DNA of 64,000 nucleotides from Phoenicibacter congonensis (GTDB lineage Bacteria; Actinomycetota; Coriobacteriia; Coriobacteriales; Eggerthellaceae), in the NCBI RefSeq assembly GCF_900169485.1, contig NZ_LT821227.1:1054001-1118000 (forward strand), given 5' to 3'. The notes beneath the pieces were generated by a model, which saw only the letters and a program-made list of their open reading frames with translations, did no database searches and was not told the origin of the DNA. Positions 1 through 64,000 of the stretch are shown here, one piece after another. A program made the position numbers and the translations under genes. Each line of letters opens with the position of its first letter. Position 1 is the first letter of the stretch.

Positions 1-811
1 AGGCAACCACAACAGCTCCATTGTCCTCGATTGCTTTTATTACTTTTTGTGCACCGCCGCCTGATGGAGAGCCTGTAACAAGGATTCTTGGTTTTTTACC
101 AAAATTTTGCCCCGCAGCATATTCCTCTTCAATTCTGTCTGCAAGTTCATCAATTCGATCTTTAATTGAATCAATGTCCATACTAAAACCAGAGCCATAT
201 GCGGCATTAACAATGTCTAAACCACTGCAAGGAGCTGGGTCATTCTTCATCAAATATTGCAAGCGCATGAGTGATTTTGTAATCTCATTGCGCTTGTGAA
301 TTGCTTCGCGAATTTTATCTTCGGTGATTGTTACTCCAAAGGTTTCTTCGAGTTTTTCTTTAAACTTGATAATTTCTTCGCGGTATTTTTTGATGCCTTC
401 TTCGTTTTGTTTGTGTGGCAACTCCATAACATAGACTGGTTTGTCTTTTGCCAAAATCTCATACATCTTTTTCTTGCCATCACAAGTTGTCTCTCCAACA
501 ATGAGGTCAGAAAAATAAAAGAATGGGCATTTGTCGGTAATGGCAAAGCCATAACTTGATTTAATGAGCGGACAAAGGTTTCTAGGAAGAACCTTTTCTG
601 CATCTGGAATTGTTTCATCAGAAAGTGAGCATAGTCCAACAACTGCAGCGCCCATAGCGTCTGCAATCTCTTTCGGCAAGAAAGTGCAAAACACACCCAC
701 ACAAGGAACACCTTCATCCTTTAATTTTTTAATTGCCAAAAATGAATTCTGACGTTGCTCAGCAAACTCATTAAAGATTTCAGGTAACTCTCTCTTTAAT
801 TCAACTGTCAT
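1..811 (-). CDS. 2-hydroxyacyl-CoA dehydratase-like protein (YjiM / double-cubane cluster protein family), partial
   Basis: The frame reads from an ATG at 811 to the window edge without a stop, giving 269 residues; the C-terminal part is missing. The protein belongs to the HgdB/YjiM family (COG1775). These iron-sulfur proteins are reduced by an ATP-driven activase to very low potential. Conserved-looking cysteines are at residues 37, 42, 61, 80, 95 and 110, and a Rossmann-like strand with the motif RILVTGSPSGG lies near the cut end. The partner activase gene lies directly upstream on the same strand. YjiM/YjiL pairs are related to the double-cubane cluster protein and its reductase, whose physiological substrate is unknown. 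A true 2-hydroxyacyl-CoA dehydratase normally has two different large subunits. Only one is visible here, which favours the YjiM/DCCP reading, but the second could lie outside the window. Confidence 0.8.
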   Translation of the reverse strand, partial: MTVELKRELPEIFNEFAEQRQNSFLAIKKLKDEGVPCVGVFCTFLPKEIADAMGAAVVGLCSLSDETIPDAEKVLPRNLCPLIKSSYGFAITDKCPFFYFSDLIVGETTCDGKKKMYEILAKDKPVYVMELPHKQNEEGIKKYREEIIKFKEKLEETFGVTITEDKIREAIHKRNEITKSLMRLQYLMKNDPAPCSGLDIVNAAYGSGFSMDIDSIKDRIDELADRIEEEYAAGQNFGKKPRILVTGSPSGGGAQKVIKAIEDNGAVVVA

Positions 812-890
812 GTTAATACCTTTCAAATATCCTAGATTTTGCGCAAATTTATAAGCCTGGCGCGCACTCAGGCATAATTAACCTTTAAAT

Positions 891-1661
891 TTAGTTGTGT
901 TGTTTGTTCAGACGTTTTTGCCCTAGCACTGCAGCACCCAAAGCCCCATTAAATTGACACAGTGGGCTTGTGTGAAGTTCTTTAACCCCTAAGAATTTAG
1001 TTAGCACAGCTTGAAAAGTTTTTGACTTCGCAAGTCCACCTGAAAAGAAAATTACAGGATCTTTTGGCATTAGGCGTTGGGCGAAAATTGCAGTTCGCCT
1101 ACAAATGGAATAAATGCAGCCTAAAGCAATATCCCTAGAAGGTGTGTCTTGCGCAAGTAAACCAATAATTTCGCTCTCAGCAAAAACTGCACACATGCTG
1201 TTAATCGTGACGGGTTCAGCACCTTTCACGAAATCATCAATTTCGTCAACGGAACTTCCTACTCGATTCATAACCATTTCAACAAAACGACCAGTGCCAG
1301 CTGCACATTTATCATTCATGAGAAAATCTTTTACATTATGGTTCTCATCCAGTGCAATTACTTTGCTGTCTTGACCACCAACGTCGATAACGAAATTGCA
1401 CTCAGGGCAAAGATAACCTGCACCAGCACCATGGCAAGCTATTTCTGTCATAGACTTGTCGGCTTTGTCCAAAAGTGAGCGACCATATCCAGTTGACATT
1501 ACAAAACCAACTTCTGGAGAATAAAGCTCATCATAAAGGCTTGTTATAACCTTTACTGGTCGAACACCACTTGGCTCTAATCGTTTTGTAATTATGTTTT
1601 CGCCATCAAATAGTATGGCCTTTGTCGTTGTCGACCCTGAATCAATACCCAATGTGAGCAA
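891..1661 (-). CDS. Acyl-CoA dehydratase activase / YjiL-type ATPase
   Basis: A 256-residue protein of the BadF/BadG/BcrA/BcrD (HgdC) ASKHA family. Such proteins form homodimers bridged by one [4Fe-4S] cluster and use ATP to push a low-potential electron into the partner protein. The phosphate loop GIDSGSTTTK is at the N-terminus and VGGQDSK near residue 95. Candidate cluster ligands are C119 in DKCAAGTGRF and C157 in NSMCAVFAESE. The TTG start at 1661 is supported by a GGAGG Shine-Dalgarno six bases upstream. It is followed after 79 bp by the YjiM-like gene, forming a two-gene unit. Length is normal for the family (about 255-270). Confidence 0.88.
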   Translation of the reverse strand: MLTLGIDSGSTTTKAILFDGENIITKRLEPSGVRPVKVITSLYDELYSPEVGFVMSTGYGRSLLDKADKSMTEIACHGAGAGYLCPECNFVIDVGGQDSKVIALDENHNVKDFLMNDKCAAGTGRFVEMVMNRVGSSVDEIDDFVKGAEPVTINSMCAVFAESEIIGLLAQDTPSRDIALGCIYSICRRTAIFAQRLMPKDPVIFFSGGLAKSKTFQAVLTKFLGVKELHTSPLCQFNGALGAAVLGQKRLNKQHN

Positions 1662-1785
1662 GTTAGCCTCCAGCTAATTAAATGCTTAAAAATTACAGGT
1701 TTGTTTAAAGGGCAGTAAAAGACGTTCGCTTTTCATCGAACAGGCAGAAAATACAGCAAATTTAACAATCAATATTTACAGATAT

Positions 1786-1799
1786 TAATCAATTGATTA
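1786..1799. promoter_or_regulatory. Perfect 14-bp palindrome, candidate operator
   Basis: TAATCAATTGATTA is a perfect inverted repeat about 125 bp upstream of the activase start. Its core resembles the repeat in front of the second degV gene (8972-8993). Its role as a regulator site is inferred from position and symmetry only. Confidence 0.35.
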
Positions 1800-1942
1800 C
1801 TTTTTTATATCACATAGAAACCTAGAGAAATTAGAAAATTCTTAAAACTTATCGCGATAACATTTAAAATCACTTGAAATGATTAAGTTTTCCCTGCTAG
1901 ACGCCAGATTTACCGTTCACCGAAAACATTTAAAATTTGTTT

Positions 1943-1960
1943 GACAAATAATGTTTTGTC
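1943..1960. promoter_or_regulatory. Inverted repeat GACAAA-N6-TTTGTC
   Basis: Six-base perfect arms separated by six bases, followed by another TTTTTGTC. Could be an operator or a short hairpin. No function can be assigned. Confidence 0.3.
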
Positions 1961-2168
1961 TTTTTGTCACTTTTACTTGATTTGAATAGTTAAATAAATT
2001 GCATCTATCAATTTTTTAGTCAATAAAGATCGAAAAATTGGTTACCCAGAGAATTTATTTATAAAAAGAGCTTAACCAGATTTAATAAAAAAGCTATCGT
2101 CGATAAACTTTACTCGCCTGGCTATGATGTTTAAAGTGCTTGCCTTGATAAACTTAAAGTAGTGATAT

Positions 2169-2837
2169 TTAAAATGTTCTTTCGTTGAATTCTTTTGAAA
2201 TCAATTCAACAAGAAGATTTGCTAATTCTGCTTTTGTGCCACTCTTAAAATCAGTCGTAGAAGAGTCTGTGACAATTGTTGCAGAAGTGTCGTCTTTGCC
2301 AAAAACTTTGCCTTCACTCACATCATTTGCGACAATCATGTCACAAGATTTTGATTTCAACTTTGATTTCGCGTTGTCAATGACACTATTTGTTTCAGCA
2401 CAAAAACCGACTACATACTGGTTTTCATTTTTAAGTTTGCTTAATGTTTTTAGAATGTCTGGATTTTTTGTTAGCTCGATGCAAGAAAGTTTTTTGTCAT
2501 CTTTTTCTTTTTTAAGCTTTGAATCAAATTTATGTTTCGGTCGATAGTCGCAAACTGCGGCACAGCAAATTGCAATGTCGGCACTATCAAACTCGTTTTT
2601 GCAAGCTTCAAACATTTCTCGAGCAGATTCGATGATGATAACTCTTTCTGCTGAATCATATTTGATGCTCACTGGACCTGTCACGACACACACATTTGCT
2701 CCAGCTCTAGAAAATGCATCACTGAGTGCCTTCCCCATTTTGCCTGAAGAAAAATTTGATATGTAGCGCACTGGATCTATGCGCTCGACAGTGGGTCCAG
2801 ATGTAATTAACACTCTTTTATTTTTTAGATTGAACAT
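2169..2837 (-). CDS. coaB: Phosphopantothenate-cysteine ligase, stand-alone CoaB
   Basis: A 222-residue protein matching only the synthetase half of the usual CoaBC bifunctional enzyme. It joins 4'-phosphopantothenate to cysteine using a nucleotide triphosphate, in coenzyme A synthesis. Visible motifs are the N-terminal VLITSGPTVE, the dimer/nucleotide motif SNFSSGKMG, AAVCDYRP (usually AAVADYRP), LTKNPDIL and VGFCAETN. The decarboxylase is encoded separately 111 bp upstream (coaC). Split enzymes are known, for example in streptococci and enterococci. The Shine-Dalgarno before the ATG at 2837 is weak. Confidence 0.9.
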   Translation of the reverse strand: MFNLKNKRVLITSGPTVERIDPVRYISNFSSGKMGKALSDAFSRAGANVCVVTGPVSIKYDSAERVIIIESAREMFEACKNEFDSADIAICCAAVCDYRPKHKFDSKLKKEKDDKKLSCIELTKNPDILKTLSKLKNENQYVVGFCAETNSVIDNAKSKLKSKSCDMIVANDVSEGKVFGKDDTSATIVTDSSTTDFKSGTKAELANLLVELISKEFNERTF

Positions 2838-2948
2838 AATAAAGTGCCGTAATTTTTTTAATAATTTATTCAGATTATCATTCTTACAAAAAAATTTTTA
2901 AAATGCAAAAACTGAAAAGCTAGATTCTGCGTTGCATAGAAATTGAAT

Positions 2949-3485
2949 TTATAAATGATTTAAGCAACAAGCGATGATTTCATCGACACTCGCTAGCTTT
3001 CCTTTGCCCACGTCTCCACAAGCAAGCAGGCCTTCATCAGGTTCAAGAATTGTCATTCCACGGTTTTTGAGCTTGCTCAAATTTTCTTGGGTTGCAGGAT
3101 TTTCTAGCATTATCGAATTCATTGCCGGCGCTAAAATAATTGGGCATGTAGCAGCTAATGCACATGCGGTTAGTGCGTTGTCGGCAATTCCATTGGCAAT
3201 TTTTGCAATTGTGTTAGCACTTGCGGGTGCGATTAGAAACAAATCAGAATTCTGTCCACACTTTATGTGCGCATTAGGTGAAGTTGGGTCAGTGAAAAGG
3301 TCACTAACAACGTGATTTTGTGACAAACTTCTCCACGTTATGTCTCCCACAAATTTTAGTGCAGAAGGTGTTGCGACCACAGTTACGTTGTGCCCTGCCT
3401 TCATTAATCCACGAACAACATCGCATGTTTTGTATGTTGAGATTGAGCCTGTTACTCCTACTAAAATGGTTTTTGAATCTCCCAT
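2949..3485 (-). CDS. coaC: Phosphopantothenoylcysteine decarboxylase, stand-alone CoaC
   Basis: A 178-residue flavoprotein that decarboxylates phosphopantothenoylcysteine to 4'-phosphopantetheine with FMN. It shows the N-terminal GVTGSIS flavin-binding start, a histidine in HIKCGQNSD at the place of the catalytic His, the PASANTIAKIANGIADN motif, PAMN, and the C-terminal substrate-clamp cysteine in ACGDVGKGKL. GAGGAG precedes the ATG at 3485. It is the upstream partner of coaB, and the RluA gene ends 16 bp before its start, so the genes probably share a transcript. Confidence 0.92.
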   Translation of the reverse strand: MGDSKTILVGVTGSISTYKTCDVVRGLMKAGHNVTVVATPSALKFVGDITWRSLSQNHVVSDLFTDPTSPNAHIKCGQNSDLFLIAPASANTIAKIANGIADNALTACALAATCPIILAPAMNSIMLENPATQENLSKLKNRGMTILEPDEGLLACGDVGKGKLASVDEIIACCLNHL

Positions 3486-3501
3486 ATTCTCCTCTTATTT
3501 C

Positions 3502-4512
3502 TTAAAGCAGTGAAGAATAATTCTCATATGCATCGGTTATCTCAAACATACGTTCTTTGATGCATAAAAGCGTGTTGCGGAGGTCTTTTGGCAGAGCGTC
3601 TTCAAAAGATAGGTGATCATTTGTTATCGGATGATTAAATTCAAGGTGAGTCGAGTGCAAAAACTGCCTTGTAAGACCTAGTGATGCCGATTTTGCCTTT
3701 GGAGCATATGATTTGTAAAGCTGGTCGCCAACAACAGGATGCTTAATAAACTGCATATGAACTCTAATTTGATGAGTTCTTCCTGTTAAAAGCTTACATT
3801 CAAGCAATGTATAGCCATCATCGTTTGTTGCTGATGAAAACCTGGCTAGTGTGTTAAATGTAGTTATTGCGTCGCGTGCTCCAGGCCCCTCTCCCACTAC
3901 CATTTTTGTGCGATGAGTAGTGTGTCGTCTGATTGGAGCCGAAATCTTTGCGTTATTATCCCTGATTATTCCATGCACTAAAGCTAGATAGCGTCTGTCA
4001 ATTTCTCTTTTTCTAATTTGTTCGATTAGCGCCTCGCCAGCCTCATTAGTTTTAGCACAAATCATCAATCCTGATGTGTGCGCATCAAGCCTGTGGACAA
4101 TCCCAGGTCTGTCTTCGTTTCCTTGACACAAGCAAAGCCCGTCTTTTCCATAACGCTGAACAAGTGCATGCATTAGCGTGCGTTTCTGCGCATCATTGCT
4201 TGGATGAGTTATCAAATCAGCTTGTTTCGAAATAACTAGAATGTGTTCATCTTCAAATCGGATGTCAAGCGGAATCAATTCATCTATTTGGTCTGCATCT
4301 TTATTGGCTGTTTGCACAAATGAAATAACATCATCACTTGAGACAATGTAGTTTTTCTTGACTAAGTTGTTATTGACTAGTACCTGCTTGTTTGCAACAG
4401 CCTTGGCTGCAGCACTTCTGCTTGAAAAGAAACCACAATTAAATAACACAAGATCTATTCTTAAATTAGAATCATTGGGAGTTACATAATATGTTTCAGG
4501 CAATGTATCCAA
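3502..4512 (-). CDS. RluA-family 23S rRNA pseudouridine synthase (RluD-like)
   Basis: A 336-residue protein with an N-terminal S4 RNA-binding domain (about residues 18-75) and a pseudouridine synthase domain. The catalytic aspartate lies in RPGIVHRLDAHTSG, and GRTHQIRVHMQ closes the active site. It isomerises uridine to pseudouridine in structured RNA, most likely 23S rRNA; the exact position cannot be told from sequence. The TTG start at 4512 has GGGGA upstream. It follows lspA by 5 bp; lspA-rluD pairing is common in Gram-positive bacteria. Confidence 0.9.
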   Translation of the reverse strand: MDTLPETYYVTPNDSNLRIDLVLFNCGFFSSRSAAAKAVANKQVLVNNNLVKKNYIVSSDDVISFVQTANKDADQIDELIPLDIRFEDEHILVISKQADLITHPSNDAQKRTLMHALVQRYGKDGLCLCQGNEDRPGIVHRLDAHTSGLMICAKTNEAGEALIEQIRKREIDRRYLALVHGIIRDNNAKISAPIRRHTTHRTKMVVGEGPGARDAITTFNTLARFSSATNDDGYTLLECKLLTGRTHQIRVHMQFIKHPVVGDQLYKSYAPKAKSASLGLTRQFLHSTHLEFNHPITNDHLSFEDALPKDLRNTLLCIKERMFEITDAYENYSSLL

Positions 4513-4517
4513 GCTAA

Positions 4518-5000
4518 TTATCCCCTTTTGTTGAAAAAAAGCATGTTAATACAAAGCAGAACAACGCCAATTGTTATCGCACAGTCTGCAACATTAAAAA
4601 CGGGATAATCAATAAAAACAACTTCAATCATGTCAACTACATAGCCATTGATAAATCTGTCTATTGCATTTCCGAGGCCCCCAGCAAAAATTAGTGAGCA
4701 TGAAATGACCATTAGCGCATTTGTGTTGTTTGAGTTAAACATGACAAAGCACAAAATGAAAATACAAACAACGAGTCCGAGGACTACAAGCCCGTTTGTC
4801 CAATCGCCAAACATCCCCCAAGCAGCACCAGTGTTGTGAACGAGCGTTAACTGTAAAACTCCAGGGATTAAAGTTGAAAAAGTCTCTCCAACTTGGTGAG
4901 CGTTTGCCAACTGTTTAGTAAATTGATCAATGAGCATCACAATAGCAGCAATCACTAGGAAAGCTGCCACTGTGATAATTCTTTTTTTACTGCCTTCCAT
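4518..5000 (-). CDS. lspA: Lipoprotein signal peptidase (signal peptidase II)
   Basis: A 160-residue membrane aspartic protease with four predicted transmembrane helices. It removes the signal peptide of diacylglyceryl-modified prolipoproteins at the outer face of the membrane. The two catalytic aspartates sit in the conserved blocks GNAIDRFINGYVVDM and FNVADCAITIG. The ATG at 5000 lies only 3 bp after the ileS stop, so the two are cotranscribed, as in many bacteria. Confidence 0.95.
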   Translation of the reverse strand: MEGSKKRIITVAAFLVIAAIVMLIDQFTKQLANAHQVGETFSTLIPGVLQLTLVHNTGAAWGMFGDWTNGLVVLGLVVCIFILCFVMFNSNNTNALMVISCSLIFAGGLGNAIDRFINGYVVDMIEVVFIDYPVFNVADCAITIGVVLLCINMLFFNKRG

Positions 5001-5003
5001 GTG

Positions 5004-7835
5004 TTAGCCAAGAACATGTGCACAGCGAGGGCAAACGTCAGCGTGTTCACCTTCTCCGGAAAGTTCAGTGTAGTTCCAGCAGCGTGGGCATTTAGCCAAA
5101 TTTGTTCTATCAACTTTTGCAGTTGTTTCGTCAACGTTTTCGACAACAAACTCAACTTCAGCGCAAATCAAGAGGTCGGCAATGACGCTCTTGTCAAATT
5201 TTGCAGCTATGTTCATTTGTTCTTGGCTGAGCGTTACAGTCACTTTAGCTTCTTGACTTTTCTTTATCGTTCCATTGCCGCGAGCAACCTCAATTGCCTT
5301 AGTGGCAGCGTCGCGAATTTCAAACAATGTTTTAAAGTCGTCAAGGACCTCGTTTGCTTCATTTTCGGGAATTTCCGGCGTGAAATTCTTAGCATTAGGC
5401 CAACCAGCAAGCTGAACAGAGACTGGCCTTTCTTGTTCTTTTAGGCCTTCTGGCCAAAAGCCCCAAACTTCTTCTGTGGTAAAGCTCAAAATAGGACTTA
5501 GCACGCGCACAAGGACGTCTAACACATTTTCAAGAACTGTTTGAACAGCACGACGACGGGGTGAGTTAGCGGCTTCAGAATATAGGCGGTCTTTTGCGAC
5601 ATCCATGTATATTGCACTCAAGTCATTGTTTACAAATTCATAAAGTACACGATATACATAGTGGAATTTATAGTTTTCATATGCTTTGTTGACATCGTTT
5701 AAAACTTCTGCCAATTTTGCCATAACCCATTTGTCAATTGGCTCAAGATCGTCATAGGAAGTTACACGATCGGCAGGTGTAAAGTCGTCCAGGTTGCCAA
5801 GCAGGAAACGGAAAATGTTTCTGAACTTACGATAGGCATCTGAAGTGCGTTGCAAGATTGAGTCAGAGATGCTCACATCTTGAGAATAATCAACGCTTGA
5901 CACCCACATGCGCAAAACATCAGCACCAACTTTGTTCACAACTTCGCTTGGGTCCACACCATTTCCAAGCGATTTACTCATTTTGCGGCCTTTTTCATCG
6001 ACTGTAAAGCCACAGTGCATAACCGATTTGTATGGTGCTCGACCATATGCACCAACTGAAGTTAAAAGCGAAGATTGGAACCATCCACGATGCTGATCAG
6101 AACCTTCAAGATACATGTCGGCAGGCCATGTTAGGCCTTCGTTTGCACGATGTTTTAGAACAGAATCGTGGGACACTCCGCTTTCCCACCAAACATCCAG
6201 GATGTCTTTTTCAGGAATGAGCTCTTCACATCCACAGTGTTCACATTTAACTCCAGCTGGGAGATATTCACTTGGCTTCTTTGTAAACCAAGCATCGGCT
6301 CCCTCTGTGTTAAAGAGATTAATCACTGCATCAAATGTTTCCTCTGTGGCAATTGTTTCTCCGCATTTTGCGCACTTAAACACAGGGATAGGAACACCCC
6401 AGCTTCTTTGGCGAGAAATGCACCAGTCTGGTCTGTCTTCAACCATTGCACCAATTCTGTTTGAAGCCCATTCAGGAATCCATTTGACGTTGTTGTCAAT
6501 TTCATCCTTTGCTTTTTTGCGAAGGCCAGTCTTATCCATAGAAACAAACCATTGATCAGTAGCTCTAAAGATAACAGGCTCGTGACATCTCCAGCAATGA
6601 GGATAGCTGTGAGTGATGCTAACTTTTGCAACGAGAGTGCCCTGCTCTTCTAACCATTCAATAATTTTTGGATTTGAGTCATCAGTCGAAAGACCTGCGA
6701 ATTGACCTGCTTCTTCAGTCAAAATGCCATCATCATCAACTGGCATGAGAGTTGCAACTCCTTCAAATTGCGATGCAACAACATAGTCTTCGACGCCGTG
6801 TCCAGGGGCAGTGTGAACACATCCTGTGCCTGAGTCAAGCGTTACATGATCGCCATAAATGACTTTACCCTTCAAATCTTGACGGATTGGGCAAGTGTAT
6901 GTGAGACCGCAAAGAGAAACACCGTCGGTGGTTACAACTTCTCCATTTGAGTCTTTTGCAAGTGTATAACCTTTCCAGCCTGCGACTTCAGCAACTGTTT
7001 CAACAAGCTCTTTTGCCATGAGCATTGCCTTGTCTCCAAGAATAACCATGACGTATTCTGCTGTTGGTGCAAGGGAGACAGCTGTGTTTGCAGGAAGAGT
7101 CCAAGGAGTCGTGGTCCAAATCAGAACACAAGGTGTTTTGTCTTTTGCATCCGTTTCAGCAAATTGCTTTGGTGTTTCGTCCAAAACAAAATTTACATAA
7201 ATTGAAGGAGATGTCTCATCACCATATTCAATTTCGGCTTCTGCAAGAGCTGTGTGACAGCGGCTGCACCAGTGAATTGGCTTGCGTCCACGATAAATTG
7301 ATCCATCGAGGTACATTTTTTTGAAAATTTCAACATTTCCAGATTCGTAGTTTGGTGTAAATGTGAGATATGGATGATCCCAATCGGCGTTAACACCAAG
7401 GCGTTTAAAGCCTTCGCGTTGCAAGTCTACACATTTAACAGCCCAATCATGGCAAAGCGAGCGTACCTCTGATTGAGGCATGCTTTTCATTTTTTCTGTG
7501 CCCAACTGCTTTTCGATGATGTGCTCAATCGGTTGGCCGTGGCAATCCCAGCCGGGAACATATGGTGTGTAATAGCCACGCTGAGCATGTGACTTGATGA
7601 CAAAATCTTTGAGAATTTTATTAAATGCATGTCCAATGTGAATTGGTCCGTTTGCATACGGAGGTCCATCATGAAGAACAAAAGGCTCGCCGTCTTTGTT
7701 TTTCTCCAATACTTTTCCGTAAATGTCTTCCTCTTGCCACTTCTTCAAAATTTCTGGCTCGCGATGCGCTAGGTCTCCACGCATTGGAAAGTCAGTTTTA
7801 GGTAAATTCATCGTGTTTTTATAATTATCTGCCAT
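5004..7835 (-). CDS. ileS: Isoleucyl-tRNA synthetase
   Basis: A 943-residue class I synthetase that charges tRNA-Ile. The HIGH motif is in [12 protein letters not shown] and the KMSKS motif in [11 protein letters not shown]. The C-terminal zinc knuckle [10 protein letters not shown]...CPRC is typical of the bacterial eukaryote-unlike type. An upstream in-frame ATG exists at 7847, but the AGGAA Shine-Dalgarno overlaps it and fits the ATG at 7835. It heads the ileS-lspA-rluA-coaC-coaB row. The 5' region is only about 165 bp, and no T-box leader was recognised. Confidence 0.96.
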
Positions 7836-7938
7836 TGTGTTCCTCATCTAGAATTCTTCAGAAATTTTCAAGCCATAAAAGTATACCGCTAATGCATATC
7901 AACACTATCTTAATGCGCTTGAATGTGAAGTTGAAATG

Positions 7939-7964
7939 TATAATCTTATTAATTTTGATAAGAT
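7939..7964 (+). promoter_or_regulatory. Promoter -10 box and overlapping inverted repeat upstream of degV
   Basis: TATAAT at 7939-7944 is followed directly by ATCTTAT-N8-ATAAGAT (7943-7964), placed 36 bp before the start codon at 8001. A clear -35 box was not found. The inverted repeat could be an operator or a 5' hairpin. A related repeat precedes the second degV gene. Confidence 0.5.
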
Positions 7965-8000
7965 AACATAGGCTAACTCGTGTTAAAGGAGCTAATTGCA

Positions 8001-8870
8001 ATGGCATTCAAAATTGTTACCGACACAAGTGCAAACTTAACTGATGAAATTGTCGAAAAATATGACTTGGCAGTTCTTCCACTCACTTTTATGATTGACG
8101 GTGTTCAGAGAAAATCCTACAACAAGCACGAAAAATCTAATCTTCCTGCTTTTTACAAAGAAATGCGCGAAGGAAAAGTTGTGACTACTTCTCTTCCAAA
8201 CTTGCAAGATTCAAAAAATGAACTCGAGGAAATTCTTAAAGAAGGAAATAATCTTCTCTACATCGGCTTTTCTTCAGGATTGTCGGGCACATACACTGCT
8301 ATTGACCTAATTCTAAAAGAACTCGCATCGTCATATGAAAACTCAAAAATCTATTCGGTCGACACTTTAGCTGCTGCTGCCGGACAAGGTTTGCTTGTGT
8401 GGACGGCTGCAGAAATGCGAGAAGATGGCAAATCTATTGAAGAAGTTTATCGTTGGGTTGAAGATAACAAATTCAAAGTTGCACACTGGTTTACCGTCGA
8501 CGATCTTCATTTCTTGGAAAGAGGAGGTCGTGTTTCAAAAACCGCTGCCTTTGCTGGCACAATGCTAAATATTAAACCTGTGTTGCATGTTGACAATGAA
8601 GGACACCTCATTCCCATGGAAAAAGTTCGTGGCCGCAAAAAGTCCATCGATGCGCTTGTAAAGCACATGGAAGACACAATGAATCGTCCCTATGACTACA
8701 AAGTTTTAATTTCCCACGGTGATTGCGAGGATGAGGCACAATTCTTGAAAGACAAAGTGATCGAGAAAACAGGAGTCAATAACGTTCATATCAATTGTCT
8801 CGATCCTGTAATTGGCGCCCATTCTGGTCCAGGCACGCTTGCTTTGTTTTTCTTTGCGGCTGGCAGATAG
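8001..8870 (+). CDS. DegV family fatty-acid-binding protein (FakB-like)
   Basis: A 289-residue DegV protein. Members bind one long-chain fatty acid, and some serve as the FakB subunit that presents the fatty acid to the kinase FakA for acyl-phosphate formation. The start MAFKIVTDTSANL, the TSLP motif near residue 62, GFSSGLSGTY and the C-terminal HSGPGTLALFF are typical. The ATG at 8001 has AAGGAG upstream; in-frame codons from 7980 are not needed. A terminator follows, so it is probably transcribed alone. No fakA is in the window, so the kinase role is inferred from the family. Confidence 0.92.
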   Translation: MAFKIVTDTSANLTDEIVEKYDLAVLPLTFMIDGVQRKSYNKHEKSNLPAFYKEMREGKVVTTSLPNLQDSKNELEEILKEGNNLLYIGFSSGLSGTYTAIDLILKELASSYENSKIYSVDTLAAAAGQGLLVWTAAEMREDGKSIEEVYRWVEDNKFKVAHWFTVDDLHFLERGGRVSKTAAFAGTMLNIKPVLHVDNEGHLIPMEKVRGRKKSIDALVKHMEDTMNRPYDYKVLISHGDCEDEAQFLKDKVIEKTGVNNVHINCLDPVIGAHSGPGTLALFFFAAGR

Positions 8871-8928
8871 TCTTGAACAATTATTATACAAGCGAAAGTA
8901 AACTGGATTTATTTGCTAACAAATTTGC

Positions 8929-8957
8929 GCAGCCGTTTAAGCGCGGCTGCTTTTTTA
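8929..8957 (+). terminator. Intrinsic terminator after degV
   Basis: GCAGCCG (8929-8935) pairs with CGGCTGC (8944-8950) around an 8-nt loop and is followed by TTTTTT. This ends the first degV transcript and separates it from the second. Confidence 0.85.
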
Positions 8958-8971
8958 TTATCTCAGCTTAA

Positions 8972-8993
8972 AATCTATCAAATTGATTAGATT
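8972..8993. promoter_or_regulatory. Inverted repeat AATCTA-N10-TAGATT upstream of second degV
   Basis: Perfect six-base arms with ATCAAATTGAT at the centre, located 20 bp before the TTG start. Length, outer arms (ATCT...AGAT) and position match the repeat before the first degV gene, suggesting a common regulator. The role is inferred. Confidence 0.4.
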
Positions 8994-9013
8994 AATGCTT
9001 TTTAGAGGTGTTC

Positions 9014-9892
9014 TTGAAAATAGCAGTTGCGACAGACATTAACAGCGGAATTTCGCAAGTAGAAGCCGACAAGCTCGGTGTTTTTATCAAGCAGTCGCCT
9101 GTGATTATCGATGGTGCTGCCCATTTTGAAGGTGTTGACCTCTTGCATGACGCATTTTTTCAAGCACTCAGCGATTGTGAAACAGTTTCAACATCACAGC
9201 CTTCATTGGGTGATGTCTCTAGCTTTTGGAATCAAATTTTAAAAACTCATGACCAAATTGTCTATATTCCAATTTCGAATGGACTTTCGACTGCCAGCTC
9301 TAATGCTTCAGCACTCGCTGAAAGTGAATACAAAAATAAAGTGTTTGTAGTTGATAACCATAGAGTGTCTGTAACTCAAAAAAGTTCTGTTCTTGATGCT
9401 GTCGCACTAGTTGAATCTGGTTTCGCCGCATGTGAGATAAAAAAACAGCTCGAAGCAACAGCTAATGATTCAATTATTTACATTGGAGTGGATTCATTAG
9501 AATATCTTCTTAAAAGTGGCAGAATTACACCTACTGCAGCAGCGATGGGCACTGCACTTAAAATTAAGCCACTACTAATGATTAAAGGAGAGCGGCTTGA
9601 TGCATTTGCAAAAGTGCGAAGCACAGATGCTTGCAAGAAGAAGTTGCTAGAAGCTGCTGCCACTGCGATTTGTGATTATGCAGAAAAATGGGACATTGAT
9701 GTTGGAATTTCGCACAGCTATCCAAATGAAAATGATGCCATCAAATGGGAAAAGGAATGCCGAAAGAGGTTTCAAGGAGCCACTTGTTTTGCTGACCCGT
9801 TAACTTTTAGTGTTGCAAGTCATGTGGGTCCAAATTCTTTTGCAATTGGCATTAGCAGGCGTTTAGCCAGGAGTGAGCTTGAGACACTCTGA
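9014..9892 (+). CDS. DegV family fatty-acid-binding protein, second copy
   Basis: A 292-residue paralogue of the preceding DegV protein, diverged in sequence but with the same layout: N-terminal IAVATDINSGI, a TSQPS block near residue 62, PISNGLSTASSNA and C-terminal HVGPNSFAIG. The chosen TTG at 9014 has AGAGG five bases upstream; an in-frame GTG at 9008 overlaps that Shine-Dalgarno and is less likely. Two FakB-like proteins in one genome often differ in preference for saturated or unsaturated fatty acids; that cannot be read from this sequence. Confidence 0.88.
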   Translation: MKIAVATDINSGISQVEADKLGVFIKQSPVIIDGAAHFEGVDLLHDAFFQALSDCETVSTSQPSLGDVSSFWNQILKTHDQIVYIPISNGLSTASSNASALAESEYKNKVFVVDNHRVSVTQKSSVLDAVALVESGFAACEIKKQLEATANDSIIYIGVDSLEYLLKSGRITPTAAAMGTALKIKPLLMIKGERLDAFAKVRSTDACKKKLLEAAATAICDYAEKWDIDVGISHSYPNENDAIKWEKECRKRFQGATCFADPLTFSVASHVGPNSFAIGISRRLARSELETL

Positions 9893-10008
9893 GCCTGAGC
9901 AAAAGAATTAAAAAAAATAATCTTTGAGATTTAGTTTCTAATAGCAGCCTATTTATCCACTCTTTAATTCGAGAATATAGACTTACGCAACATCGAAACG
10001 TTGAATGG

Positions 10009-10950
10009 CTACATGCTTGCTTGGATGGCAGTGATAGCAGCAACGCCAACAATGTCATCGGTGCAGCAACCGCGCGACAGATCGTTTACAGGTGCAGCTA
10101 GACCTTGTGTGATCGGGCCATATGCCTCAGATTTCGCAAGCCTTTGTACAAGCTTGTAGCCAATGTTTCCTGCATCAAGGTCGGGGAATATTAAAACATT
10201 TGCTTTTCCTGCAACTTCAGAACCAGGGAATTTTGACTCTGCAACTTCTTTAATGAGTGCTGTGTCAAGCTGCATCTCGCCATCAATTTTTAACTCTGGC
10301 ATTTGTTCTTTTGCAAGTTGAGTTGCGACAACAACTTTTTGAGCATCTGAGTTTTTGGCGCTTCCCAATGATGAGTGCGACAACATAGCGACTCGTGCTT
10401 CTTGGTTCGTGAAAGTCTCAAACGACTTTGCCGATTGAACTGCAATGTTTGAAAGTTCTTCCTGATCGGGATTAACATTTAAGCCACAGTCAGAAAAAAC
10501 AAACGTGCCATTGTGTCCAAATTCACACTCGGGAACACACATGATAAAAAATGCAGAAACCAAACGTGAATCAGGAGCAGTTTTGATGATTTGCAGCGCA
10601 GGACGCAAAACATCTCCTGTTGCATGAGTGGCTCCTGCGACAACACCATCAACTTTTTGATCTTTTAGAAGCATCATTCCAAGATATAGAGGGTCTTCTA
10701 TTAGTTCTGCAGCTTGCTGTTCTGTCATTCCTCTTTTTTTTCTGAGTTCAAACAGTTTTTGTACCAAGCCTGGTTTTAATTGATTTATTTCATTCGGAGT
10801 TTCTTCACCAAGAATAACAACGTTGGCAATTCCTTTTTCTTCAATGATTTTTGCAGCAGCTTTGACGCGAGGGTCATCGCCTTCAGGAAGGCAAATTGTT
10901 TTATTTAGTTTTCTTGCACGGTCAATTATGAGGTCAATAAAAGATGACAT
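10009..10950 (-). CDS. pta: Phosphate acetyltransferase
   Basis: A 313-residue single-domain Pta that converts acetyl-CoA and phosphate to acetyl phosphate. It shows the N-terminal CLPEGDDPRV block, DGVVAGATHATGDVLRPA, the FSDCGLN region and the C-terminal FPDLDAGNIGYKLVQRLA motif. Length is close to the usual short form (about 325). AGGAG lies upstream of the ATG at 10950, with rather long spacing. Acetate kinase is encoded on the same strand 2.5 kb away (13475-14662), separated by two envelope genes on the other strand. Confidence 0.94.
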   Translation of the reverse strand: MSSFIDLIIDRARKLNKTICLPEGDDPRVKAAAKIIEEKGIANVVILGEETPNEINQLKPGLVQKLFELRKKRGMTEQQAAELIEDPLYLGMMLLKDQKVDGVVAGATHATGDVLRPALQIIKTAPDSRLVSAFFIMCVPECEFGHNGTFVFSDCGLNVNPDQEELSNIAVQSAKSFETFTNQEARVAMLSHSSLGSAKNSDAQKVVVATQLAKEQMPELKIDGEMQLDTALIKEVAESKFPGSEVAGKANVLIFPDLDAGNIGYKLVQRLAKSEAYGPITQGLAAPVNDLSRGCCTDDIVGVAAITAIQASM

Positions 10951-11020
10951 ACAGTTGTAAACTCCTAAAAAGCCAGTGTATGAACGGTAAACGTCACTAA
11001 CGCACTTAGTTTATAACAAG

Positions 11021-11026
11021 TATAAT
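11021..11026 (+). promoter_or_regulatory. Putative -10 box upstream of glf
   Basis: TATAAT 46 bp before the GTG start of glf, in the 120-bp divergent region with pta. No good -35 box was recognised. Confidence 0.4.
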
Positions 11027-11071
11027 GAATATGTTTGAAACTGCACATTTTTTTAGGTAAGGAGTAATGGC

Positions 11072-12286
11072 GTGACCATAAATTACGTTGATTATTGCAG
11101 CTTGAATATCAGCGACTTCGACACTGTGGTTGTTGGAAGTGGCTTTGCTGGAAGCGTTTGCGCGAGAGAACTTGCAGAGCGTGGAAATAAAAAAGTTCTA
11201 ATTCTTGAGAAGCGTCCACACATTGGTGGAAATATGTATGATGAATTCGATGAATTTGGTGTATTAGTTCATCGCTATGGCCCACACATTTTCCACTCAA
11301 ATGACAAACGCGCATATGACTACATTTGCAGATTTGTTGAAATGAGCAACTACCAGCATGAGGTGCTTGCAAATGTACATGGCACCTACATGCCTGTCCC
11401 TTTTAACAAAAATTCAATGAAACTTGCCTTTGGCGAGGAAAAAGCGGATCACCTAACGAAAAAATTGATTGATAAATTTGGGGACGAGCGAAAAGTTACA
11501 ATTACAGAATTGCGTGCTCAGGATGACCCTGAATTAGCAGAAATTGCAGACTATGTCTATAACAACGTTTTTTTATATTACACACAAAAGCAGTGGGGCC
11601 TAACTCCTGATGAAGTTGACCCAAGTGTCGTCGCTCGAGTGCCTGTGTTCATTTCAACAGACAATCGTTATTTTCAAGACAAATATCAAGGAATGCCTCA
11701 GCCTTCCTACACTGCTTGTTTTGAAAGCATGCTTGACCATGAAAACATTACCATTTGCCTTAACACCGATGCTGCTTCAATGCTTGAGTTGGACTTTGAT
11801 GGGAGCGGAGAGGATGCGCTCGTTTCATCTATTAAATTAAAAGACGAAGAAGTAAAAGGCGACATTATATACACTGGACCACTTGATGAGTTGTTTATTG
11901 CAAAATTCGGACGTCTTCCCTATCGAACACTTGACTTCGTTTATGAAACATATGATGAAGAAAAAGTGCTTCCTTGTGCAACTGTCAACTACACAGTTTC
12001 AGAAGATTACACACGCATCACTGAATTTAAGCAACTAACAGGTCAAGTTTGTAAAAATACCACAATCATGAAGGAATATTCAAAGGCATACACCGACCCA
12101 ACATGTGAAATTCCATATTACGCAATTCTTAACGATGAAAACAATGCTCACTATGAGCGTTATCGCTCTTTAATGAAAAATATGACGAATTTCCATCCAT
12201 TGGGCCGTCTTGCTGAATACAAGTATTACAACATGGATAAAATAATTTCTTTGGCACTTGATTTGTCAGATGAGCTTTTAAAATAA
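11072..12286 (+). CDS. glf: UDP-galactopyranose mutase
   Basis: A 404-residue flavoenzyme that ring-contracts UDP-galactopyranose to UDP-galactofuranose, the donor for galactofuranose in cell-surface glycans. The FAD-binding motif VVVGSGFAGSVCARELAE is near residue 18, followed by the conserved KRPHIGGNMYDE and RYGPHIFHS blocks, and FRYTDFKHF-like residues near the C-terminus are replaced by YTRITEFKQ. Start is GTG at 11072 with AAGGAG seven bases upstream; a nearer ATG is followed at once by a stop. It is followed after 30 bp by a glycosyltransferase, so the pair probably makes a surface polysaccharide. Confidence 0.94.
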   Translation: MTINYVDYCSLNISDFDTVVVGSGFAGSVCARELAERGNKKVLILEKRPHIGGNMYDEFDEFGVLVHRYGPHIFHSNDKRAYDYICRFVEMSNYQHEVLANVHGTYMPVPFNKNSMKLAFGEEKADHLTKKLIDKFGDERKVTITELRAQDDPELAEIADYVYNNVFLYYTQKQWGLTPDEVDPSVVARVPVFISTDNRYFQDKYQGMPQPSYTACFESMLDHENITICLNTDAASMLELDFDGSGEDALVSSIKLKDEEVKGDIIYTGPLDELFIAKFGRLPYRTLDFVYETYDEEKVLPCATVNYTVSEDYTRITEFKQLTGQVCKNTTIMKEYSKAYTDPTCEIPYYAILNDENNAHYERYRSLMKNMTNFHPLGRLAEYKYYNMDKIISLALDLSDELLK

Positions 12287-12316
12287 TTTTTTGTTTTTAA
12301 TTTATATGGGTGAACT

Positions 12317-13357
12317 ATGTCAAAAAACGAAATAACTATATCTTTTGCTGTACCATGCTATAACTCAGCTGAATATATGGACAATTGCATAATGTCGCTT
12401 TTATCTGTTGGAGAAGACATTGAAGTGATTATCGTTGATGATGGCTCAACAAAAGATAACACCGCTGACATAGCACGCAAATGGGTTAATCATTTCCCAG
12501 ATCGTGTAAAAGCAATTATCAAAGAAAATGGCGGGCATGGTTCTGCTGTAAATGCTGGTCTTGCTGCATCTAGTGGAGCCTACTACAAACCAGTAGACTC
12601 AGATGACTGGGTTGATGTGCACGAGATGAAAAAAGTGCTGCATTTCCTTCGTGAACAGGCAGCGCTTGAAAAAGAAGAAGACAGATGTGATCTCGTGATT
12701 GCTAACTACATTTATGACAAAGTTCATGAAGACAAGCAGACTGTCATGAAATACAAAAACGTTTTTCCTCAAAACATTATTTTTGGCTGGGAAGAAGTTG
12801 GCACATTTAAGCCATCTCAATATCTATTGATGCATTCTGTTTATTACAGAACAAATCTTTTAAAAGACATAAATTTGACGCTGCCAGAACACTGCTTTTA
12901 TGTCGACAACATCTATGTGTATGTGCCATTGCCACATGTTAAAACGATGTTCTACATTGATGCTGATGTTTATCATTATTTCATTGGACGCGAAGACCAA
13001 TCAGTAAATGAATCTGTCATGATGAATCGAATTGACCAACAGTTAAAAGTCACTCGCACAATGATTGACTCAGTGGATGTCATGAACACTCACCCACGAC
13101 GTTTGCGGAAATATCTTGAAGGTTATTTGTCAATGATGATGTGCATTTGTTCTGTATTTTTACGAATGCGCAACGGTGATGAAGACAACAAAAAACTCGA
13201 AGAAACTTGGAACTATCTCAAGAATAAAGATAGTGCTCTCTACGTGCGCGTCCGCAGCAGCGTTTTAAACATTACAACCAACCTGCCAACTAACGCAGGC
13301 AGAAAAGCAGGGCTTTCAGGCTACAAACTCGCACAAAAGCTTTTCAATTTCAATTAA
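12317..13357 (+). CDS. Glycosyltransferase family 2
   Basis: A 346-residue GT-A fold enzyme. The N-terminus carries the family hallmarks: ISFAVPCYNSAEYMDNC, VIIVDDGSTKDNT, NGGHGSAVNAGL and the metal-binding DXD variant in PVDSDDW. No transmembrane segment is obvious, so it is probably cytoplasmic or membrane-attached. It lies directly downstream of glf and may transfer galactofuranose or another sugar to an envelope glycan; donor and acceptor cannot be told from the sequence. Confidence 0.88.
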   Translation: MSKNEITISFAVPCYNSAEYMDNCIMSLLSVGEDIEVIIVDDGSTKDNTADIARKWVNHFPDRVKAIIKENGGHGSAVNAGLAASSGAYYKPVDSDDWVDVHEMKKVLHFLREQAALEKEEDRCDLVIANYIYDKVHEDKQTVMKYKNVFPQNIIFGWEEVGTFKPSQYLLMHSVYYRTNLLKDINLTLPEHCFYVDNIYVYVPLPHVKTMFYIDADVYHYFIGREDQSVNESVMMNRIDQQLKVTRTMIDSVDVMNTHPRRLRKYLEGYLSMMMCICSVFLRMRNGDEDNKKLEETWNYLKNKDSALYVRVRSSVLNITTNLPTNAGRKAGLSGYKLAQKLFNFN

Positions 13358-13413
13358 CAACATTTACGGATATAGGGCTTAGAGTTGGCCCTATCTCTTC
13401 AAAAGTTCACACT

Positions 13414-13450
13414 AAAAAAGGACCCGCAGTAAAATGCAGGTCCTTTTTTT
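13414..13450. terminator. Bidirectional intrinsic terminator between GT2 gene and ackA
   Basis: GGACCCGCA (13420-13428) pairs with TGCAGGTCC (13435-13443) with one mismatch and a 6-nt loop. It is flanked by A6 on the left and T7 on the right, so it can work for both converging genes. Confidence 0.9.
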
Positions 13451-13474
13451 AAGTCAACAATTGATTAAGCTAAA

Positions 13475-14662
13475 CTATTTAACGAGATCGTAGGTGTCTT
13501 TTGCAATCATAAACTCTTCGTCTGTTGGGATTACGAGAATCTTTACCTTAGAGTCATCTGCAGAAATAACGCGGTCGCCGCCAAAAGTGTTGTTCTTTTC
13601 TGGGTCGAGCTTAATTCCAAGTCCCTCAAGGCCTTCGAAGACCATCTTTCTCATGCGAACATCGTTTTCTCCAACACCTGCGGTGCAAGTGATAACATCA
13701 ACGCCGCCCATTGCAAATGTGTACATACCGATGTATTTCTTAATGATTGAAGATGCCATCTCATATGCAAGTTTTGCACGGTCATTGCCTTCATCGGCTG
13801 CTTTTGCAACATCACGTAAATCAGAAGAAACGCCACTGATTCCGAGGAATCCAGATTTTTTGTTGAGAACAGTATCCATCTCTTGTGGAGTTAATCCTTC
13901 CTTCTCTTCGAGGAAAGTGACAATAGAAGGGTCAATCGCGCCGCAGCGTGTTCCCATCATGAGACCATCAAGAGGTGTGAGACCCATTGAAGTGTCGATT
14001 GCAACTCCGCCCTTAACAGCGCTGCAAGATGCACCGTTGCCAATGTGGCATGTAACGATGTTGAGGTTCTTGATGTCCTCTCCAAGGAATTCAGCTGTTC
14101 TTTGAGCAACATAGCGGTGAGATGTGCCGTGGAATCCATATTTTCTTACTGCATATTTCTCATAGTACTCATATGGAATTGGGTACATGTAGGCTGAAGC
14201 TGGAAGTGTGTTGAAGAATGAAGTGTCAAATACTGCGACCATTGGTTTGCCAGGCATGAGTTTTTTGCATGCTTCAATTCCAATGAGGCCAGCACCATTG
14301 TGAAGTGGAGCAAGGCTCTTGAGTTCTTCTACGCGAGCAATGAGCTCATCATCGATGATTGCGCTTTGACCGTAGTATTTACCGCCATGAACAATTCTGT
14401 GTCCAACTGCACCAATTTCGTCGAGAGATTTTATAGGAGCACCTTTGCCGTTAACAAGAGAATCCAAAACGAGCTTGAGTGCTTCTGAGTGGTCGTTCAT
14501 AACAGGGTTTGAAGTGACCTTCTCATCGATGCCATATGAGAAAATTCCCTCTCCAAGGCCAATCTTCTCGCAAAGACCTTTTGCAAGGACTTCATGAGAT
14601 TCAACATCGATTAATTGGAACTTCATTGAAGAAGAACCAGCGTTAACAACTAAAATCTTCAT
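13475..14662 (-). CDS. ackA: Acetate kinase
   Basis: A 395-residue ASKHA-fold kinase that makes ATP from acetyl phosphate and ADP, releasing acetate. Motifs include NAGSSSMKF at the N-terminus (Asn7), VGHRIVHGG, FHGTSHRYVA, the nucleotide-binding HIGNGAS and TSMGLTPLDGLMMGTR. With pta it forms the acetate branch of fermentation and the main substrate-level ATP route. AAAGG is upstream of the ATG at 14662. The pta-ackA pair is split by glf and the GT2 gene here. Confidence 0.97.
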   Translation of the reverse strand: MKILVVNAGSSSMKFQLIDVESHEVLAKGLCEKIGLGEGIFSYGIDEKVTSNPVMNDHSEALKLVLDSLVNGKGAPIKSLDEIGAVGHRIVHGGKYYGQSAIIDDELIARVEELKSLAPLHNGAGLIGIEACKKLMPGKPMVAVFDTSFFNTLPASAYMYPIPYEYYEKYAVRKYGFHGTSHRYVAQRTAEFLGEDIKNLNIVTCHIGNGASCSAVKGGVAIDTSMGLTPLDGLMMGTRCGAIDPSIVTFLEEKEGLTPQEMDTVLNKKSGFLGISGVSSDLRDVAKAADEGNDRAKLAYEMASSIIKKYIGMYTFAMGGVDVITCTAGVGENDVRMRKMVFEGLEGLGIKLDPEKNNTFGGDRVISADDSKVKILVIPTDEEFMIAKDTYDLVK

Positions 14663-14735
14663 TAAATTTTGCCTTTCTTGATTTTTAATTAAACAACGAC
14701 GCTAATATTTTAACAACTTTGCAACTAGCGTGCGT

Positions 14736-15104
14736 CTATTTTCCCATGTTTTGTTTTAGCGGAGATCCAGTGTCCATCTGAGCACCGCCCATCACATGGA
14801 AATGAACATGGTTTACGGCCTGGCAGCCGTGTTTTCCTGTGTTTACACAAACTCTGAACCCATCTTCTTTGATTCCTTTAATTTCTGCGACCTTTTGAAC
14901 GCCATGGATGATTGCTGCGCTCACATCAGCAGGGAGATCGTCGGCGATGTTGTCGTAGTGATTCTTTGGAACAACAAGTGTGTGCACAGGCATCATAGGG
15001 TTAATGTCGTCAAAGGCATAAACCATGTCGTCTTCGTAAACCTTTGTTGAAGGCACTTCACCTGCGATAATTTTACAGAACAGGCAATCATCTTTCTTTT
15101 TCAT
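14736..15104 (-). CDS. HIT family protein (HinT-like nucleotide phosphoramidase)
   Basis: A 122-residue histidine-triad protein. The active-site motif HVHFHVMGG is near the C-terminus and CLFCKIIAGEVPSTKVYEDD at the N-terminus. Family members hydrolyse adenosine 5'-phosphoramidates and aminoacyl-adenylates. AAGGAG precedes the ATG at 15104. It lies between ackA and xseB on the same strand; no functional link is evident. Confidence 0.93.
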   Translation of the reverse strand: MKKKDDCLFCKIIAGEVPSTKVYEDDMVYAFDDINPMMPVHTLVVPKNHYDNIADDLPADVSAAIIHGVQKVAEIKGIKEDGFRVCVNTGKHGCQAVNHVHFHVMGGAQMDTGSPLKQNMGK

Positions 15105-15130
15105 GACATCTCCTTATGTCCATAAACGAT

Positions 15131-15385
15131 TTACGCGTGAGATACAGAGCTATTGTCGAGACTGTCGGTGTCTCTGTCAATTTCCCCCGCTATTTTATTA
15201 ATGATAACCTCTGAATCATCTAGTTTTGCCTGCAATTGGGCTAATATTTTGACTCCTTTAGAATATTCATTCAGGCTGTCTTCGAGCTCAAGTTCGCCTG
15301 ACTCTAATTTTTGAATTATGTATTCAAGTTCAGAATAAAGAACTGAGAACTTTTCATTATCTTTAGTTTTGGATGATGTTGCCAT
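15131..15385 (-). CDS. xseB: Exodeoxyribonuclease VII small subunit
   Basis: An 84-residue protein with the conserved block SVLYSELEYIIQKLESGEL followed by LEDSLNEYSKGV, typical of XseB. It binds XseA to form the single-strand-specific exonuclease VII. The ATG at 15385 is preceded by AAGGAG and overlaps the 3' end of xseA by 23 bp, which suggests translational coupling. Upstream in-frame codons to 15409 lie inside xseA and lack a ribosome site. Confidence 0.92.
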   Translation of the reverse strand: MATSSKTKDNEKFSVLYSELEYIIQKLESGELELEDSLNEYSKGVKILAQLQAKLDDSEVIINKIAGEIDRDTDSLDNSSVSHA

Positions 15386-16622
15386 TATTCTCCTTTTGAT
15401 TAGAGTCAAACAGTGAATTTGAAGAGATGCCTTTTACTTCACAATTAAGGCTTCCGTCAATTAGTTCTATGTTGACAAGACTTCCTAAAATAACGTCAGA
15501 AACATGACTCACGACGTTTCCATCTTCATCAAAAACGCAAGAATATCCTCGTGAAAATGCTGACAATGGTGATAAATCGTCAAGTCTTTTAGCAGCACTT
15601 TTAACCCTCACTTCAAATGATTTATGAGAGTTGTTCACAGCTAACATGAGTCGATTCAAATCGTTGTCAAATCGAATTCTGTGATGTTCAAGGACCCTTG
15701 TTGGAGACAGTGAAGTAAGTCTCAACTTTAATTCGTTTTGAATTCTAATTTGCTCATTGATAGACTTCGTAATTAGCGATTGTAAACGCTCTCTTGTTGG
15801 ATTTATTTTTGCTTTTAAATCAAAAAGACCTTCTGTAATTTTTTCTGCTGCGGCCGTTGGAGTTGCCGCACTGTAATCACTAACAAGATCACTGATAGTG
15901 TTGTCAGGTCGATGGCCAATTCCTGTTATGACAGGCGTTTTCACCGAATAAATCGTTCTAGCTAAAGCTTCCTCATTAAAAGGCATCATGTCTTCAAATG
16001 AACCCCCGCCACGAACGAGCAGAATTGCGTCAAGTTCGCAGGCGTCAAGCGCCTCTAAAGCTTTTATCATCTCATAAGCTGCCTTCGCACCTTCAATTGG
16101 AACACCATAAAAGTTAATTTCAATGCAGTTACATCGACGCTTAATTGTCGAAATTACATCATGAATAACAGCTCCGCTTCCTGAAGTTATAACTCCAATT
16201 CTTTCAGGATATTGCGGAATAGGCAATTTGTGTTCCTCTTCAAAAATGCCTTCTTCCTGCATTTTTTTTATTAGGTTTGCAACTTTTAATCTAAGAGTAC
16301 CCTCTCCTGCTGGCTCAATGTTATAAACATCGAAAGTTAAATTTCCCTTTTTTGGATAGATAGAAAATCTGCCAGTTAGATTAACAAGCATTCCTTCTTC
16401 TAAATTTAGATCAAGCGATGAATATCTGTTTTTCCAAATCAAGCATGATAGAGAAGCTTTGTCATCATCGTCTTTTATCGTGAAATATACAGCAGAATAT
16501 CTTGGCGACATTGACATGCTGCTAATTTCACCTTGAACGCACAGAACAAAATGATCTAGAGCATCCTGGGCAATCGATATAGCTTGCTTTACCGACAGAA
16601 CATCATTTTCAAATTGAAACAT
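15363..16622 (-). CDS. xseA: Exodeoxyribonuclease VII large subunit
   Basis: A 419-residue protein with an N-terminal OB-fold domain (about residues 1-105) and the XseA catalytic domain. The conserved elements ITSGSGAVIHD, LLVRGGGSFEDMMPFNEEALAR, GIGHRPDNTI and ATPTAAAE are present (more often GHETD in place of GHRPD). It degrades single-stranded DNA from both ends together with XseB, in repair and recombination. The metalloprotease gene lies 16 bp upstream. Confidence 0.94.
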   Translation of the reverse strand: MFQFENDVLSVKQAISIAQDALDHFVLCVQGEISSMSMSPRYSAVYFTIKDDDDKASLSCLIWKNRYSSLDLNLEEGMLVNLTGRFSIYPKKGNLTFDVYNIEPAGEGTLRLKVANLIKKMQEEGIFEEEHKLPIPQYPERIGVITSGSGAVIHDVISTIKRRCNCIEINFYGVPIEGAKAAYEMIKALEALDACELDAILLVRGGGSFEDMMPFNEEALARTIYSVKTPVITGIGHRPDNTISDLVSDYSAATPTAAAEKITEGLFDLKAKINPTRERLQSLITKSINEQIRIQNELKLRLTSLSPTRVLEHHRIRFDNDLNRLMLAVNNSHKSFEVRVKSAAKRLDDLSPLSAFSRGYSCVFDEDGNVVSHVSDVILGSLVNIELIDGSLNCEVKGISSNSLFDSNQKENNGNIIQN

Positions 16623-16638
16623 GTCTGTGAGCCCTTGA

Positions 16639-17298
16639 CTAGCGATCAGCCTGCATATATATCCAAATTAGCTGAATGATAGCTGTTAGTGCTGCAACGA
16701 CATATGTTAACGCACACGCTGTGAGCAATTTCTTTGAACAACTCAGTTCGTTTGATGACATTCCAAGCGATTTTGCATAGCTCAGAGCGCGTGATGAAGC
16801 GTTAAATTCAACAGGCAGAGTTACTACTTGAAAGAGCACGACAAATGCATAAATCAAGCATGCAAGCATTGTTAAACCTGAAAGTTGAGCTGAAACACCA
16901 ATTAAAAATATAAAAATCCAAGCGTTTGAGCAGAAGTTAACAGTTCCTGCCATCGATGAGCGAATAAAAAGCGGCCTGTAGTTTGTTGCATATTGAAGGG
17001 CGTGACCTGCCTCATGATAGGCTGTGGCAGTGGCGGTTAGCGATCTTGAATTAAAGTTGCTTGGAGATAGCGCAATTGTGTTTGTGCGAGGATCAAAATG
17101 ATCCATGCCTTCTCTGCCTTGTACAACCGACACGTTGTTTACGCCGTTGTCAAAAAGCATTTTTAATGCCGCTTCTCTTCCAGTTAATCCAGTTGAGACT
17201 CCAATTCTCCTATATTTTTTCATTCTGCCGTTGACCATGCCCGAAACTGCCATGCCCAAAACTAGCGAGAGAATGACGATTAAGTAATAACTATACAT
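16639..17298 (-). CDS. Membrane zinc metallopeptidase (YugP / DUF2268-like, PF04298 family)
   Basis: A 219-residue membrane protein with an N-terminal transmembrane segment, an AYHEAGHALQ zinc-binding motif (HExxH) near residue 95, and two or three further hydrophobic segments in the C-terminal half. It matches the YugP family of neutral zinc peptidases, whose substrates are poorly known. AGGAAGG precedes the ATG at 17298. It shares the strand with xseA and RNase D, but its role is not suggested by these neighbours. Confidence 0.85.
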   Translation of the reverse strand: MYSYYLIVILSLVLGMAVSGMVNGRMKKYRRIGVSTGLTGREAALKMLFDNGVNNVSVVQGREGMDHFDPRTNTIALSPSNFNSRSLTATATAYHEAGHALQYATNYRPLFIRSSMAGTVNFCSNAWIFIFLIGVSAQLSGLTMLACLIYAFVVLFQVVTLPVEFNASSRALSYAKSLGMSSNELSCSKKLLTACALTYVVAALTAIIQLIWIYMQADR

Positions 17299-17379
17299 TT
17301 TGCCTTCCTATAGGGTTTCCTATAACTTTAAAAACGATGTTACCAGCGTTAAATAGATATTGAGAGGTAATAATTGTAT

Positions 17380-18528
17380 TTAGACTAAATGTTGTATTCT
17401 GAGTGCACCATTGCTGCAAGTTATGCCAATTTTGCCATCTAACAAATCAAGAAGCTCATTTCCCACAATCTCTTTTCGCCAGCCTTTAAGAAGTTTTGAA
17501 TGTTTCTTATGCCCTCGTGCGAGGTCGGTTAGTTCGTGGTTGTTACCAATGATTGTTGGGCAAACAGAGTTTTGTGTAGCCCTAAGTTTCACCAAAGCAT
17601 TCATGAGATAGACAATGTCTTCTACATTTCCTTCAGCAGAATTTGGCTCTTCTAAATGAGGATAGTTTTCTACGTCACAAGATCTTCCAAGCTTTAAAAC
17701 AGCGATAACTTCCCTTGCCTCGTTGGTGTTAAGCGCATTTTGGACACCTCTCACGTTAAAAAGGGCATCGATTGACTTTGGATCCCGCTTGCAAATCTCA
17801 GTAATTTGTTCATCAGTCAACACCCATTTTCGCGGAAGATTTAAATGCTGTGCTTTCTCTTCCCTCCAAGCTGCAAGTTCTCTTGCAAGGGCAAGTTGCT
17901 TTGGTTTTAACTTGTTTACATGCTTTAAATGCACGAACCGTTCTCGTGGGTCAATCTCGAAACGATCCTGGCGACAGAGTTCATGAAATTCATCATCAAG
18001 CCAGTGCTCGCGTCCTAATTCCTTCATCCTTTTAATTTGGTGTTTGTAAAGCGCAGGCAAATATAAAACATCTTCTGCTGCATATTTAAGTTGGCTTTCA
18101 GACAAAGGACGTCTGTTCCAGTCGGTAAACCCTTCAGTTTTTTCAATCGTGATGTCAAGCGATTTTTTTAATAGATTAGCAAGCCCTGGTTGATTAGTTC
18201 CTTCCGTGATTGACGCAGCAATTTGTGTGTCAAAAATCGGATGAGGAACCACGTCGGTTTCAAAATATAGAATTTCTAAATCCTGACATGACGCATGGAA
18301 CACTTTTAAAACATTTTCTGCATCGAACAGGGGTGCAAGTGTTTTGACGCTTTTAAAGCAAAACGGGTCATAAAGATAGGTTTCATCTTCAACTTGAAAT
18401 TGAATTAAGCTGAGCTGCGGATAATATGTTTTTTCACGCATAAATTCAGTGTCAACACACACGAATTTAGCCCGCAATGCAACTTTTAGAAAGTTATTTA
18501 GTTTTTCGTTTGAATCAATGTAGACCAA
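17380..18528 (-). CDS. rnd: Ribonuclease D
   Basis: A 382-residue 3'-5' exoribonuclease of the DEDDy class. The first two acidic residues are in VDTEFMRE, the third in FHASCQDLEIL and the last in YAAEDVLYLPALY. An HRDC domain follows at about residues 210-290 (ARELAAWREEKAQHLNLP). Such enzymes trim tRNA precursors. The TTG start at 18528 has AGGA six bases upstream. It is transcribed divergently from the lipid kinase gene. Confidence 0.93.
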   Translation of the reverse strand: MVYIDSNEKLNNFLKVALRAKFVCVDTEFMREKTYYPQLSLIQFQVEDETYLYDPFCFKSVKTLAPLFDAENVLKVFHASCQDLEILYFETDVVPHPIFDTQIAASITEGTNQPGLANLLKKSLDITIEKTEGFTDWNRRPLSESQLKYAAEDVLYLPALYKHQIKRMKELGREHWLDDEFHELCRQDRFEIDPRERFVHLKHVNKLKPKQLALARELAAWREEKAQHLNLPRKWVLTDEQITEICKRDPKSIDALFNVRGVQNALNTNEAREVIAVLKLGRSCDVENYPHLEEPNSAEGNVEDIVYLMNALVKLRATQNSVCPTIIGNNHELTDLARGHKKHSKLLKGWRKEIVGNELLDLLDGKIGITCSNGALRIQHLV

Positions 18529-18584
18529 TATAAATCCTAATTTCTTATGCCATTATAATTATGATAACAAAGGAGATGTGCAAT

Positions 18585-19499
18585 ATGAAACTGCTTGTAA
18601 TCAACAACCAAGACTCTGGACTTTCTAATAAGTCAGTTTTTTCATATATGCGCCAAGTGTCACAGTTTGCCGATGAGATTACTGTGCGGTCTTGCTGTAG
18701 AAGCTGGGATCCTTCTGCTTTTTTGTATGATGCCGACGAATTTGATGCAGTAATTTGTGCTGGCGGTGACGGCACTTTCGCAGCACTATCTCACATGATG
18801 GCCTACACTGGAATTCCAATTCTTCCCTATCCTGCAGGAACTGCAAACTTGATGGCTTTAAACCTGTTTTTGCCAACCGACGATCCTGCTTTGGCAAAAA
18901 TTACATATCAAATGAAAACTCTAGATTTTGACTTAGGTGAGTTAACTCTCAGCAATGGTACAAAAAAAGGCTTCGCAATAATGGCAGGTGCTGGCTACGA
19001 TGCAACTATTATGCAGGAAGCTATTCCTGGAAAAAAGATTTTGGGCCCGCTTTCATATGCAACTGCTGCCCTGACCAACTTTGCTCCTCAGCATGCTGAC
19101 ATTATGTTAAACGTAGACGGTAAAGAAATTACCACGTCAGGTGTTGGTGTTTTACTAATCAATTTTTCGCGTATACAATTTGACCTTTCGGTTGTTCATG
19201 ACAACAATCCTGTTGATGGAATGTTTGACGTTGTTGTGTTTAACACTTCCGATGCTATTGGGCTGATTCCTGCTCTTTGGGCTGCCATACTTGATAAATC
19301 GGGCGATTTTCCTTCTCGCTCAGGTGCTTTTCAGGTCTTTAGCGGAAAGCATGTTGAAGTAGTAACTGACCCTCCTTTACAAATACAATTCGATGGTGAA
19401 CCTTCAAAACTAACAACTCCATTTTCTGCTGATATTTTGCCAAAAGCAGCAAGAATTATCGTCGGGTCTGACGCAATAAAGAATTTTTCCGAATATTAG
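18585..19499 (+). CDS. Diacylglycerol kinase family lipid kinase
   Basis: A 304-residue protein with the DAGK catalytic domain (DgkB/YegS family). The glycine-rich GGDGTF motif is near residue 60, followed by YPAGTANLMA and the later GAGYDATIM segment. It probably phosphorylates a membrane lipid such as diacylglycerol, using ATP at the membrane surface. The ATG at 18585 has AAAGGAG nine bases upstream; the earlier in-frame ATG at 18561 lacks one. A separate DgkA domain of the unrelated membrane type is fused to YbeY elsewhere in the window. Confidence 0.87.
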   Translation: MKLLVINNQDSGLSNKSVFSYMRQVSQFADEITVRSCCRSWDPSAFLYDADEFDAVICAGGDGTFAALSHMMAYTGIPILPYPAGTANLMALNLFLPTDDPALAKITYQMKTLDFDLGELTLSNGTKKGFAIMAGAGYDATIMQEAIPGKKILGPLSYATAALTNFAPQHADIMLNVDGKEITTSGVGVLLINFSRIQFDLSVVHDNNPVDGMFDVVVFNTSDAIGLIPALWAAILDKSGDFPSRSGAFQVFSGKHVEVVTDPPLQIQFDGEPSKLTTPFSADILPKAARIIVGSDAIKNFSEY

Positions 19500-19788
19500 G
19501 ATTTTGTCTATACTGCTCTGATGTTGATAATTTCTCTTTTTGCATCTCATTTATATTTACACCATCATCTCAGAGCTCGTTAGTTCGTTTAATGCTCTAA
19601 CTTTTTTTGACTTCTGTGGATTTGACATCTTTTGGACTTCGTTCAAACTCTCGTTTTTAACAACTTTTTAATCAAAAAAATAATTATCTTGCTCAGAATA
19701 AAAGATAGCTTCAGACACAATTTTTGTCCGAGTAGGAAAGATAAAATTAATGGTTTTTTGCACCTCAAAAATGCCTGTTTATGCGCTT

Positions 19789-19814
19789 AAAATTGTGTTA
19801 TCTAACACAATTTT
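19789..19814. repeat. Perfect inverted repeat with 12-bp arms
   Basis: AAAATTGTGTTA and TAACACAATTTT separated by two bases. As RNA it would fold with a TATCTA loop and, on the plus strand, be followed by a T-rich stretch after eight bases, so it could end the lipid-kinase transcript. The low GC makes this uncertain. Confidence 0.5.
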
Positions 19815-19846
19815 GTCTGAAATTTTTTCGTTTTAAGGATGGATAG

Positions 19847-19898
19847 AAGGAGCGAAAAGTGATCTGGGCGAGCAGAGTTTCGCGAAAACACGAGGGGG
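19847..19898 (+). repeat. Diverged ~50-bp direct repeat, copy A
   Basis: Starts AAGGAGCGAAAAG and contains TTTCGCGAAAACACGAGG. Aligns with copy B 199 bp downstream with two single-base gaps; both share AAGGAG-GAAAAG, ATCT, CGAG, TTTCG-GAAAAC and GAGG. The TCGCG-AAAA-CACGA part can form a small hairpin. Family unknown. Confidence 0.55.
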
Positions 19899-20045
19899 AA
19901 AGACTATATAACGTGTCATACTCTCAACGAAGCGATAATTCTTCTGAGAATTCAGATTTGCCCGAACGGAAATGTAGCTGACCTTTGCGTCGCGAAAATT
20001 ATGAAGGGTTCAAGCAAAGCGTTATAACCACTTCAGGCTTGATAT

Positions 20046-20098
20046 AAGGAGAGAAAAGCAATCTAAAACGAGTAAGATTTTCGTGAAAACGTGAGGAG
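20046..20098 (+). repeat. Diverged ~50-bp direct repeat, copy B
   Basis: Starts AAGGAGAGAAAAG and contains TTTTCGTGAAAACGTGAGG. Compared with copy A, the small stem TCGTG-AAAA-CGTGA keeps pairing through wobble pairs, which hints at RNA structure. It ends about 100 bp from tRNA-Cys. Confidence 0.55.
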
Positions 20099-20169
20099 CT
20101 GTGCTTGTGCATTGCCCAATCGTTTGTGTCAAAAAAATGACGTTCAGATTGATTTGCAGCGTCTGGAAC

Positions 20170-20194
20170 TTCCGTTTTTTGTTAAAAAACGGAA
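20170..20194 (-). terminator. Perfect 11-bp hairpin downstream of tRNA-Cys
   Basis: TTCCGTTTTTT and AAAAAACGGAA enclose a 3-nt loop, six bases after the tRNA-Cys CCA in its direction of transcription. The stem itself contains a T6 run. It probably ends the tRNA transcript, though it is not a classical GC-rich terminator. Confidence 0.55.
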
Positions 20195-20200
20195 CAATTT

Positions 20201-20274
20201 TGGAGGCGACGTCCGGATTCGAACCGGAGATGAAGGCTTTGCAGGCCTCTGCCTTACCACTTGGCCACGTCGCC
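20201..20274 (-). tRNA. tRNA-Cys (GCA)
   Basis: A 74-nt cloverleaf with encoded CCA. The acceptor stem GGCGACG pairs with CGTCGCC, the anticodon loop CTGCAAA gives GCA, and the T-loop reads GGTTCGAATCC. It lies directly downstream of tRNA-Gly on the same strand. Confidence 0.97.
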
Positions 20275-20277
20275 ATT

Positions 20278-20313
20278 TAAGAAAACAGCCAGCTCAAATT
20301 GATGAACTGGCTG
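20278..20313 (-). terminator. Hairpin with T-rich tail between the two tRNA genes
   Basis: CAGCCAG (20286-20292) pairs with CTGGCTG (20307-20313) around a 14-nt loop. In the minus direction the stem is followed by TTTTCTT. It could attenuate transcription from tRNA-Gly into tRNA-Cys or act as a processing site. Confidence 0.5.
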
Positions 20314-20325
20314 GTTTGTTAAAAA

Positions 20326-20401
20326 TGGAGCGGACAACGGGGTTCGAACCCGCGACCCCCACCTTGGCAAGGTGGTGCTCTACCAGCTGAGCCATGTCCG
20401 C
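20326..20401 (-). tRNA. tRNA-Gly (GCC)
   Basis: A 76-nt cloverleaf with encoded CCA. The acceptor stem GCGGACA pairs with TGTCCGC, the anticodon stem-loop is CCACC-TTGCCAA-GGTGG giving GCC, and the T-loop reads GGTTCGAACCC. Confidence 0.97.
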
Positions 20402-20492
20402 AAAGTGCTTGAGCCATCCCCAAGCGCGTTAATTATTCTACAACATAACTTTCACTAAAGTGTCGCAAAAACTAAAAATAATTTAAAAATTT

Positions 20493-21311
20493 TTAAGCCT
20501 GCTTCTTGTGGTAAACGAACCAGTATGCAAGGCCAACAAGAATAGCGCCACCAACAATGTTTCCAGGAATGCTAGCAGAGAGATTGTAGAGAATGCCTGT
20601 GATGTCTACTTTTGAAGGGTCTGCAACCATTCCCATTGGGAGGAAGAACATGTTTGCAACGCAGTGCTCAAAGCCGCATGCAACGAATGCTGAAATAGGA
20701 AGAATAATGCCGACAACTTTATCAACAATAGTTTTTCCAGCAAAGCCAATCCAAACAGCCAAACACACTAACATATTACAAAGAATGCCACGGAAGAAAA
20801 TTTGAACCCATGGAAGGCCAATCTTTCCAGCAGCAACAGTTGCCATGTTTGCGCCAATCGTAGAATCGCCTGCTTTTATGCCTGCTATTCCAGCCATTGC
20901 TACGATAAACACGAGGAGCAACGAACCTACAAGGTTTCCAAGAATAACAATAATCCAATTCTTGAGTAGCCCACCCCAGGTAATCTTTTTGCTTGCAAGA
21001 GCCGCAACCATGAGAGAGTTGCCAGTGAAGAGTTCAGCACCACAGCAAATAACAAGAGCGAGTCCTAAGCAGAAGCAAATGCCACCAACAAGCTTCTTAA
21101 CACCAAAAGTTAAAGTTGGATCTGCTGTGAACGTCAAAAAGAATGTTGCACCAAAACCAATAAACACACCAGCAGCCATTGCAAGAACGAAGCATTTTGC
21201 TGGTGAGAGTCCAACTTTACCGACTGCAACGGTTTCGCACTTTGCTTCGATTGCTGCAGGAGCCAAACAGTCAGACTTTACTCCTTCCAAATCCTTTACT
21301 TCAATTGCCAT
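20493..21311 (-). CDS. focA: Formate/nitrite transporter family channel (FocA-like)
   Basis: A 272-residue membrane protein of the FNT family with six predicted helices. Typical blocks are AGVFIGFGATFFL, GAELFTGN, a WGGLLKNW segment, GILCNMLVCLAVW and the gating-loop histidine region ACGFEHCVANMF. FNT channels carry formate in or out depending on pH. Its place at the end of a formate hydrogenlyase operon makes formate the most likely substrate. AAAGGAG precedes the ATG at 21311. The unusual soluble N-terminus (about 35 residues) may gate the pore, as in enteric FocA. Confidence 0.92.
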   Translation of the reverse strand: MAIEVKDLEGVKSDCLAPAAIEAKCETVAVGKVGLSPAKCFVLAMAAGVFIGFGATFFLTFTADPTLTFGVKKLVGGICFCLGLALVICCGAELFTGNSLMVAALASKKITWGGLLKNWIIVILGNLVGSLLLVFIVAMAGIAGIKAGDSTIGANMATVAAGKIGLPWVQIFFRGILCNMLVCLAVWIGFAGKTIVDKVVGIILPISAFVACGFEHCVANMFFLPMGMVADPSKVDITGILYNLSASIPGNIVGGAILVGLAYWFVYHKKQA

Positions 21312-21350
21312 AATACCAATCTCCTTTCATTTGCTAAAATGACAAATTCC

Positions 21351-21872
21351 CTAGCTTAAAGGGGAAATTTCATCGAATCCCCTGTCGCCGTGTATAGCAT
21401 AGTAAACTTGCATAACCGAATCTTTAACTTTTGGTGTGAGAGGTCCGAAAAACTCGGTATGTGCAGGTTGAATTCCAATAAAAATTAGGTTGTTGCAGGC
21501 GTTTTCTAATTGTGAAAGCAAATGGGTTATCGGCATTGAATGTGTAGTAAACAAAAAGCTTGTCTTAACATCTTCTTTTTTGATTTTTCTAATAGAACCT
21601 GGCTCTAGGCCCATGTCAGCAGCATCAATCATCAGAATCGTGTCTGGATGCATTCTGCGCAAATAACCTATTTCGTTTTCTGGGGTTTGATCGCCCTCAA
21701 CTAACGTCCAACCATCGATTGGATTGTCGTTAAAGAGTTTTGCGAGATAGGGTCCCGCGGCATCGTCACCGCGAAGAACACTCCCAACTGTAAAAAGAAC
21801 CCTCTCAGGGGTTTTTTTGGGAAGAATAATTTCATCAATTAAATTGTCATCTGTGTTGAGAAAGTCATCCAT
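21351..21872 (-). CDS. hycI: Hydrogenase maturation protease HycI
   Basis: A 173-residue endopeptidase of the HybD/HycI family. It cuts the C-terminal extension from the hydrogenase large subunit after nickel insertion. The motifs GSVLRGDDAAGP, MIDAADMG and the TTHSMPIT region carry the usual nickel-sensing residues. The start at 21872 overlaps the hycH stop by one base (TAATG), indicating coupling; an upstream TTG at 21902 is less likely. Its substrate must be HyfG, since the Ech large subunit here lacks an extension. Confidence 0.9.
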   Translation of the reverse strand: MDDFLNTDDNLIDEIILPKKTPERVLFTVGSVLRGDDAAGPYLAKLFNDNPIDGWTLVEGDQTPENEIGYLRRMHPDTILMIDAADMGLEPGSIRKIKKEDVKTSFLFTTHSMPITHLLSQLENACNNLIFIGIQPAHTEFFGPLTPKVKDSVMQVYYAIHGDRGFDEISPLS

Positions 21873-22414
21873 TATCTTGTTGTTACCCGTCTTGCAAGGC
21901 AATAGACTTGTGGTTCACATTTGATATCATTCATAAGTTTTATAAATGCAGCCCTAAATTCATCTATATTTCCAACTCTCACGTCTTTGTACCTGTCATC
22001 ACTTGAAGGTTTTGAGAAAGAAAAGTCATCATCAAAACTAGCCTGCTCCATAGCCTCGACTAGCATGTTGGTGTCTTCTTTCATTATTTGAATCTCTCCA
22101 AATTTTTCGATTCTTGTGAGCTTAAATTTAGCATCACCTTCAGATAGAGAGTCACAAATTTTATCGAAAGTCGCTCTATCTAAAGCAAGTTTTGGTTCAA
22201 AACAGTCGATGACGCCAGTGTTGTGGCCCATTGAAAGTGTATAGTAAATCACATCCCTAGCTTCTTTAGGGATGTCCGTCTTATCTTCGACAAACTTTTT
22301 TCCTAAGAGATAAAAAACAACATCAGTTGCTGTTAGAGCGTCGGTAGTGTGAACTGCCGTGTCCCTAACAGCTTCTGCGTTTTGAGACCTAATGTTGTTA
22401 GTTAAAAGAGTCAC
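21872..22414 (-). CDS. hycH: Formate hydrogenlyase maturation protein HycH
   Basis: A 180-residue protein that resembles E. coli HycH, including the block YYTLSMGHNTGVIDCFE and the later KFGEIQIMKEDTNML. HycH is needed for processing or assembly of the large hydrogenase subunit, with an unclear mechanism. It starts 2 bp after hyfI and overlaps hycI. The protein is longer than enteric HycH (about 136) because of an N-terminal extension and an insert near residue 140. Confidence 0.85.
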   Translation of the reverse strand: MTLLTNNIRSQNAEAVRDTAVHTTDALTATDVVFYLLGKKFVEDKTDIPKEARDVIYYTLSMGHNTGVIDCFEPKLALDRATFDKICDSLSEGDAKFKLTRIEKFGEIQIMKEDTNMLVEAMEQASFDDDFSFSKPSSDDRYKDVRVGNIDEFRAAFIKLMNDIKCEPQVYCLARRVTTR

Positions 22415-22416
22415 TT

Positions 22417-23190
22417 TTATGCAACAATTTTTGACTGAAGAAGATTCTTTAAGTCGGTAAACACCTCAACTTTTCTAGGATCACTTTCACCAGCAATTAG
22501 TGCATCTGCTCGAGTCAAAGCATCACCATCACCTGAGGTTAGCGATTCCATAAATTCGTTTACGATTTGAGCGCCAGAATAATATCCACTCATTAAACGT
22601 GCTTCGCGCTCAAAAGCAACTCTAATTTTGTATGGAATGTCTGGGAAAGCTGGAGGGAATGCAAACCCAGTTTCTTGATGATGTGACTCATGAAGTTTTT
22701 GATCCAAAAGCCCAAGAGTAATTGCAAATCCATAAATAGTTTGTGCTGGAGTTGGAGGGCAACCGGGAATGTAAACATCAACTGGAATAATTTTGTCAGT
22801 ACCTCCCCACACACAATAATTGTCGTGGAAAATACCGCCTGTGCATCCGCAGGCACCATAGGAGACAACTAGCTTTGGCTCTGGTGCAGCCTCATAAGCG
22901 CGAATTGCAGGTAATCTCATTGCACGCGTCATTGCGCCTGTGTAGACAAGAATGTCAGCATGACGTGGTGAAGGTGTGTTTTTAATGCCAAAGCGTTCTG
23001 CATCAAACACCGATGTGATTGTTGCAAAAATCTCAATTTCGCAGCCATTGCATCCACCGCAGTCAACACGATAAATATAAACTGATTTCTTAATGTCATT
23101 TAACAGTTTTGCTTTAGCTTCAGCTACCTTTTCATCTAACTCAATCTTTGTTGGCTGAAATTGAAGTGAAGGGAAGTTATCTTCAATCAT
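22417..23190 (-). CDS. hyfI: Group 4 [NiFe] hydrogenase small subunit (HyfI/HycG, NuoB-like)
   Basis: A 257-residue protein related to complex I NuoB, carrying the single [4Fe-4S] cluster next to the NiFe site. Cluster cysteines are seen in CGGCNGCEIE, in GACGCTGGIF and in PGCPPTP. It transfers electrons from the ferredoxin subunits to the active site in HyfG. The start codon overlaps the hyfH stop by one base (TAATG). The final 60 residues are extra relative to a minimal NuoB. Confidence 0.92.
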   Translation of the reverse strand: MIEDNFPSLQFQPTKIELDEKVAEAKAKLLNDIKKSVYIYRVDCGGCNGCEIEIFATITSVFDAERFGIKNTPSPRHADILVYTGAMTRAMRLPAIRAYEAAPEPKLVVSYGACGCTGGIFHDNYCVWGGTDKIIPVDVYIPGCPPTPAQTIYGFAITLGLLDQKLHESHHQETGFAFPPAFPDIPYKIRVAFEREARLMSGYYSGAQIVNEFMESLTSGDGDALTRADALIAGESDPRKVEVFTDLKNLLQSKIVA

Positions 23191-23720
23191 TATCTGCCCC
23201 CTCTCGAAGCTCGTTTTGCTGCCTCAGCATCATTTCTTCTCCTGCAATCTTCGCACAGGTCACAAGCATCTATGCTTGCAGCAGTTTCTCCGCCTATTGC
23301 GAGAAGAATTTGTTTGCCATATTCAACTTCTTTTTCAGAAGCATAAGGTTTCCCACATTGAGCACACTTCTTAATAGGGTATGAGCAACTCTCTGTCAAG
23401 TCTGGCTTGCTCATTACAGCAAGTTCAAACTCGTTTTTGAGTTCAATTGCATCTACTGGGCAAACCTCATGGCACCTTCCGCAGAATATGCAACGACCAT
23501 ATGAAATGTCCCAAACTACGTTCTCACTGTTTTCGTCAAGCGACATTGTGATTGCATTTGGTGGGCAAGCGATTGCGCAAGCGCCACATGCAATACAAGC
23601 AGCTTCAACATGCTCAGGTTTACCACGGTAGCCGTCAGGCAAATCTAGCGGTGCTGCAGGATATTTTATCGTTGCGTCACCAGCATCGCTGATTTCTTTA
23701 AAAAGATTCAAAAAACCCAT
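23190..23720 (-). CDS. hyfH: Hydrogenase 4Fe-4S subunit (HyfH/HycF, NuoI-like)
   Basis: A 176-residue ferredoxin-type subunit with two [4Fe-4S] motifs, CIACGACAIACP and CIFCGRCHEVCP, at about residues 40-95. A C-terminal cysteine-rich segment (CAQCGKPY, CDLCEDC) may bind zinc, as in HycF. It passes electrons between the peripheral ferredoxins and HyfI. GGGGGAG precedes the ATG at 23720. Confidence 0.92.
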   Translation of the reverse strand: MGFLNLFKEISDAGDATIKYPAAPLDLPDGYRGKPEHVEAACIACGACAIACPPNAITMSLDENSENVVWDISYGRCIFCGRCHEVCPVDAIELKNEFELAVMSKPDLTESCSYPIKKCAQCGKPYASEKEVEYGKQILLAIGGETAASIDACDLCEDCRRRNDAEAAKRASRGGR

Positions 23721-23738
23721 TATCTACACTCCCCCATC

Positions 23739-25472
23739 CTAGTCTTTCAATGGTGAATGTTTACGATTAGCAGCATAGTCTTCAAGCTGCTGCTTGCTAA
23801 TCGTTTTTTCCTTATGTGTCTTAACGTCGCAAATTGTGACACGGTCAGTGCATGAATAGCAAGGATCCATTGACCCGATGATAACTGCAGCATCAGAAAC
23901 TGTGTTTCCTTGCAATGCATAACGCAAAACTGGCCAGTTTGAATATGTTGCAGCTTTTGCTCTCCAACGATATACCTTTTGGTTGTCGCCAGTCATAGAC
24001 CAGTGCATGTCTTCTCCACGAGGTGCTTCAGTAAAGCCCATTGCGAATTTACCTGGTTCATACTTGAAGTCTTGCGTAAGAATTGGACCACTTGGAAGAC
24101 CGTTCACGAGCTGCTCAATCATTGTTATTGAGTCAAGGAACTCACCAATTCTAACTGTCGTTCTACCTAAGACGTCACATGAATCGGCTGAGTGCGCTTT
24201 AAGTCCCTCAATGTATTTATATCCAGAGAATGGATGATCAAAACGAACATCACGAGCAAAACCAGAGCCACGAACCATAGGGCCAACAGGACTAAAATCA
24301 CGGCAAACTTTTCTGTCAAGATGGCCAACGCCTTTAGTTCTTGATTCAAAGTTTGGCGTTGTTGTCAACATGGAAACCAAACGTGTAACTTCTTCACGAA
24401 GCTCACCTACAAGTTTTAGCGTTGCTTTTCTGTGATCTTCAAGAATATCACGACGAACGCCACCAATGAGATTCATGCCATATGTCTTGCGAGCACCTGT
24501 GAGAAGCTGAGCCAAGTCCATAGCTTTCTCACGAACTCTGAAGAAGTGCATAAAACCTGTGTCAAAGCCACAATAGTGACAGACGAGACCAAGGTTGAGC
24601 AAGTGTGAGTGAAGTCTTTCAACTTCAAGGAAAATCGCTCTTAAATATTCTGCACGCTTTGGAATTTCGATTCCCATTGCATTTTCAATTGTTTGCACAT
24701 ATGCAACGCTGTGAGCAAAACCGCAAATTCCGCAAATTCTGTCTGACAAGAAAGGAATCTGATCATATGTCATGCGAGCTTCTGCAACCTTTTCCATGCC
24801 ACGATGTGCATAGAACAAGCGGTAGTCGGCGTCAACAATGTTTTCGCCTTCGCAGAACAAGCGGAAGTGACCTGGTTCGTCTGATGTGATGTGTAAAGGA
24901 CCCATTGGAATTTCTGTTGGATCTTCAACACCCGACTCGTCCAAAAACTCATAGTTTTCGACGTCAACGGCAGGTTCAGGACGATGGCGATAATCCATCG
25001 AGTCTTTTAACAGAGGATGAAGTCCGTCTGGCCAGTCGTCTGGCAAAACAAGGCGACGAGCGTCTGGAAGCCCAACTGCTTTTAGACCCATCATGTCGTA
25101 TGCTTCGCGCTCTGACCAAACACAAGCTGGAACGCGTGGTGTCACCGATGGAAACTCGCGCGTGATTGGGTCGACTTTAGTGCGAACTGTCAGATAGCAC
25201 TTGTCTTCCTCTTCCATGCTCATTAAATAGTAAAGACGGAAATAACCATTAAGGTGTCTTTCGTCGTTTACAACCATGTCTGGAATCCAGCCGCCGCGGT
25301 TGTAATACATAAACTCAACGCACTCAGGAAGTTTCTCAGTTGGAACATCAACTGTTACCTGGTCCTCAGTTTGCCAAGTGGCTTCCAGAACTGAACCTGG
25401 AATTGCCGCGGCCATTGCTTTAACGTGGCTCTCGCCACGACGCAACCCATTAGTTGAATTTGCCTCAGGCAT
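23739..25472 (-). CDS. hyfG: Group 4a [NiFe] hydrogenase large subunit (HyfG/HycE, NuoCD fusion)
   Basis: A 577-residue fusion of a NuoC-like N-terminal domain (to about residue 170) and a NuoD-like catalytic domain. The nickel ligands are in RICGICGF (about residue 240) and DPCYSCTDR. About 35 residues follow the second motif, the cleavable extension processed by HycI. It makes H2 from protons using formate-derived electrons. Two tandem ATGs occur behind GGAGG; the second (25472) has the better spacing. The 5' end overlaps the preceding ferredoxin gene's Shine-Dalgarno region. Confidence 0.95.
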   Translation of the reverse strand: MPEANSTNGLRRGESHVKAMAAAIPGSVLEATWQTEDQVTVDVPTEKLPECVEFMYYNRGGWIPDMVVNDERHLNGYFRLYYLMSMEEEDKCYLTVRTKVDPITREFPSVTPRVPACVWSEREAYDMMGLKAVGLPDARRLVLPDDWPDGLHPLLKDSMDYRHRPEPAVDVENYEFLDESGVEDPTEIPMGPLHITSDEPGHFRLFCEGENIVDADYRLFYAHRGMEKVAEARMTYDQIPFLSDRICGICGFAHSVAYVQTIENAMGIEIPKRAEYLRAIFLEVERLHSHLLNLGLVCHYCGFDTGFMHFFRVREKAMDLAQLLTGARKTYGMNLIGGVRRDILEDHRKATLKLVGELREEVTRLVSMLTTTPNFESRTKGVGHLDRKVCRDFSPVGPMVRGSGFARDVRFDHPFSGYKYIEGLKAHSADSCDVLGRTTVRIGEFLDSITMIEQLVNGLPSGPILTQDFKYEPGKFAMGFTEAPRGEDMHWSMTGDNQKVYRWRAKAATYSNWPVLRYALQGNTVSDAAVIIGSMDPCYSCTDRVTICDVKTHKEKTISKQQLEDYAANRKHSPLKD

Positions 25473-25494
25473 CATCTCACCTCCGTTTTGAAGA

Positions 25495-26130
25495 TTATTC
25501 ATAATCTTCCTTAACTTCCCTGACCTTAGTCAACGTTTCTTCAAAACGTGTAACTTTAGACCTAGTCACATTAATGACCTCGGTGGCTTTCGCCTCTTTC
25601 TTCATCTTTTCTTTCTTCTCAGCAGCGCCACTGAATTCTGTGACTAATGAGAGAGCCTTTGTGGGGCACACCGCAACGCAGTGCGGCCCCAGTTCAGGAT
25701 CATAGGCACAAAGATCGCATTTAACTGCACAAGTCGGAACGCCAATCTCCCACTTTAACATTGAGGATGTGCTCTCAGGCATGTTAGGGATGTTGTTGCA
25801 AATACCAGCGACCCCACCAATGCCAGTTCCAGATGGATGAATCGCTCCAAAAGGACAAACGCAAGCGCAAAGTTTGCAGCCAATGCAAGTCTGTTCATTT
25901 ACTTTAATTCTGTCGCCCTCATGAGTAATTGCATTTACAGGACAGACAGCCAAGCAAGGTGCTCCCTCGCAGTGATGACATGTGATGGAAGCAGTTACAT
26001 CCTTTGTAAAAACTACAGAAAGGCGTGGCTCTGCTTGCTCACCAACGCTCGCATGTCCAGCAGAACATGCAGCCTGGCAGGTCCCGCAGCCAATACACCT
26101 GTTGGTGTTTATCGATATGAATGAGTTCAT
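25495..26130 (-). CDS. hyfA: 4Fe-4S ferredoxin-type electron carrier (HyfA/HydN-like)
   Basis: A 211-residue protein with four cysteine motifs for [4Fe-4S] clusters: CIGCGTCQAAC, CHHCEGAPCLAVCP, CIGCKLCACVCP and CDLCAYD...HCVAVCP. The last 45 residues are charged (KKEKMKKEAK) and probably helical. It sits between fdhF and hyfG, so it likely carries electrons from formate dehydrogenase to the hydrogenase. A second similar protein is encoded on the other side of fdhF; which one contacts FdhF directly cannot be told. Confidence 0.9.
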   Translation of the reverse strand: MNSFISINTNRCIGCGTCQAACSAGHASVGEQAEPRLSVVFTKDVTASITCHHCEGAPCLAVCPVNAITHEGDRIKVNEQTCIGCKLCACVCPFGAIHPSGTGIGGVAGICNNIPNMPESTSSMLKWEIGVPTCAVKCDLCAYDPELGPHCVAVCPTKALSLVTEFSGAAEKKEKMKKEAKATEVINVTRSKVTRFEETLTKVREVKEDYE

Positions 26131-26194
26131 TTAAGTCCTCTTTCTAAATCGGTTTGGATAATACTAATTACTCAGATTCCAAACAGAAATCTAA

Positions 26195-28369
26195 CTATTT
26201 CACTCCCTGATATTGAGGAGCAGCTTCGTCGCGAAGTCTCTTCTTCAAGGATGTGTATTGTTCATCGAGGTATTTTTCAGCCCAGGTTTGGTCTTCAATA
26301 GCCTCAACTTGAACAGCACAATATTTGTCTTCAGGTGTATGTGAATTTGCGTCAACTTTATCCATTGTTAAGTCGTTACATTTTCCAATCCACCATTGAT
26401 ACGTCATGTAAACAGCTCCTGGCAAAACACGAGAATCTACGCTCGCACGTGTGATCACTTTTCCACGGCGTGAATAAATAAACATGAGCTGCTGGTCCTT
26501 GATGCCATATTTCTCGGCATCTTCAGGGCTGATTTGGCAAAAGCCTGGCTCATCAGCAAGACCAGCCAAAACTTTGCAGTTGCCAGTCATTGAACGACAT
26601 GAATAGTGTCCAACCTCACGTACAGTTGTGAGAACAAGTGGGTATTCATCATCAACGGGCTCGGTTGGTGGCACCCAATCGCAACTTAAGAGCTGCGCTT
26701 TTCCAGAAGGCGTAGTGAATGCACCTCCAAGGAACAGGTCAGGAGAACCCTTATGCTCAATTGTTGGAATTGGCCATTGAGCATGTCCACAGCCTTGCAT
26801 CTTTTCATATGTTGCACCATATGCTTTATCCCAAAGTGCACGACACTCTTGATCCCAAATCTCCTGAGTGTTGTTGTAGTGCATTGGGTAGCCCATTCTA
26901 GTTGACAGGTCTGCAATGATGTCCCAGTCGTGACGACATTCACCTTTTGGAGGAACAGCTGCACTGAAATATTGGAAAGTTCTGTCGCAAGCGGTGAAAA
27001 CGCCCTCATGCTCTCCCCAACTCGTAGCTGGTAACAAAACATCAGCTTCTGCGGCAGTTTGAGTCATAAAGATGTCTTGAACGATGAAGATATCGAGCTC
27101 CTTCAAACGCTCTTTGTAAACTTGAGCATCTGGCTCTGTTTGCAGTGGATCTTCACCCATGATGTAGTAGGCATGAATCTTGCCTTCATGTATGAGCTCT
27201 GGAACGTCGGTTACTTTATAGCCAGGTTCTGGGTCAATTGATCCAGGCTCTAAGCCCCATGCTTTCTCAAACTTTTCACGAATTGCAGGGTCTGTAACCT
27301 TTTGATAACCAGGGAACATGTTAGGCAAAGCACCCATGTCGCATGCACCTTGAACATTGTTTTGTCCACGAACAGGTGCAACACCAGAATTTGGTTTTCC
27401 AATCTGGCCTGTAATGCAAGCAATTGCTGCACACATGCGAACTGCTTCAACGTTTTGGAGGTGTTGGCAAACGCCCATGCCCCAACAAAGAATAGAAGAA
27501 GGTTCAGCAGTCGCGTAAATTCTTGCTGCCTCGTGAACAGCTTCAGGATCGCAACCCGTGAGTTCTGCAGTGTTTTCAGGAGTGTATTTCTTAACTGTCT
27601 CCCACCATTCATCAAAGTGCTCTGTGTGTTCTTCGACGAATTTCTTGTCCATGAGTCCTTGAGTAACAATTGAGTTAGCAAATGCATTTAAGAATGCAAT
27701 GTTTGTGCCAGCTTTAATTGGCAGATAGATATCAGCAATGCGTGATGTCTCAATAACTCTTGGGTCAGCAACAATAATCTTTGCACCCTTTTCTCTTGCG
27801 CGCAAAATTCTGCGAGCTACAAGTGGGTGTGATGTATTTGGATTGTATCCAAAAAGGAACAAGCATCCTGCGTCTTCCATACCTGGAACGCCGCAGCTCA
27901 TTGATCCAGCACCGAGTGTCTCCATAAGACCGAAGACAGTTGGCCCGTGTCAAGTGCGAGCGCAATTATCTACATTGTTGTTCCCAATGCAAGCACGTGC
28001 AAATTTTTGCATCACAAGGTTCGATTCGTTACCTGTGCCACGGGAAGAGCCAGTAACATAAATCGATTTTGGACCATACTTTTTCTTGGCAGCCAAAAGC
28101 TTCTCAGCACAAAAATCAAGTGCCTCATCCCAGGTCACTCTTTGAAATGGCTTGCCACGCTCTGGGCGGATCATCGGGTAAAGGATACGAGGTGTCAAGA
28201 TTCCGGTGTCATTAATGAAGTCGTATCCATGCCATCCTTTAAGACAAAGGAAACCTTCATTAGTCAGACCAGGGAGTGGTTCAGCGCCAACAACTTGGTC
28301 GCCTTCAACAAGGAGGTTGAATTTACATCCAGTGCCACAATAAGGGCAAACTACCATATGTTTTTCCAT
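26195..28369 (-). CDS. fdhF: Formate dehydrogenase H, selenocysteine-containing catalytic subunit
   Basis: A 724-residue molybdopterin enzyme read through an in-frame TGA at 27950-27952. It oxidises formate to CO2. The [4Fe-4S] ligands C8, C11, C15 and C42 and K44 sit exactly where they do in E. coli FdhF, and the TGA is codon 140, the same position as the E. coli selenocysteine, in NCART-U-HGP with the following histidine kept. A SECIS-like hairpin follows the TGA. The ATG at 28369 has AGGAAG upstream. Complete selA, selB, selD and tRNA-Sec genes lie 8 kb away. Reading it as two genes or a frameshift would break the molybdopterin domain. Confidence 0.97.
27918..27952 (-). promoter_or_regulatory. 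Bacterial SECIS element and Sec UGA codon in fdhF
   Basis: The UGA is followed by 12 bases, then GUCUUC (27937-27932) pairs with GGAGAC (27923-27918). The 8-nt apical loop GGUCUUAU contains GGUCU, the same motif as the E. coli fdhF SECIS loop bound by SelB. Pairing includes one G-U wobble. Confidence 0.9.
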
Positions 28370-28391
28370 TGTATTCACTTCCTTTCTGTCT

Positions 28392-28940
28392 TTAAGCAAC
28401 AGCGCCATAGACTGGAAGTGAAGAATGAGCTTCTAGTCTCTTGGCTTCTTGTTGGAACTTATCTTTTCTGTCTGCCATCATCTCGTCGCGATCTACGAGT
28501 CTTAATGCCTTTGTTGGACAGGCTTCAACGCACGCAGGACCATTCTCTCGGTCATAGCAAAGGTCGCACTTTACCAAAAATGATTTCTTTGCTCCTGAAA
28601 CTGGAATGCCTCCAAGCATTTGAACATTGTCGACTGGAACAACCTCAACAGCTCCAAATGGACATGCCTGAACGCAGTTGCGGCAACCAATGCATCTTTG
28701 CTGACGGATAGCCACACGGTCGCCATCATAATAGAGTGCTCCTTCAGGGCATGCATTTACACATGCAGCGTCAGCGCAGTGATGACAAGCGATAGGTGCA
28801 GATACCGTGAGCGTTTGCACGACATTTAAACGTGCTTTTGACAAATCGCCAGGCACGTCATGTTTGTTCATGCATCCTGCCATGCAGGTTTGGCAGGAAA
28901 TGCAAAGACCAGGGTCTGCTTGAACAAATTGTCCGCTCAT
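28392..28940 (-). CDS. hycB: 4Fe-4S ferredoxin-type subunit (HycB/HydN-like), FdhF partner
   Basis: A 182-residue protein with four [4Fe-4S] motifs: CISCQTCMAGC, CHHCADAACVNACP, CIGCRNCVQACP and CDLCYDR...CVEACP. It lies 22 bp upstream of fdhF and is the natural candidate for the HycB-type subunit that takes electrons from FdhF. It resembles the HyfA-like protein in this operon, but the two are clearly separate. GGAGGAATT precedes the ATG. A palindrome lies 27 bp upstream of the start. Confidence 0.88.
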   Translation of the reverse strand: MSGQFVQADPGLCISCQTCMAGCMNKHDVPGDLSKARLNVVQTLTVSAPIACHHCADAACVNACPEGALYYDGDRVAIRQQRCIGCRNCVQACPFGAVEVVPVDNVQMLGGIPVSGAKKSFLVKCDLCYDRENGPACVEACPTKALRLVDRDEMMADRKDKFQQEAKRLEAHSSLPVYGAVA

Positions 28941-28966
28941 AATTCCTCCTTCACTTTCTTTACTCC

Positions 28967-28987
28967 TGTGAGAATTAAATTCTCACA
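28967..28987 (-). promoter_or_regulatory. Intercistronic palindrome between hyfF and hycB
   Basis: TGTGAGAATT and AATTCTCACA are separated by one base (10-bp arms). As RNA it would form an 8-bp hairpin with a 5-nt loop and no T tail, just upstream of the hycB ribosome site. It also overlaps a possible promoter (TTGTTT, 16 bp, TTTAAT). It could be an operator, a processing site or an mRNA stabiliser. Confidence 0.5.
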
Positions 28988-29024
28988 AACCCTCAAAACA
29001 AGTTAATGCAGCCTTTACCCTACA

Positions 29025-30578
29025 TTAACCCTCGGTTGCTGCGAAAACATCTTTAAACAAAGGTGCTTCGTGCAACACATCTGTGTCTGTCTGCAGAACG
29101 GTCGCTGTAGCAGACTCAATCCCGTTTAATACTGGTTGAGGCATAGCTACGCCGAACCAGAGGATTACGATAACCATGGCGAATTCTGGAATCAATGCGA
29201 AGGCTCCAACATCGCCTTTCTTTACAGTTGTAGGGGGTTCGCCAAACACAGATCCTGTGACAACATGAACGCATGCAGCAATGACAACGGTCAATGCCAC
29301 TCCAAACAGAACAACCAAAACGATGTGTCCTGAAACTACTCCTGAGATAAATGCCATTATTTCAGATAAGAACATTGCAAATGGTGGGAAACCGGCGAGT
29401 GCGAAGAAGCCGATTGCCATCAAAATTGCAGTTGCAGGTGCGACTTTCAAAATGCCTGAAATCTTATTCAAATCACGAGTTCCATATTTCATGAGGACGT
29501 TGCCTGAAATGCAGAACAGGAGCGCTTTGGTAAAGCCGTGAGTTACACAGTGCAACAGAGCTGCAGCAATTCCTAGTGGACCACCAAAGCCAAGGCAAAG
29601 GGCAACAATTCCAATGTTTTCACATGAGTGGTATGCAAGTTTTCTCTTCAAGTCGTCTTGAGCAAAAACCGCAAATGCAGCAACGCCAACGCTCAGCGCG
29701 CCAAGAATGAGCATTAAAAGCTGTGGGAAGAATGTTCCGACTGCTTGGATGCAGAGAATGTAAAAACGAATGATGATGAGCATTGCACACTTCAGTAAAA
29801 CGCCCGAAAGCAAAGCTGACACTGGCGAAGGTGCTTCTGAGTGAGCGTCTGGCAACCAAGTGTGCATTGGGAAAAGACCAGCCTTTGTGCCAAAGCCAAT
29901 AGCTGCAAAAACAAAAGCAATTTGAATCAACATTCCATCAAACTGTTTAGCAATTGGAACTAATGAAGTCCAGAAAACAGCTTGATGAGGATCGCTCATA
30001 ATTGAAGCTGCATCTGCATAAATGAGCACTGTGCCATAAAGTCCAAACGCAACACCAGCTGTGCAAACTATCACATATTTCCAAGAGGCTTCCAAGGTTG
30101 TTTTTTGGTTGTAACAACCAACCAGGAATACTGTTGATAATGTTGTTGCCTCAATTGCAACCCACATCAAAATGATGTTGTTTGAAAGAACAACCAAAAG
30201 CATTGAGAAAACAAACAAGCTAAAGAATGCATAGTAGGACTTCACTTGCCCAGGCCCAACATTTCCAATTTCAATGTCGTGGCGCACATATGGAATCGAA
30301 TACCAACCTGTCAGGAATCCAATCACACCAATTAAGGCTAAGAAAATCATTCCTAAACCATCGAGGTGGAACCAAATCCCGACTGCATCAATCGAATTTC
30401 CTGTTGAGCCAACTTGAACTACGAGGAGAATGGCCATGACAAGGACAGCCGTAACGCTAGCAAAATGGATAACCTCATAGGCGACTTTTGGAGTTGACTT
30501 CGATGGGAGAAAAGCAATCAGAACAGCCGCAACAAGCGGAACAACCATGATTGCAATCATAAGTGTTGAATAATCCAT
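29025..30578 (-). CDS. hyfF: Hydrogenase antiporter-like membrane subunit HyfF
   Basis: A 517-residue polytopic membrane protein of the NuoL/M/N (Mrp antiporter) family, close in length to E. coli HyfF (526). It shows about 14 hydrophobic segments, the WVAIEATTLSTVFLVG segment with the key glutamate, the lysine in GTKAGLFPMHTWLPDAHSEAPSPVSALLSG, and KLAYHSCENIG. It probably moves protons or sodium ions coupled to formate-driven H2 production. Confidence 0.93.
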   Translation of the reverse strand: MDYSTLMIAIMVVPLVAAVLIAFLPSKSTPKVAYEVIHFASVTAVLVMAILLVVQVGSTGNSIDAVGIWFHLDGLGMIFLALIGVIGFLTGWYSIPYVRHDIEIGNVGPGQVKSYYAFFSLFVFSMLLVVLSNNIILMWVAIEATTLSTVFLVGCYNQKTTLEASWKYVIVCTAGVAFGLYGTVLIYADAASIMSDPHQAVFWTSLVPIAKQFDGMLIQIAFVFAAIGFGTKAGLFPMHTWLPDAHSEAPSPVSALLSGVLLKCAMLIIIRFYILCIQAVGTFFPQLLMLILGALSVGVAAFAVFAQDDLKRKLAYHSCENIGIVALCLGFGGPLGIAAALLHCVTHGFTKALLFCISGNVLMKYGTRDLNKISGILKVAPATAILMAIGFFALAGFPPFAMFLSEIMAFISGVVSGHIVLVVLFGVALTVVIAACVHVVTGSVFGEPPTTVKKGDVGAFALIPEFAMVIVILWFGVAMPQPVLNGIESATATVLQTDTDVLHEAPLFKDVFAATEG

Positions 30579-30587
30579 GTTTATCCC

Positions 30588-31241
30588 CTATCCCTTCAAT
30601 TCCATTAACTCGTCAGAATTCATTGTGTTTACCTTTTTGTACACACGGTAAACAATAATTGCCATGATTACGACAGCGAAAATCGCGTCGGTTGCAATAC
30701 CAATTTCGACAAGCTCTGGAGCCTGTGGGGCAAGCAAAGCTAGTGTTAAGTGTGAACCATTCTCCATTAAGCAATAACCAAACATTTGTTTCACAATGTT
30801 TCTTTGTGAAATGATGCATGTCAGACCAATAAAGAAGTGTGCCAGAGAAACAGCAAGAGCTGGTAAAACTTCTGTTGTGGTTGGAAGCTTGATGTATTGA
30901 ACAATGAGATAGCAAATTGCGACTTCAACAACTGCAAGAATCACAGTGACAATTGGTTTTACCAAAGGTTCAATCTTTTCATCGGGGTTGCCCATCTTCT
31001 TCAATGTGAAAAGAACAACAGCAGGCACAAAAATTACTTTTGTAAAGAAAGCAGTTCCTGACCAGGTAAACAACTCTGTTGAACCAGTAGTTACACCCAA
31101 TGCAATGAAGATCCCAACTAAAACAAGTGATTGCACCCCATATGCATAGGCAGTGCTTTTTGGTGACTTCATCAAAATCACGATTAGAGACGTGAGGATG
31201 AGAAAGCAACCAAGTACGTTTACTAGTGCGTATCCGCTCAT
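30588..31241 (-). CDS. hyfE: Hydrogenase membrane subunit HyfE (NuoK-like region)
   Basis: A 217-residue protein with about seven transmembrane segments, matching E. coli HyfE (216). It is found only in Hyf-type complexes and is thought to link the antiporter-like subunits. The ATG at 31241 is preceded by AGGGGG; an in-frame TTG at 31259 would overlap the end of hyfD. Confidence 0.88.
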   Translation of the reverse strand: MSGYALVNVLGCFLILTSLIVILMKSPKSTAYAYGVQSLVLVGIFIALGVTTGSTELFTWSGTAFFTKVIFVPAVVLFTLKKMGNPDEKIEPLVKPIVTVILAVVEVAICYLIVQYIKLPTTTEVLPALAVSLAHFFIGLTCIISQRNIVKQMFGYCLMENGSHLTLALLAPQAPELVEIGIATDAIFAVVIMAIIVYRVYKKVNTMNSDELMELKG

Positions 31242-31251
31242 GAAAGACCCC

Positions 31252-32700
31252 CTATCCAATCCAAGAAGCTGCTATAAAGCTTGAGCAGACTGTCATTATG
31301 ATCAACACCACAAAAGCGATAACCATGTAAACTGGAAGCTTTTGCGATTTTTCAACAACTTCTGAAGGCTCGCCTGGAAGAACTTGACCCATCCATTTGA
31401 GAAACCAAGCAAAGCATCCAACAGTTTCAATCAGGAAAACAACAACGATTAGCATCAAAAGCCAATTGCCTTGTGCAGCTTCAAATGAACCTGCAATGAT
31501 TGAGAACTTTGAGAAAAATCCGTTAAATGGAGGACATCCTGCAATAGCAAGAGCAGCGCATCCAAAGCCTACTGCAAGAAGTGGTTGTTTCTTTATGACA
31601 CCTTTAATTTGTGGAAGCATTCTCGTTCCCATTGTGTAGCTAAAAGCGCCAGCTACCAAGAAGAAGAGAGTCTTTGCAAATGCATGGTTGAAAATGTGTT
31701 GGACACCACCATTGAAAGCCATTTGTGAACCAAAAACGAAGAAACCAAAGCCCAAGAAGATGTAGGACAACTGAGAAATTGTTGAGAATGCAAGCAGTCT
31801 CTTCATGTCTTTTTGTGGCAGATACATTATGAATGAGAAAATCATTGTCGCAATTGCACCGATAACAATAACCCAGCCAACGGGCTCAGGAATGACTCCT
31901 GCGCTCATCAGACATCTTGCCAAAACAGCTACACCAACTTTAACCATTGATGCACCATGGAGATACGCCGAAACTGGCGTTGGAGCCTCCATGGCAGATG
32001 GCAACCACATGTAGAAAGGCAGTTGGGCTGATTTACCCCAAGCAGCGATGATTACACAAACAAGAACGAACGTTTTCCAATAATCATCAAGGCTTGCAAT
32101 TGCTGTCACTTCAAGAGTTCCAGTTTGTAGATACAAACAACCTGCTGCAATATAGAGTCCAAGAGCACCAATGTGAGTCAAAATTAGAGCTTTCATTGCT
32201 GCTTTTTGAGCAGTAGGTGTGCCATAGTAACCAATTAAAGCCCAAGAACAAGCTCCTGTAATCTCAAAGAAAATGAGCTGCGAAAGGATTGTGTTTGAAT
32301 AAACAAGACCAGCCATTGCTCCAATAAACACTGTAAAGAAAGCATAGAAGCGCCGACGCGGAACATCAGGATGTTCACGGTTCTTATCGTTCATGTAACC
32401 GACAGAGTAAATTGAAATAATGAGACCAATTCCAACAAAGCATGGAGCAAGCATTACGCTCACCTTATCGAAGATGAACGAAATGATTGTTGCATCTCCC
32501 AGAGCAGCAATCGTGAGTGTTTGTGTTTCAGCGCCGTTGCTTGCAAGAGTTACCCAAACTCCAATTGTTAAGCAAGTCGAAACTGCTGCTGCAGCAATGC
32601 ACAGCCATTTTGCGCATTTCTGAGGGCAGACAACGATGATAAAGGCAACGATAAATGGAACAAGTATCGATGCAATGGACATTATTGATAAACTAGCCAT
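31252..32700 (-). CDS. hyfD: Hydrogenase antiporter-like membrane subunit HyfD
   Basis: A 482-residue NuoL/M-family protein (E. coli HyfD 479) with about 14 transmembrane segments. The glutamate helix reads SQLIFFEITGACSWALIGYY, and the lysine helix AAWGKSAQLPFYMWLPSAMEAPTPVSAYLHG carries the typical proline breaks. One of three antiporter-like subunits, with HyfB and HyfF, which distinguish this complex from the simpler Hyc (FHL-1) type that has one. Confidence 0.92.
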   Translation of the reverse strand: MASLSIMSIASILVPFIVAFIIVVCPQKCAKWLCIAAAAVSTCLTIGVWVTLASNGAETQTLTIAALGDATIISFIFDKVSVMLAPCFVGIGLIISIYSVGYMNDKNREHPDVPRRRFYAFFTVFIGAMAGLVYSNTILSQLIFFEITGACSWALIGYYGTPTAQKAAMKALILTHIGALGLYIAAGCLYLQTGTLEVTAIASLDDYWKTFVLVCVIIAAWGKSAQLPFYMWLPSAMEAPTPVSAYLHGASMVKVGVAVLARCLMSAGVIPEPVGWVIVIGAIATMIFSFIMYLPQKDMKRLLAFSTISQLSYIFLGFGFFVFGSQMAFNGGVQHIFNHAFAKTLFFLVAGAFSYTMGTRMLPQIKGVIKKQPLLAVGFGCAALAIAGCPPFNGFFSKFSIIAGSFEAAQGNWLLMLIVVVFLIETVGCFAWFLKWMGQVLPGEPSEVVEKSQKLPVYMVIAFVVLIIMTVCSSFIAASWIG

Positions 32701-32712
32701 CGTTGATCCCCC

Positions 32713-33642
32713 TTAAATTCCCAAAATGCAGAGCAAGAAGCCACAAGCCGAAAGGCCAACGATTGCCCACGTTTTGGTTCCCAAAAACTTATATCTAACT
32801 CTGATGAGTGCATTTTCAATAACACCGCAAATCAGGAAGAAAACGCCAACTTTAACGAACCAGACCACAAGTCCGATTAGAAGAGAAACAATGCTAGCAT
32901 CCATAGCGCTTCCCCATGGAATGAAGATTGCAAGGAACCATGAAACAACGATAATTTGCTTCATTGACATTCCCATCTTCATGAGTGCAAGTGAAGGTCC
33001 AGAATATTCTGCAAGAGGTCCCTCTTGAATCTCCTGTTCCGCTTCAGCCATATCAAAAGGAACTTTACCAAGCTCAACATAACAAGCTGCAGCGAAAGCA
33101 ACACCCGCAACAATAACGCCAATTGGACTAATCACAAACAGGTTTGAAATCATGTAGCCCATGCCACCAAGATATGTTGTTCCTGTTGCCAGAGCAACTA
33201 CAACTAAAGACAACATCATTGCTGGTTCGACTAATACGCCAACAAGCAGCTCACGAACACCGCCAAGTCCTGCATAGGTGTCACCTGAGTCAATCGATGC
33301 AAGCGAGAAGAAGAAACGCGATAACGCAAGCAAGTAAACCACCAAGATGACATCACCAAGCGCTGGAATTGGTGAATAAGTTGTAATCATTGGCACACCA
33401 ACAGCTAAAACAAGCATTGTAGCGAAGAAAAGTATTGGTGTGATGCGATGAACAAAACTTGATTCTTCTGAATGAACATCTTCACGCTTGAAGAGTTTTG
33501 CAATGTCATAGTAGTCTTGCAAAATGCTTGGTCCACGTCTGGAGTGCATCTTGGCACGAAGCCATCTTGAAGTGCCTGAAACTAGAGGAGCAATCAGGAC
33601 AACAAGTAAGGCTTGAACTATGGCAATTAAAATGCTAATCAT
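32713..33642 (-). CDS. hyfC: Hydrogenase membrane anchor subunit HyfC/HycD (NuoH-like)
   Basis: A 309-residue protein with about eight transmembrane segments. The loop RAKMHSRRGPSILQDYYDIAKLF and the segment ELGKVPFDMAEAEQEIQEGPLAEYSG are the NuoH signature that contacts the hydrogenase module. It couples electron transfer in the peripheral arm to ion movement. It ends 12 bp before hyfD. Confidence 0.94.
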   Translation of the reverse strand: MISILIAIVQALLVVLIAPLVSGTSRWLRAKMHSRRGPSILQDYYDIAKLFKREDVHSEESSFVHRITPILFFATMLVLAVGVPMITTYSPIPALGDVILVVYLLALSRFFFSLASIDSGDTYAGLGGVRELLVGVLVEPAMMLSLVVVALATGTTYLGGMGYMISNLFVISPIGVIVAGVAFAAACYVELGKVPFDMAEAEQEIQEGPLAEYSGPSLALMKMGMSMKQIIVVSWFLAIFIPWGSAMDASIVSLLIGLVVWFVKVGVFFLICGVIENALIRVRYKFLGTKTWAIVGLSACGFLLCILGI

Positions 33643-33657
33643 AATCCTTTAACCCCC

Positions 33658-35667
33658 TTAGTTAAGACCCACGGCCATTGCCAAGAAGACAACAAGCGCG
33701 ACAACAATGTAGATAACATAAATTCTGAAGTTACCATGTTCTATCTTTTGAGCTTGCTTTCCAACCCAAGAGATAAATGCAGCAACTGCATCAACAATGT
33801 ATTTATCGCCAACAGTTTCAGCTTTTTGCGCACCATGAACTGTTGCATTAAAGAAATTGGTGAACTTAGTAGAAGTCGAAGTAATCGCTGTTCTGGCTGC
33901 ATAGATTGGCTTTAGGAACATTTGCACCTCAGCTCCCACTGTCCCAGCTGTAATAGCCATTCCAGTTTCTGTGTTGTAACCACAAGACCATGGTTCGCGA
34001 TCGCATGAAACTTTCGACTTTGAAAATGCCATCTTAAATGCAAGAACAAGCAGGACAAACGAAATGAGAAGAATTGCTACAAGAGGTGTTGAGACAACTG
34101 ACCCAATAACTGGATTTACAACCCATGTGCCATATGAAGTAATGATGTTCATTTGGCCCAGCGTTGAAGCTGCAATTCCTTCCATAATTGGAGCCACGAA
34201 CGGCGCACCCAAACCAAGGCAAACGCAAACAACTGCTAAAACAATCATCGCGATTGTCATTGGAACAGGAACCTCTTTTGCATTGGCAGCCTGATCTGAA
34301 CGTGGGCGACCTAAGAAAGTCACTCCATAGCACTTAACGAAACAAGTTACCGCCAATGCGCCCGTGATTGCAAGAGCAACAGTTGCAAAAGCTGCAAAAA
34401 TCTTAATAACTAAATCTCCTGCCATTGCAGTCGTTATCATTGACTGGTAGGTAAACCATTCTGAAACAAAGCCGTTCAAAGGAGGTATTGCAGAAATTGC
34501 AAGTGATCCAAGCAAAAAGCACACACCTGTAATTGGCATCACTTTTTGAAGGCCACCAAGAATCTGCATATTTCTTGTTCCTGTTGAGAAAAGTACTGAA
34601 CCTGCACCAAGGAATAAAAGCCCTTTAAACATTGCATGATTCAAAAGGTGATAGAAGCCCGCCATAAAACCAAGCGCTGCGAGTACCGGTTGGTTAACAG
34701 CAACTCCCATAAATCCAATGCCGACACCAAGAAGAATAATTCCGATGTTTTCTACTGAGTGGTAGGCAAGAAGTTTTTTAATGTCGTGTTCAGCTAAAGC
34801 ATAGGCAACACCGAGAACTGAAGAAAGAGCGCCAATTGTGAGAACTACAAGACCCCACCAAAGTTGCACCTCAGATCCTTGAAGAAGGTCAATTCCAACT
34901 TTTACTATGCCGAAGACGCCGATTTTAATCATGCCACCTGACATCAAAGCTGAAACGTTTGAAGGAGCAGCAGGATGTGCTTGTGGCAGCCATGAATGGA
35001 ATGGGAACATGCCAGCCTTGCAACCAAATCCAAAGAATGCAAGCATGAACACAAGAGATGCAATTCCGGGATCAAACGAAGCAGCCCTAAATGCTGCAAA
35101 GTCAAGACTTCCTGTGATTCCTCCCATGATAAGGAATGAAATCATAATCATCAAGAATCCAATGTGAGCCATGATTAAGTAAAGGAAGCCACCACGAATT
35201 GATTGTTTATTCTGTTCAACAATTACTAGGAAGTAAGATGTGAGCGACATCAGTTCGAAGAAAACCAAGAACCAAAAGGCGTTATCAACGGTGAGAACCA
35301 TGTTCATTGAAACTATGAACAAATTCATAAAGAAGCCGATTGAACCCATCCCGTGACCATGATATTCATCGAAGTAGGAGAAGCCATAAATCCAGGCGAC
35401 CAAAGCTAGCAAGTTAATTACAACCAGCAGCAGGCCAGACAAAGGATTCAGTATCACCGTAAAGTTTGCAAAAGCAAACGGTGTTGTGAATGACGCGATT
35501 GCCGTTGGGGCAAAAATACCAGCTATGCCAGCACCGATTGCAAAGCATGCTGAAACAATGCCAAATATGCAAGCCAAAGTTTTAGAAGCAGACTCTGCCT
35601 TACTTATTAGGATTGCAACAATTGCGCCCACAACAGAAATCCCAGCCGAGATGAAGAGCATTTCCAT
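33658..35667 (-). CDS. hyfB: Hydrogenase antiporter-like membrane subunit HyfB/HycC
   Basis: A 669-residue NuoL-like protein, nearly the same length as E. coli HyfB (672), with about 16 transmembrane segments. The glutamate helix is in FLVFFELMSLTSYFLV and the lysine helix in GCKAGMFPFHSWLPQAHPAAPSNVSALMSGG; a long C-terminal helical region follows. First gene of the operon. The ATG at 35667 has AGGTGG upstream; the in-frame GTG at 35676 overlaps that site. Confidence 0.94.
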   Translation of the reverse strand: MEMLFISAGISVVGAIVAILISKAESASKTLACIFGIVSACFAIGAGIAGIFAPTAIASFTTPFAFANFTVILNPLSGLLLVVINLLALVAWIYGFSYFDEYHGHGMGSIGFFMNLFIVSMNMVLTVDNAFWFLVFFELMSLTSYFLVIVEQNKQSIRGGFLYLIMAHIGFLMIMISFLIMGGITGSLDFAAFRAASFDPGIASLVFMLAFFGFGCKAGMFPFHSWLPQAHPAAPSNVSALMSGGMIKIGVFGIVKVGIDLLQGSEVQLWWGLVVLTIGALSSVLGVAYALAEHDIKKLLAYHSVENIGIILLGVGIGFMGVAVNQPVLAALGFMAGFYHLLNHAMFKGLLFLGAGSVLFSTGTRNMQILGGLQKVMPITGVCFLLGSLAISAIPPLNGFVSEWFTYQSMITTAMAGDLVIKIFAAFATVALAITGALAVTCFVKCYGVTFLGRPRSDQAANAKEVPVPMTIAMIVLAVVCVCLGLGAPFVAPIMEGIAASTLGQMNIITSYGTWVVNPVIGSVVSTPLVAILLISFVLLVLAFKMAFSKSKVSCDREPWSCGYNTETGMAITAGTVGAEVQMFLKPIYAARTAITSTSTKFTNFFNATVHGAQKAETVGDKYIVDAVAAFISWVGKQAQKIEHGNFRIYVIYIVVALVVFLAMAVGLN

Positions 35668-35889
35668 TGCTACCACCTTTCCTGTACTTTAATAAGACTC
35701 ACAGAAAAAGAACAGAGAGAATCACTCTCTGAAACTTCAAAATAACGGATTAAAAGATTTTTCAATTGAGAATTGCGATGAGTCTTTGACCCAGCAGATA
35801 GCCCAAACAAAGAACATCTATTTAAACAGTCGGGAAACACAGATAACCCCGTCCCAATATATATACTCCTAATCCCTGTCGCAATTATA
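35668..35889 (-). promoter_or_regulatory. Putative promoter and structured leader of the hyf operon with attenuator-like hairpin
   Basis: A TATAAT box at 35884-35889 (minus strand, weak -35) would give a leader of about 200 nt. Near its end CAGAGAG (35731-35725) pairs with CTCTCTG (35719-35713), followed by TTCTTTTTCT, which looks like an intrinsic terminator 45 bp before hyfB. A perfect 8-nt complementary pair, AAGACTCA/TGAGTCTT (35786-35779 with 35701-35694), encloses that hairpin. This suggests regulated read-through; no known riboswitch class was recognised. Confidence 0.55.
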
Positions 35890-36166
35890 GTCCACAAATC
35901 AAGCAGTTTTACCGAGAAACGACCATATTCTCAAAAACGAGTTTAATAATTAATTGAAGCAAAATTGCAGTTAAACTAATTACTTTTTCATAACGCGAGC
36001 ACTTTTTCTTTTGAAGTAATATGCTTTTCTAAGTTTGCTAAAATAAAGCGTCTGTAAATACATTTTGCAATGAAAAAATGCATATTCTGCCATCGACGTT
36101 TTTATAAACAAATCGTGCAATAATTAGTTTGATATTTCACCATTTATAAAAGGGATACATTTATAT
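35890..36166. other. AT-rich divergent region between hyf operon and selA
   Basis: About 280 bp with no coding frame. It must contain the selA promoter; TAAAAT at 36039-36044 is a possible -10 box, but no matching -35 was found. Short A/T-rich inverted repeats such as CATTTT...AAAATG near 36060-36080 are present without clear meaning. Confidence 0.4.
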
Positions 36167-37696
36167 ATGAAGAAAACAGCGGATACCGAAAAAGCTACAG
36201 TAACAAAAATGGTTACTGAGAAGAGCTCTAAAAACGCGATTAAAGGAAATAAATTAAATGAAATGCTCAGAGGTCTTCCTCAAGTTGATGAGGTAATGAG
36301 TAATTCTAACATCACTACTTTAAGACATGCTTTAGCTCACGACTTTTTAAAAACCGCTGTTCGTGATATCTTAGATGAAATTCGTGAAGACATTAAAGCT
36401 GGTGTTTCTGATGAATACACAATTCCAACAACTGACGAGATTGCACACAAAAGTTGTGTTCACGCATTGCAGTTAATCAAACCATCTTTGCGACATGTAG
36501 TTAATGCAAGCGGCGTTATTATCCACACAAACCTAGGAAGAAGCCCCCTTTGCGACGAAGCAATTAAGGCGGTCAATGATGTTTCACGAGGCTATTCCAC
36601 TCTTGAGTATTCAACAAAAACTATGTCACGAGGTTCAAGGCATGCGCACATTGAACAGTTGATTTGCACTTTAACTGGAGCTGAAGCGGCAATTGCAGTT
36701 AACAACAATGCAGCTGCTGTGATGATGGTTTTAAATGAGTTTGCAAAAGGATATGAAGCTATCGTGTCTCGCGGTGAACTCGTAGAAATCGGTGGGTCAT
36801 TTCGCGTGCCGGACATTATGGCGATGTCAAACGCAAGAATGATTGAAGTTGGAACAACAAACAAAACACATGTTTCCGACTACGAAAACAACATTAACGA
36901 AAACACAGCCATGCTTCTTAAAGTACATCCATCTAACTACCGCATGGAGGGCTTTGTAGAAGATGTGTCAATTAAAGATTTGCAGAAAATTGCCACAGCC
37001 GAAAATAAAAGAAGAAAAGTTGCAGGGCAAAAAAATAAAGTCATTGTTTATGAAGACCAAGGATCTGGCGTCTTGATTGAAGATGATTTCTTCAAGAAAA
37101 ATGGCGAGCACACAATAACAGATGCACTAAAACTTGGCGTTGATATAGTTAGCTTTTCAGGTGATAAACTTTTGGGTGGTCCTCAAGCTGGAATTATTGT
37201 GGGCAGAAAAGAGTTTATTGATCGCTTGAAAAAGAACCCTCTTGCTCGTGCCCTACGTCTAGATAAAATGACACTAGCTGCGCTTGAAGCCACATTGCGA
37301 ACCTATTTAAATGAAGATGAGGCTCGCAAAAAAATCCCTACGTTAAGAATGCTCACTGAAGATTCTTCCTTAACGAAAAAACGTGCAGAAAAACTAAATA
37401 AAGCATTCCAAAAAGAAATTAACTCTGATGATGTTACTTTTAAAGTGATTGAAGAAATATCAAGAGCTGGCGGCGGAAGTCTTCCAATGTGCGACATTAA
37501 AACCTACTGCGTGCGCGCAAGTTTCACTAAAGGTAATGCCGAGGCAGCTGATAAATATTTAATACAAGAATGCGAACCACCAATTATTTCAAGATTAACT
37601 AAAGAATGTTTGTACTTTGATGCAAGAACGCTAGAAGAGTCTGACTTTCCTTTACTAGTTAATGGGGTTAAAGAATATCTATCAAAGGTTAAATAG
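36167..37696 (+). CDS. selA: L-seryl-tRNA(Sec) selenium transferase
   Basis: A 509-residue PLP enzyme that converts seryl-tRNA(Sec) to selenocysteyl-tRNA(Sec) using selenophosphate. The PLP lysine is K334 in SFSGDKLLGGPQAG; the conserved VVNASGVIIHTNLGRSPL and GYSTLEYS blocks are present. It is about 45 residues longer than E. coli SelA, mainly from a lysine-rich N-terminal tail. It lies head-to-head with the hyf operon, 3 bp upstream of selB. Confidence 0.96.
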   Translation: MKKTADTEKATVTKMVTEKSSKNAIKGNKLNEMLRGLPQVDEVMSNSNITTLRHALAHDFLKTAVRDILDEIREDIKAGVSDEYTIPTTDEIAHKSCVHALQLIKPSLRHVVNASGVIIHTNLGRSPLCDEAIKAVNDVSRGYSTLEYSTKTMSRGSRHAHIEQLICTLTGAEAAIAVNNNAAAVMMVLNEFAKGYEAIVSRGELVEIGGSFRVPDIMAMSNARMIEVGTTNKTHVSDYENNINENTAMLLKVHPSNYRMEGFVEDVSIKDLQKIATAENKRRKVAGQKNKVIVYEDQGSGVLIEDDFFKKNGEHTITDALKLGVDIVSFSGDKLLGGPQAGIIVGRKEFIDRLKKNPLARALRLDKMTLAALEATLRTYLNEDEARKKIPTLRMLTEDSSLTKKRAEKLNKAFQKEINSDDVTFKVIEEISRAGGGSLPMCDIKTYCVRASFTKGNAEAADKYLIQECEPPIISRLTKECLYFDARTLEESDFPLLVNGVKEYLSKVK

Positions 37697-37699
37697 ATT

Positions 37700-39622
37700 A
37701 TGTCTGAGTCACACAAAAAAAGCGTAATCATAGGAACTGCTGGTCACATTGACCATGGAAAATCAAGTCTTGTTTTGGCTCTGTCAGGAAAAGACCCTGA
37801 CCGTTTGGCTGAAGAAAAAGAGCGCGGAATCACAATAACTCTTGGATTTGCAGAGCTCAAACTTCCGAATGGGATTCATGCAGGTGTAGTTGACGTACCA
37901 GGACATGAACGCTTTGTGCGCGAAATGATTGCAGGTGCCACAGGGATAGATGTGGCACTTTTGTGCATAGCAGCAGACGACGGAATTATGCCTCAAACAA
38001 AAGAGCATTTGAGCGTGCTGCAACTGCTCGGCGTTCCAACTTGTGTTGTTGCTCTAACGAAATGCGACACAGTTGACAAAGAATGGGCAGATGTTGTCGA
38101 AACAGATATCAGCAACTATCTAATTGGCACAACATATGAAGGCTCACCAATTATAAAAGTCTCAAGCAAAACTGGTGAAGGTGTTGAAGATGTTCGCAAT
38201 GCTTTGGCAAAGGCTTGCGAAAAAACTGAACATCACTTTGAAGGGATAATCGCTAGACAACCAATAGATCGTGTTTTCACAATTAAAGGCGCTGGCACAG
38301 TTATAACTGGAACTTTGTGGAGCGGACAAATTAATCTTGACGACACACTTGAAATCCTTCCAACTAGAAAAAAGACTCGTGTTAGATCAATCCAAATTCA
38401 TGATGTTGCGCAAAAGACTGCATATGCAGGCAATCGTGTTGCGCTGAATCTTGTTGGTGTTTCAACAGAAGATGTGCGACCAGGATATATGTTAGCCACG
38501 CCTCACTCAATTTCTCCAAGTGATGCTTTTGACGTGGAATTTACATATCTAGCGAGTGCCGATGGTGCAAAACCACTTAAAAGTGGCTCAAATATTCACT
38601 TTGCACATGGCACAAAAGAAGTTGTTGGACGCCTTCTTTTATTCAATGGGAAAAACGAAGTGCTCCCAGGGGAAAAAGTTTTTGCACAAATTAGAACGAA
38701 TGAAAAGATGCCCGTTAGTTATCTTGACAGATATGTTGTTCGAAGCTACTCCCCTGTTGAAGTTATTGGTGGCGGGACCATTCTTCGATGCCATCCAAGA
38801 CGCAAAACTAACATTAAAGAATCTGAGATGAAGCTAATCAAAGCATTGGCCTCTCGTGATCAGGACGACATTGTTGCAGCTGCTTTTGAAATGCAACAGC
38901 AGCCAATAACACCAAAAAGCTTGGCTCGATTCTGTGGGCTTTCTGAAGACGACTGCAAAGTGTCTCTCATAAAAATGAAAGCAGTTGATAAATCGGTTTG
39001 CGTTGACCAAAAATGCTGCATTTTTGCAACCAAAGAAATATTTAACAACTGCATTAACACAATTGAAGCTGCGCTAAAACGTTTTCATGCTAAAGAACCA
39101 ACTGCAACAGGTGTTTCAAAAGAGCATTTAAAAGAACTATCATTTTCCCACATCGACTCAGAGGTTTTTGATGCTTTGCTGGGAAGACTTGTCGAGCGAG
39201 GTGCTGTCTTTGTCAATGGCGGCGAGATTTCTCACACTTCTGCTGGAGCTGGAGCAAAGGCAGTTCAAGGAGAAGCAGAAACTAAGGTATTAAACCTTTT
39301 GAAAGATGCTGATCAAAATCCGCCTTTCATTAAAGACATTGCTGGAAAAATAAAACTCGACACAAAACTGTGTTCAAAAGCGTTGACCGCACTTGAGAAC
39401 AGCGGTGACATCGTTAGAATTGGAAAAGACTTCTATTTTGAAAAAAACGTTTTAAAACGCTTGAAAAAAGAAGTAGAAAAATCGTTAAAAGACGGTCGAG
39501 GCACTGTTGCTGATTTAAAAGAATCTATGAACACTTCGCGTAAATATGCAGTACCAATTCTTGAATATTTTGACAAAATTGGCTTTACCAAACGTGAAGG
39601 AGAAGGCAGAGTTTTAAAGTAA
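37700..39622 (+). CDS. selB: Selenocysteine-specific translation elongation factor SelB
   Basis: A 640-residue GTPase that brings Sec-tRNA to UGA codons marked by SECIS hairpins. G motifs are [24 protein letters not shown] and TKCD. EF-Tu-like domains 2 and 3 follow, then a C-terminal half of winged-helix domains (about residues 380-640) that bind the SECIS RNA. It starts 3 bp after the selA stop and has only a weak ribosome site, so its translation is probably coupled to selA. Confidence 0.96.
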
Positions 39623-39685
39623 AATTGAAGCTGTTTGAGCATTAAAAATAACTTCAAAAGTCAACGTAAAACATGTTATTTAAGA

Positions 39686-39691
39686 TATAAT
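39686..39691 (+). promoter_or_regulatory. Putative -10 box for selC
   Basis: TATAAT 16 bp before the mature 5' end of tRNA-Sec, a usual distance for a short tRNA leader. The -35 region is weak. Confidence 0.5.
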
Positions 39692-39707
39692 AATAGCGTT
39701 TGAAAAT

Positions 39708-39805
39708 GGGAGTGGATGGGGCCTGGTGGCTCCCGCGGCCTTCAAAGCCGTTGTGGGACGATGCAGAACGTCCCGGGTGTGTTCGATTCGCATGCATTCC
39801 CGCCA
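39708..39805 (+). tRNA. selC: tRNA-Sec (TCA)
   Basis: A 98-nt tRNA with encoded CCA. The anticodon TCA at 39742-39744 sits in the loop CTTCAAA between CGGC and GCCG. The long variable arm is closed by GGGACG/CGTCCC, and the acceptor stem pairs GGGAGTG with CATTCCC. These are the marks of selenocysteine tRNA. It lies between selB and selD. Confidence 0.97.
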
Positions 39806-39840
39806 TTTAACTCTCTGACTTCTTAAAGAGGTTCATATCC

Positions 39841-40935
39841 ATGTCATGTAACAAAATCGCAGACACGGTCTTTCCAGATGGTAAGGTCCGTCTAACTAAA
39901 CTCACGGAAAAAGGCGGATGAGCAGCAAAATGGGGGCCAGGCGAGCTCTCAGAAGTTCTTGCTAATATACAGCAAGACGTTTCTGTGTTAGGAGGCAGAC
40001 TCCTTCTTGGTTTTGATACAGCTGACGACGCAGCAATTTATCAAGTTAGCGATGACGTTGCAGCTGTTCTCACTCTAGACTTTTTCACACCTGTTGTTGA
40101 TGACCCCTATGAATTTGGTTGCATTGCAGCTGCCAATGCGCTTTCTGACGTTTTTGCCATGGGCGGAAAAGTGCAGGTGGCAATGAACATTCTTGCTTTT
40201 CCAAAATCTGTTGGGACTGAAGTTGTTGGCGAAGTTCTTCGCGGTGGAGCCGACAAAGTTAGAGAGGCAGGAGGCGTTATTTGCGGCGGCCATACTATCG
40301 AAGATGATGAGCCAAAATATGGCCTTTCGGTTTTTGGAACTGTTCACCCTCAAAAGGTAGTCAAAAATGAGGGCGCAAAAGTTGGAGATATTCTTTACTA
40401 CACTAAAAAAATTGGTACTGGAATTCAAAACAGTGCTTTTAAGGCTGGCCTCATTGGCGACGAACAAATGGCCGAAGTCATTAAGTATATGAAAGAACTC
40501 AATCGCGCGGGTGCAGAAGCGATGATGCTTGCAGACGTTAACGCTGCTACAGACGTTACTGGATTTGGCGTTGCTGGTCATTTGCATGAGATGTTAAAAC
40601 CGTCTGGTGTTAGTGCTGAACTTGTGTGGGACAACCTCCCACTTTACGACAGAACATATGAGTTTTCAGAACTGTATTGCAGACCTGGCAAAACTGACGG
40701 AATTATTGAATTTGCATCTGATTTTGTGGAAAAAGGCGACATGGATGATGTCGAATTTGACGACCACATGGGAGTACTTTGCGATCCACAAACATCTGGT
40801 GGGCTTTTGTGCTCAATTTCTCCTGACAAATGTGATGTATTTGAAAAAGAATTCAAGAGCAGATGTGGTTTTGAGCCTTGGATTATTGGTAAAATTACTG
40901 ATGGTGAAGCTGGAAAAATTAAAATCATAAAATAG
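39841..40935 (+). CDS. selD: Selenide, water dikinase, selenocysteine-containing SelD
   Basis: A 364-residue enzyme making selenophosphate from selenide and ATP. The frame runs from the ATG at 39841 (AAAGAGG upstream) through an in-frame TGA at 39919-39921, codon 27, in EKGG-U-AAKWGPGEL. That is the active-site position that holds Cys17 in E. coli SelD and is selenocysteine in many anaerobes; the catalytic lysine follows at residue 30. A SECIS-like hairpin lies directly after the TGA. The AIRS-family fold shows DTADDAAIYQ and GGHTIEDDEPKYG. Starting downstream of the TGA would remove the catalytic residues. Confidence 0.96.
39919..39950 (+). promoter_or_regulatory. SECIS-like hairpin and Sec UGA codon in selD
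   Basis: The UGA is followed by 10 bases, then GGGGGC (39932-39937) pairs with GCUCUC (39945-39950) around the loop CAGGCGA. The pairing uses two G-U wobbles. Spacing fits the bacterial SECIS rule, but the loop differs from the fdhF one. Confidence 0.75.
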
Positions 40936-40952
40936 CTTTTAAAGGAGCCAAA

Positions 40953-42275
40953 ATGAAGCAATACAGTGCTCAAGAAGATTACGTTTTAAACACAGTTAAC
41001 AACAGAGACGTGCATTTCTTGAGATTCTGGTTTGCAGATGTTCTTGGCAACTTAAAATCTTTCGCAATCGTTCCAAATGAGCTTGAAAGAGCTTTTGATA
41101 TTGGCATGCCACTCGACGGCAACTGCATTGCAGGCTTTGAGTCAACAACCGAATCGGATGTAATTGCCTGGCCAGAAGCCTCTTCTTTTCAAATTTTACC
41201 ATGGAGACCAAATGAAAACTGCGTAGCCAGAATGTTTTGCAACATAAAGACTCCTGAAGGCGTTCCTTTTACTTCAGACACACGTCACATTTTAAAAGAA
41301 GTCCTGCGAAAGGCTTCAAAAATGGGATACATAGTAAACGTTAAGCCTGAAATTGAGTATTTTTATTTTCAGAGCAAAGACAAACCAATTCCTCTTGATG
41401 ACGGATCAACTTTTGACCTAACTTCCCTTGACAGCGCAACCGATTTGCGCAGAGACACTGTTCTCACACTTGAAAGCATTGGCATTCCAGTTCAGCAATC
41501 GCAACATGAAGCTGGTCCTTCTCAAAATCAAATCGACTTGAGAACACAGGACGCCTTATCGATGGCCGACTCTATTATGACCTACAAGCTTGCTGTCAAA
41601 GAAATTGCTCTAAAACATGGCGTTTACGCATCATTTATGCCAAAGCCTCGAAACGACCAGCCAGGAAGCAGCATGCACCTGCACATTCATCTTTCGAACG
41701 AAAATGGTGATAATGCTTTCTTTGCTGAGAATTCAGGAGATAAATACTGTTTGAGCACGACAGCGAAACAATTCACCGCAGGTATTTTGAAATACATGAA
41801 AGAGTTCTGTCTTGTCACCAACCAATACCAAAACTCATACAAGCGAATTATTTCTGATGCTTGTTTGCCCGATCGAATTGCATGGTCTAGGAACAACCGT
41901 TCTACAGTAATCAGAGTGCCAGGTCACAGACCAAACACCGAAGATTGCTCAAGAATAGAACTGAGAAATCCAGACCCAGCTTGCAATCCATATCTTGCAC
42001 TAGCAGCAATTATTAGCGCCGGATTAGCTGGCATTGAGGAAGGTTTGCAGCTCGAAGAACCAATCGAAGATTCCAAGAAGACAAAATTGGAATCAGACAC
42101 CCTCCCCTACACATTGGGACAGTCAATTGATTGCTTTGAACAAAGTGAACTCATGCGCAAAACATTGGGAGACTCTGTTTTTGATTATCTGCTCAAAGTA
42201 AAGAAAGCTGAATGGCATAAAGCCATATCCATGGTTGATGAATATGAACTCGAGAACTATTTGGCGGTGTTGTAG
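40953..42275 (+). CDS. glnA: Glutamine synthetase type I
   Basis: A 440-residue enzyme that joins ammonia to glutamate with ATP. Visible are the N-terminal FADVLGNLKSFAI beta-grasp block, the metal ligands in KPEIEYF, QHEAGPSQNQID, the HLHIHLS segment, and NRSTVIRVPGHRP. The length and lack of the long insert fit the GSI-alpha subtype, which is usually not adenylylated. AAAGGAG precedes the ATG. It starts 17 bp after selD, so it may be partly expressed from the sel operon. Confidence 0.95.
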   Translation: MKQYSAQEDYVLNTVNNRDVHFLRFWFADVLGNLKSFAIVPNELERAFDIGMPLDGNCIAGFESTTESDVIAWPEASSFQILPWRPNENCVARMFCNIKTPEGVPFTSDTRHILKEVLRKASKMGYIVNVKPEIEYFYFQSKDKPIPLDDGSTFDLTSLDSATDLRRDTVLTLESIGIPVQQSQHEAGPSQNQIDLRTQDALSMADSIMTYKLAVKEIALKHGVYASFMPKPRNDQPGSSMHLHIHLSNENGDNAFFAENSGDKYCLSTTAKQFTAGILKYMKEFCLVTNQYQNSYKRIISDACLPDRIAWSRNNRSTVIRVPGHRPNTEDCSRIELRNPDPACNPYLALAAIISAGLAGIEEGLQLEEPIEDSKKTKLESDTLPYTLGQSIDCFEQSELMRKTLGDSVFDYLLKVKKAEWHKAISMVDEYELENYLAVL

Positions 42276-42947
42276 ATGAAAAAGAAAGTATTGTTTGTTG
42301 CAGACACTGTCGAATGTGCAAAGAAATTTGCAGATGTATTGAAAGTTTTTGATATCGACTTAATGACATGTCGTTATGACCAATCGTTTCAAAACTCTTC
42401 CCACCTTCAGGGAGCTAGCTTGGTAATTTTTGAGCTGCCAGAAGGTGGAATGGGTGATGAAGGAACGGCAAAAAACAAGTTTTCAACTTTCGGTGCCGAA
42501 TCAATTTTGTTTGTTTGTCCACAAAAAGATGTTGACACTTTCCGTTTGCCAGTGCATTTGAACTGCGATTTTGTAGTGTCAGATGCAAGCGAGGCTGAAG
42601 TTTCGACCAGAATTAAGAATTTACTCTTTCCGGGAACCGAAACATCAAAAAGCGAAATTATAACTTGTGGAAGCATGACTATTAACCTCGGAACTTACCA
42701 AGTTCACGTTAATGATATTCCGCTTGATTTGACCTATTTGGAATATGCACTGCTTGCTTTTTTGGTTACGCACCCAAATCATTCATATTCGCGAGACGAA
42801 CTTTTAAAACGCGTTTGGGGTTTTGATTATTTAGGTGGATCAAGAACAGTAGATGTGCACATAAGACGCATTAGGGCAAAAATTGGTCCAGAAAACGCAC
42901 AACGATTAGAAACTGTTCGAGGCGTTGGTTATTTGTGGAATGTTTAA
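42276..42947 (+). CDS. GlnR-like orphan response regulator, OmpR-type winged helix
   Basis: A 223-residue regulator with an N-terminal receiver-like domain and a C-terminal OmpR/PhoB winged helix (LTYLEYALLAFLV, RTVDVHIRRIRAKIG, VRGVGY). The usual phospho-acceptor aspartate appears to be glutamate (E53 in IFELPEGG), and other acidic pocket residues are missing, so phosphorylation is unlikely. It abuts the glnA stop with no gap, and no sensor kinase is nearby. Actinobacterial GlnR is an orphan regulator of this form controlling nitrogen genes, so a nitrogen role is inferred. Confidence 0.82.
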   Translation: MKKKVLFVADTVECAKKFADVLKVFDIDLMTCRYDQSFQNSSHLQGASLVIFELPEGGMGDEGTAKNKFSTFGAESILFVCPQKDVDTFRLPVHLNCDFVVSDASEAEVSTRIKNLLFPGTETSKSEIITCGSMTINLGTYQVHVNDIPLDLTYLEYALLAFLVTHPNHSYSRDELLKRVWGFDYLGGSRTVDVHIRRIRAKIGPENAQRLETVRGVGYLWNV

Positions 42948-43068
42948 ATTTTGCTATCAAGTTAATGGAATTGAGCTTCCACAAAAAGCAGGGCCAAAAT
43001 TGAAGCAACTTGAGTTTTTGAACAATCGGCGTTGTGGGGGCATAGCCAAACTCATAAGCTTTAAATAG
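42940..43068 (+). CDS. Possible 42-residue peptide, doubtful
   Basis: An ATG overlapping the last codons of the glnR-like gene opens a 42-residue frame ending in TAG, with a basic C-terminal half and two adjacent arginines before a cysteine. There is no clear ribosome site of its own and no recognised family. The rest of the gap to 43138 shows nothing else. Confidence 0.15.
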   Translation: MFKFCYQVNGIELPQKAGPKLKQLEFLNNRRCGGIAKLISFK

Positions 43069-43138
43069 GAACCTTAATGGAAAAAAGAATTTAGACTAAT
43101 AGTAGCTTGTCGTAGTTTACTAAAACAGTTAAGAAATA

Positions 43139-44323
43139 TTGGACTTCAATCTGAGTATTGCCTATTACATAGAGATTCTGACGCTTTTTGCCGTAGCGTT
43201 AATTTCGACTATTGCGCTAACCCCATTCGCAAAGAGAGTTGCCTTAAATTTTGATGCAATCGACTACCCTGACGAACGACGAGTAAACAAAGAACCTGTC
43301 GCTCGCATGGGCGGCATTGCAATATTCGGCGGGATATCAATTTCCTACCTCATACTGAACATTGGAGTACACTACTTTGGTTGGTTTGGACATCAGCTTT
43401 CATTTCTTGCTGGAGGAATAAACTATCCACTTGTGTGTTTCGGAGTTGTGGTTATGTTCGTGACAGGGCTAATCGATGATATTGTTGGTCTTCACGCACG
43501 AACTAAGCTTGTTGGGCAAATTATCGCTGCAACAATTGTTTGTGCCGGCGGAATCAAATTCGCTTTCGTTCAAAATCCTTTTGTAGCAGGAGAAATCATT
43601 CGTTTTGGCATACTTGCCTGGCCAATCACCATTTTTTATCTTGTAGCTTTTGCAAACATTATCAATTTAATTGACGGACTCGACGGCCTGGCTTCTGGAA
43701 TCAGTTGCATAACTGCTCTTACAATTGGCATTTATGGTGCACTTGCCAACAGAATTGATGCAATGATTTTTTCAATCATTCTAATTGGTGCTTGCGTTGG
43801 TTTTTTGAAATACAACTTTCACCCAGCACGCATTTTCATGGGAGATTCTGGAAGTTTAACTCTGGGTTTGTGTCTAGGGATAATTTCACTTTTAGCAATT
43901 GCAAGAACTGCATTTGTTTTTTCATTGTTGGTCCCGATTTTGGCCGCAGGAGTTCCAATTACAGACACATTTGTCGCTATAATCCGCCGCAAAAAAGCAC
44001 ATCAACCTGTTGGCTCTCCTGATAAAGGGCACATTCACCATCGCCTAATGCAAGCAGGATTTTCACAACGAAAAACCGTGCTCATTATGTGGGCGTGGTC
44101 GGCCGTTCTTTCTGTTTGCGGTTTAGTCTTTGCAGAATTTGAAGGAATAGCCAAACCTGTTAGCTTGCTTGTTGCTGCTGGGATTACAGGATATGCAATA
44201 CTTAAGTTGCATCTTCTCGAGCCTGTGCTGCAACACTACTACAATCCACGCATGCGCCGCAAGAAAGTAAGCACCGGCAGCAAAGCTGACGACGACCAAA
44301 ATGAAGACACGAAAGGCAAATGA
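43139..44323 (+). CDS. Undecaprenyl-phosphate N-acetylglucosaminyl-1-phosphate transferase-like (WecA/TagO family)
   Basis: A 394-residue membrane protein of the MraY/WecA family with about ten or eleven helices. Conserved motifs are DERRVNKEPVARMGG, GLIDDIVGL, NIINLIDGLDGLASG, ARIFMGDSGSL and the loop KGHIHHRLMQAGFSQ, which fits WecA/TagO rather than MraY. It would start synthesis of a surface polymer by loading a sugar phosphate on undecaprenyl phosphate. A stop lies just upstream in frame, so TTG at 43139 is the likely start, with a poor ribosome site. The last 30 residues are basic and polar. Confidence 0.88.
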   Translation: MDFNLSIAYYIEILTLFAVALISTIALTPFAKRVALNFDAIDYPDERRVNKEPVARMGGIAIFGGISISYLILNIGVHYFGWFGHQLSFLAGGINYPLVCFGVVVMFVTGLIDDIVGLHARTKLVGQIIAATIVCAGGIKFAFVQNPFVAGEIIRFGILAWPITIFYLVAFANIINLIDGLDGLASGISCITALTIGIYGALANRIDAMIFSIILIGACVGFLKYNFHPARIFMGDSGSLTLGLCLGIISLLAIARTAFVFSLLVPILAAGVPITDTFVAIIRRKKAHQPVGSPDKGHIHHRLMQAGFSQRKTVLIMWAWSAVLSVCGLVFAEFEGIAKPVSLLVAAGITGYAILKLHLLEPVLQHYYNPRMRRKKVSTGSKADDDQNEDTKGK

Positions 44324-44615
44324 GCGAGCGTAACTGACTAAATAAGGTTAAAACCAGCTAACTAACTCAAGTGTTAGTGAGTTTACTATCGTCAACAATC
44401 AGCATAGCTGGCAAAAGTGTGAGCGGTCTAGATGAAGTCATCAATTAAACGAGCATAACTGGCAGATATGCGAGTAATGTAGCTAACAAAGAAGAATGCC
44501 ACTTCATTGACACAAGCGTAGACGATGATGTGGAAGTTGGTAAATCCAGTGTTGTCTTTTGCCCTGCCACCATTGTGAAAATAAATATAGCCAAAATTGG
44601 CTATATGCAGGCAGC
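44324..44615. other. 292-bp intergenic region with degenerate repeats and a possible gene remnant
   Basis: It contains an inverted repeat ACTAAC/GTTAGT at 44361-44378, and two similar ~26-bp segments beginning AGCATAGCTGGC (44401) and AGCATAACTGGC (44452). A stop-bounded frame at 44449-44622 reads FIDTSVDDDVEVGKSSVVF, which resembles a left-handed beta-helix (hexapeptide) rung as in GlmU. It has no start codon and runs into a terminator, so at most it is a decayed fragment. Confidence 0.35.
44583..44606 (-). terminator. Intrinsic terminator downstream of the DUF721-like gene
   Basis: ATATAGCC and GGCTATAT enclose a 6-nt loop; in the minus direction the stem is followed by TTATTTTC. It closes the long minus-strand row that begins upstream at echA. 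Confidence 0.7.
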
Positions 44616-44999
44616 TTATTGAAAAGGATGCCTGTTTCTCATGTTTCCCTTTGCAGGAATTATTTTTAATTCATCAACGTCTAATCCAAGCATTTTCAAA
44701 TGACAAAAAATAATTTCTCGATGAGTGTCAATTTCAGAGCGAATTAGAGGGTCATCAATGACAACTTCAGCAATGAAATGCTTCCTATTCTTTTCAGGAC
44801 CTTTTTTTGGACGATTATCCTCACGCACATAAAAAGCATTTGTGTGCTCCAAAATCATTTTCCAAGAAGCATCATCACGCCAAACTTTTCGAATTGCAGA
44901 TTTATAGGCCGTGTTGTTTTTTGCAACAGCAACAAATTGTTTTGGCTCGCCCCCAAGATCTTCGGTCGCTTTAGCTAATAATGATGTTAGCGAAGGCAT
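44616..44999 (-). CDS. Small protein resembling DUF721 (DciA-like)
   Basis: A 127-residue protein. A short helical N-terminus is followed by VWRDDASWKMILEHTNAFYV, a basic stretch, FIAEVVIDDPLIRSEIDTHRE, and a C-terminus LGLDVDELKII. This order (tryptophan helix, beta hairpin, helix with conserved charged residues) resembles DUF721/DciA proteins, some of which assist loading of the replicative helicase. Similarity is judged by eye and is only moderate. It is the last gene of the row with the FHA, dacA and vanW genes. Confidence 0.5.
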   Translation of the reverse strand: MPSLTSLLAKATEDLGGEPKQFVAVAKNNTAYKSAIRKVWRDDASWKMILEHTNAFYVREDNRPKKGPEKNRKHFIAEVVIDDPLIRSEIDTHREIIFCHLKMLGLDVDELKIIPAKGNMRNRHPFQ

Positions 45000-45011
45000 A
45001 ACATCACAGCC

Positions 45012-45473
45012 CTATTTTACATAACATTGAAATTCTAGAGAAAAGTTCCCAAGTTGAATAATGTCTCCATTCTGAAGAACTTTAGTCTCAACACTTTTGT
45101 TGTTGACCCAAACTCCATTAAAAGAACCCTCATCTCGGATAATCCATTCATTTTGTTCGAAAACAATGGAAGCATGATTTCGGGAAACAGTCATATCATT
45201 TAAAAAAATGTCACGTTTAGGGTCGCGACCAATCGAGGTGGGCTCTGTCCCCTGCTTCAACTCGTAACGTGAACCTTTTGTAATGCCTGAAAGAACAAGG
45301 ATATAGGCAGTCTTGGAATTAGGCTCTGGTTGCTGTGAAGGAGTCGCACAAGAGCCACTAAATTGAACTGGAGAAAATTGCTGAGTAGCACCAATCAATT
45401 GAAAGCCACAAACAGGACACCTCTCAATCCCATCTTCAATTTTGCTTTCGCACACTGGGCATTTGTCAAACAT
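45012..45473 (-). CDS. FHA domain protein with N-terminal zinc ribbon
   Basis: A 153-residue protein. Residues 5-23 form a zinc ribbon (CPVCESKI...CPVCGFQL), then a flexible linker, then a forkhead-associated domain at about residues 60-150 with SIGRDPKRDIFL, SRNHASI and GSFNGVWVNN. FHA domains bind phosphothreonine peptides, so the protein probably acts in Ser/Thr kinase signalling. GGAGG precedes the ATG. No kinase gene is in the window, although a PASTA protein is. Confidence 0.88.
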   Translation of the reverse strand: MFDKCPVCESKIEDGIERCPVCGFQLIGATQQFSPVQFSGSCATPSQQPEPNSKTAYILVLSGITKGSRYELKQGTEPTSIGRDPKRDIFLNDMTVSRNHASIVFEQNEWIIRDEGSFNGVWVNNKSVETKVLQNGDIIQLGNFSLEFQCYVK

Positions 45474-45511
45474 TGTTCCTCCAAAATAGTAATTAAAGTA
45501 CGTTTTGTGAA

Positions 45512-46864
45512 CTAGTTAAATTTTATCAGAAGCGGGGTGTCGTTTAAAATCTGCGTCGTTGCGGAATTTGCTTCTCCTGTGAAGTTATGAACAAAACGAG
45601 TTAGACCAAAAGAGAGCGAAGTTAAGAAATCAGGAGCGTCACAATCTTCAGCAGCTACAACGTTTTGAGCAGAGATAACCTTGTTATCTTGGATGAAGTC
45701 AACATGCCCAACAACATCACCAGCTTTTACAGCACCAGAAACATTATTAAATGTAAAATGCTGTGAGACATTTCCATCATATTTGAAAACTTTGGCTGAA
45801 GCTGAAGTGTCTTCTAGCTTGGCAGCTATTGTTTTGTCGAGCCAGGCAGAATTTGAAACTTGTGCAACAATGTCATTTTCTGCATTAGAAAACTTATAAT
45901 CAACAACGTTGTTAAAATACCAGTTAAAGAGATTTTTTGTGTCTTCAAAACGAGTAGAATCATCACTTGATCCAAGCACTACAGAATAAAGCATCACACC
46001 ATCACGCTCACACGCTCCAGCAAAACAATAGCCTGCAAGGTCAGTCGTTCCAGTTTTAATTCCACAAGCACCATCATACACATCAAGAAGTTCATCTGTT
46101 GACTCTAAAGTCTTAGTCTTTTTTTCGCCATTGTTTGTGTATGACAAATCATGTGACGAGTTCTTAACAGCTTCCTTAAAAGCATCAATTTTCATCGCAT
46201 TTTCAATTATTGTCATCAAATCATTAGCAGAACTGTGACTGTCGGATGAAAATTGATCTTCGTCTAGACCGTGAGGATTGGTAAATTTTGTGTGGGTGCA
46301 ACCGAGTTCAGACGCTCTTGAGTTCATTTTTGCAACAAAAGCGTCATAACCTGCCTGACTGTCACTTGTGTTTGCGAGATCTTTGCCAACACTCTCAGCA
46401 ATGGCGGTTGCTGCATCATTTCCTGAAGGTATCATGAGTGCATAAAGAGCTTCTGACAAAGTCATAGTGTCACCTGCTGAAAGTCCTGCGTTTGAACCTC
46501 CAGTTGAAACCGCATTTTCGCTTACAACAATTTGTTTGTCTAATGAAGAATTCTCAAGAGCAACAGTTGCTGTCATAATCTTAGTTAAACTTGCAATTTT
46601 CACTTCCGCATCAGCATCACGTGAAAATAACACTTTTCCATCTGAAGTTTTCAAAATTGCATTTGTGGCAAAAATGTTGGGTGCCTCAGATGCTCCAAGA
46701 CCACGCTCTTCCACATTTCCTGAAACTATATAGTCGCTTGAACGAGAATCAGCAAATGCAAATGACGATGGAGTGCAAGTTAATGAAAGAGAAAAGACTA
46801 CAGCCACAACGATTGAAGTTGTGCGCTTAATGAATGATTTGTATTTATTTTCTTGTGTATTCAT
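45512..46864 (-). CDS. D-alanyl-D-alanine carboxypeptidase (DacA / PBP5 type)
   Basis: A 450-residue secreted serine peptidase of family S11. An N-terminal signal segment (about residues 12-38) is followed by the active-site S92-x-x-K95 in ASLTKIMTA, SGN at 147-149 and KTGTTDLAGYC. It trims the terminal D-alanine of peptidoglycan stems. A PBP5-like C-terminal domain follows, and the end has a weakly hydrophobic stretch. It starts 2 bp after the vanW-like gene, so they are cotranscribed. Confidence 0.93.
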   Translation of the reverse strand: MNTQENKYKSFIKRTTSIVVAVVFSLSLTCTPSSFAFADSRSSDYIVSGNVEERGLGASEAPNIFATNAILKTSDGKVLFSRDADAEVKIASLTKIMTATVALENSSLDKQIVVSENAVSTGGSNAGLSAGDTMTLSEALYALMIPSGNDAATAIAESVGKDLANTSDSQAGYDAFVAKMNSRASELGCTHTKFTNPHGLDEDQFSSDSHSSANDLMTIIENAMKIDAFKEAVKNSSHDLSYTNNGEKKTKTLESTDELLDVYDGACGIKTGTTDLAGYCFAGACERDGVMLYSVVLGSSDDSTRFEDTKNLFNWYFNNVVDYKFSNAENDIVAQVSNSAWLDKTIAAKLEDTSASAKVFKYDGNVSQHFTFNNVSGAVKAGDVVGHVDFIQDNKVISAQNVVAAEDCDAPDFLTSLSFGLTRFVHNFTGEANSATTQILNDTPLLIKFN

Positions 46865-46866
46865 AT

Positions 46867-49125
46867 TTACTCGGTGTAGCCTCTGAGTTCTTTGATTTTT
46901 TCAGTGTCGGCATTTGGTCCAACATAAATTACTTCATCTTGTTTTGAATAGGAAGATGAGAAAAAGTTGTCATACAACAAATTGCCATTGGCATCGTAAA
47001 CTTTACGCTCAACAGTAACATCAGTACCATCTGTACCAACTGTTTTTACTGTCCACTGCCCTTCTGTAAGAGATGCGTTGTCCTCAAAAATAATCTTATG
47101 CTTCTCCCCTTCTGTGAACTCACCTGGAATCGATTGAATCGTCCTTCCGTTTGGCACTCCATAAAGCGTCACAGTTACAGAGCTGTCATCGTGTGTAGCG
47201 ACAAGCAAAAGATCAGAATCTGTGTCGTTTTCCCATTTGAGATCATTGTCCCAGGCATGGTTTTCCTCATTGACATAAACTGCAGCATCAAGCCCATCGG
47301 GATATGAAAGGTTTCTCAAAGCGTGGTTGTGGCGCTCTGTGATTGGAAGACCAGCATTGTATGCAGCATTAAAAACAGTTGTTGCAACTTGACAAATTCC
47401 CCCACCGGCTTCTTGGACAATTTGACCACCTACTTGAGTTCCAGCATCAAGATAGCCATGCTCGGCATCGCAAGGCCCAGAGGCAGTGTTAAATGAGAAC
47501 TCTCCATTATTCTTAGAAATTATCGTGTTTGATATAGTCTCAGAAACAAGTGCAATGTTGTGATTTCTGTTGGCGGTTGAAGATGTGTTTGTAAACTGCG
47601 TTGTAAAAGATGAAACTTTTGTTATTAACCCAAGATTTAGCGCTGTTTGAAAATCAAAATCGCTTCTCTGCGAGCTGTCGTTAATTTGAATTTTGTCGCG
47701 TTTTACATGTTCTGAAAAATAGTTCTCTTTTACAACATTTACCGCCTGTTGTAAATCCGGAATAGGATCATCTCCGACTGGATTTATCTTAATATTACCC
47801 GCATCGTCTTTCTGTATATTCAAAGCCATTTTCGATCTGCCATATTCATCAGCAATGAATGAAGAAAGAGATTGCATAGCCTTGTTATCGTCAACAGTAG
47901 CAATTAGCTTCCATGCGCTTTTCGACTTATCAATGCGCGTTGTTACCCAATCTCCCATTTGCTCTTTAGAAATCGATATATCTTTGTTGTTGTAGTTAAA
48001 AACAGCCCCTTCAGAAATTGCAGTTTCTACTTGGGATTTAACCGTTTCGGCAGCTCCCTTGTCAATTTTTACAGGATCTGCTTCGATTGAAAACAACAAC
48101 TTCTTTGGATCTTTAGTTTGCTCTTTCAATGAATCAACCACAGAAGTTAAGAAATAGTCCCTATTAACAGCTTCTCCATCATGGCCTTCTGTCACATTAA
48201 CGTTACCATTCGTGACTTCTATTCCATAGTCAACATGAGGATAACCGCTAGATTCTGCGACCTTCGAATAGAAAACTTCAAGACCATCACCTGTTTCAAG
48301 ATTGAGTGGAGTCACGTTTTTTAAAAGCCTTGCACCAATACGCTCAAAAATATTGAGACCATGCCCAACTTTGAAAGCATCGTTTATAGCTTTGTCATAG
48401 TTGTAGTGAGCACCGATTTCATGAGCACTCGTTTGGAGGATTTTTGCGTCGTTGGTTTGCTCTAGTGAAGTAATTTGTTCTGCAATCTTGTCTTGCTGTT
48501 CGAAGTAGTCGTCAAGATTAACTTCGTTATAAGAAGTTTCATCAGTAAAAACATAGATGGTTTTATTGTTTAAGTTGTCATCATAATGCAACTTGAGTGC
48601 ATCTCTAGCTTCATCAACACTCATTCCGCTAACGTCTACATCGCCAATTTTTACACCAGAATAAAACTTGTTTGCATAGCTGGCGGTGTCAACAGCAAAA
48701 AAGAAAAGAAGCGCAAGAATTACAATAAGAATTATTCTTGTTCTAGAACTTAGAGATAAAAACAAGTGGGCAATTGAACTGCCAACAGAGCTCAAAGCTC
48801 CTGCAATCGATGAACTGTTGCTTTTCTGAGTATTAAACGATTCAAGTTGAATGCTTGTGCACTTGTTTTTTGAGTTAGCCCTGGATTTACGACTAGATCC
48901 TCCAGAAATAGAGCTACTTTTCGTTAGTTCTCTTGGAATTCTTGCAGAAGAAGAAACTGATCGTTTGCGATTTCTAGTCTTTTCAGTTGAGAGGCTATCA
49001 GAAGAAAACTTAGAATTATTTCGCGGGCCAGAGACCGCCTCACGAGCGTCTGTATTAGTGCGTGACGCTTGAGGTTTCTTATCTGTTGATGTTGTTCTTC
49101 TTGTCGGCTTTCTTTTAGTTGGCAT
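46867..49125 (-). CDS. VanW family protein with peptidoglycan-binding and G5-like domains
   Basis: A 752-residue membrane protein. The first ~120 residues are basic, rich in Ser, Arg and Lys, and likely disordered in the cytoplasm. One transmembrane helix follows (about residues 128-150, ILIVILALLFFFA), then two repeats of the YoaR-type domain linked to peptidoglycan binding. The VanW domain is seen as FSFNTASGPCDAEHGY, GGGICQVATTVFNAA and RHNHALRNLSYPDG, and a G5-like C-terminus follows. Function of VanW is unknown. It lies between pgsA and dacA. Confidence 0.88.
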   Translation of the reverse strand: MPTKRKPTRRTTSTDKKPQASRTNTDAREAVSGPRNNSKFSSDSLSTEKTRNRKRSVSSSARIPRELTKSSSISGGSSRKSRANSKNKCTSIQLESFNTQKSNSSSIAGALSSVGSSIAHLFLSLSSRTRIILIVILALLFFFAVDTASYANKFYSGVKIGDVDVSGMSVDEARDALKLHYDDNLNNKTIYVFTDETSYNEVNLDDYFEQQDKIAEQITSLEQTNDAKILQTSAHEIGAHYNYDKAINDAFKVGHGLNIFERIGARLLKNVTPLNLETGDGLEVFYSKVAESSGYPHVDYGIEVTNGNVNVTEGHDGEAVNRDYFLTSVVDSLKEQTKDPKKLLFSIEADPVKIDKGAAETVKSQVETAISEGAVFNYNNKDISISKEQMGDWVTTRIDKSKSAWKLIATVDDNKAMQSLSSFIADEYGRSKMALNIQKDDAGNIKINPVGDDPIPDLQQAVNVVKENYFSEHVKRDKIQINDSSQRSDFDFQTALNLGLITKVSSFTTQFTNTSSTANRNHNIALVSETISNTIISKNNGEFSFNTASGPCDAEHGYLDAGTQVGGQIVQEAGGGICQVATTVFNAAYNAGLPITERHNHALRNLSYPDGLDAAVYVNEENHAWDNDLKWENDTDSDLLLVATHDDSSVTVTLYGVPNGRTIQSIPGEFTEGEKHKIIFEDNASLTEGQWTVKTVGTDGTDVTVERKVYDANGNLLYDNFFSSSYSKQDEVIYVGPNADTEKIKELRGYTE

Positions 49126-49130
49126 AGTTC

Positions 49131-49691
49131 CTAATCACAGGTTTTTAGGGCCAGAACTCCCTTATAAACATAATAGACGGTAACTGCCAACTGCAAGATT
49201 ACACCAAAATATACAAACCATAACCCTGCTTCATTTAAAAACAGTAAACACATGCCAAAAAACAGTAAAGCAGTTGCCACTTTCCCAGGATAAACAACTG
49301 GAATGCGAATGTGCTTAACATGCAAAAGCCAAAAACCACCGCTCAAAACAAACACTTCTCGAGCAAAAACGACAATTAAAACCCAAGTTGGCAGACCACA
49401 ATAAAGCCATGTTCCGACTACGCCAGAAACCATCAAAAGAGTGTCAACTGAAGGGTCTAGAAGTTGTCCGAGGCGCGAGACACAATGACAGCGACGTGCA
49501 ATTTGACCATCCAAAAAGTCAGTTGAAGCGGACACGGCATAAACAACCAATGCTGGTATCCTCTGACCGTTTGTGAGAAGGATAAAGAAAACAGGAACAA
49601 GCAACATCCTAATGAACGAAATTACATTAGGAACTGTGAGAATCTTGCTTGATACCTCTTCTTCGTTAGCTGTTACCTGCGAATTTTCCAC
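49131..49691 (-). CDS. pgsA: CDP-diacylglycerol-glycerol-3-phosphate phosphatidyltransferase family protein
   Basis: A 186-residue membrane enzyme of the CDP-alcohol phosphatidyltransferase class, with the complete motif DFLDGQIARR...GQLLDPSVD (D-x2-DG-x2-AR-x8-G-x3-D-x3-D). It most likely makes phosphatidylglycerol phosphate; cardiolipin or phosphatidylinositol-phosphate synthesis cannot be ruled out. The GTG start at 49691 has no Shine-Dalgarno but lies 7 bp after a TATAAT sequence that overlaps the echF stop, so a leaderless transcript is possible. Confidence 0.88.
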   Translation of the reverse strand: MENSQVTANEEEVSSKILTVPNVISFIRMLLVPVFFILLTNGQRIPALVVYAVSASTDFLDGQIARRCHCVSRLGQLLDPSVDTLLMVSGVVGTWLYCGLPTWVLIVVFAREVFVLSGGFWLLHVKHIRIPVVYPGKVATALLFFGMCLLFLNEAGLWFVYFGVILQLAVTVYYVYKGVLALKTCD

Positions 49692-49698
49692 GAAGGAG

Positions 49699-49704
49699 AT
49701 TATA
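49699..49704 (-). promoter_or_regulatory. Possible -10 box for a leaderless pgsA transcript
   Basis: TATAAT across the echF stop codon, 7 bp before the pgsA GTG. No consensus -35 was found, so this rests on position and on the absence of a ribosome site. Confidence 0.35.
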
Positions 49705-50086
49705 TCTCATTGTCCGAATTCTCAGCTGGTTTTGGCTTCTTCTCTGGAAGGTTTACTTCAACAACTTCAGCAACTTTAACACGTGCAACCGACTCATATT
49801 GAGGGTCCATTGAAAGACACTTCTTTGGACACACCTCGATACAAGATGAACAAGTAATGCATCTGAAGTGATCTATCGACCAGCTCTTCTTTGGTCTCGA
49901 AACATCAATTGCATCACAAGGACAAGTTTTTGCGCATCTGCCACACAAAATGCATTTGTCAGCATCGATAACAATTTTGCCTTTTTGCCCAGGATATGGC
50001 TCTTTTTTAACGACAGGATATGTTAGCGTCTCCTTCTTCTTGAAGATGCTAGGAATTGTCATTGTGACGAAATTTAATACACCCAT
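49700..50086 (-). CDS. echF: Ech hydrogenase ferredoxin subunit EchF (NuoI-like)
   Basis: A 128-residue subunit with two [4Fe-4S] motifs, CILCGRCAKTCP and CITCSSCIEVCP. It is the entry point for electrons from soluble ferredoxin in Ech complexes. The ATG at 50086 has GGGGAAGG close upstream; in-frame codons up to 50128 lie inside echE. The length fits M. barkeri EchF, with a short charged C-terminal tail. Confidence 0.9.
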   Translation of the reverse strand: MGVLNFVTMTIPSIFKKKETLTYPVVKKEPYPGQKGKIVIDADKCILCGRCAKTCPCDAIDVSRPKKSWSIDHFRCITCSSCIEVCPKKCLSMDPQYESVARVKVAEVVEVNLPEKKPKPAENSDNEI

Positions 50087-50096
50087 AAACCTTCCC

Positions 50097-51185
50097 CTAT
50101 CTCTCAGTGCATGAAATGCAAGGGTCAATTGTTAGGATAATCATATTAACGTCAGCCAAATCGCAACCCTGCAAAGCTGCTGTCATTCCAGCTATGTTTT
50201 GTGAGGTCGGAGTTCTCATTCTCATGCGGGCAAGGTTAACAGTGCCATTTCCGCGAGCATAATAGTAACATTCGCCACGAGGCTGCTCGAGCACATTAGA
50301 TGCCTGAGCACGGTCTGGAACATCTCCCTTGACTGTCACAGCAATTTCACCATAGGGAATCTTATCAACCATTTGCTTTATGATGTCAATTGATTGAAGA
50401 ACTTCTTTCATTCTAACTTTAATGCGAGCATAGCAGTCACCCTCATTTGAAGTAATTGGTTCAAAGCTGTCAAGATTAGCATATGCGCCTTTTCCAAATG
50501 AACGAACGTCATATTCAAGCCCACTTGCACGTCCAAAAGGACCAACCATTGATAGGTTCTGTGCTTCTTCCTTTGTAATTGTTCCAACACCAACGCATCT
50601 GTTTTTGATGCTTGAGTCTTTTAACAAAGTGTTGGTAATTTTTGCATAATCAGGCTTTAGCCCGTCAAGGATGTCACAAATTGCCGAAAGCTCAGAGTTT
50701 TCAATATCGCGCTTAACACCACCAACCTGGTTGGCAGACAAAATTACGCGTCCACCAGTCGTCTTCTCAAAAATATCGAGAACATGTTCGCGAAGTCTCC
50801 AGCAATGCATAAACAACGACTCAAAACCAAAAGCATCTGCCGCAAGTCCCAGCCAAAGCAAATGAGAATGAATTCTTGATAATTCATGCAAAATAACACG
50901 CAGATATTGGCCACGCTCAGGAACTTCAACATTCATGAGCTTCTCAACGGTTTCTGCATAACCCAGCGTGTGACCAAAAGCGCAAATTCCACAAATTCTT
51001 TCCGCAAAATAAATGAACTGATGATAGTCATATTTTTCAACCATCTTCTCAAGTCCACGATGAACAAAGCCAATTTGAGGAACAGCTTTGATTACTTTTT
51101 CATCTTCGACAATGAGATCTAAATGAAGCGGTTCAGGAAGAACAGGATGCTGCGGACCAAAAGGTATTACCGATGATTTAGCCAT
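50097..51185 (-). CDS. echE: Ech hydrogenase large subunit EchE (NuoD-like, NiFe site)
   Basis: A 362-residue catalytic subunit. Nickel ligands are in RICGICAFGHT (about residue 63) and in DPCISCTER, which is the very C-terminus of the protein. There is no residue tail beyond it, so no protease cleavage is needed, unlike HyfG. Lacking a NuoC fusion also separates it from HyfG. It probably reduces protons with ferredoxin electrons or the reverse, coupled to ion movement. Confidence 0.94.
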   Translation of the reverse strand: MAKSSVIPFGPQHPVLPEPLHLDLIVEDEKVIKAVPQIGFVHRGLEKMVEKYDYHQFIYFAERICGICAFGHTLGYAETVEKLMNVEVPERGQYLRVILHELSRIHSHLLWLGLAADAFGFESLFMHCWRLREHVLDIFEKTTGGRVILSANQVGGVKRDIENSELSAICDILDGLKPDYAKITNTLLKDSSIKNRCVGVGTITKEEAQNLSMVGPFGRASGLEYDVRSFGKGAYANLDSFEPITSNEGDCYARIKVRMKEVLQSIDIIKQMVDKIPYGEIAVTVKGDVPDRAQASNVLEQPRGECYYYARGNGTVNLARMRMRTPTSQNIAGMTAALQGCDLADVNMIILTIDPCISCTER

Positions 51186-51664
51186 TATTCCTCCTCTCCT
51201 TCATTTTTAGCTGCCGCTTTTTTTGCCGCTGCCTCAGCTTTTGCCTTCGCAATTTTTGCTGCCTTTGCAGCTGCAATTTTAGCTTCTTTCTCTCTTCTTG
51301 CAAGCTCTTTAGCCGAAATTACAGTCATTGGTTTTTCTTCAGATAATGCATAAAACTTGCCTGCAAAATCAAGCACGAGATTGTTAAAAGATATTCCAAA
51401 TAAATCGTGAATCTCGTTCTCGCAAACAAAGGCTTCAAAATATAAATCAGAAATTGATTCAACCGAAGCATCTTTTGCAAGGTGATCTACGTTGAAGTCT
51501 TTTAACTCACCGTCACGAGTCATAAAGCTATAAACAAGATCAATGTCATCATCGTTGTTTACTGCAAGAATTTGGACATAGCGACTGCCCTCATCAAGCA
51601 TTTGCTGTGCCAACTCATGTATTTGAGCAGGTGCAAGAGGTGCATACTCTTGTTTAAATTGCAT
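51185..51664 (-). CDS. echD: Ech hydrogenase subunit EchD (NuoC-like) with a basic Ala/Lys tail
   Basis: A 159-residue NuoC-like protein whose core ends near residue 115 (YFEAFVCENEIHDLFGI is the family block). The remaining 45 residues are Ala, Lys and Glu rich (for example KIAAAKAAKIAKAKAEAAAKK) and probably a long basic helix. The tail is not part of the usual Ech subunit. It overlaps the start of echE by one base. Confidence 0.86.
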   Translation of the reverse strand: MQFKQEYAPLAPAQIHELAQQMLDEGSRYVQILAVNNDDDIDLVYSFMTRDGELKDFNVDHLAKDASVESISDLYFEAFVCENEIHDLFGISFNNLVLDFAGKFYALSEEKPMTVISAKELARREKEAKIAAAKAAKIAKAKAEAAAKKAAAKNEGEEE

Positions 51665-51680
51665 AACTCACCTCTTTCTC

Positions 51681-52268
51681 TTAGTTTTTACTATTCGACT
51701 CAGCACCATCCGTTGCTGAAGTTGTTGTCTCATCACTGCTCTCAACAGCAACTGACTCATCTTCTGTTTTTTCCGATGCACTTTCATTTTCATCAGAGTC
51801 ACTTGGACTATCTTGCGCTGGCTTATTCGGATTATTCATTGCTGCGGCTTTTTCCTCAAGAATTGCACATGCCTCAATAACGGCATCAATTAATGTCTCG
51901 GGACGAACTGCACAACCAGGCGCATAAACATCGACAGGAATTGCTTGGTCAACGCCACCAATCACGTTGTAACAATCGTGAAAGACGCCTCCTGAACAGG
52001 CACAAATTCCACAAGCGACTACTACTTTTGGCTCAAGCATCTGGTTATAAATTTCTTTAATAACACTGATGTTTCTTTCGTTAACCGAGCCCGTGACCAT
52101 AAAAATGTCAGCCTGCTTTGGGTTGCCAGTGTTGATTACGCCAAAACGCTCAGCATCAAAGCCAGGACAAAGAGTTGCTAAAACTTCAATGTCACAACCG
52201 TTACAACTAGAGGCATCATAATGGATGACCCATGGAGATTTTGATAGATATGTGGTCTTATTACTCAA
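51681..52268 (-). CDS. echC: Ech hydrogenase small subunit EchC (NuoB-like) with an acidic tail
   Basis: A 195-residue NuoB-like subunit that holds the [4Fe-4S] cluster near the NiFe site; ligands are in SCNGCDIE, CGICACSGG and APGCAVRP. The last ~55 residues are rich in Asp, Glu and Ser and look disordered, an addition to the normal ~145-residue protein. The neighbouring EchD carries a basic tail of similar size. Confidence 0.9.
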   Translation of the reverse strand: MSNKTTYLSKSPWVIHYDASSCNGCDIEVLATLCPGFDAERFGVINTGNPKQADIFMVTGSVNERNISVIKEIYNQMLEPKVVVACGICACSGGVFHDCYNVIGGVDQAIPVDVYAPGCAVRPETLIDAVIEACAILEEKAAAMNNPNKPAQDSPSDSDENESASEKTEDESVAVESSDETTTSATDGAESNSKN

Positions 52269-52283
52269 AATGCATCACCCAAA

Positions 52284-53195
52284 CTAAAAGACTAAAAGAA
52301 CAAACAAATTCGCTACGCCACAAATAAATGCGACAGCCCATGCGCTAAACAACATAAGTTGCCATTTTACACGCGCAGCATTGCTATCAATAACAATTTC
52401 TAGAAACCAAATTACAAGAGCCACAACAACAGCTATAGCAATTGAAGCCGGATTCGAGTTTACGAAAAACAATGCCACCCAACCGAGAAACAGCACTGTC
52501 TCCAACCAGTGAGTAATCTCTAGGAGAGCAAGCGTTCTGCCAGACATTTCGGTTGTCATGCCACTCACAAGTTCTTGGTGCGCATGATGTGATGACGAAA
52601 GATCAAATGGTGATTTGCGCAACTTGATAGTCAACACATAAACTAAACCGACAAAAGCAATCCAGCAAGCAGCAATAGCGGGAACACCAAGGTTCATAAA
52701 TGTTGAAACATTCATTGATTCTGACACGCCAACACCCTGTGTAACGGCAAACACTGCAAGTGTTACGGCGAAGAAAAGAACCATAGGCTCATATGACATA
52801 ACCTGCAGAATTTCTCTAGCAGCTCCAGCTTCTGAATAAGGGCTCCTTGAGGAATAGGCAGCCAAAATAATCATCAATGCCGACAAGGTAATAACAAAAA
52901 TGCACATGAGCAAATTGCCACCAGAAAAGAAAATACCGCCAGCAATGACTGCAAGTATCAATCCAAATGCTACATAGGCACGTTCGGATGTGTTGATAGA
53001 AGCCTTCTCTTTAACAAGAAGCTTTTTAACATCATAGAAAGGCTGCAATAAAGGCGGTCCAACGCGGCCTTCCATCTTTGCCGCAATAACACGCTCGGCA
53101 CCTGCAAGAAGGCAGCCTACTATCGTGCCGAAAACACCAAACCCAACGCTAGCGGCAATGAGGATTAAAAAATATGTCAAATCAAAATCAACCAT
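52284..53195 (-). CDS. echB: Ech hydrogenase membrane subunit EchB (NuoH-like)
   Basis: A 303-residue protein with about eight transmembrane helices. The cytoplasmic loop AAKMEGRVGPPLLQPFYDVKKLL and the segment KLRKSPFDLSSSHHAHQELVSG are the NuoH-type signature of Ech and Hyc anchor subunits. It docks the catalytic module to the membrane. It lies 3 bp after echA and 15 bp before echC. Confidence 0.93.
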   Translation of the reverse strand: MVDFDLTYFLILIAASVGFGVFGTIVGCLLAGAERVIAAKMEGRVGPPLLQPFYDVKKLLVKEKASINTSERAYVAFGLILAVIAGGIFFSGGNLLMCIFVITLSALMIILAAYSSRSPYSEAGAAREILQVMSYEPMVLFFAVTLAVFAVTQGVGVSESMNVSTFMNLGVPAIAACWIAFVGLVYVLTIKLRKSPFDLSSSHHAHQELVSGMTTEMSGRTLALLEITHWLETVLFLGWVALFFVNSNPASIAIAVVVALVIWFLEIVIDSNAARVKWQLMLFSAWAVAFICGVANLFVLLVF

Positions 53196-53198
53196 TGC

Positions 53199-55139
53199 CT
53201 ACCCCAAGAAAATAAATATCGAATAGATTAATGAAATTACAATTAATGCGCCACCAAAGACCTGAACAAGCGGAGTAATGCTCTCTCCAAAATATTTATC
53301 GAGATAGAAATTTCTCGCAGTAGCGCTAACAGGCTCACCAAGAGATCCTTCAAAACTACGCTTGCCTGAATCGGCAGTAACGCCTGCTAGGTATGGTGTT
53401 AGCTGTCGATCATCTGCACGTCTTGTCTTTCCAACTATTGCAAACAAGAAATAAATAACAGCAATTGCCATCACTGCACTGAAAATAAGCATGTCTAAAG
53501 ACAAGTAGTTTGTCGCATGCTCATTTGTTCCTAGCAGAGACATTCCAACTTTGTCAGCGACAAATATTGACAAAACTGGCAGTAAAATGTTTGCAACTGC
53601 TAGCAAAATTGCCATCAAATTAAATGTGAATTTCTCCGTGTTGGTGACAGTCTTCTCGACATTCTCTGAGCAAGAAGTTATGCCAGCGAGCTTTCCAAGC
53701 CATTTCGCCCAATACATAAAAGTAGCTGCACTGCCAAAACAAAGAAACACTAAAAGTGTTAGGTTTTTAAAGTCAATTGCAGAAATGATTGCTGCCCATT
53801 TCGCGATGAGCATACCGAAAGGCGCAACAAACATTGCAAGAATTCCAAACATCATGAAACGTGCAAGCTTAGGCATGCGATCAAAGAGCAAGTCAAAACT
53901 CTCAATGTCTCTGCTACCAATGTGATGTTCGGCAGTTCCAACGCAAAGGAACAGCATAGACTTCGCAATTGCGTGGAAAATTATCAACATTACCGCAGCC
54001 CAAACTGCAATATCTGTTCCGATGCCAGCACACATTGTGATTAGACCAAGGTTTGCAATTGTAGAATAGGCCAAAACACGTTTTCCGTTTGATTGAGAAA
54101 TCGCAAAGAGTGAAGCGAACAGGAAAGTCAAACCTCCCACAAGGCACACAACCATTCCAACAAATTCACAAGCCGCAAACAATGGGCTGAGCTTTACAAG
54201 CAAGAAAACACCAGCTTTAACCATTGTGGACGAGTGTAGCAAAGCTGAAGTAGGAGTTGGTGCAACCATTGCGCCTAAAAGCCAAGTGTGAAATGGAATT
54301 TGTGCCGCTTTTGTAAAAGCCGAAAGTGCAAAAAGCGCAAGTGGAATCATCACAATAACTGGGTCTTGAATACCAATCTTAATAAATTCGTTGAACTCAG
54401 CCGTTCCTGTATATTTGCAAGACAAAAAGATAGCAAGAGCAAAAGCCAAACCACCAATGAGGTTCATGGTTATTTGCAAAAATGAATTCTTAATTGCTTC
54501 ATCTGTGCGAGTGTAGCCGATAAGAAGGAATGAACAAACTGTGGTCATTTCCCATCCGCAAAGCATCCAATTCATGTCGTTTGAGAAGATGATTAAGAAC
54601 ATCGCTCCCAAAAAAGCAACACAAACGGCAAAAAAGAATGATCTTCTGTCTTTAGCATCCTTTGGCTCATGGTCTTGGAAGTCTTTCATGTAGCCAATGG
54701 CATAAACGCAAATCGCACTTCCAATAATGCCAATAATTAGCGTCATTACTAAAGTGAGCATGTCAACAGAGAATCCGTTTGTGACATGAACTGAAGCTTT
54801 TTCAGGGCTAAATTCTAAATAGAACTCAAAAGCTAACTGCAAAGCTGCGAGAATGGCGGGAATTACTTTTTTATATTTAAAGCAAAACCCGAGAACAACA
54901 ACCATCAGCAATACATTGATTCCGAAGCAAATGTAGTCGAATGCATGAGAAGTAAAGTTAATTAGCAGTTTTGACTGATCAACTCCAGAGATGTAACTGA
55001 TAGCTGCAAATGCAATTGCCGCACAAGCCGTTAGAAGACATGTGACAATGACTGTGACATCTCTTGCCTTGCCTTTCAAAGCCAAGCATAACAATGCACC
55101 TGCAAAAGGGATAAGTATGAGTGTAAATATAGTTTCCAT
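53199..55139 (-). CDS. echA: Ech hydrogenase membrane subunit EchA (NuoL-like ion pump)
   Basis: A 646-residue antiporter-like subunit, close to M. barkeri EchA in length, with about 16 transmembrane segments. Key blocks are WMLCGWEMTTVCSFLLIGYT (glutamate helix), AFTKAAQIPFHTWLLGAMVAPTPTSALLHSS (lysine helix) and RVLAYSTIANLG. The start METIFTLIL at 55139 fits the family; the earlier in-frame TTG at 55244 would add a polar non-family stretch. No Shine-Dalgarno is seen; the ATG is 8 bp after a -10 box. Confidence 0.93.
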   Translation of the reverse strand: METIFTLILIPFAGALLCLALKGKARDVTVIVTCLLTACAAIAFAAISYISGVDQSKLLINFTSHAFDYICFGINVLLMVVVLGFCFKYKKVIPAILAALQLAFEFYLEFSPEKASVHVTNGFSVDMLTLVMTLIIGIIGSAICVYAIGYMKDFQDHEPKDAKDRRSFFFAVCVAFLGAMFLIIFSNDMNWMLCGWEMTTVCSFLLIGYTRTDEAIKNSFLQITMNLIGGLAFALAIFLSCKYTGTAEFNEFIKIGIQDPVIVMIPLALFALSAFTKAAQIPFHTWLLGAMVAPTPTSALLHSSTMVKAGVFLLVKLSPLFAACEFVGMVVCLVGGLTFLFASLFAISQSNGKRVLAYSTIANLGLITMCAGIGTDIAVWAAVMLIIFHAIAKSMLFLCVGTAEHHIGSRDIESFDLLFDRMPKLARFMMFGILAMFVAPFGMLIAKWAAIISAIDFKNLTLLVFLCFGSAATFMYWAKWLGKLAGITSCSENVEKTVTNTEKFTFNLMAILLAVANILLPVLSIFVADKVGMSLLGTNEHATNYLSLDMLIFSAVMAIAVIYFLFAIVGKTRRADDRQLTPYLAGVTADSGKRSFEGSLGEPVSATARNFYLDKYFGESITPLVQVFGGALIVISLIYSIFIFLG

Positions 55140-55147
55140 GACTGTTA

Positions 55148-55176
55148 ATTTTAGCAACGCACTATTTATGAACCAA
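55148..55176 (-). promoter_or_regulatory. Putative promoter of the ech operon giving a leaderless mRNA
   Basis: TTGGTT (55176-55171), a 17-bp spacer and TAAAAT (55153-55148) on the minus strand. The echA ATG lies 8 bp after the -10 box, so transcription would start at or next to the start codon. The lack of a ribosome site agrees with leaderless translation. Confidence 0.6.
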
Positions 55177-55326
55177 GTAATCGGGTTTATTTTTGGCGAG
55201 CGTAAAAAGAAAGGGAAGGTTTGAACGCGTTTTTTGTGTTTCAACTCGCATGTGTTACAAATTCATTAGCCGTAACATCAAATAATATGAATTTTGTAAA
55301 TTTGTGTTTCGAGTAAAAAATAAATG

Positions 55327-56097
55327 CTAATGAATGGCAAGTTGCAGACTCAAAAGGTTACAACCAATGTGGTATCTAACCCACCACTTCAAGATCTTGG
55401 CTAGTTCATAGACTTTTCCATGAACTAAATTAATGTCCTTTAGGATTTCCTCATAGGTCGAAGAAATCATCCACCTTAAAACACAAACAGACTCCAACGA
55501 AACTTCAAAAGAATTATTCTCGCTTGCACAATCAGCACAAAGAATGCCTCCTTCTGAAGGCGAAAACGCGGTCCTATCTAAGTCACATGACAACAAATTC
55601 CCGCAATGCGAACAGATTGAAAGTTGCGGTCTAAAGCCTTCAATAGAAAGCATTTTAAAAGCTGCAGTAATAGATAGTTCCTTAGTAGCAAAAATGTTAT
55701 TGTTCATGAGAGTGAGAGTTTTTAAGACAAATTCCCACATGACAGGCGACACTTGCCCATGAAAAGAGAGACGCCACAATAGTTCCATAACGAGACTTGC
55801 CCTAGAAAAGGCAAAAAAATCGGCTCTTAAGTTCTCAAAACTTGTGCAAAGCTTCGCTTCTCTGATGATGTGCAAGTTTTTAGTTCTTGCAATACAAACA
55901 TGAGCCACATTAAACAAATCGAGCCTGTTAGAAAAAGTGTTGCCTGGCTTTCTGGCACTTTTAGCGACTGCACGAATGATGGCACCATCAGGAGTTAGAA
56001 GATCAAGAATCAAATCATTCTCAGACAACTTCGTCTTGTGAATAACAACAACGTCACTGACATATGTGCGAGATGGATAACTTTTAGTCAAAGACAA
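55327..56097 (-). CDS. recO: DNA repair protein RecO
   Basis: A 256-residue protein with an N-terminal OB fold (VVVIHKTKLSENDLILDLLT), a helical middle and a zinc finger, SHCGNLL...CADC, at about residues 163-190. It helps load RecA onto single-stranded DNA in the RecFOR pathway. The start may be TTG at 56097 or TTG at 56091; the latter is better spaced from GGGG. It is the last gene of the housekeeping row, followed by the ech promoter region. Confidence 0.87.
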   Translation of the reverse strand: MSLTKSYPSRTYVSDVVVIHKTKLSENDLILDLLTPDGAIIRAVAKSARKPGNTFSNRLDLFNVAHVCIARTKNLHIIREAKLCTSFENLRADFFAFSRASLVMELLWRLSFHGQVSPVMWEFVLKTLTLMNNNIFATKELSITAAFKMLSIEGFRPQLSICSHCGNLLSCDLDRTAFSPSEGGILCADCASENNSFEVSLESVCVLRWMISSTYEEILKDINLVHGKVYELAKILKWWVRYHIGCNLLSLQLAIH

Positions 56098-56116
56098 CCC
56101 CAGCTGATGAAACCAT

Positions 56117-57736
56117 CTATGCCTGTTTTATGTTCGGAGAAATAGCTACGATGTTGCTGTTATCGTCAAAAGAAATTGCTCCTTGAATGGTTTCGCTTGT
56201 AGGGTTATTGATTTGAAGCCCAAAGACAGTTTCATATTGATGCGCTGTGATGGTAAAAGCGACAGTTCCACCACTAGTCCACTGAAGAGCAGTTACTTTC
56301 TCAAGCTCATATTTCTTCCCATCCATTGTAAAGTGATTTGCTCCACTAAAGAAGTCGCGTGCTGCCTCAACAAGTTTTGTTGATCTGTGGACACAAACTG
56401 TGATTGTGACCTCCGACCCACTCTTTAAAGCAGTGTCCTTCTCAGGGTTAGTAGACAGAACTGTTCCTTCTTTTTGATCGTCATTAAAGGCCTCAACGGA
56501 AGAAACGCTAAAGCCTGCATCCTCAATTGCCTTCTTGGCATCATCCTCACTCATTCCAACAACATCAGGAACGCGATAGGGCTCAGCAAAAACAATTGCC
56601 ACCCTCGCATCTGCCTTAGTGGGAGTGTCAACAGCTGGTGTTACTGAAAGAACACTTCCTTCCTTTTCGTCAGATTTTTCGCTTGTGAATTCAAAATTTG
56701 TAAAACCGTTTTTTTCCATAACTAGCTTTGCGTCATCTTTTGACATGCCCACAATGTCAGGAATAACACGCTTGGTCGAAATTTTGAGTGTTACTGTGGA
56801 ACCTTTTGCAGCACGGGTGCCTGCTCCTGGATCCATCTCAATTACAAGACCCTCAACTTCATCGCTTGGCATTTGCTCTTCCTCAACCACAAAACCAGCA
56901 GCCTCCACCTGTGCTTTAGCATCTGCCTCATTCAAGTTCACAACATCGGGTATAACTTTTCCTCCCCAAAGTTGCAAAGCATAGGTGAGCGCTGCGAGTG
57001 CAACAAGAGAAACGGCAATAACGCAAACAATGACTGCATTTCTTTTTTTCTTGGGGTCCAAATTTTTCTTTTCATCGACAGACCCAACTGAATAGCTCTT
57101 CGCATCTGAAGATGAATTGTCAGTTTCAACTGGAGTTAATTGTGCTGTTTTATCAACATCGAAGTTTGAAAACTCATTTTTAATATCATCGTCAACAGGC
57201 TCTAGTACAGCAGTTTGTCCAGCAAATTCATCTTCGGCATAATCTGCTGCAATCTGGGAATCTAAATTCCCCGAAACCCCAGACTCATCATCACTATCTA
57301 CATCAAACGGCTCAATTACGGCAGTAATTTCTGGGTCTTGAACTGACTCTTGTGCCTGAGTTACATCGCTTGAATCTGTGGTTGCAAATTCTTTCGAACT
57401 TGTGTCATCAAAATCTTTTTGAGCTCGAATATCTGTCTCAAGAGAATCTTTAAGGTTTCTGTCGCCCGATTGAGAATCGCAGCATTCGCCAACTTGATCT
57501 TTAAAATCTCTAATTTCTTCTTGCAAAGGGCAATCTTCAACAAAAGAAGAATCGTTAGTGTAGTCAATACCCTTCAGGTCAGCAGTAGGCGCTGATTTTG
57601 GTTTACAAGTGGCCAAGAGTTCTTCATCTTCAAAAATCTCACTTGCAATTGGAGCAATGCTAGGCAGTTCATATCCACATTCATCACAAAACTTGGCACT
57701 GGCTCGATTGGGAGTTCCGCACTTAGGACAAATCAT
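56117..57736 (-). CDS. PASTA domain membrane protein with zinc ribbon
   Basis: A 539-residue protein. An N-terminal zinc ribbon (CPKCGTPN...CDECGYE) is followed by about 200 acidic, probably disordered residues, one transmembrane helix (NAVIVCVIAVSLVALAALT, about residues 232-252), and three PASTA repeats beginning VIPDVVNL, VIPDIVGM and RVPDVVGM. A further ~90-residue C-terminal domain is not recognised. PASTA domains bind muropeptides or lipid II, usually attached to Ser/Thr kinases; no kinase domain is present here, so it is a receptor-like or scaffold protein. AAGGG precedes the ATG. Confidence 0.87.
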   Translation of the reverse strand: MICPKCGTPNRASAKFCDECGYELPSIAPIASEIFEDEELLATCKPKSAPTADLKGIDYTNDSSFVEDCPLQEEIRDFKDQVGECCDSQSGDRNLKDSLETDIRAQKDFDDTSSKEFATTDSSDVTQAQESVQDPEITAVIEPFDVDSDDESGVSGNLDSQIAADYAEDEFAGQTAVLEPVDDDIKNEFSNFDVDKTAQLTPVETDNSSSDAKSYSVGSVDEKKNLDPKKKRNAVIVCVIAVSLVALAALTYALQLWGGKVIPDVVNLNEADAKAQVEAAGFVVEEEQMPSDEVEGLVIEMDPGAGTRAAKGSTVTLKISTKRVIPDIVGMSKDDAKLVMEKNGFTNFEFTSEKSDEKEGSVLSVTPAVDTPTKADARVAIVFAEPYRVPDVVGMSEDDAKKAIEDAGFSVSSVEAFNDDQKEGTVLSTNPEKDTALKSGSEVTITVCVHRSTKLVEAARDFFSGANHFTMDGKKYELEKVTALQWTSGGTVAFTITAHQYETVFGLQINNPTSETIQGAISFDDNSNIVAISPNIKQA

Positions 57737-57884
57737 TGTTGTTACCCTTTAACTTAAAAATAATCAATGTAGCAAATTATAAAACACACGCTAGAGGTTG
57801 TGTTCTAGGACAACAACTAACAGTGGTCAAAGTTTATAAAATTAAAAATGATGAATTAATTGGCTGAAAGTGAACTTTGTCAAA

Positions 57885-58838
57885 CTATTGGCAATAGCCA
57901 AACTTTCTAATTGCGTTATCATCGCGGCGCCAATTTTTCTTTAACTTAACAGAGAGCTGCAAGTTGATATTCTTATCAAAATAACTCTCAAGTTCAATTC
58001 GAGCATTTTTCCCGATTCTTTTGAGTTGAGAACCTGCTTTTCCAACTACAATACCAATTTGAGAGTCTCTCTCCACATAAATGGTCGAATAGATGTTTAA
58101 CGTTTTCCCATTAGAAGATTCATAAATATCATCGGTCACAACACCGATTGAATGAGGAAGCTCTTCTTTTAAATCGTGCAAGATTTGCTCACGAACTACC
58201 TCAGCAGCATAAACATAGTCATCAACATCACTAGTTTCATCGCTTGAAAACCATCTGTGGCCTTCAGGTATCCTGTCCTTTATTAAATCAATGAGCAAGT
58301 CAATGTTAGTTTTGTCAAATGCAGAAATTGGAACGATTTCTTCAAAATCAAACGTCTCACTCAAGTGTTTAATTTGCAACAAAATCTGCTCATCGGTGGC
58401 GATGTCGGTTTTAGTCAAAAGGCAAAACTTATGTGCTGAACTTTTTTTAACTTCTTCAAGAACCCACGCATCTCCCCTACCAAAAGGTCGAGTTGAATCA
58501 ACAAGAAAACAAACAACGTCACTATCTTGTAATGCTTGATAGGCGGCCAAATTTAGCTCTTCGCCCATCACATCTCTAGGTTTGTGTATTCCAGGAGTGT
58601 CAACTATTATGATTTGACAGTCGACACGATTAATAACCCCGGAAAAACGATGACGTGTTGTGTTGGCGACTTTAGATGTGATTGCTACTTTTTTGCCAAC
58701 AAGAGCGTTTAGTAAAGTAGATTTTCCAGAATTTGGCCTTCCAACAAAAGTGACAAAGCCACTTTTAAAACCTTCTGGGACGTCAAGCAAATCTTCAACA
58801 TCACTTTTGTTTTCTTTGAAATAGGAATCTAAATCCAC
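57885..58838 (-). CDS. era: GTPase Era
   Basis: A 317-residue GTPase for 30S ribosome assembly. G1 is GRPNSGKST, G3 is DTPGIH and G4 is LLTKTD; a C-terminal KH domain has the GKAGSQLKRIGKNAR motif that binds the 3' end of 16S rRNA. The GTG start at 58838 has AGGAG upstream. The ybeY-dgkA gene ends 20 bp before, matching the usual ybeY-dgkA-era order. Confidence 0.96.
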   Translation of the reverse strand: MDLDSYFKENKSDVEDLLDVPEGFKSGFVTFVGRPNSGKSTLLNALVGKKVAITSKVANTTRHRFSGVINRVDCQIIIVDTPGIHKPRDVMGEELNLAAYQALQDSDVVCFLVDSTRPFGRGDAWVLEEVKKSSAHKFCLLTKTDIATDEQILLQIKHLSETFDFEEIVPISAFDKTNIDLLIDLIKDRIPEGHRWFSSDETSDVDDYVYAAEVVREQILHDLKEELPHSIGVVTDDIYESSNGKTLNIYSTIYVERDSQIGIVVGKAGSQLKRIGKNARIELESYFDKNINLQLSVKLKKNWRRDDNAIRKFGYCQ

Positions 58839-58858
58839 TAAAGTCTCCTAAAAAATGC

Positions 58859-59776
58859 TTAAAAAAGATGAACTATAGCTGGAATATAAATCAATAAACC
58901 AACAATAACGCTCATGATAGAAACTAAAAGAACTGCTCCTGCAGCACAATCTTTTGCATGTTTTGCAAGAAGGCTCCATTCAGGACTAACCAAATCAACA
59001 ATTGACTCTATTGCAGTGTTTACAAGCTCAAGTGTCAAAACGATGAACGCACAAATTACGATGATTGACAGAGAGGCAACATCAAGCTTCAACAGAACTC
59101 CAAACAAAACAGCTAAAACTGCAATTGGAATGTGAATTTTGAAATTACGCTGAGTTTTTATTCCATGAGCAATTCCTTGACATGCAAAACCGAAAGCTTT
59201 TGGAAAAGGAATTGGTGATTCTTTAAGGGAGTGGTGCACGAAATTGTCATCAAGATTTGGAATTGATGCATCCTCACTGTGATTAGTGTGCTCGATCTTT
59301 GGAATTTCATAGCCATACCAAGATGACAAGATTTCATGCTCGCGTCTTTCCATGGTTGCAGCTTCATCATCTTTAATGTGGTCATAGCCTAAAAGATGCA
59401 AAATACCATGGCAAAGCATGAGTCGCATTTCTTGTGCAGGAGTGTTTCCAAAGTTTTCGCATTGTTTAATGCACACTTCGGGACAAATAATAACATCGCC
59501 TAACACGCAAATTTCAGCTCCGTCTTCTAAAATGGCCCCATCACATTCAAAAGAAAGAACATCTGTGGGCCCGTCAATGCCACGATAGTCTCGATTTAAC
59601 TCATGAATTGTGTCTGAATCAACAAAAGAAATTGACACTTCCGACTCATCAGGCGCATTTTCTTCGGCAAGACAATGAGATGCAAAATCGCGCACCTCAT
59701 CTTCAGAAAATGTAGCATCGCCTACTTCGTTATTGATTAAGATATTCAAATTAAATTGCTTTCGTAAATCACTCAC
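58859..59776 (-). CDS. Fusion of endoribonuclease YbeY and diacylglycerol/undecaprenol kinase DgkA
   Basis: A 305-residue two-domain protein. Residues 1-160 are YbeY, an rRNA-processing metal-dependent RNase, with the zinc motif HGILHLLGYDH and GPTDVLSFE. A linker of about 30 residues leads to a DgkA-type membrane kinase (about residues 185-305) with KTQRNFKIH, ELVNTAIESIVDL and AKDCAAGAVLL and three transmembrane segments. The genes are separate neighbours in many Gram-positives. No stop or frameshift lies between the domains. It overlaps the end of mtaB by 8 bp. Confidence 0.93.
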   Translation of the reverse strand: MSDLRKQFNLNILINNEVGDATFSEDEVRDFASHCLAEENAPDESEVSISFVDSDTIHELNRDYRGIDGPTDVLSFECDGAILEDGAEICVLGDVIICPEVCIKQCENFGNTPAQEMRLMLCHGILHLLGYDHIKDDEAATMERREHEILSSWYGYEIPKIEHTNHSEDASIPNLDDNFVHHSLKESPIPFPKAFGFACQGIAHGIKTQRNFKIHIPIAVLAVLFGVLLKLDVASLSIIVICAFIVLTLELVNTAIESIVDLVSPEWSLLAKHAKDCAAGAVLLVSIMSVIVGLLIYIPAIVHLF

Positions 59777-60935
59777 AAAACATTTCTTTACTCAATTTTA
59801 CAAGCAACAACTCACCTGGCTCATTAAATGTTGCCGATTTAATAGTAAAGAATGAATCTGTTGTTGCACGACAATCGTTTTCGGTAACAACCCATTCTTG
59901 ACATCCCTCTCTTTTGTTGAACTCCTGAATTCTTAGAGCGTAGCTCAATTTGCGCAATTCGCTTGCGCGTTGTTTTTTAACGCCATCAGGGATTTGGTTC
60001 TCCATGGAACAGGCAGGAGTGCCTTCTCGTTTTGAATATGGAAAAACATGTATTTTTGAAAAATGTAACCTTTTTGCAAGGCTGACAGTGTCTTTAAAAT
60101 CAGCTTCAGTCTCACCAGGAAAACCAACGATTATGTCGGTAGACAATGAAAAATTTGGCATCAGAGAATAGATTTTTTCGCATAATGAAATGAATTGCTC
60201 AGCTGAATAATGCCGATCCATTAGCTTCAAAATTCGATTTGAACCAGATTGAAGTGGCATGTGAAGATGCTTGCAAACCCGACTACCTGCATTCTGAATT
60301 GTCTCCAAAAGTTCACCGGTCACCTCAGGAGGTTCAATGCTAGAAATTCGAAACCGGCAATTCTTCGTAGAATCTAACAACTCTCGCAATAATTCGGAGA
60401 GAGATGGATCAGAGTAATTGCCTAAATTTATGCCTGTGAGCACAATTTCTGATGCACCCTGTTTGTCGAGTTCAACACATTGGCGAATAACATCTTCTTT
60501 TTTGATTGAAATGCTTTTTCCTCGCGCGACATGAACTATGCAAAAAGTGCAAGCATTGTCACATCCATCTTGGATTTTAACGTTGACGCGAGATATCGCT
60601 GTCGAGTCCAAATCTAGCGGTTTGCTTGTGTTTGCAAGAAGGTCAAATTTGCTAACAACTTCAATTCTGTCTGAAAGCCCTTCGTAATAATCAGGAGATA
60701 TTTCAGCAGCACAGCCTGTTACTATTACTTTTGCATGTTTGTTTTTTTCAAGAACACCTCTAACAGTTTTCCGAGTCTTTTTTTCAGCAACACCAGTAAC
60801 TGTGCAAGTGTTCACAAAAACAACATCAGCTTCTTCAAGAGGTGCAACAACATCAGTTTCTTTCATTTTTTCAATGATTAAATCAGATTCAGCGCGATTT
60901 ACCCTGCAACCCAAATTAACAACAGCGAAACTCAT
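59769..60935 (-). CDS. mtaB: tRNA (t6A37)-methylthiotransferase MtaB
   Basis: A 388-residue radical SAM methylthiotransferase. The N-terminal MTTase domain has cysteines in LGCRVN, VNTCTVTG and VTGCAAE; the radical SAM motif CDNACTFCIV follows near residue 130, and a short TRAM-like end. It converts t6A to ms2t6A in tRNAs that read ANN codons. It abuts the rsmE stop without a gap. Confidence 0.93.
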   Translation of the reverse strand: MSFAVVNLGCRVNRAESDLIIEKMKETDVVAPLEEADVVFVNTCTVTGVAEKKTRKTVRGVLEKNKHAKVIVTGCAAEISPDYYEGLSDRIEVVSKFDLLANTSKPLDLDSTAISRVNVKIQDGCDNACTFCIVHVARGKSISIKKEDVIRQCVELDKQGASEIVLTGINLGNYSDPSLSELLRELLDSTKNCRFRISSIEPPEVTGELLETIQNAGSRVCKHLHMPLQSGSNRILKLMDRHYSAEQFISLCEKIYSLMPNFSLSTDIIVGFPGETEADFKDTVSLAKRLHFSKIHVFPYSKREGTPACSMENQIPDGVKKQRASELRKLSYALRIQEFNKREGCQEWVVTENDCRATTDSFFTIKSATFNEPGELLLVKLSKEMFCE

Positions 60936-61706
60936 TTATAAAAGTCTCCCAAGAACAAAACTCACTAACGCACAAGATACGACACCTGCAGTTTCTGTTC
61001 TCAATATTGTGTCACCCAAAGTGCAAACACTGCACGTTGATTCTTTTGAAATAGCTGCAATTTCTTCTTCAGTGATGCCACCCTCTGGTCCAATGACAAC
61101 TGCAATCTGTTTAACTAGAGATTTGCAATTTCCCATCTTCTGTTTAATCGCAGAATCAACGAAGCTATTCTCTTCTGCCTTTTCCCAAAAAACTATAACC
61201 AAATCAAAATCTTTTAATTTGTGCAGAAAGTCATGCTCATTGTTCAAGATATCAACATGTGGGATGGTTGCCCGTCCAGATTGCATTGATGCGCTTTTTG
61301 CAATGTTTTTGTATCTGTCGAGTTTATTAACAAGAGAACTTTCTTTAACTTTTGCGACAGAACGAGCCATGTTAACTGCATAAAATCTATCTATGCCGAT
61401 TTCAGTTGTTGCACGCAAAACTTCATCGAGCTTTGTGTTTTTTGAAATCCCTTGGAAAAGAGTTAACGACCAGCTTTTCTCCTTATGCGATACTCGCTTT
61501 GATATTTTTGCAAAAACATCCGAATCTCTAATATCAGTTATTTCTAACTCAAAATAGTTTCCAGATTTATCCACAACAGTAACATGCTCGCCAATTCTCA
61601 GGCGTTGAGCCTTTATGTGCTTTTTGTCATCTTCAGAAAAAACAACGAGGAACTCTAAATTTGTGAGTTCCTCTATGTTTTCATTTTCAACGAAATAATG
61701 ATGCAT
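60936..61706 (-). CDS. rsmE: 16S rRNA (uracil-1498 N3)-methyltransferase RsmE
   Basis: A 256-residue SPOUT methyltransferase. An N-terminal PUA-like domain (HIKAQRLRIGEHVTVVD) precedes the knotted SAM-binding core with VIGPEGGITEEEI and TLGDTILRTETAGV. It methylates U1498 in 16S rRNA. It follows dnaJ by 26 bp, as in many Gram-positive genomes. Confidence 0.94.
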   Translation of the reverse strand: MHHYFVENENIEELTNLEFLVVFSEDDKKHIKAQRLRIGEHVTVVDKSGNYFELEITDIRDSDVFAKISKRVSHKEKSWSLTLFQGISKNTKLDEVLRATTEIGIDRFYAVNMARSVAKVKESSLVNKLDRYKNIAKSASMQSGRATIPHVDILNNEHDFLHKLKDFDLVIVFWEKAEENSFVDSAIKQKMGNCKSLVKQIAVVIGPEGGITEEEIAAISKESTCSVCTLGDTILRTETAGVVSCALVSFVLGRLL

Positions 61707-61732
61707 TGTTTTATCAGTTTGGGTAGGAATTG

Positions 61733-62881
61733 CTAGTTAAATGCATCGCGCAATTTTTCAAGCGGAGATCTTGTGTCGCTTGTTGGCTGTCCCATTTCTT
61801 CTGCCAATGACTCCAAAATTTCTCGTTCTTTCTTCTTTAGTTTTTTAGGAATTTCAACCTTAACATGAATAATCATATCACCACGGCCTGCCCCTCTAAA
61901 CTTTGGCAAGCCATGCCCTTTAACGCGGATTTTATCACCAGTCTGAGAACCTTCAGGAACTTTCACAGTGACGACTTCCCCGTCTAGAATTCCGTCTATT
62001 TCAAGATTTGCACCCAGAGCAGCCTGAACCATCGGAACTGACAACGAAACATGCAAATCATTGCCATGACGTTCATAATAATCATGGCGTTGAACTCTGA
62101 TTGTGACTATCAGATCACCTGCCATAGCACCTTGTATTCCTGCTTCACCATATCCGGAAACACGGAGTTGTTGTCCGTCTTGAATTCCAGCAGGAATCTC
62201 AACAGAAACACGCTGACGATCTGGCACTCGGCCCTGACCACCACATTCTGAGCAAGCACCCTCAATTTTTGTTCCTGTGCCGTTACAAACACTGCAAGCA
62301 GTGGCAGTTTGCATATCTCCAAGGAATGTGTGCTGAACAGTTACCACACGTCCAGTGCCATTGCAGGCATCGCATTTGACCTCTTTGCCGTTCTCGCCTA
62401 GTCCAGTGCCATGGCAATCCTGGCATGGAGCAAGTCTGTCATAGACAATTTCTTTTTTGCAACCAGTCGCAACCTCCTCGAGAGTAATTCTGAGGCCAAT
62501 TTGCATATCGCGGCCTTCTTTGCGAACCTGACGAACTCCCGCTGAACCTCCAAAGCCGCTAAAGAAAGTCGAGAAAATGTCACCCATGCCGCCAAAGCCG
62601 CCACCAAACAAATCATCAAAGTCAACGTACCCTGCTCCACCAGGACCAGCCGAAGAGGCAGTACCAGGAATGGTCCCAAAACGGTCATACTGTGCCTTCT
62701 TTTGAGGGTCAGACAAAATGTCATAGGCCTCATTTAACTCCTTAAATTTTTCTTCAGCATCTGGAGCTTTGTTAACGTCTGGATGCAGCTCCCTCGCACG
62801 ATGGCGATATGCTTTTTTTATCTCAGCTTCCGTAGCGTTTTTGTCAACACCAAGCACGGAATATAAGTCTTTACCTGCCAA
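61733..62881 (-). CDS. dnaJ: Chaperone protein DnaJ
   Basis: A 382-residue type I J-protein. The J domain has HPDVNK; a Gly/Phe-rich linker follows ([20 protein letters not shown]), then four CxxCxGxG zinc motifs ([32 protein letters not shown]) and the C-terminal peptide-binding domains. It stimulates DnaK ATPase. It lies 17 bp after hrcA and is presumably under CIRCE control. dnaK and grpE are not next to it. Confidence 0.96.
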
Positions 62882-62898
62882 AATCTATCCTCTCAAAA

Positions 62899-63645
62899 CT
62901 ACCTAATATCATTAAGCACATTTTGCGCTTGCAAAACTGCCTTTATTACATTTTCATAATTCATGCGTGTTGGGCCAATGACTGCAACAATCCCGCCATC
63001 TCTTGAAGTGCCAAACGTTGCAGTTACAACAGAAACGCCACGCAAATTGCTCGATTTGTTTTCATTCCCAATTCTAACTTGAAGCGAATCACCATCTGAA
63101 GGTGTTGAAAGTGTTCTGTATAAAACAGTGTCATCTTCAAGAATCTCCATCAACGGCAAAAGATTTGTCGAATCACGAAACTCTGGCTGTCTCATTATTA
63201 ACGAAATGCCTCGCTTTGCGATGTGTCCATGACCGGATTCTTTTTTCTTTGAAGAAATTACAGACAAATTATTGGTGATGCTTGAAAGCTTCATAGAAAT
63301 TTCTTCAAGCATGGCATCTATTTCATCTGCCGACTTTCTAATTTTGGATACATAGGAAGAAAAATCCTCTTCCTCATCTTCAGCAACATCGCAATAAAAC
63401 TCTTCATCGATGAGCGTGTCTACAAACTCACGATAGCCTGCCTCTGTCGGAATCCTTCCAGCAGAAGTGTGAGGCTGAGCAATGTAGCCGCATTCTTCAA
63501 GATAATTCAAATCATTGCGCACTGTAGCTGAACTCACATCAACGTCATAGTTGTCAACTATCGTTTTTGAACCCACTGGCATTGCTCGAAGAATATACTC
63601 TTCAATCAATGCACGCAATATGTATTGTCTTCTGTCTGATAGCAC
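62899..63645 (-). CDS. hrcA: Heat-inducible transcription repressor HrcA (short form)
   Basis: A 248-residue repressor. The N-terminal winged helix is clear (RRQYILRALIEEY, VSSATVRNDLNYLEECGY, HTSAGRIPTEAGYREFVD) and the C-terminus has the family end VIGPTRMNYENVI. It is about 90 residues shorter than usual (about 340); the missing part is in the middle, in the GAF-like region. The GTG at 63645 has GGTGA five bases upstream; earlier in-frame codons run through the CIRCE element. Confidence 0.9.
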   Translation of the reverse strand: MLSDRRQYILRALIEEYILRAMPVGSKTIVDNYDVDVSSATVRNDLNYLEECGYIAQPHTSAGRIPTEAGYREFVDTLIDEEFYCDVAEDEEEDFSSYVSKIRKSADEIDAMLEEISMKLSSITNNLSVISSKKKESGHGHIAKRGISLIMRQPEFRDSTNLLPLMEILEDDTVLYRTLSTPSDGDSLQVRIGNENKSSNLRGVSVVTATFGTSRDGGIVAVIGPTRMNYENVIKAVLQAQNVLNDIR

Positions 63646-63665
63646 CTTTATCACCAACTTGAATT

Positions 63666-63692
63666 TTAGCACTCTCAAGATTGGAGTGCTAA
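63666..63692. promoter_or_regulatory. CIRCE operator (HrcA binding site)
   Basis: A perfect TTAGCACTC-N9-GAGTGCTAA inverted repeat 20 bp upstream of hrcA. It predicts HrcA autorepression and heat induction of hrcA-dnaJ. Confidence 0.97.
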
Positions 63693-63792
63693 AGAGCAAC
63701 AAAACTACACCAGCAGTGGTATGCATCAAACAATCCCTACACTATCTCCTTTTAGGACATAATAATTAGTTGTGAGCTCTTAGAAAACACAA

Positions 63793-64000
63793 TTAAGCCA
63801 AATCAAAAATTTCGCCATAGAGTTCGTTGCCACAAAGCCATCCTTTATTAGTTGGGACATATCTGTCATCAACATGCCCTATCAAGCCCTTTTCAATTAA
63901 ATTCTCTAGAGTATTTTGTAATTCTGGCAAATAGTTGGATGCTTGAAATATCCTTGAATCACCGACACCTTTACTCATTCTGAACATGAGCATAACGTCT
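63793..64000 (-). CDS. C-terminal end of a HemW-like radical SAM protein, partial
   Basis: About 69 residues of a frame that enters from the window edge and stops at 63793. It contains the MLMFRMSKGVG segment, LENLIEKGLIG and VPTNKGWLCGNELYGEIF, which fit the C-terminal HemW domain of coproporphyrinogen oxidase-like proteins. hemW directly upstream of hrcA is a common order. The catalytic part is outside the window, so activity (haem chaperone or other) cannot be judged. Confidence 0.75.
   Translation of the reverse strand, partial: DVMLMFRMSKGVGDSRIFQASNYLPELQNTLENLIEKGLIGHVDDRYVPTNKGWLCGNELYGEIFDLA

Follow-up and report, generated by a model that had tools for sequence, protein, structure and literature searches.

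Leader terminators and the hyf operons of described systems

In E. coli, RNA ends within 5' leaders are common, according to PMC7815308, and the intrinsic (Rho-independent) terminators found in such leaders consist of a hairpin and a U-rich tract ahead of the first gene. The leader of hyfB that we describe here has a hairpin and a U-rich tract in this position and, if the presumed promoter lies upstream of them, would share the layout. It differs from the E. coli leader terminators in that its stem is weaker than most of the terminator-like sites in the sampled part of its own genome, in that no signal or alternative fold is known for it, and in that it is predicted from sequence. The operon that follows is of the Hydrogenase-4 / FHL-2 type with a selenium-dependent formate dehydrogenase, like the hyf operons of E. 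coli and P. atrosepticum, which are controlled by HyfR, a relative of the formate-sensing activator FhlA (PMC7384014). The terms 'terminator' and 'attenuat' are absent from the main text of that paper, and no title or abstract opening among those returned by searches of the open-licence PMC literature treats a terminator in a hyf leader. Riboswitch and T-box leaders, as collected in Rfam, are likewise structured leaders with a terminator, but no such family was found at threshold in the DNA analysed here or in 280 kb of its own genome. If termination ahead of hyfB is real and conditional, the leader RNA would be a control point for hyf operons besides the FhlA/HyfR-type activators; its present value is modest, namely, that of a single testable hairpin.

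The DNA analysed (hereafter, the window) is a 64-kb part of the 1.45-Mb genome of an Eggerthellaceae-type actinobacterium (C1, 1054001-1118000). On its minus strand, hyfB (hydrogenase 4 subunit B; 33658..35676; NF005086, 733 bits vs. a cut-off of 667) heads an operon with the order hyfB-C-D-E-F-hydN-fdhF-hyfA-hyfG and onwards, in which the genes other than hyfB were named by similarity and position (0 of the 5 scanned reach a curated cut-off). The fdhF gene is interrupted by an in-frame TGA at 27952-27950, and the hairpin after this TGA was called SECIS-like. Divergent from hyfB, the segment 36167-40935 holds selA (36167..37696, plus strand; TIGR00474, 544 bits vs. 268), selB, selD and tRNA-Sec, with selB and selD named by eye. 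The hyfB-selA intergenic region comprises 490 bp with 32% G+C. Translation of hyfB could start at ATG 35667 or at GTG 35676, which the open frame also permits; the ATG is probably better suited to the ribosome-binding stretch AGGAAAGG.

The hairpin ahead of hyfB and its expected frequency

We identified a 7-bp terminator-like hairpin (CAGAGAG-TGATT-CTCTCTG) at 35713..35731 on the minus strand and, directly 3' of it, a T-rich tail (TTCTTTTTCT; 35703..35712, minus strand) with 7 T in 8 bases. The hairpin has a predicted energy of -9.1 kcal/mol and pairing probabilities of 0.96-0.996 in a fold of the 250-nt leader (at least 0.96 throughout), and it is present in the minimum-energy leader folds made; together with the adjoining tail, it has the form of an intrinsic terminator, that is, a short stable hairpin followed by a U-rich tract. 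The tail is strand-specific, being T-rich in the hyfB direction only, and the opposite strand runs on as AAACTTCAAAA. The hairpin is oriented towards hyfB, with 45 nt between its end and ATG 35667. The sequence-only reading had placed such a hairpin and T-rich run 45 nt ahead of hyfB, with no upstream gene to terminate, and both points hold: the letters are present at 35731-35713 (-), and the intergenic region contains no gene on the same strand upstream of the leader, selA (36167, +) being divergent.

Tentatively, we take the hyf leader to carry a weak intrinsic terminator, formed by the hairpin and T-run, that may cause partial, perhaps conditional, attenuation. The letters, the predicted stability, the non-randomness within the region, the orientation and the lack of a preceding same-strand gene are all consistent with this reading. 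RNA polymerase would start upstream, perhaps near 35890-35850, would partly stop at about 35705, and would partly read on into hyfB. Against it stand the weak predicted energy, the chance level over the whole window, the absence of a comparable hairpin from the hydN leaders of relatives and of a further copy from the genome at up to 1 mismatch, and the lack of a clear promoter (all below).

The hairpin is rarely reproduced by the composition of its surroundings. When a site had to show 7 or more Watson-Crick pairs, no fewer than 4 G-C pairs and 6 or more T in 8 bases, dinucleotide shuffling yielded one in 1 of 2000 replicates of the 490-bp intergenic region and in 0 of 2000 replicates of the 213-nt leader; when G-U pairs were permitted, the counts were 4/2000 and 3/2000, respectively. 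Across both strands of the 64-kb window, there are 2 such sites vs. a mean of 0.28 in 60 shuffles, and the second one, at 8929, is located after a gene. A chance origin of the hairpin is unlikely, though not extremely so with the whole window counted, because one or more such sites turned up in 10 of the 60 shuffled windows. The corresponding alternative, namely, a chance hairpin in fast-changing intergenic DNA that plays no role in termination, ranks second after the weak terminator but appears to us somewhat improbable: these shuffled windows, the weakness of the stem and the comparison with relatives (below) speak for it, whereas the shuffles of the intergenic region itself, the confinement of the T-run to one strand and the position in a leader speak against it.

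Terminators are expected after a same-strand gene. In a genome background sample of 384 kb (the window plus 16 stretches of 20 kb; one G-U pair allowed), we identified 21 terminator-like sites, of which 12 lay between genes as called by a simple longest-frame gene caller, 11 of these 3' of a same-strand gene. By the classes that this caller defines, 7 sites were in co-directional gaps, 4 followed a gene whose neighbour is convergent, 1 was between opposite-strand genes, 5 were antisense to called frames and the remaining 4 lay within a called frame of the same strand. The leader hairpin falls in the last class because a 75-codon frame was called over it; a site at 14413 of stretch L137 lies between two genes and was put in the coding class through a long start call, and the other members are a site of L146 in or before a gene and one of L143 in a frame that continues beyond the end of its stretch. 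One of the 5 antisense sites lies between two tRNA genes, and both L142 and L147 contribute two sites that are the two strands of one hairpin. The leader hairpin is the only one of the 21 recognised in a leader without a preceding gene (the caller counted 32 divergent intergenic regions longer than 60 bp in the 384 kb), and by energy it is the second weakest, with only one of the 20 others below it in stability.

Because the hairpin is a perfect 7-bp inverted repeat ahead of an operon, it could also be a DNA operator, bound by a dimeric regulator. The whole genome contains no further copy at up to 1 mismatch, and the 4 further sites at 2 mismatches compare with 3 for a reversed control pattern, which makes an operator highly improbable.

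Two other hairpins were noted in the background sample. Between tRNA-Gly and tRNA-Cys in the window, a strong terminator-like hairpin (20286-20313, minus strand) has 11 pairs and -18.5 kcal/mol. In L146, a 12-bp hairpin with a T-rich tail (7337-7368, minus strand) is located close to the 5' end of a frame preceded by two others which we take, from their translations, to be KH-domain-like and rpsP-like; this hairpin is possibly an internal terminator in a ribosomal operon.

Reading frames, alternative folds and switching in the leader

Candidate promoter letters occur at 35856..35889 on the minus strand, either as TATAAT at 35889-35884, picked by eye, or as TTGCGA-17-TATATT at 35884-35856; promoter-like matches in a 1-kb scan numbered 1 vs. 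2.9 in shuffles, which is not better than chance. The 75-codon open frame that spans the hairpin (35897-35670, minus strand) has a counterpart of at least 74 codons in 2.6% of shuffled regions. Its codon score of -0.374 bits per codon is like that of non-coding frames and falls between the 5% and 1% quantiles (-0.195 and -0.681) of 597 real gene pieces. Given this low score, and with the other two frames of the strand also negative, we rejected the hairpin as coding sequence. A frame on the opposite strand scores 0.23 vs. a 99% value of 0.121 for spurious frames, and it was not taken for a gene because three stops break it. A SECIS-like role was also rejected, the leader hairpin being unlike, by eye, the one after the fdhF UGA.

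The hyfB ribosome-binding region (ACAGGAAAGGTG; 35674..35685, minus strand) pairs with the U-run in the leader fold, such that AGGAAAGG lies in a stem with an unpaired probability of at most 0.09. This pairing would fit an mRNA 5' feature in which the U-run pairs with the ribosome-binding site of hyfB, while the hairpin restricts translation or shields the end of the mRNA. However, 51 of 500 shuffles gave a stem as good, pairing comes easily to U-rich and purine-rich stretches, and we consider this explanation very unlikely.

The hairpin had further been described as lying inside a larger stem formed by a perfect 8-nt pair. The complementary letters exist, with the 5' half AAGACTCA at 35779..35786 and the 3' half TGAGTCTT at 35694..35701 (both minus strand), but when the flanks were shuffled separately, a pair of at least 8 arose in 8.1% of 3000 trials (P 0.08), and each of its base pairs has a probability of 0.0001 in the 250-nt leader fold. 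The pair does form in an isolated 93-nt piece. Being at chance level and improbable in the leader fold, the pair is judged to be due to chance, and the larger stem is therefore unsupported. Moreover, an 8-nt stem nested around the hairpin would not switch it and so would have no antiterminator action. The case is a caution that, in AT-rich leaders, chance produces 8-nt complements around a hairpin.

The same reading saw in this arrangement a regulated leader, with formate, molybdopterin, nickel or selenium as sensible riboswitch signals. Comparison of the leader with RNA family models, including the Moco and NiCo classes, gave no covariance-model match. At threshold, the only Rfam matches were three tRNAs in the 64-kb window, with no riboswitch or T-box family, and eight tRNAs in 280 kb of the own genome (14 of the 16 stretches), with no leader element; nor was a leader element found in 10 of the 11 hyf loci of relatives (L132 left out). 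A relaxed search of 801 bases (E up to 5) returned a single snoRNA match (16.8 bits, E 4.1, gathering score 37), which is a chance match. We also found no antiterminator above chance that would compete with the terminator: the best partner in the upstream leader was equalled in 350 of 500 shuffles for the 5' arm of the hairpin, in 76 for its 3' arm and in 287 for the ribosome-binding region. The attenuator-like interpretation thus stands in part, in that the hairpin is non-random for its region, is oriented towards hyfB and is plausible as a terminator, and falls in part, with no competing structure above chance for switching; the regulated layout and the four proposed signals find no support in these comparisons.

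A conditional attenuator or riboswitch, in which a ligand, a protein or a leader peptide chooses between the terminator and an alternative fold, is therefore unlikely, and ligand switching through an alternative structure is not supported. In its favour, the leader belongs to the operon of a costly Ni/Mo/Se enzyme, the whole-leader fold is more stable than expected (z = -2.2; 7 of 200 shuffles equally stable), and an 11-codon frame starts at TTG 35857 with AGGAG 8 nt before it. However, this frame, the only one with a ribosome-binding motif in the scan for leader peptides, contains no run of one kind of regulatory codon and stops ~90 nt from the hairpin.

Relatives and the re-ordered operon

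A search with the leader DNA against 297 genomes drawn from the order returned, apart from the own genome, a single match of 30 bases in G040. Among 138 genomes of the family, 35 (counting the own genome) matched at E up to 1, and the foreign matches were short, covering about 16-40 bases, the best of them with E 0.04 over 20 bases. Within the genus, the only other genome compared, G001, has an assembly gap at the leader, with contig C272 ending just inside the hyfB 3' end and contig C3 beginning about 290 nt before selA, and the alignment of the intergenic region to it is limited to about the last 95 bp before selA. The lack of a trace among the relatives searched and this short alignment are the comparative points in favour of a chance hairpin.

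In 72 of 73 other hyfB loci, which take in proteobacteria and some genomes also counted under our G handles, hyfA is found immediately ahead of hyfB or reaching into its start: the hyfA match ends at most 400 nt upstream in 67 and overlaps the start by a few bases in 5 (including L098, a fragment labelled Acidobacteriota), and one locus has too little upstream sequence. The hyfB matches of G034 and G018, on short contigs, were left out of further comparison. All 11 relatives examined have the gene order hydN-fdhF-hyfA-hyfB. By contrast, in the window (23739-35676, minus strand) and in G001, which has hyfC-D-E-F-hydN-fdhF-hyfA, the operon is re-ordered, and the placement of hydN-fdhF-hyfA behind hyfF in the genus makes hyfB the first gene of the operon, divergent from selA. 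In G023, selA is divergent from hydN, which suggests that the selA-hyf divergence predates the re-ordering. None of the hydN leaders at the operon fronts of the 11 relatives contained a hairpin with 6 bp or more and 5 or more T in 8 bases; the scan reached 700 nt upstream for 10 of the loci and 344 nt for L128 (the hydN start of L124 is probably misplaced). That the new hyfB leader gained, upon re-ordering in the genus, a conditional terminator governing how much the entire formate hydrogenlyase operon is expressed would be a broader reading of the weak terminator, and we regard it as distinctly unlikely.

Inverted repeats were observed at all three borders of the re-ordered block, possibly by coincidence. 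Besides the leader hairpin, these are a perfect 9-bp inverted repeat across the hyfA/hyfG overlap (25490-25509), which is not conserved in G001, and, immediately ahead of the ribosome-binding site of hydN (28967-28987), a perfect 10-bp palindrome, TGTGAGAATT-N-AATTCTCACA, which is not in the matching gap of G001 and has no second copy in the genome when up to 3 mismatches are allowed.
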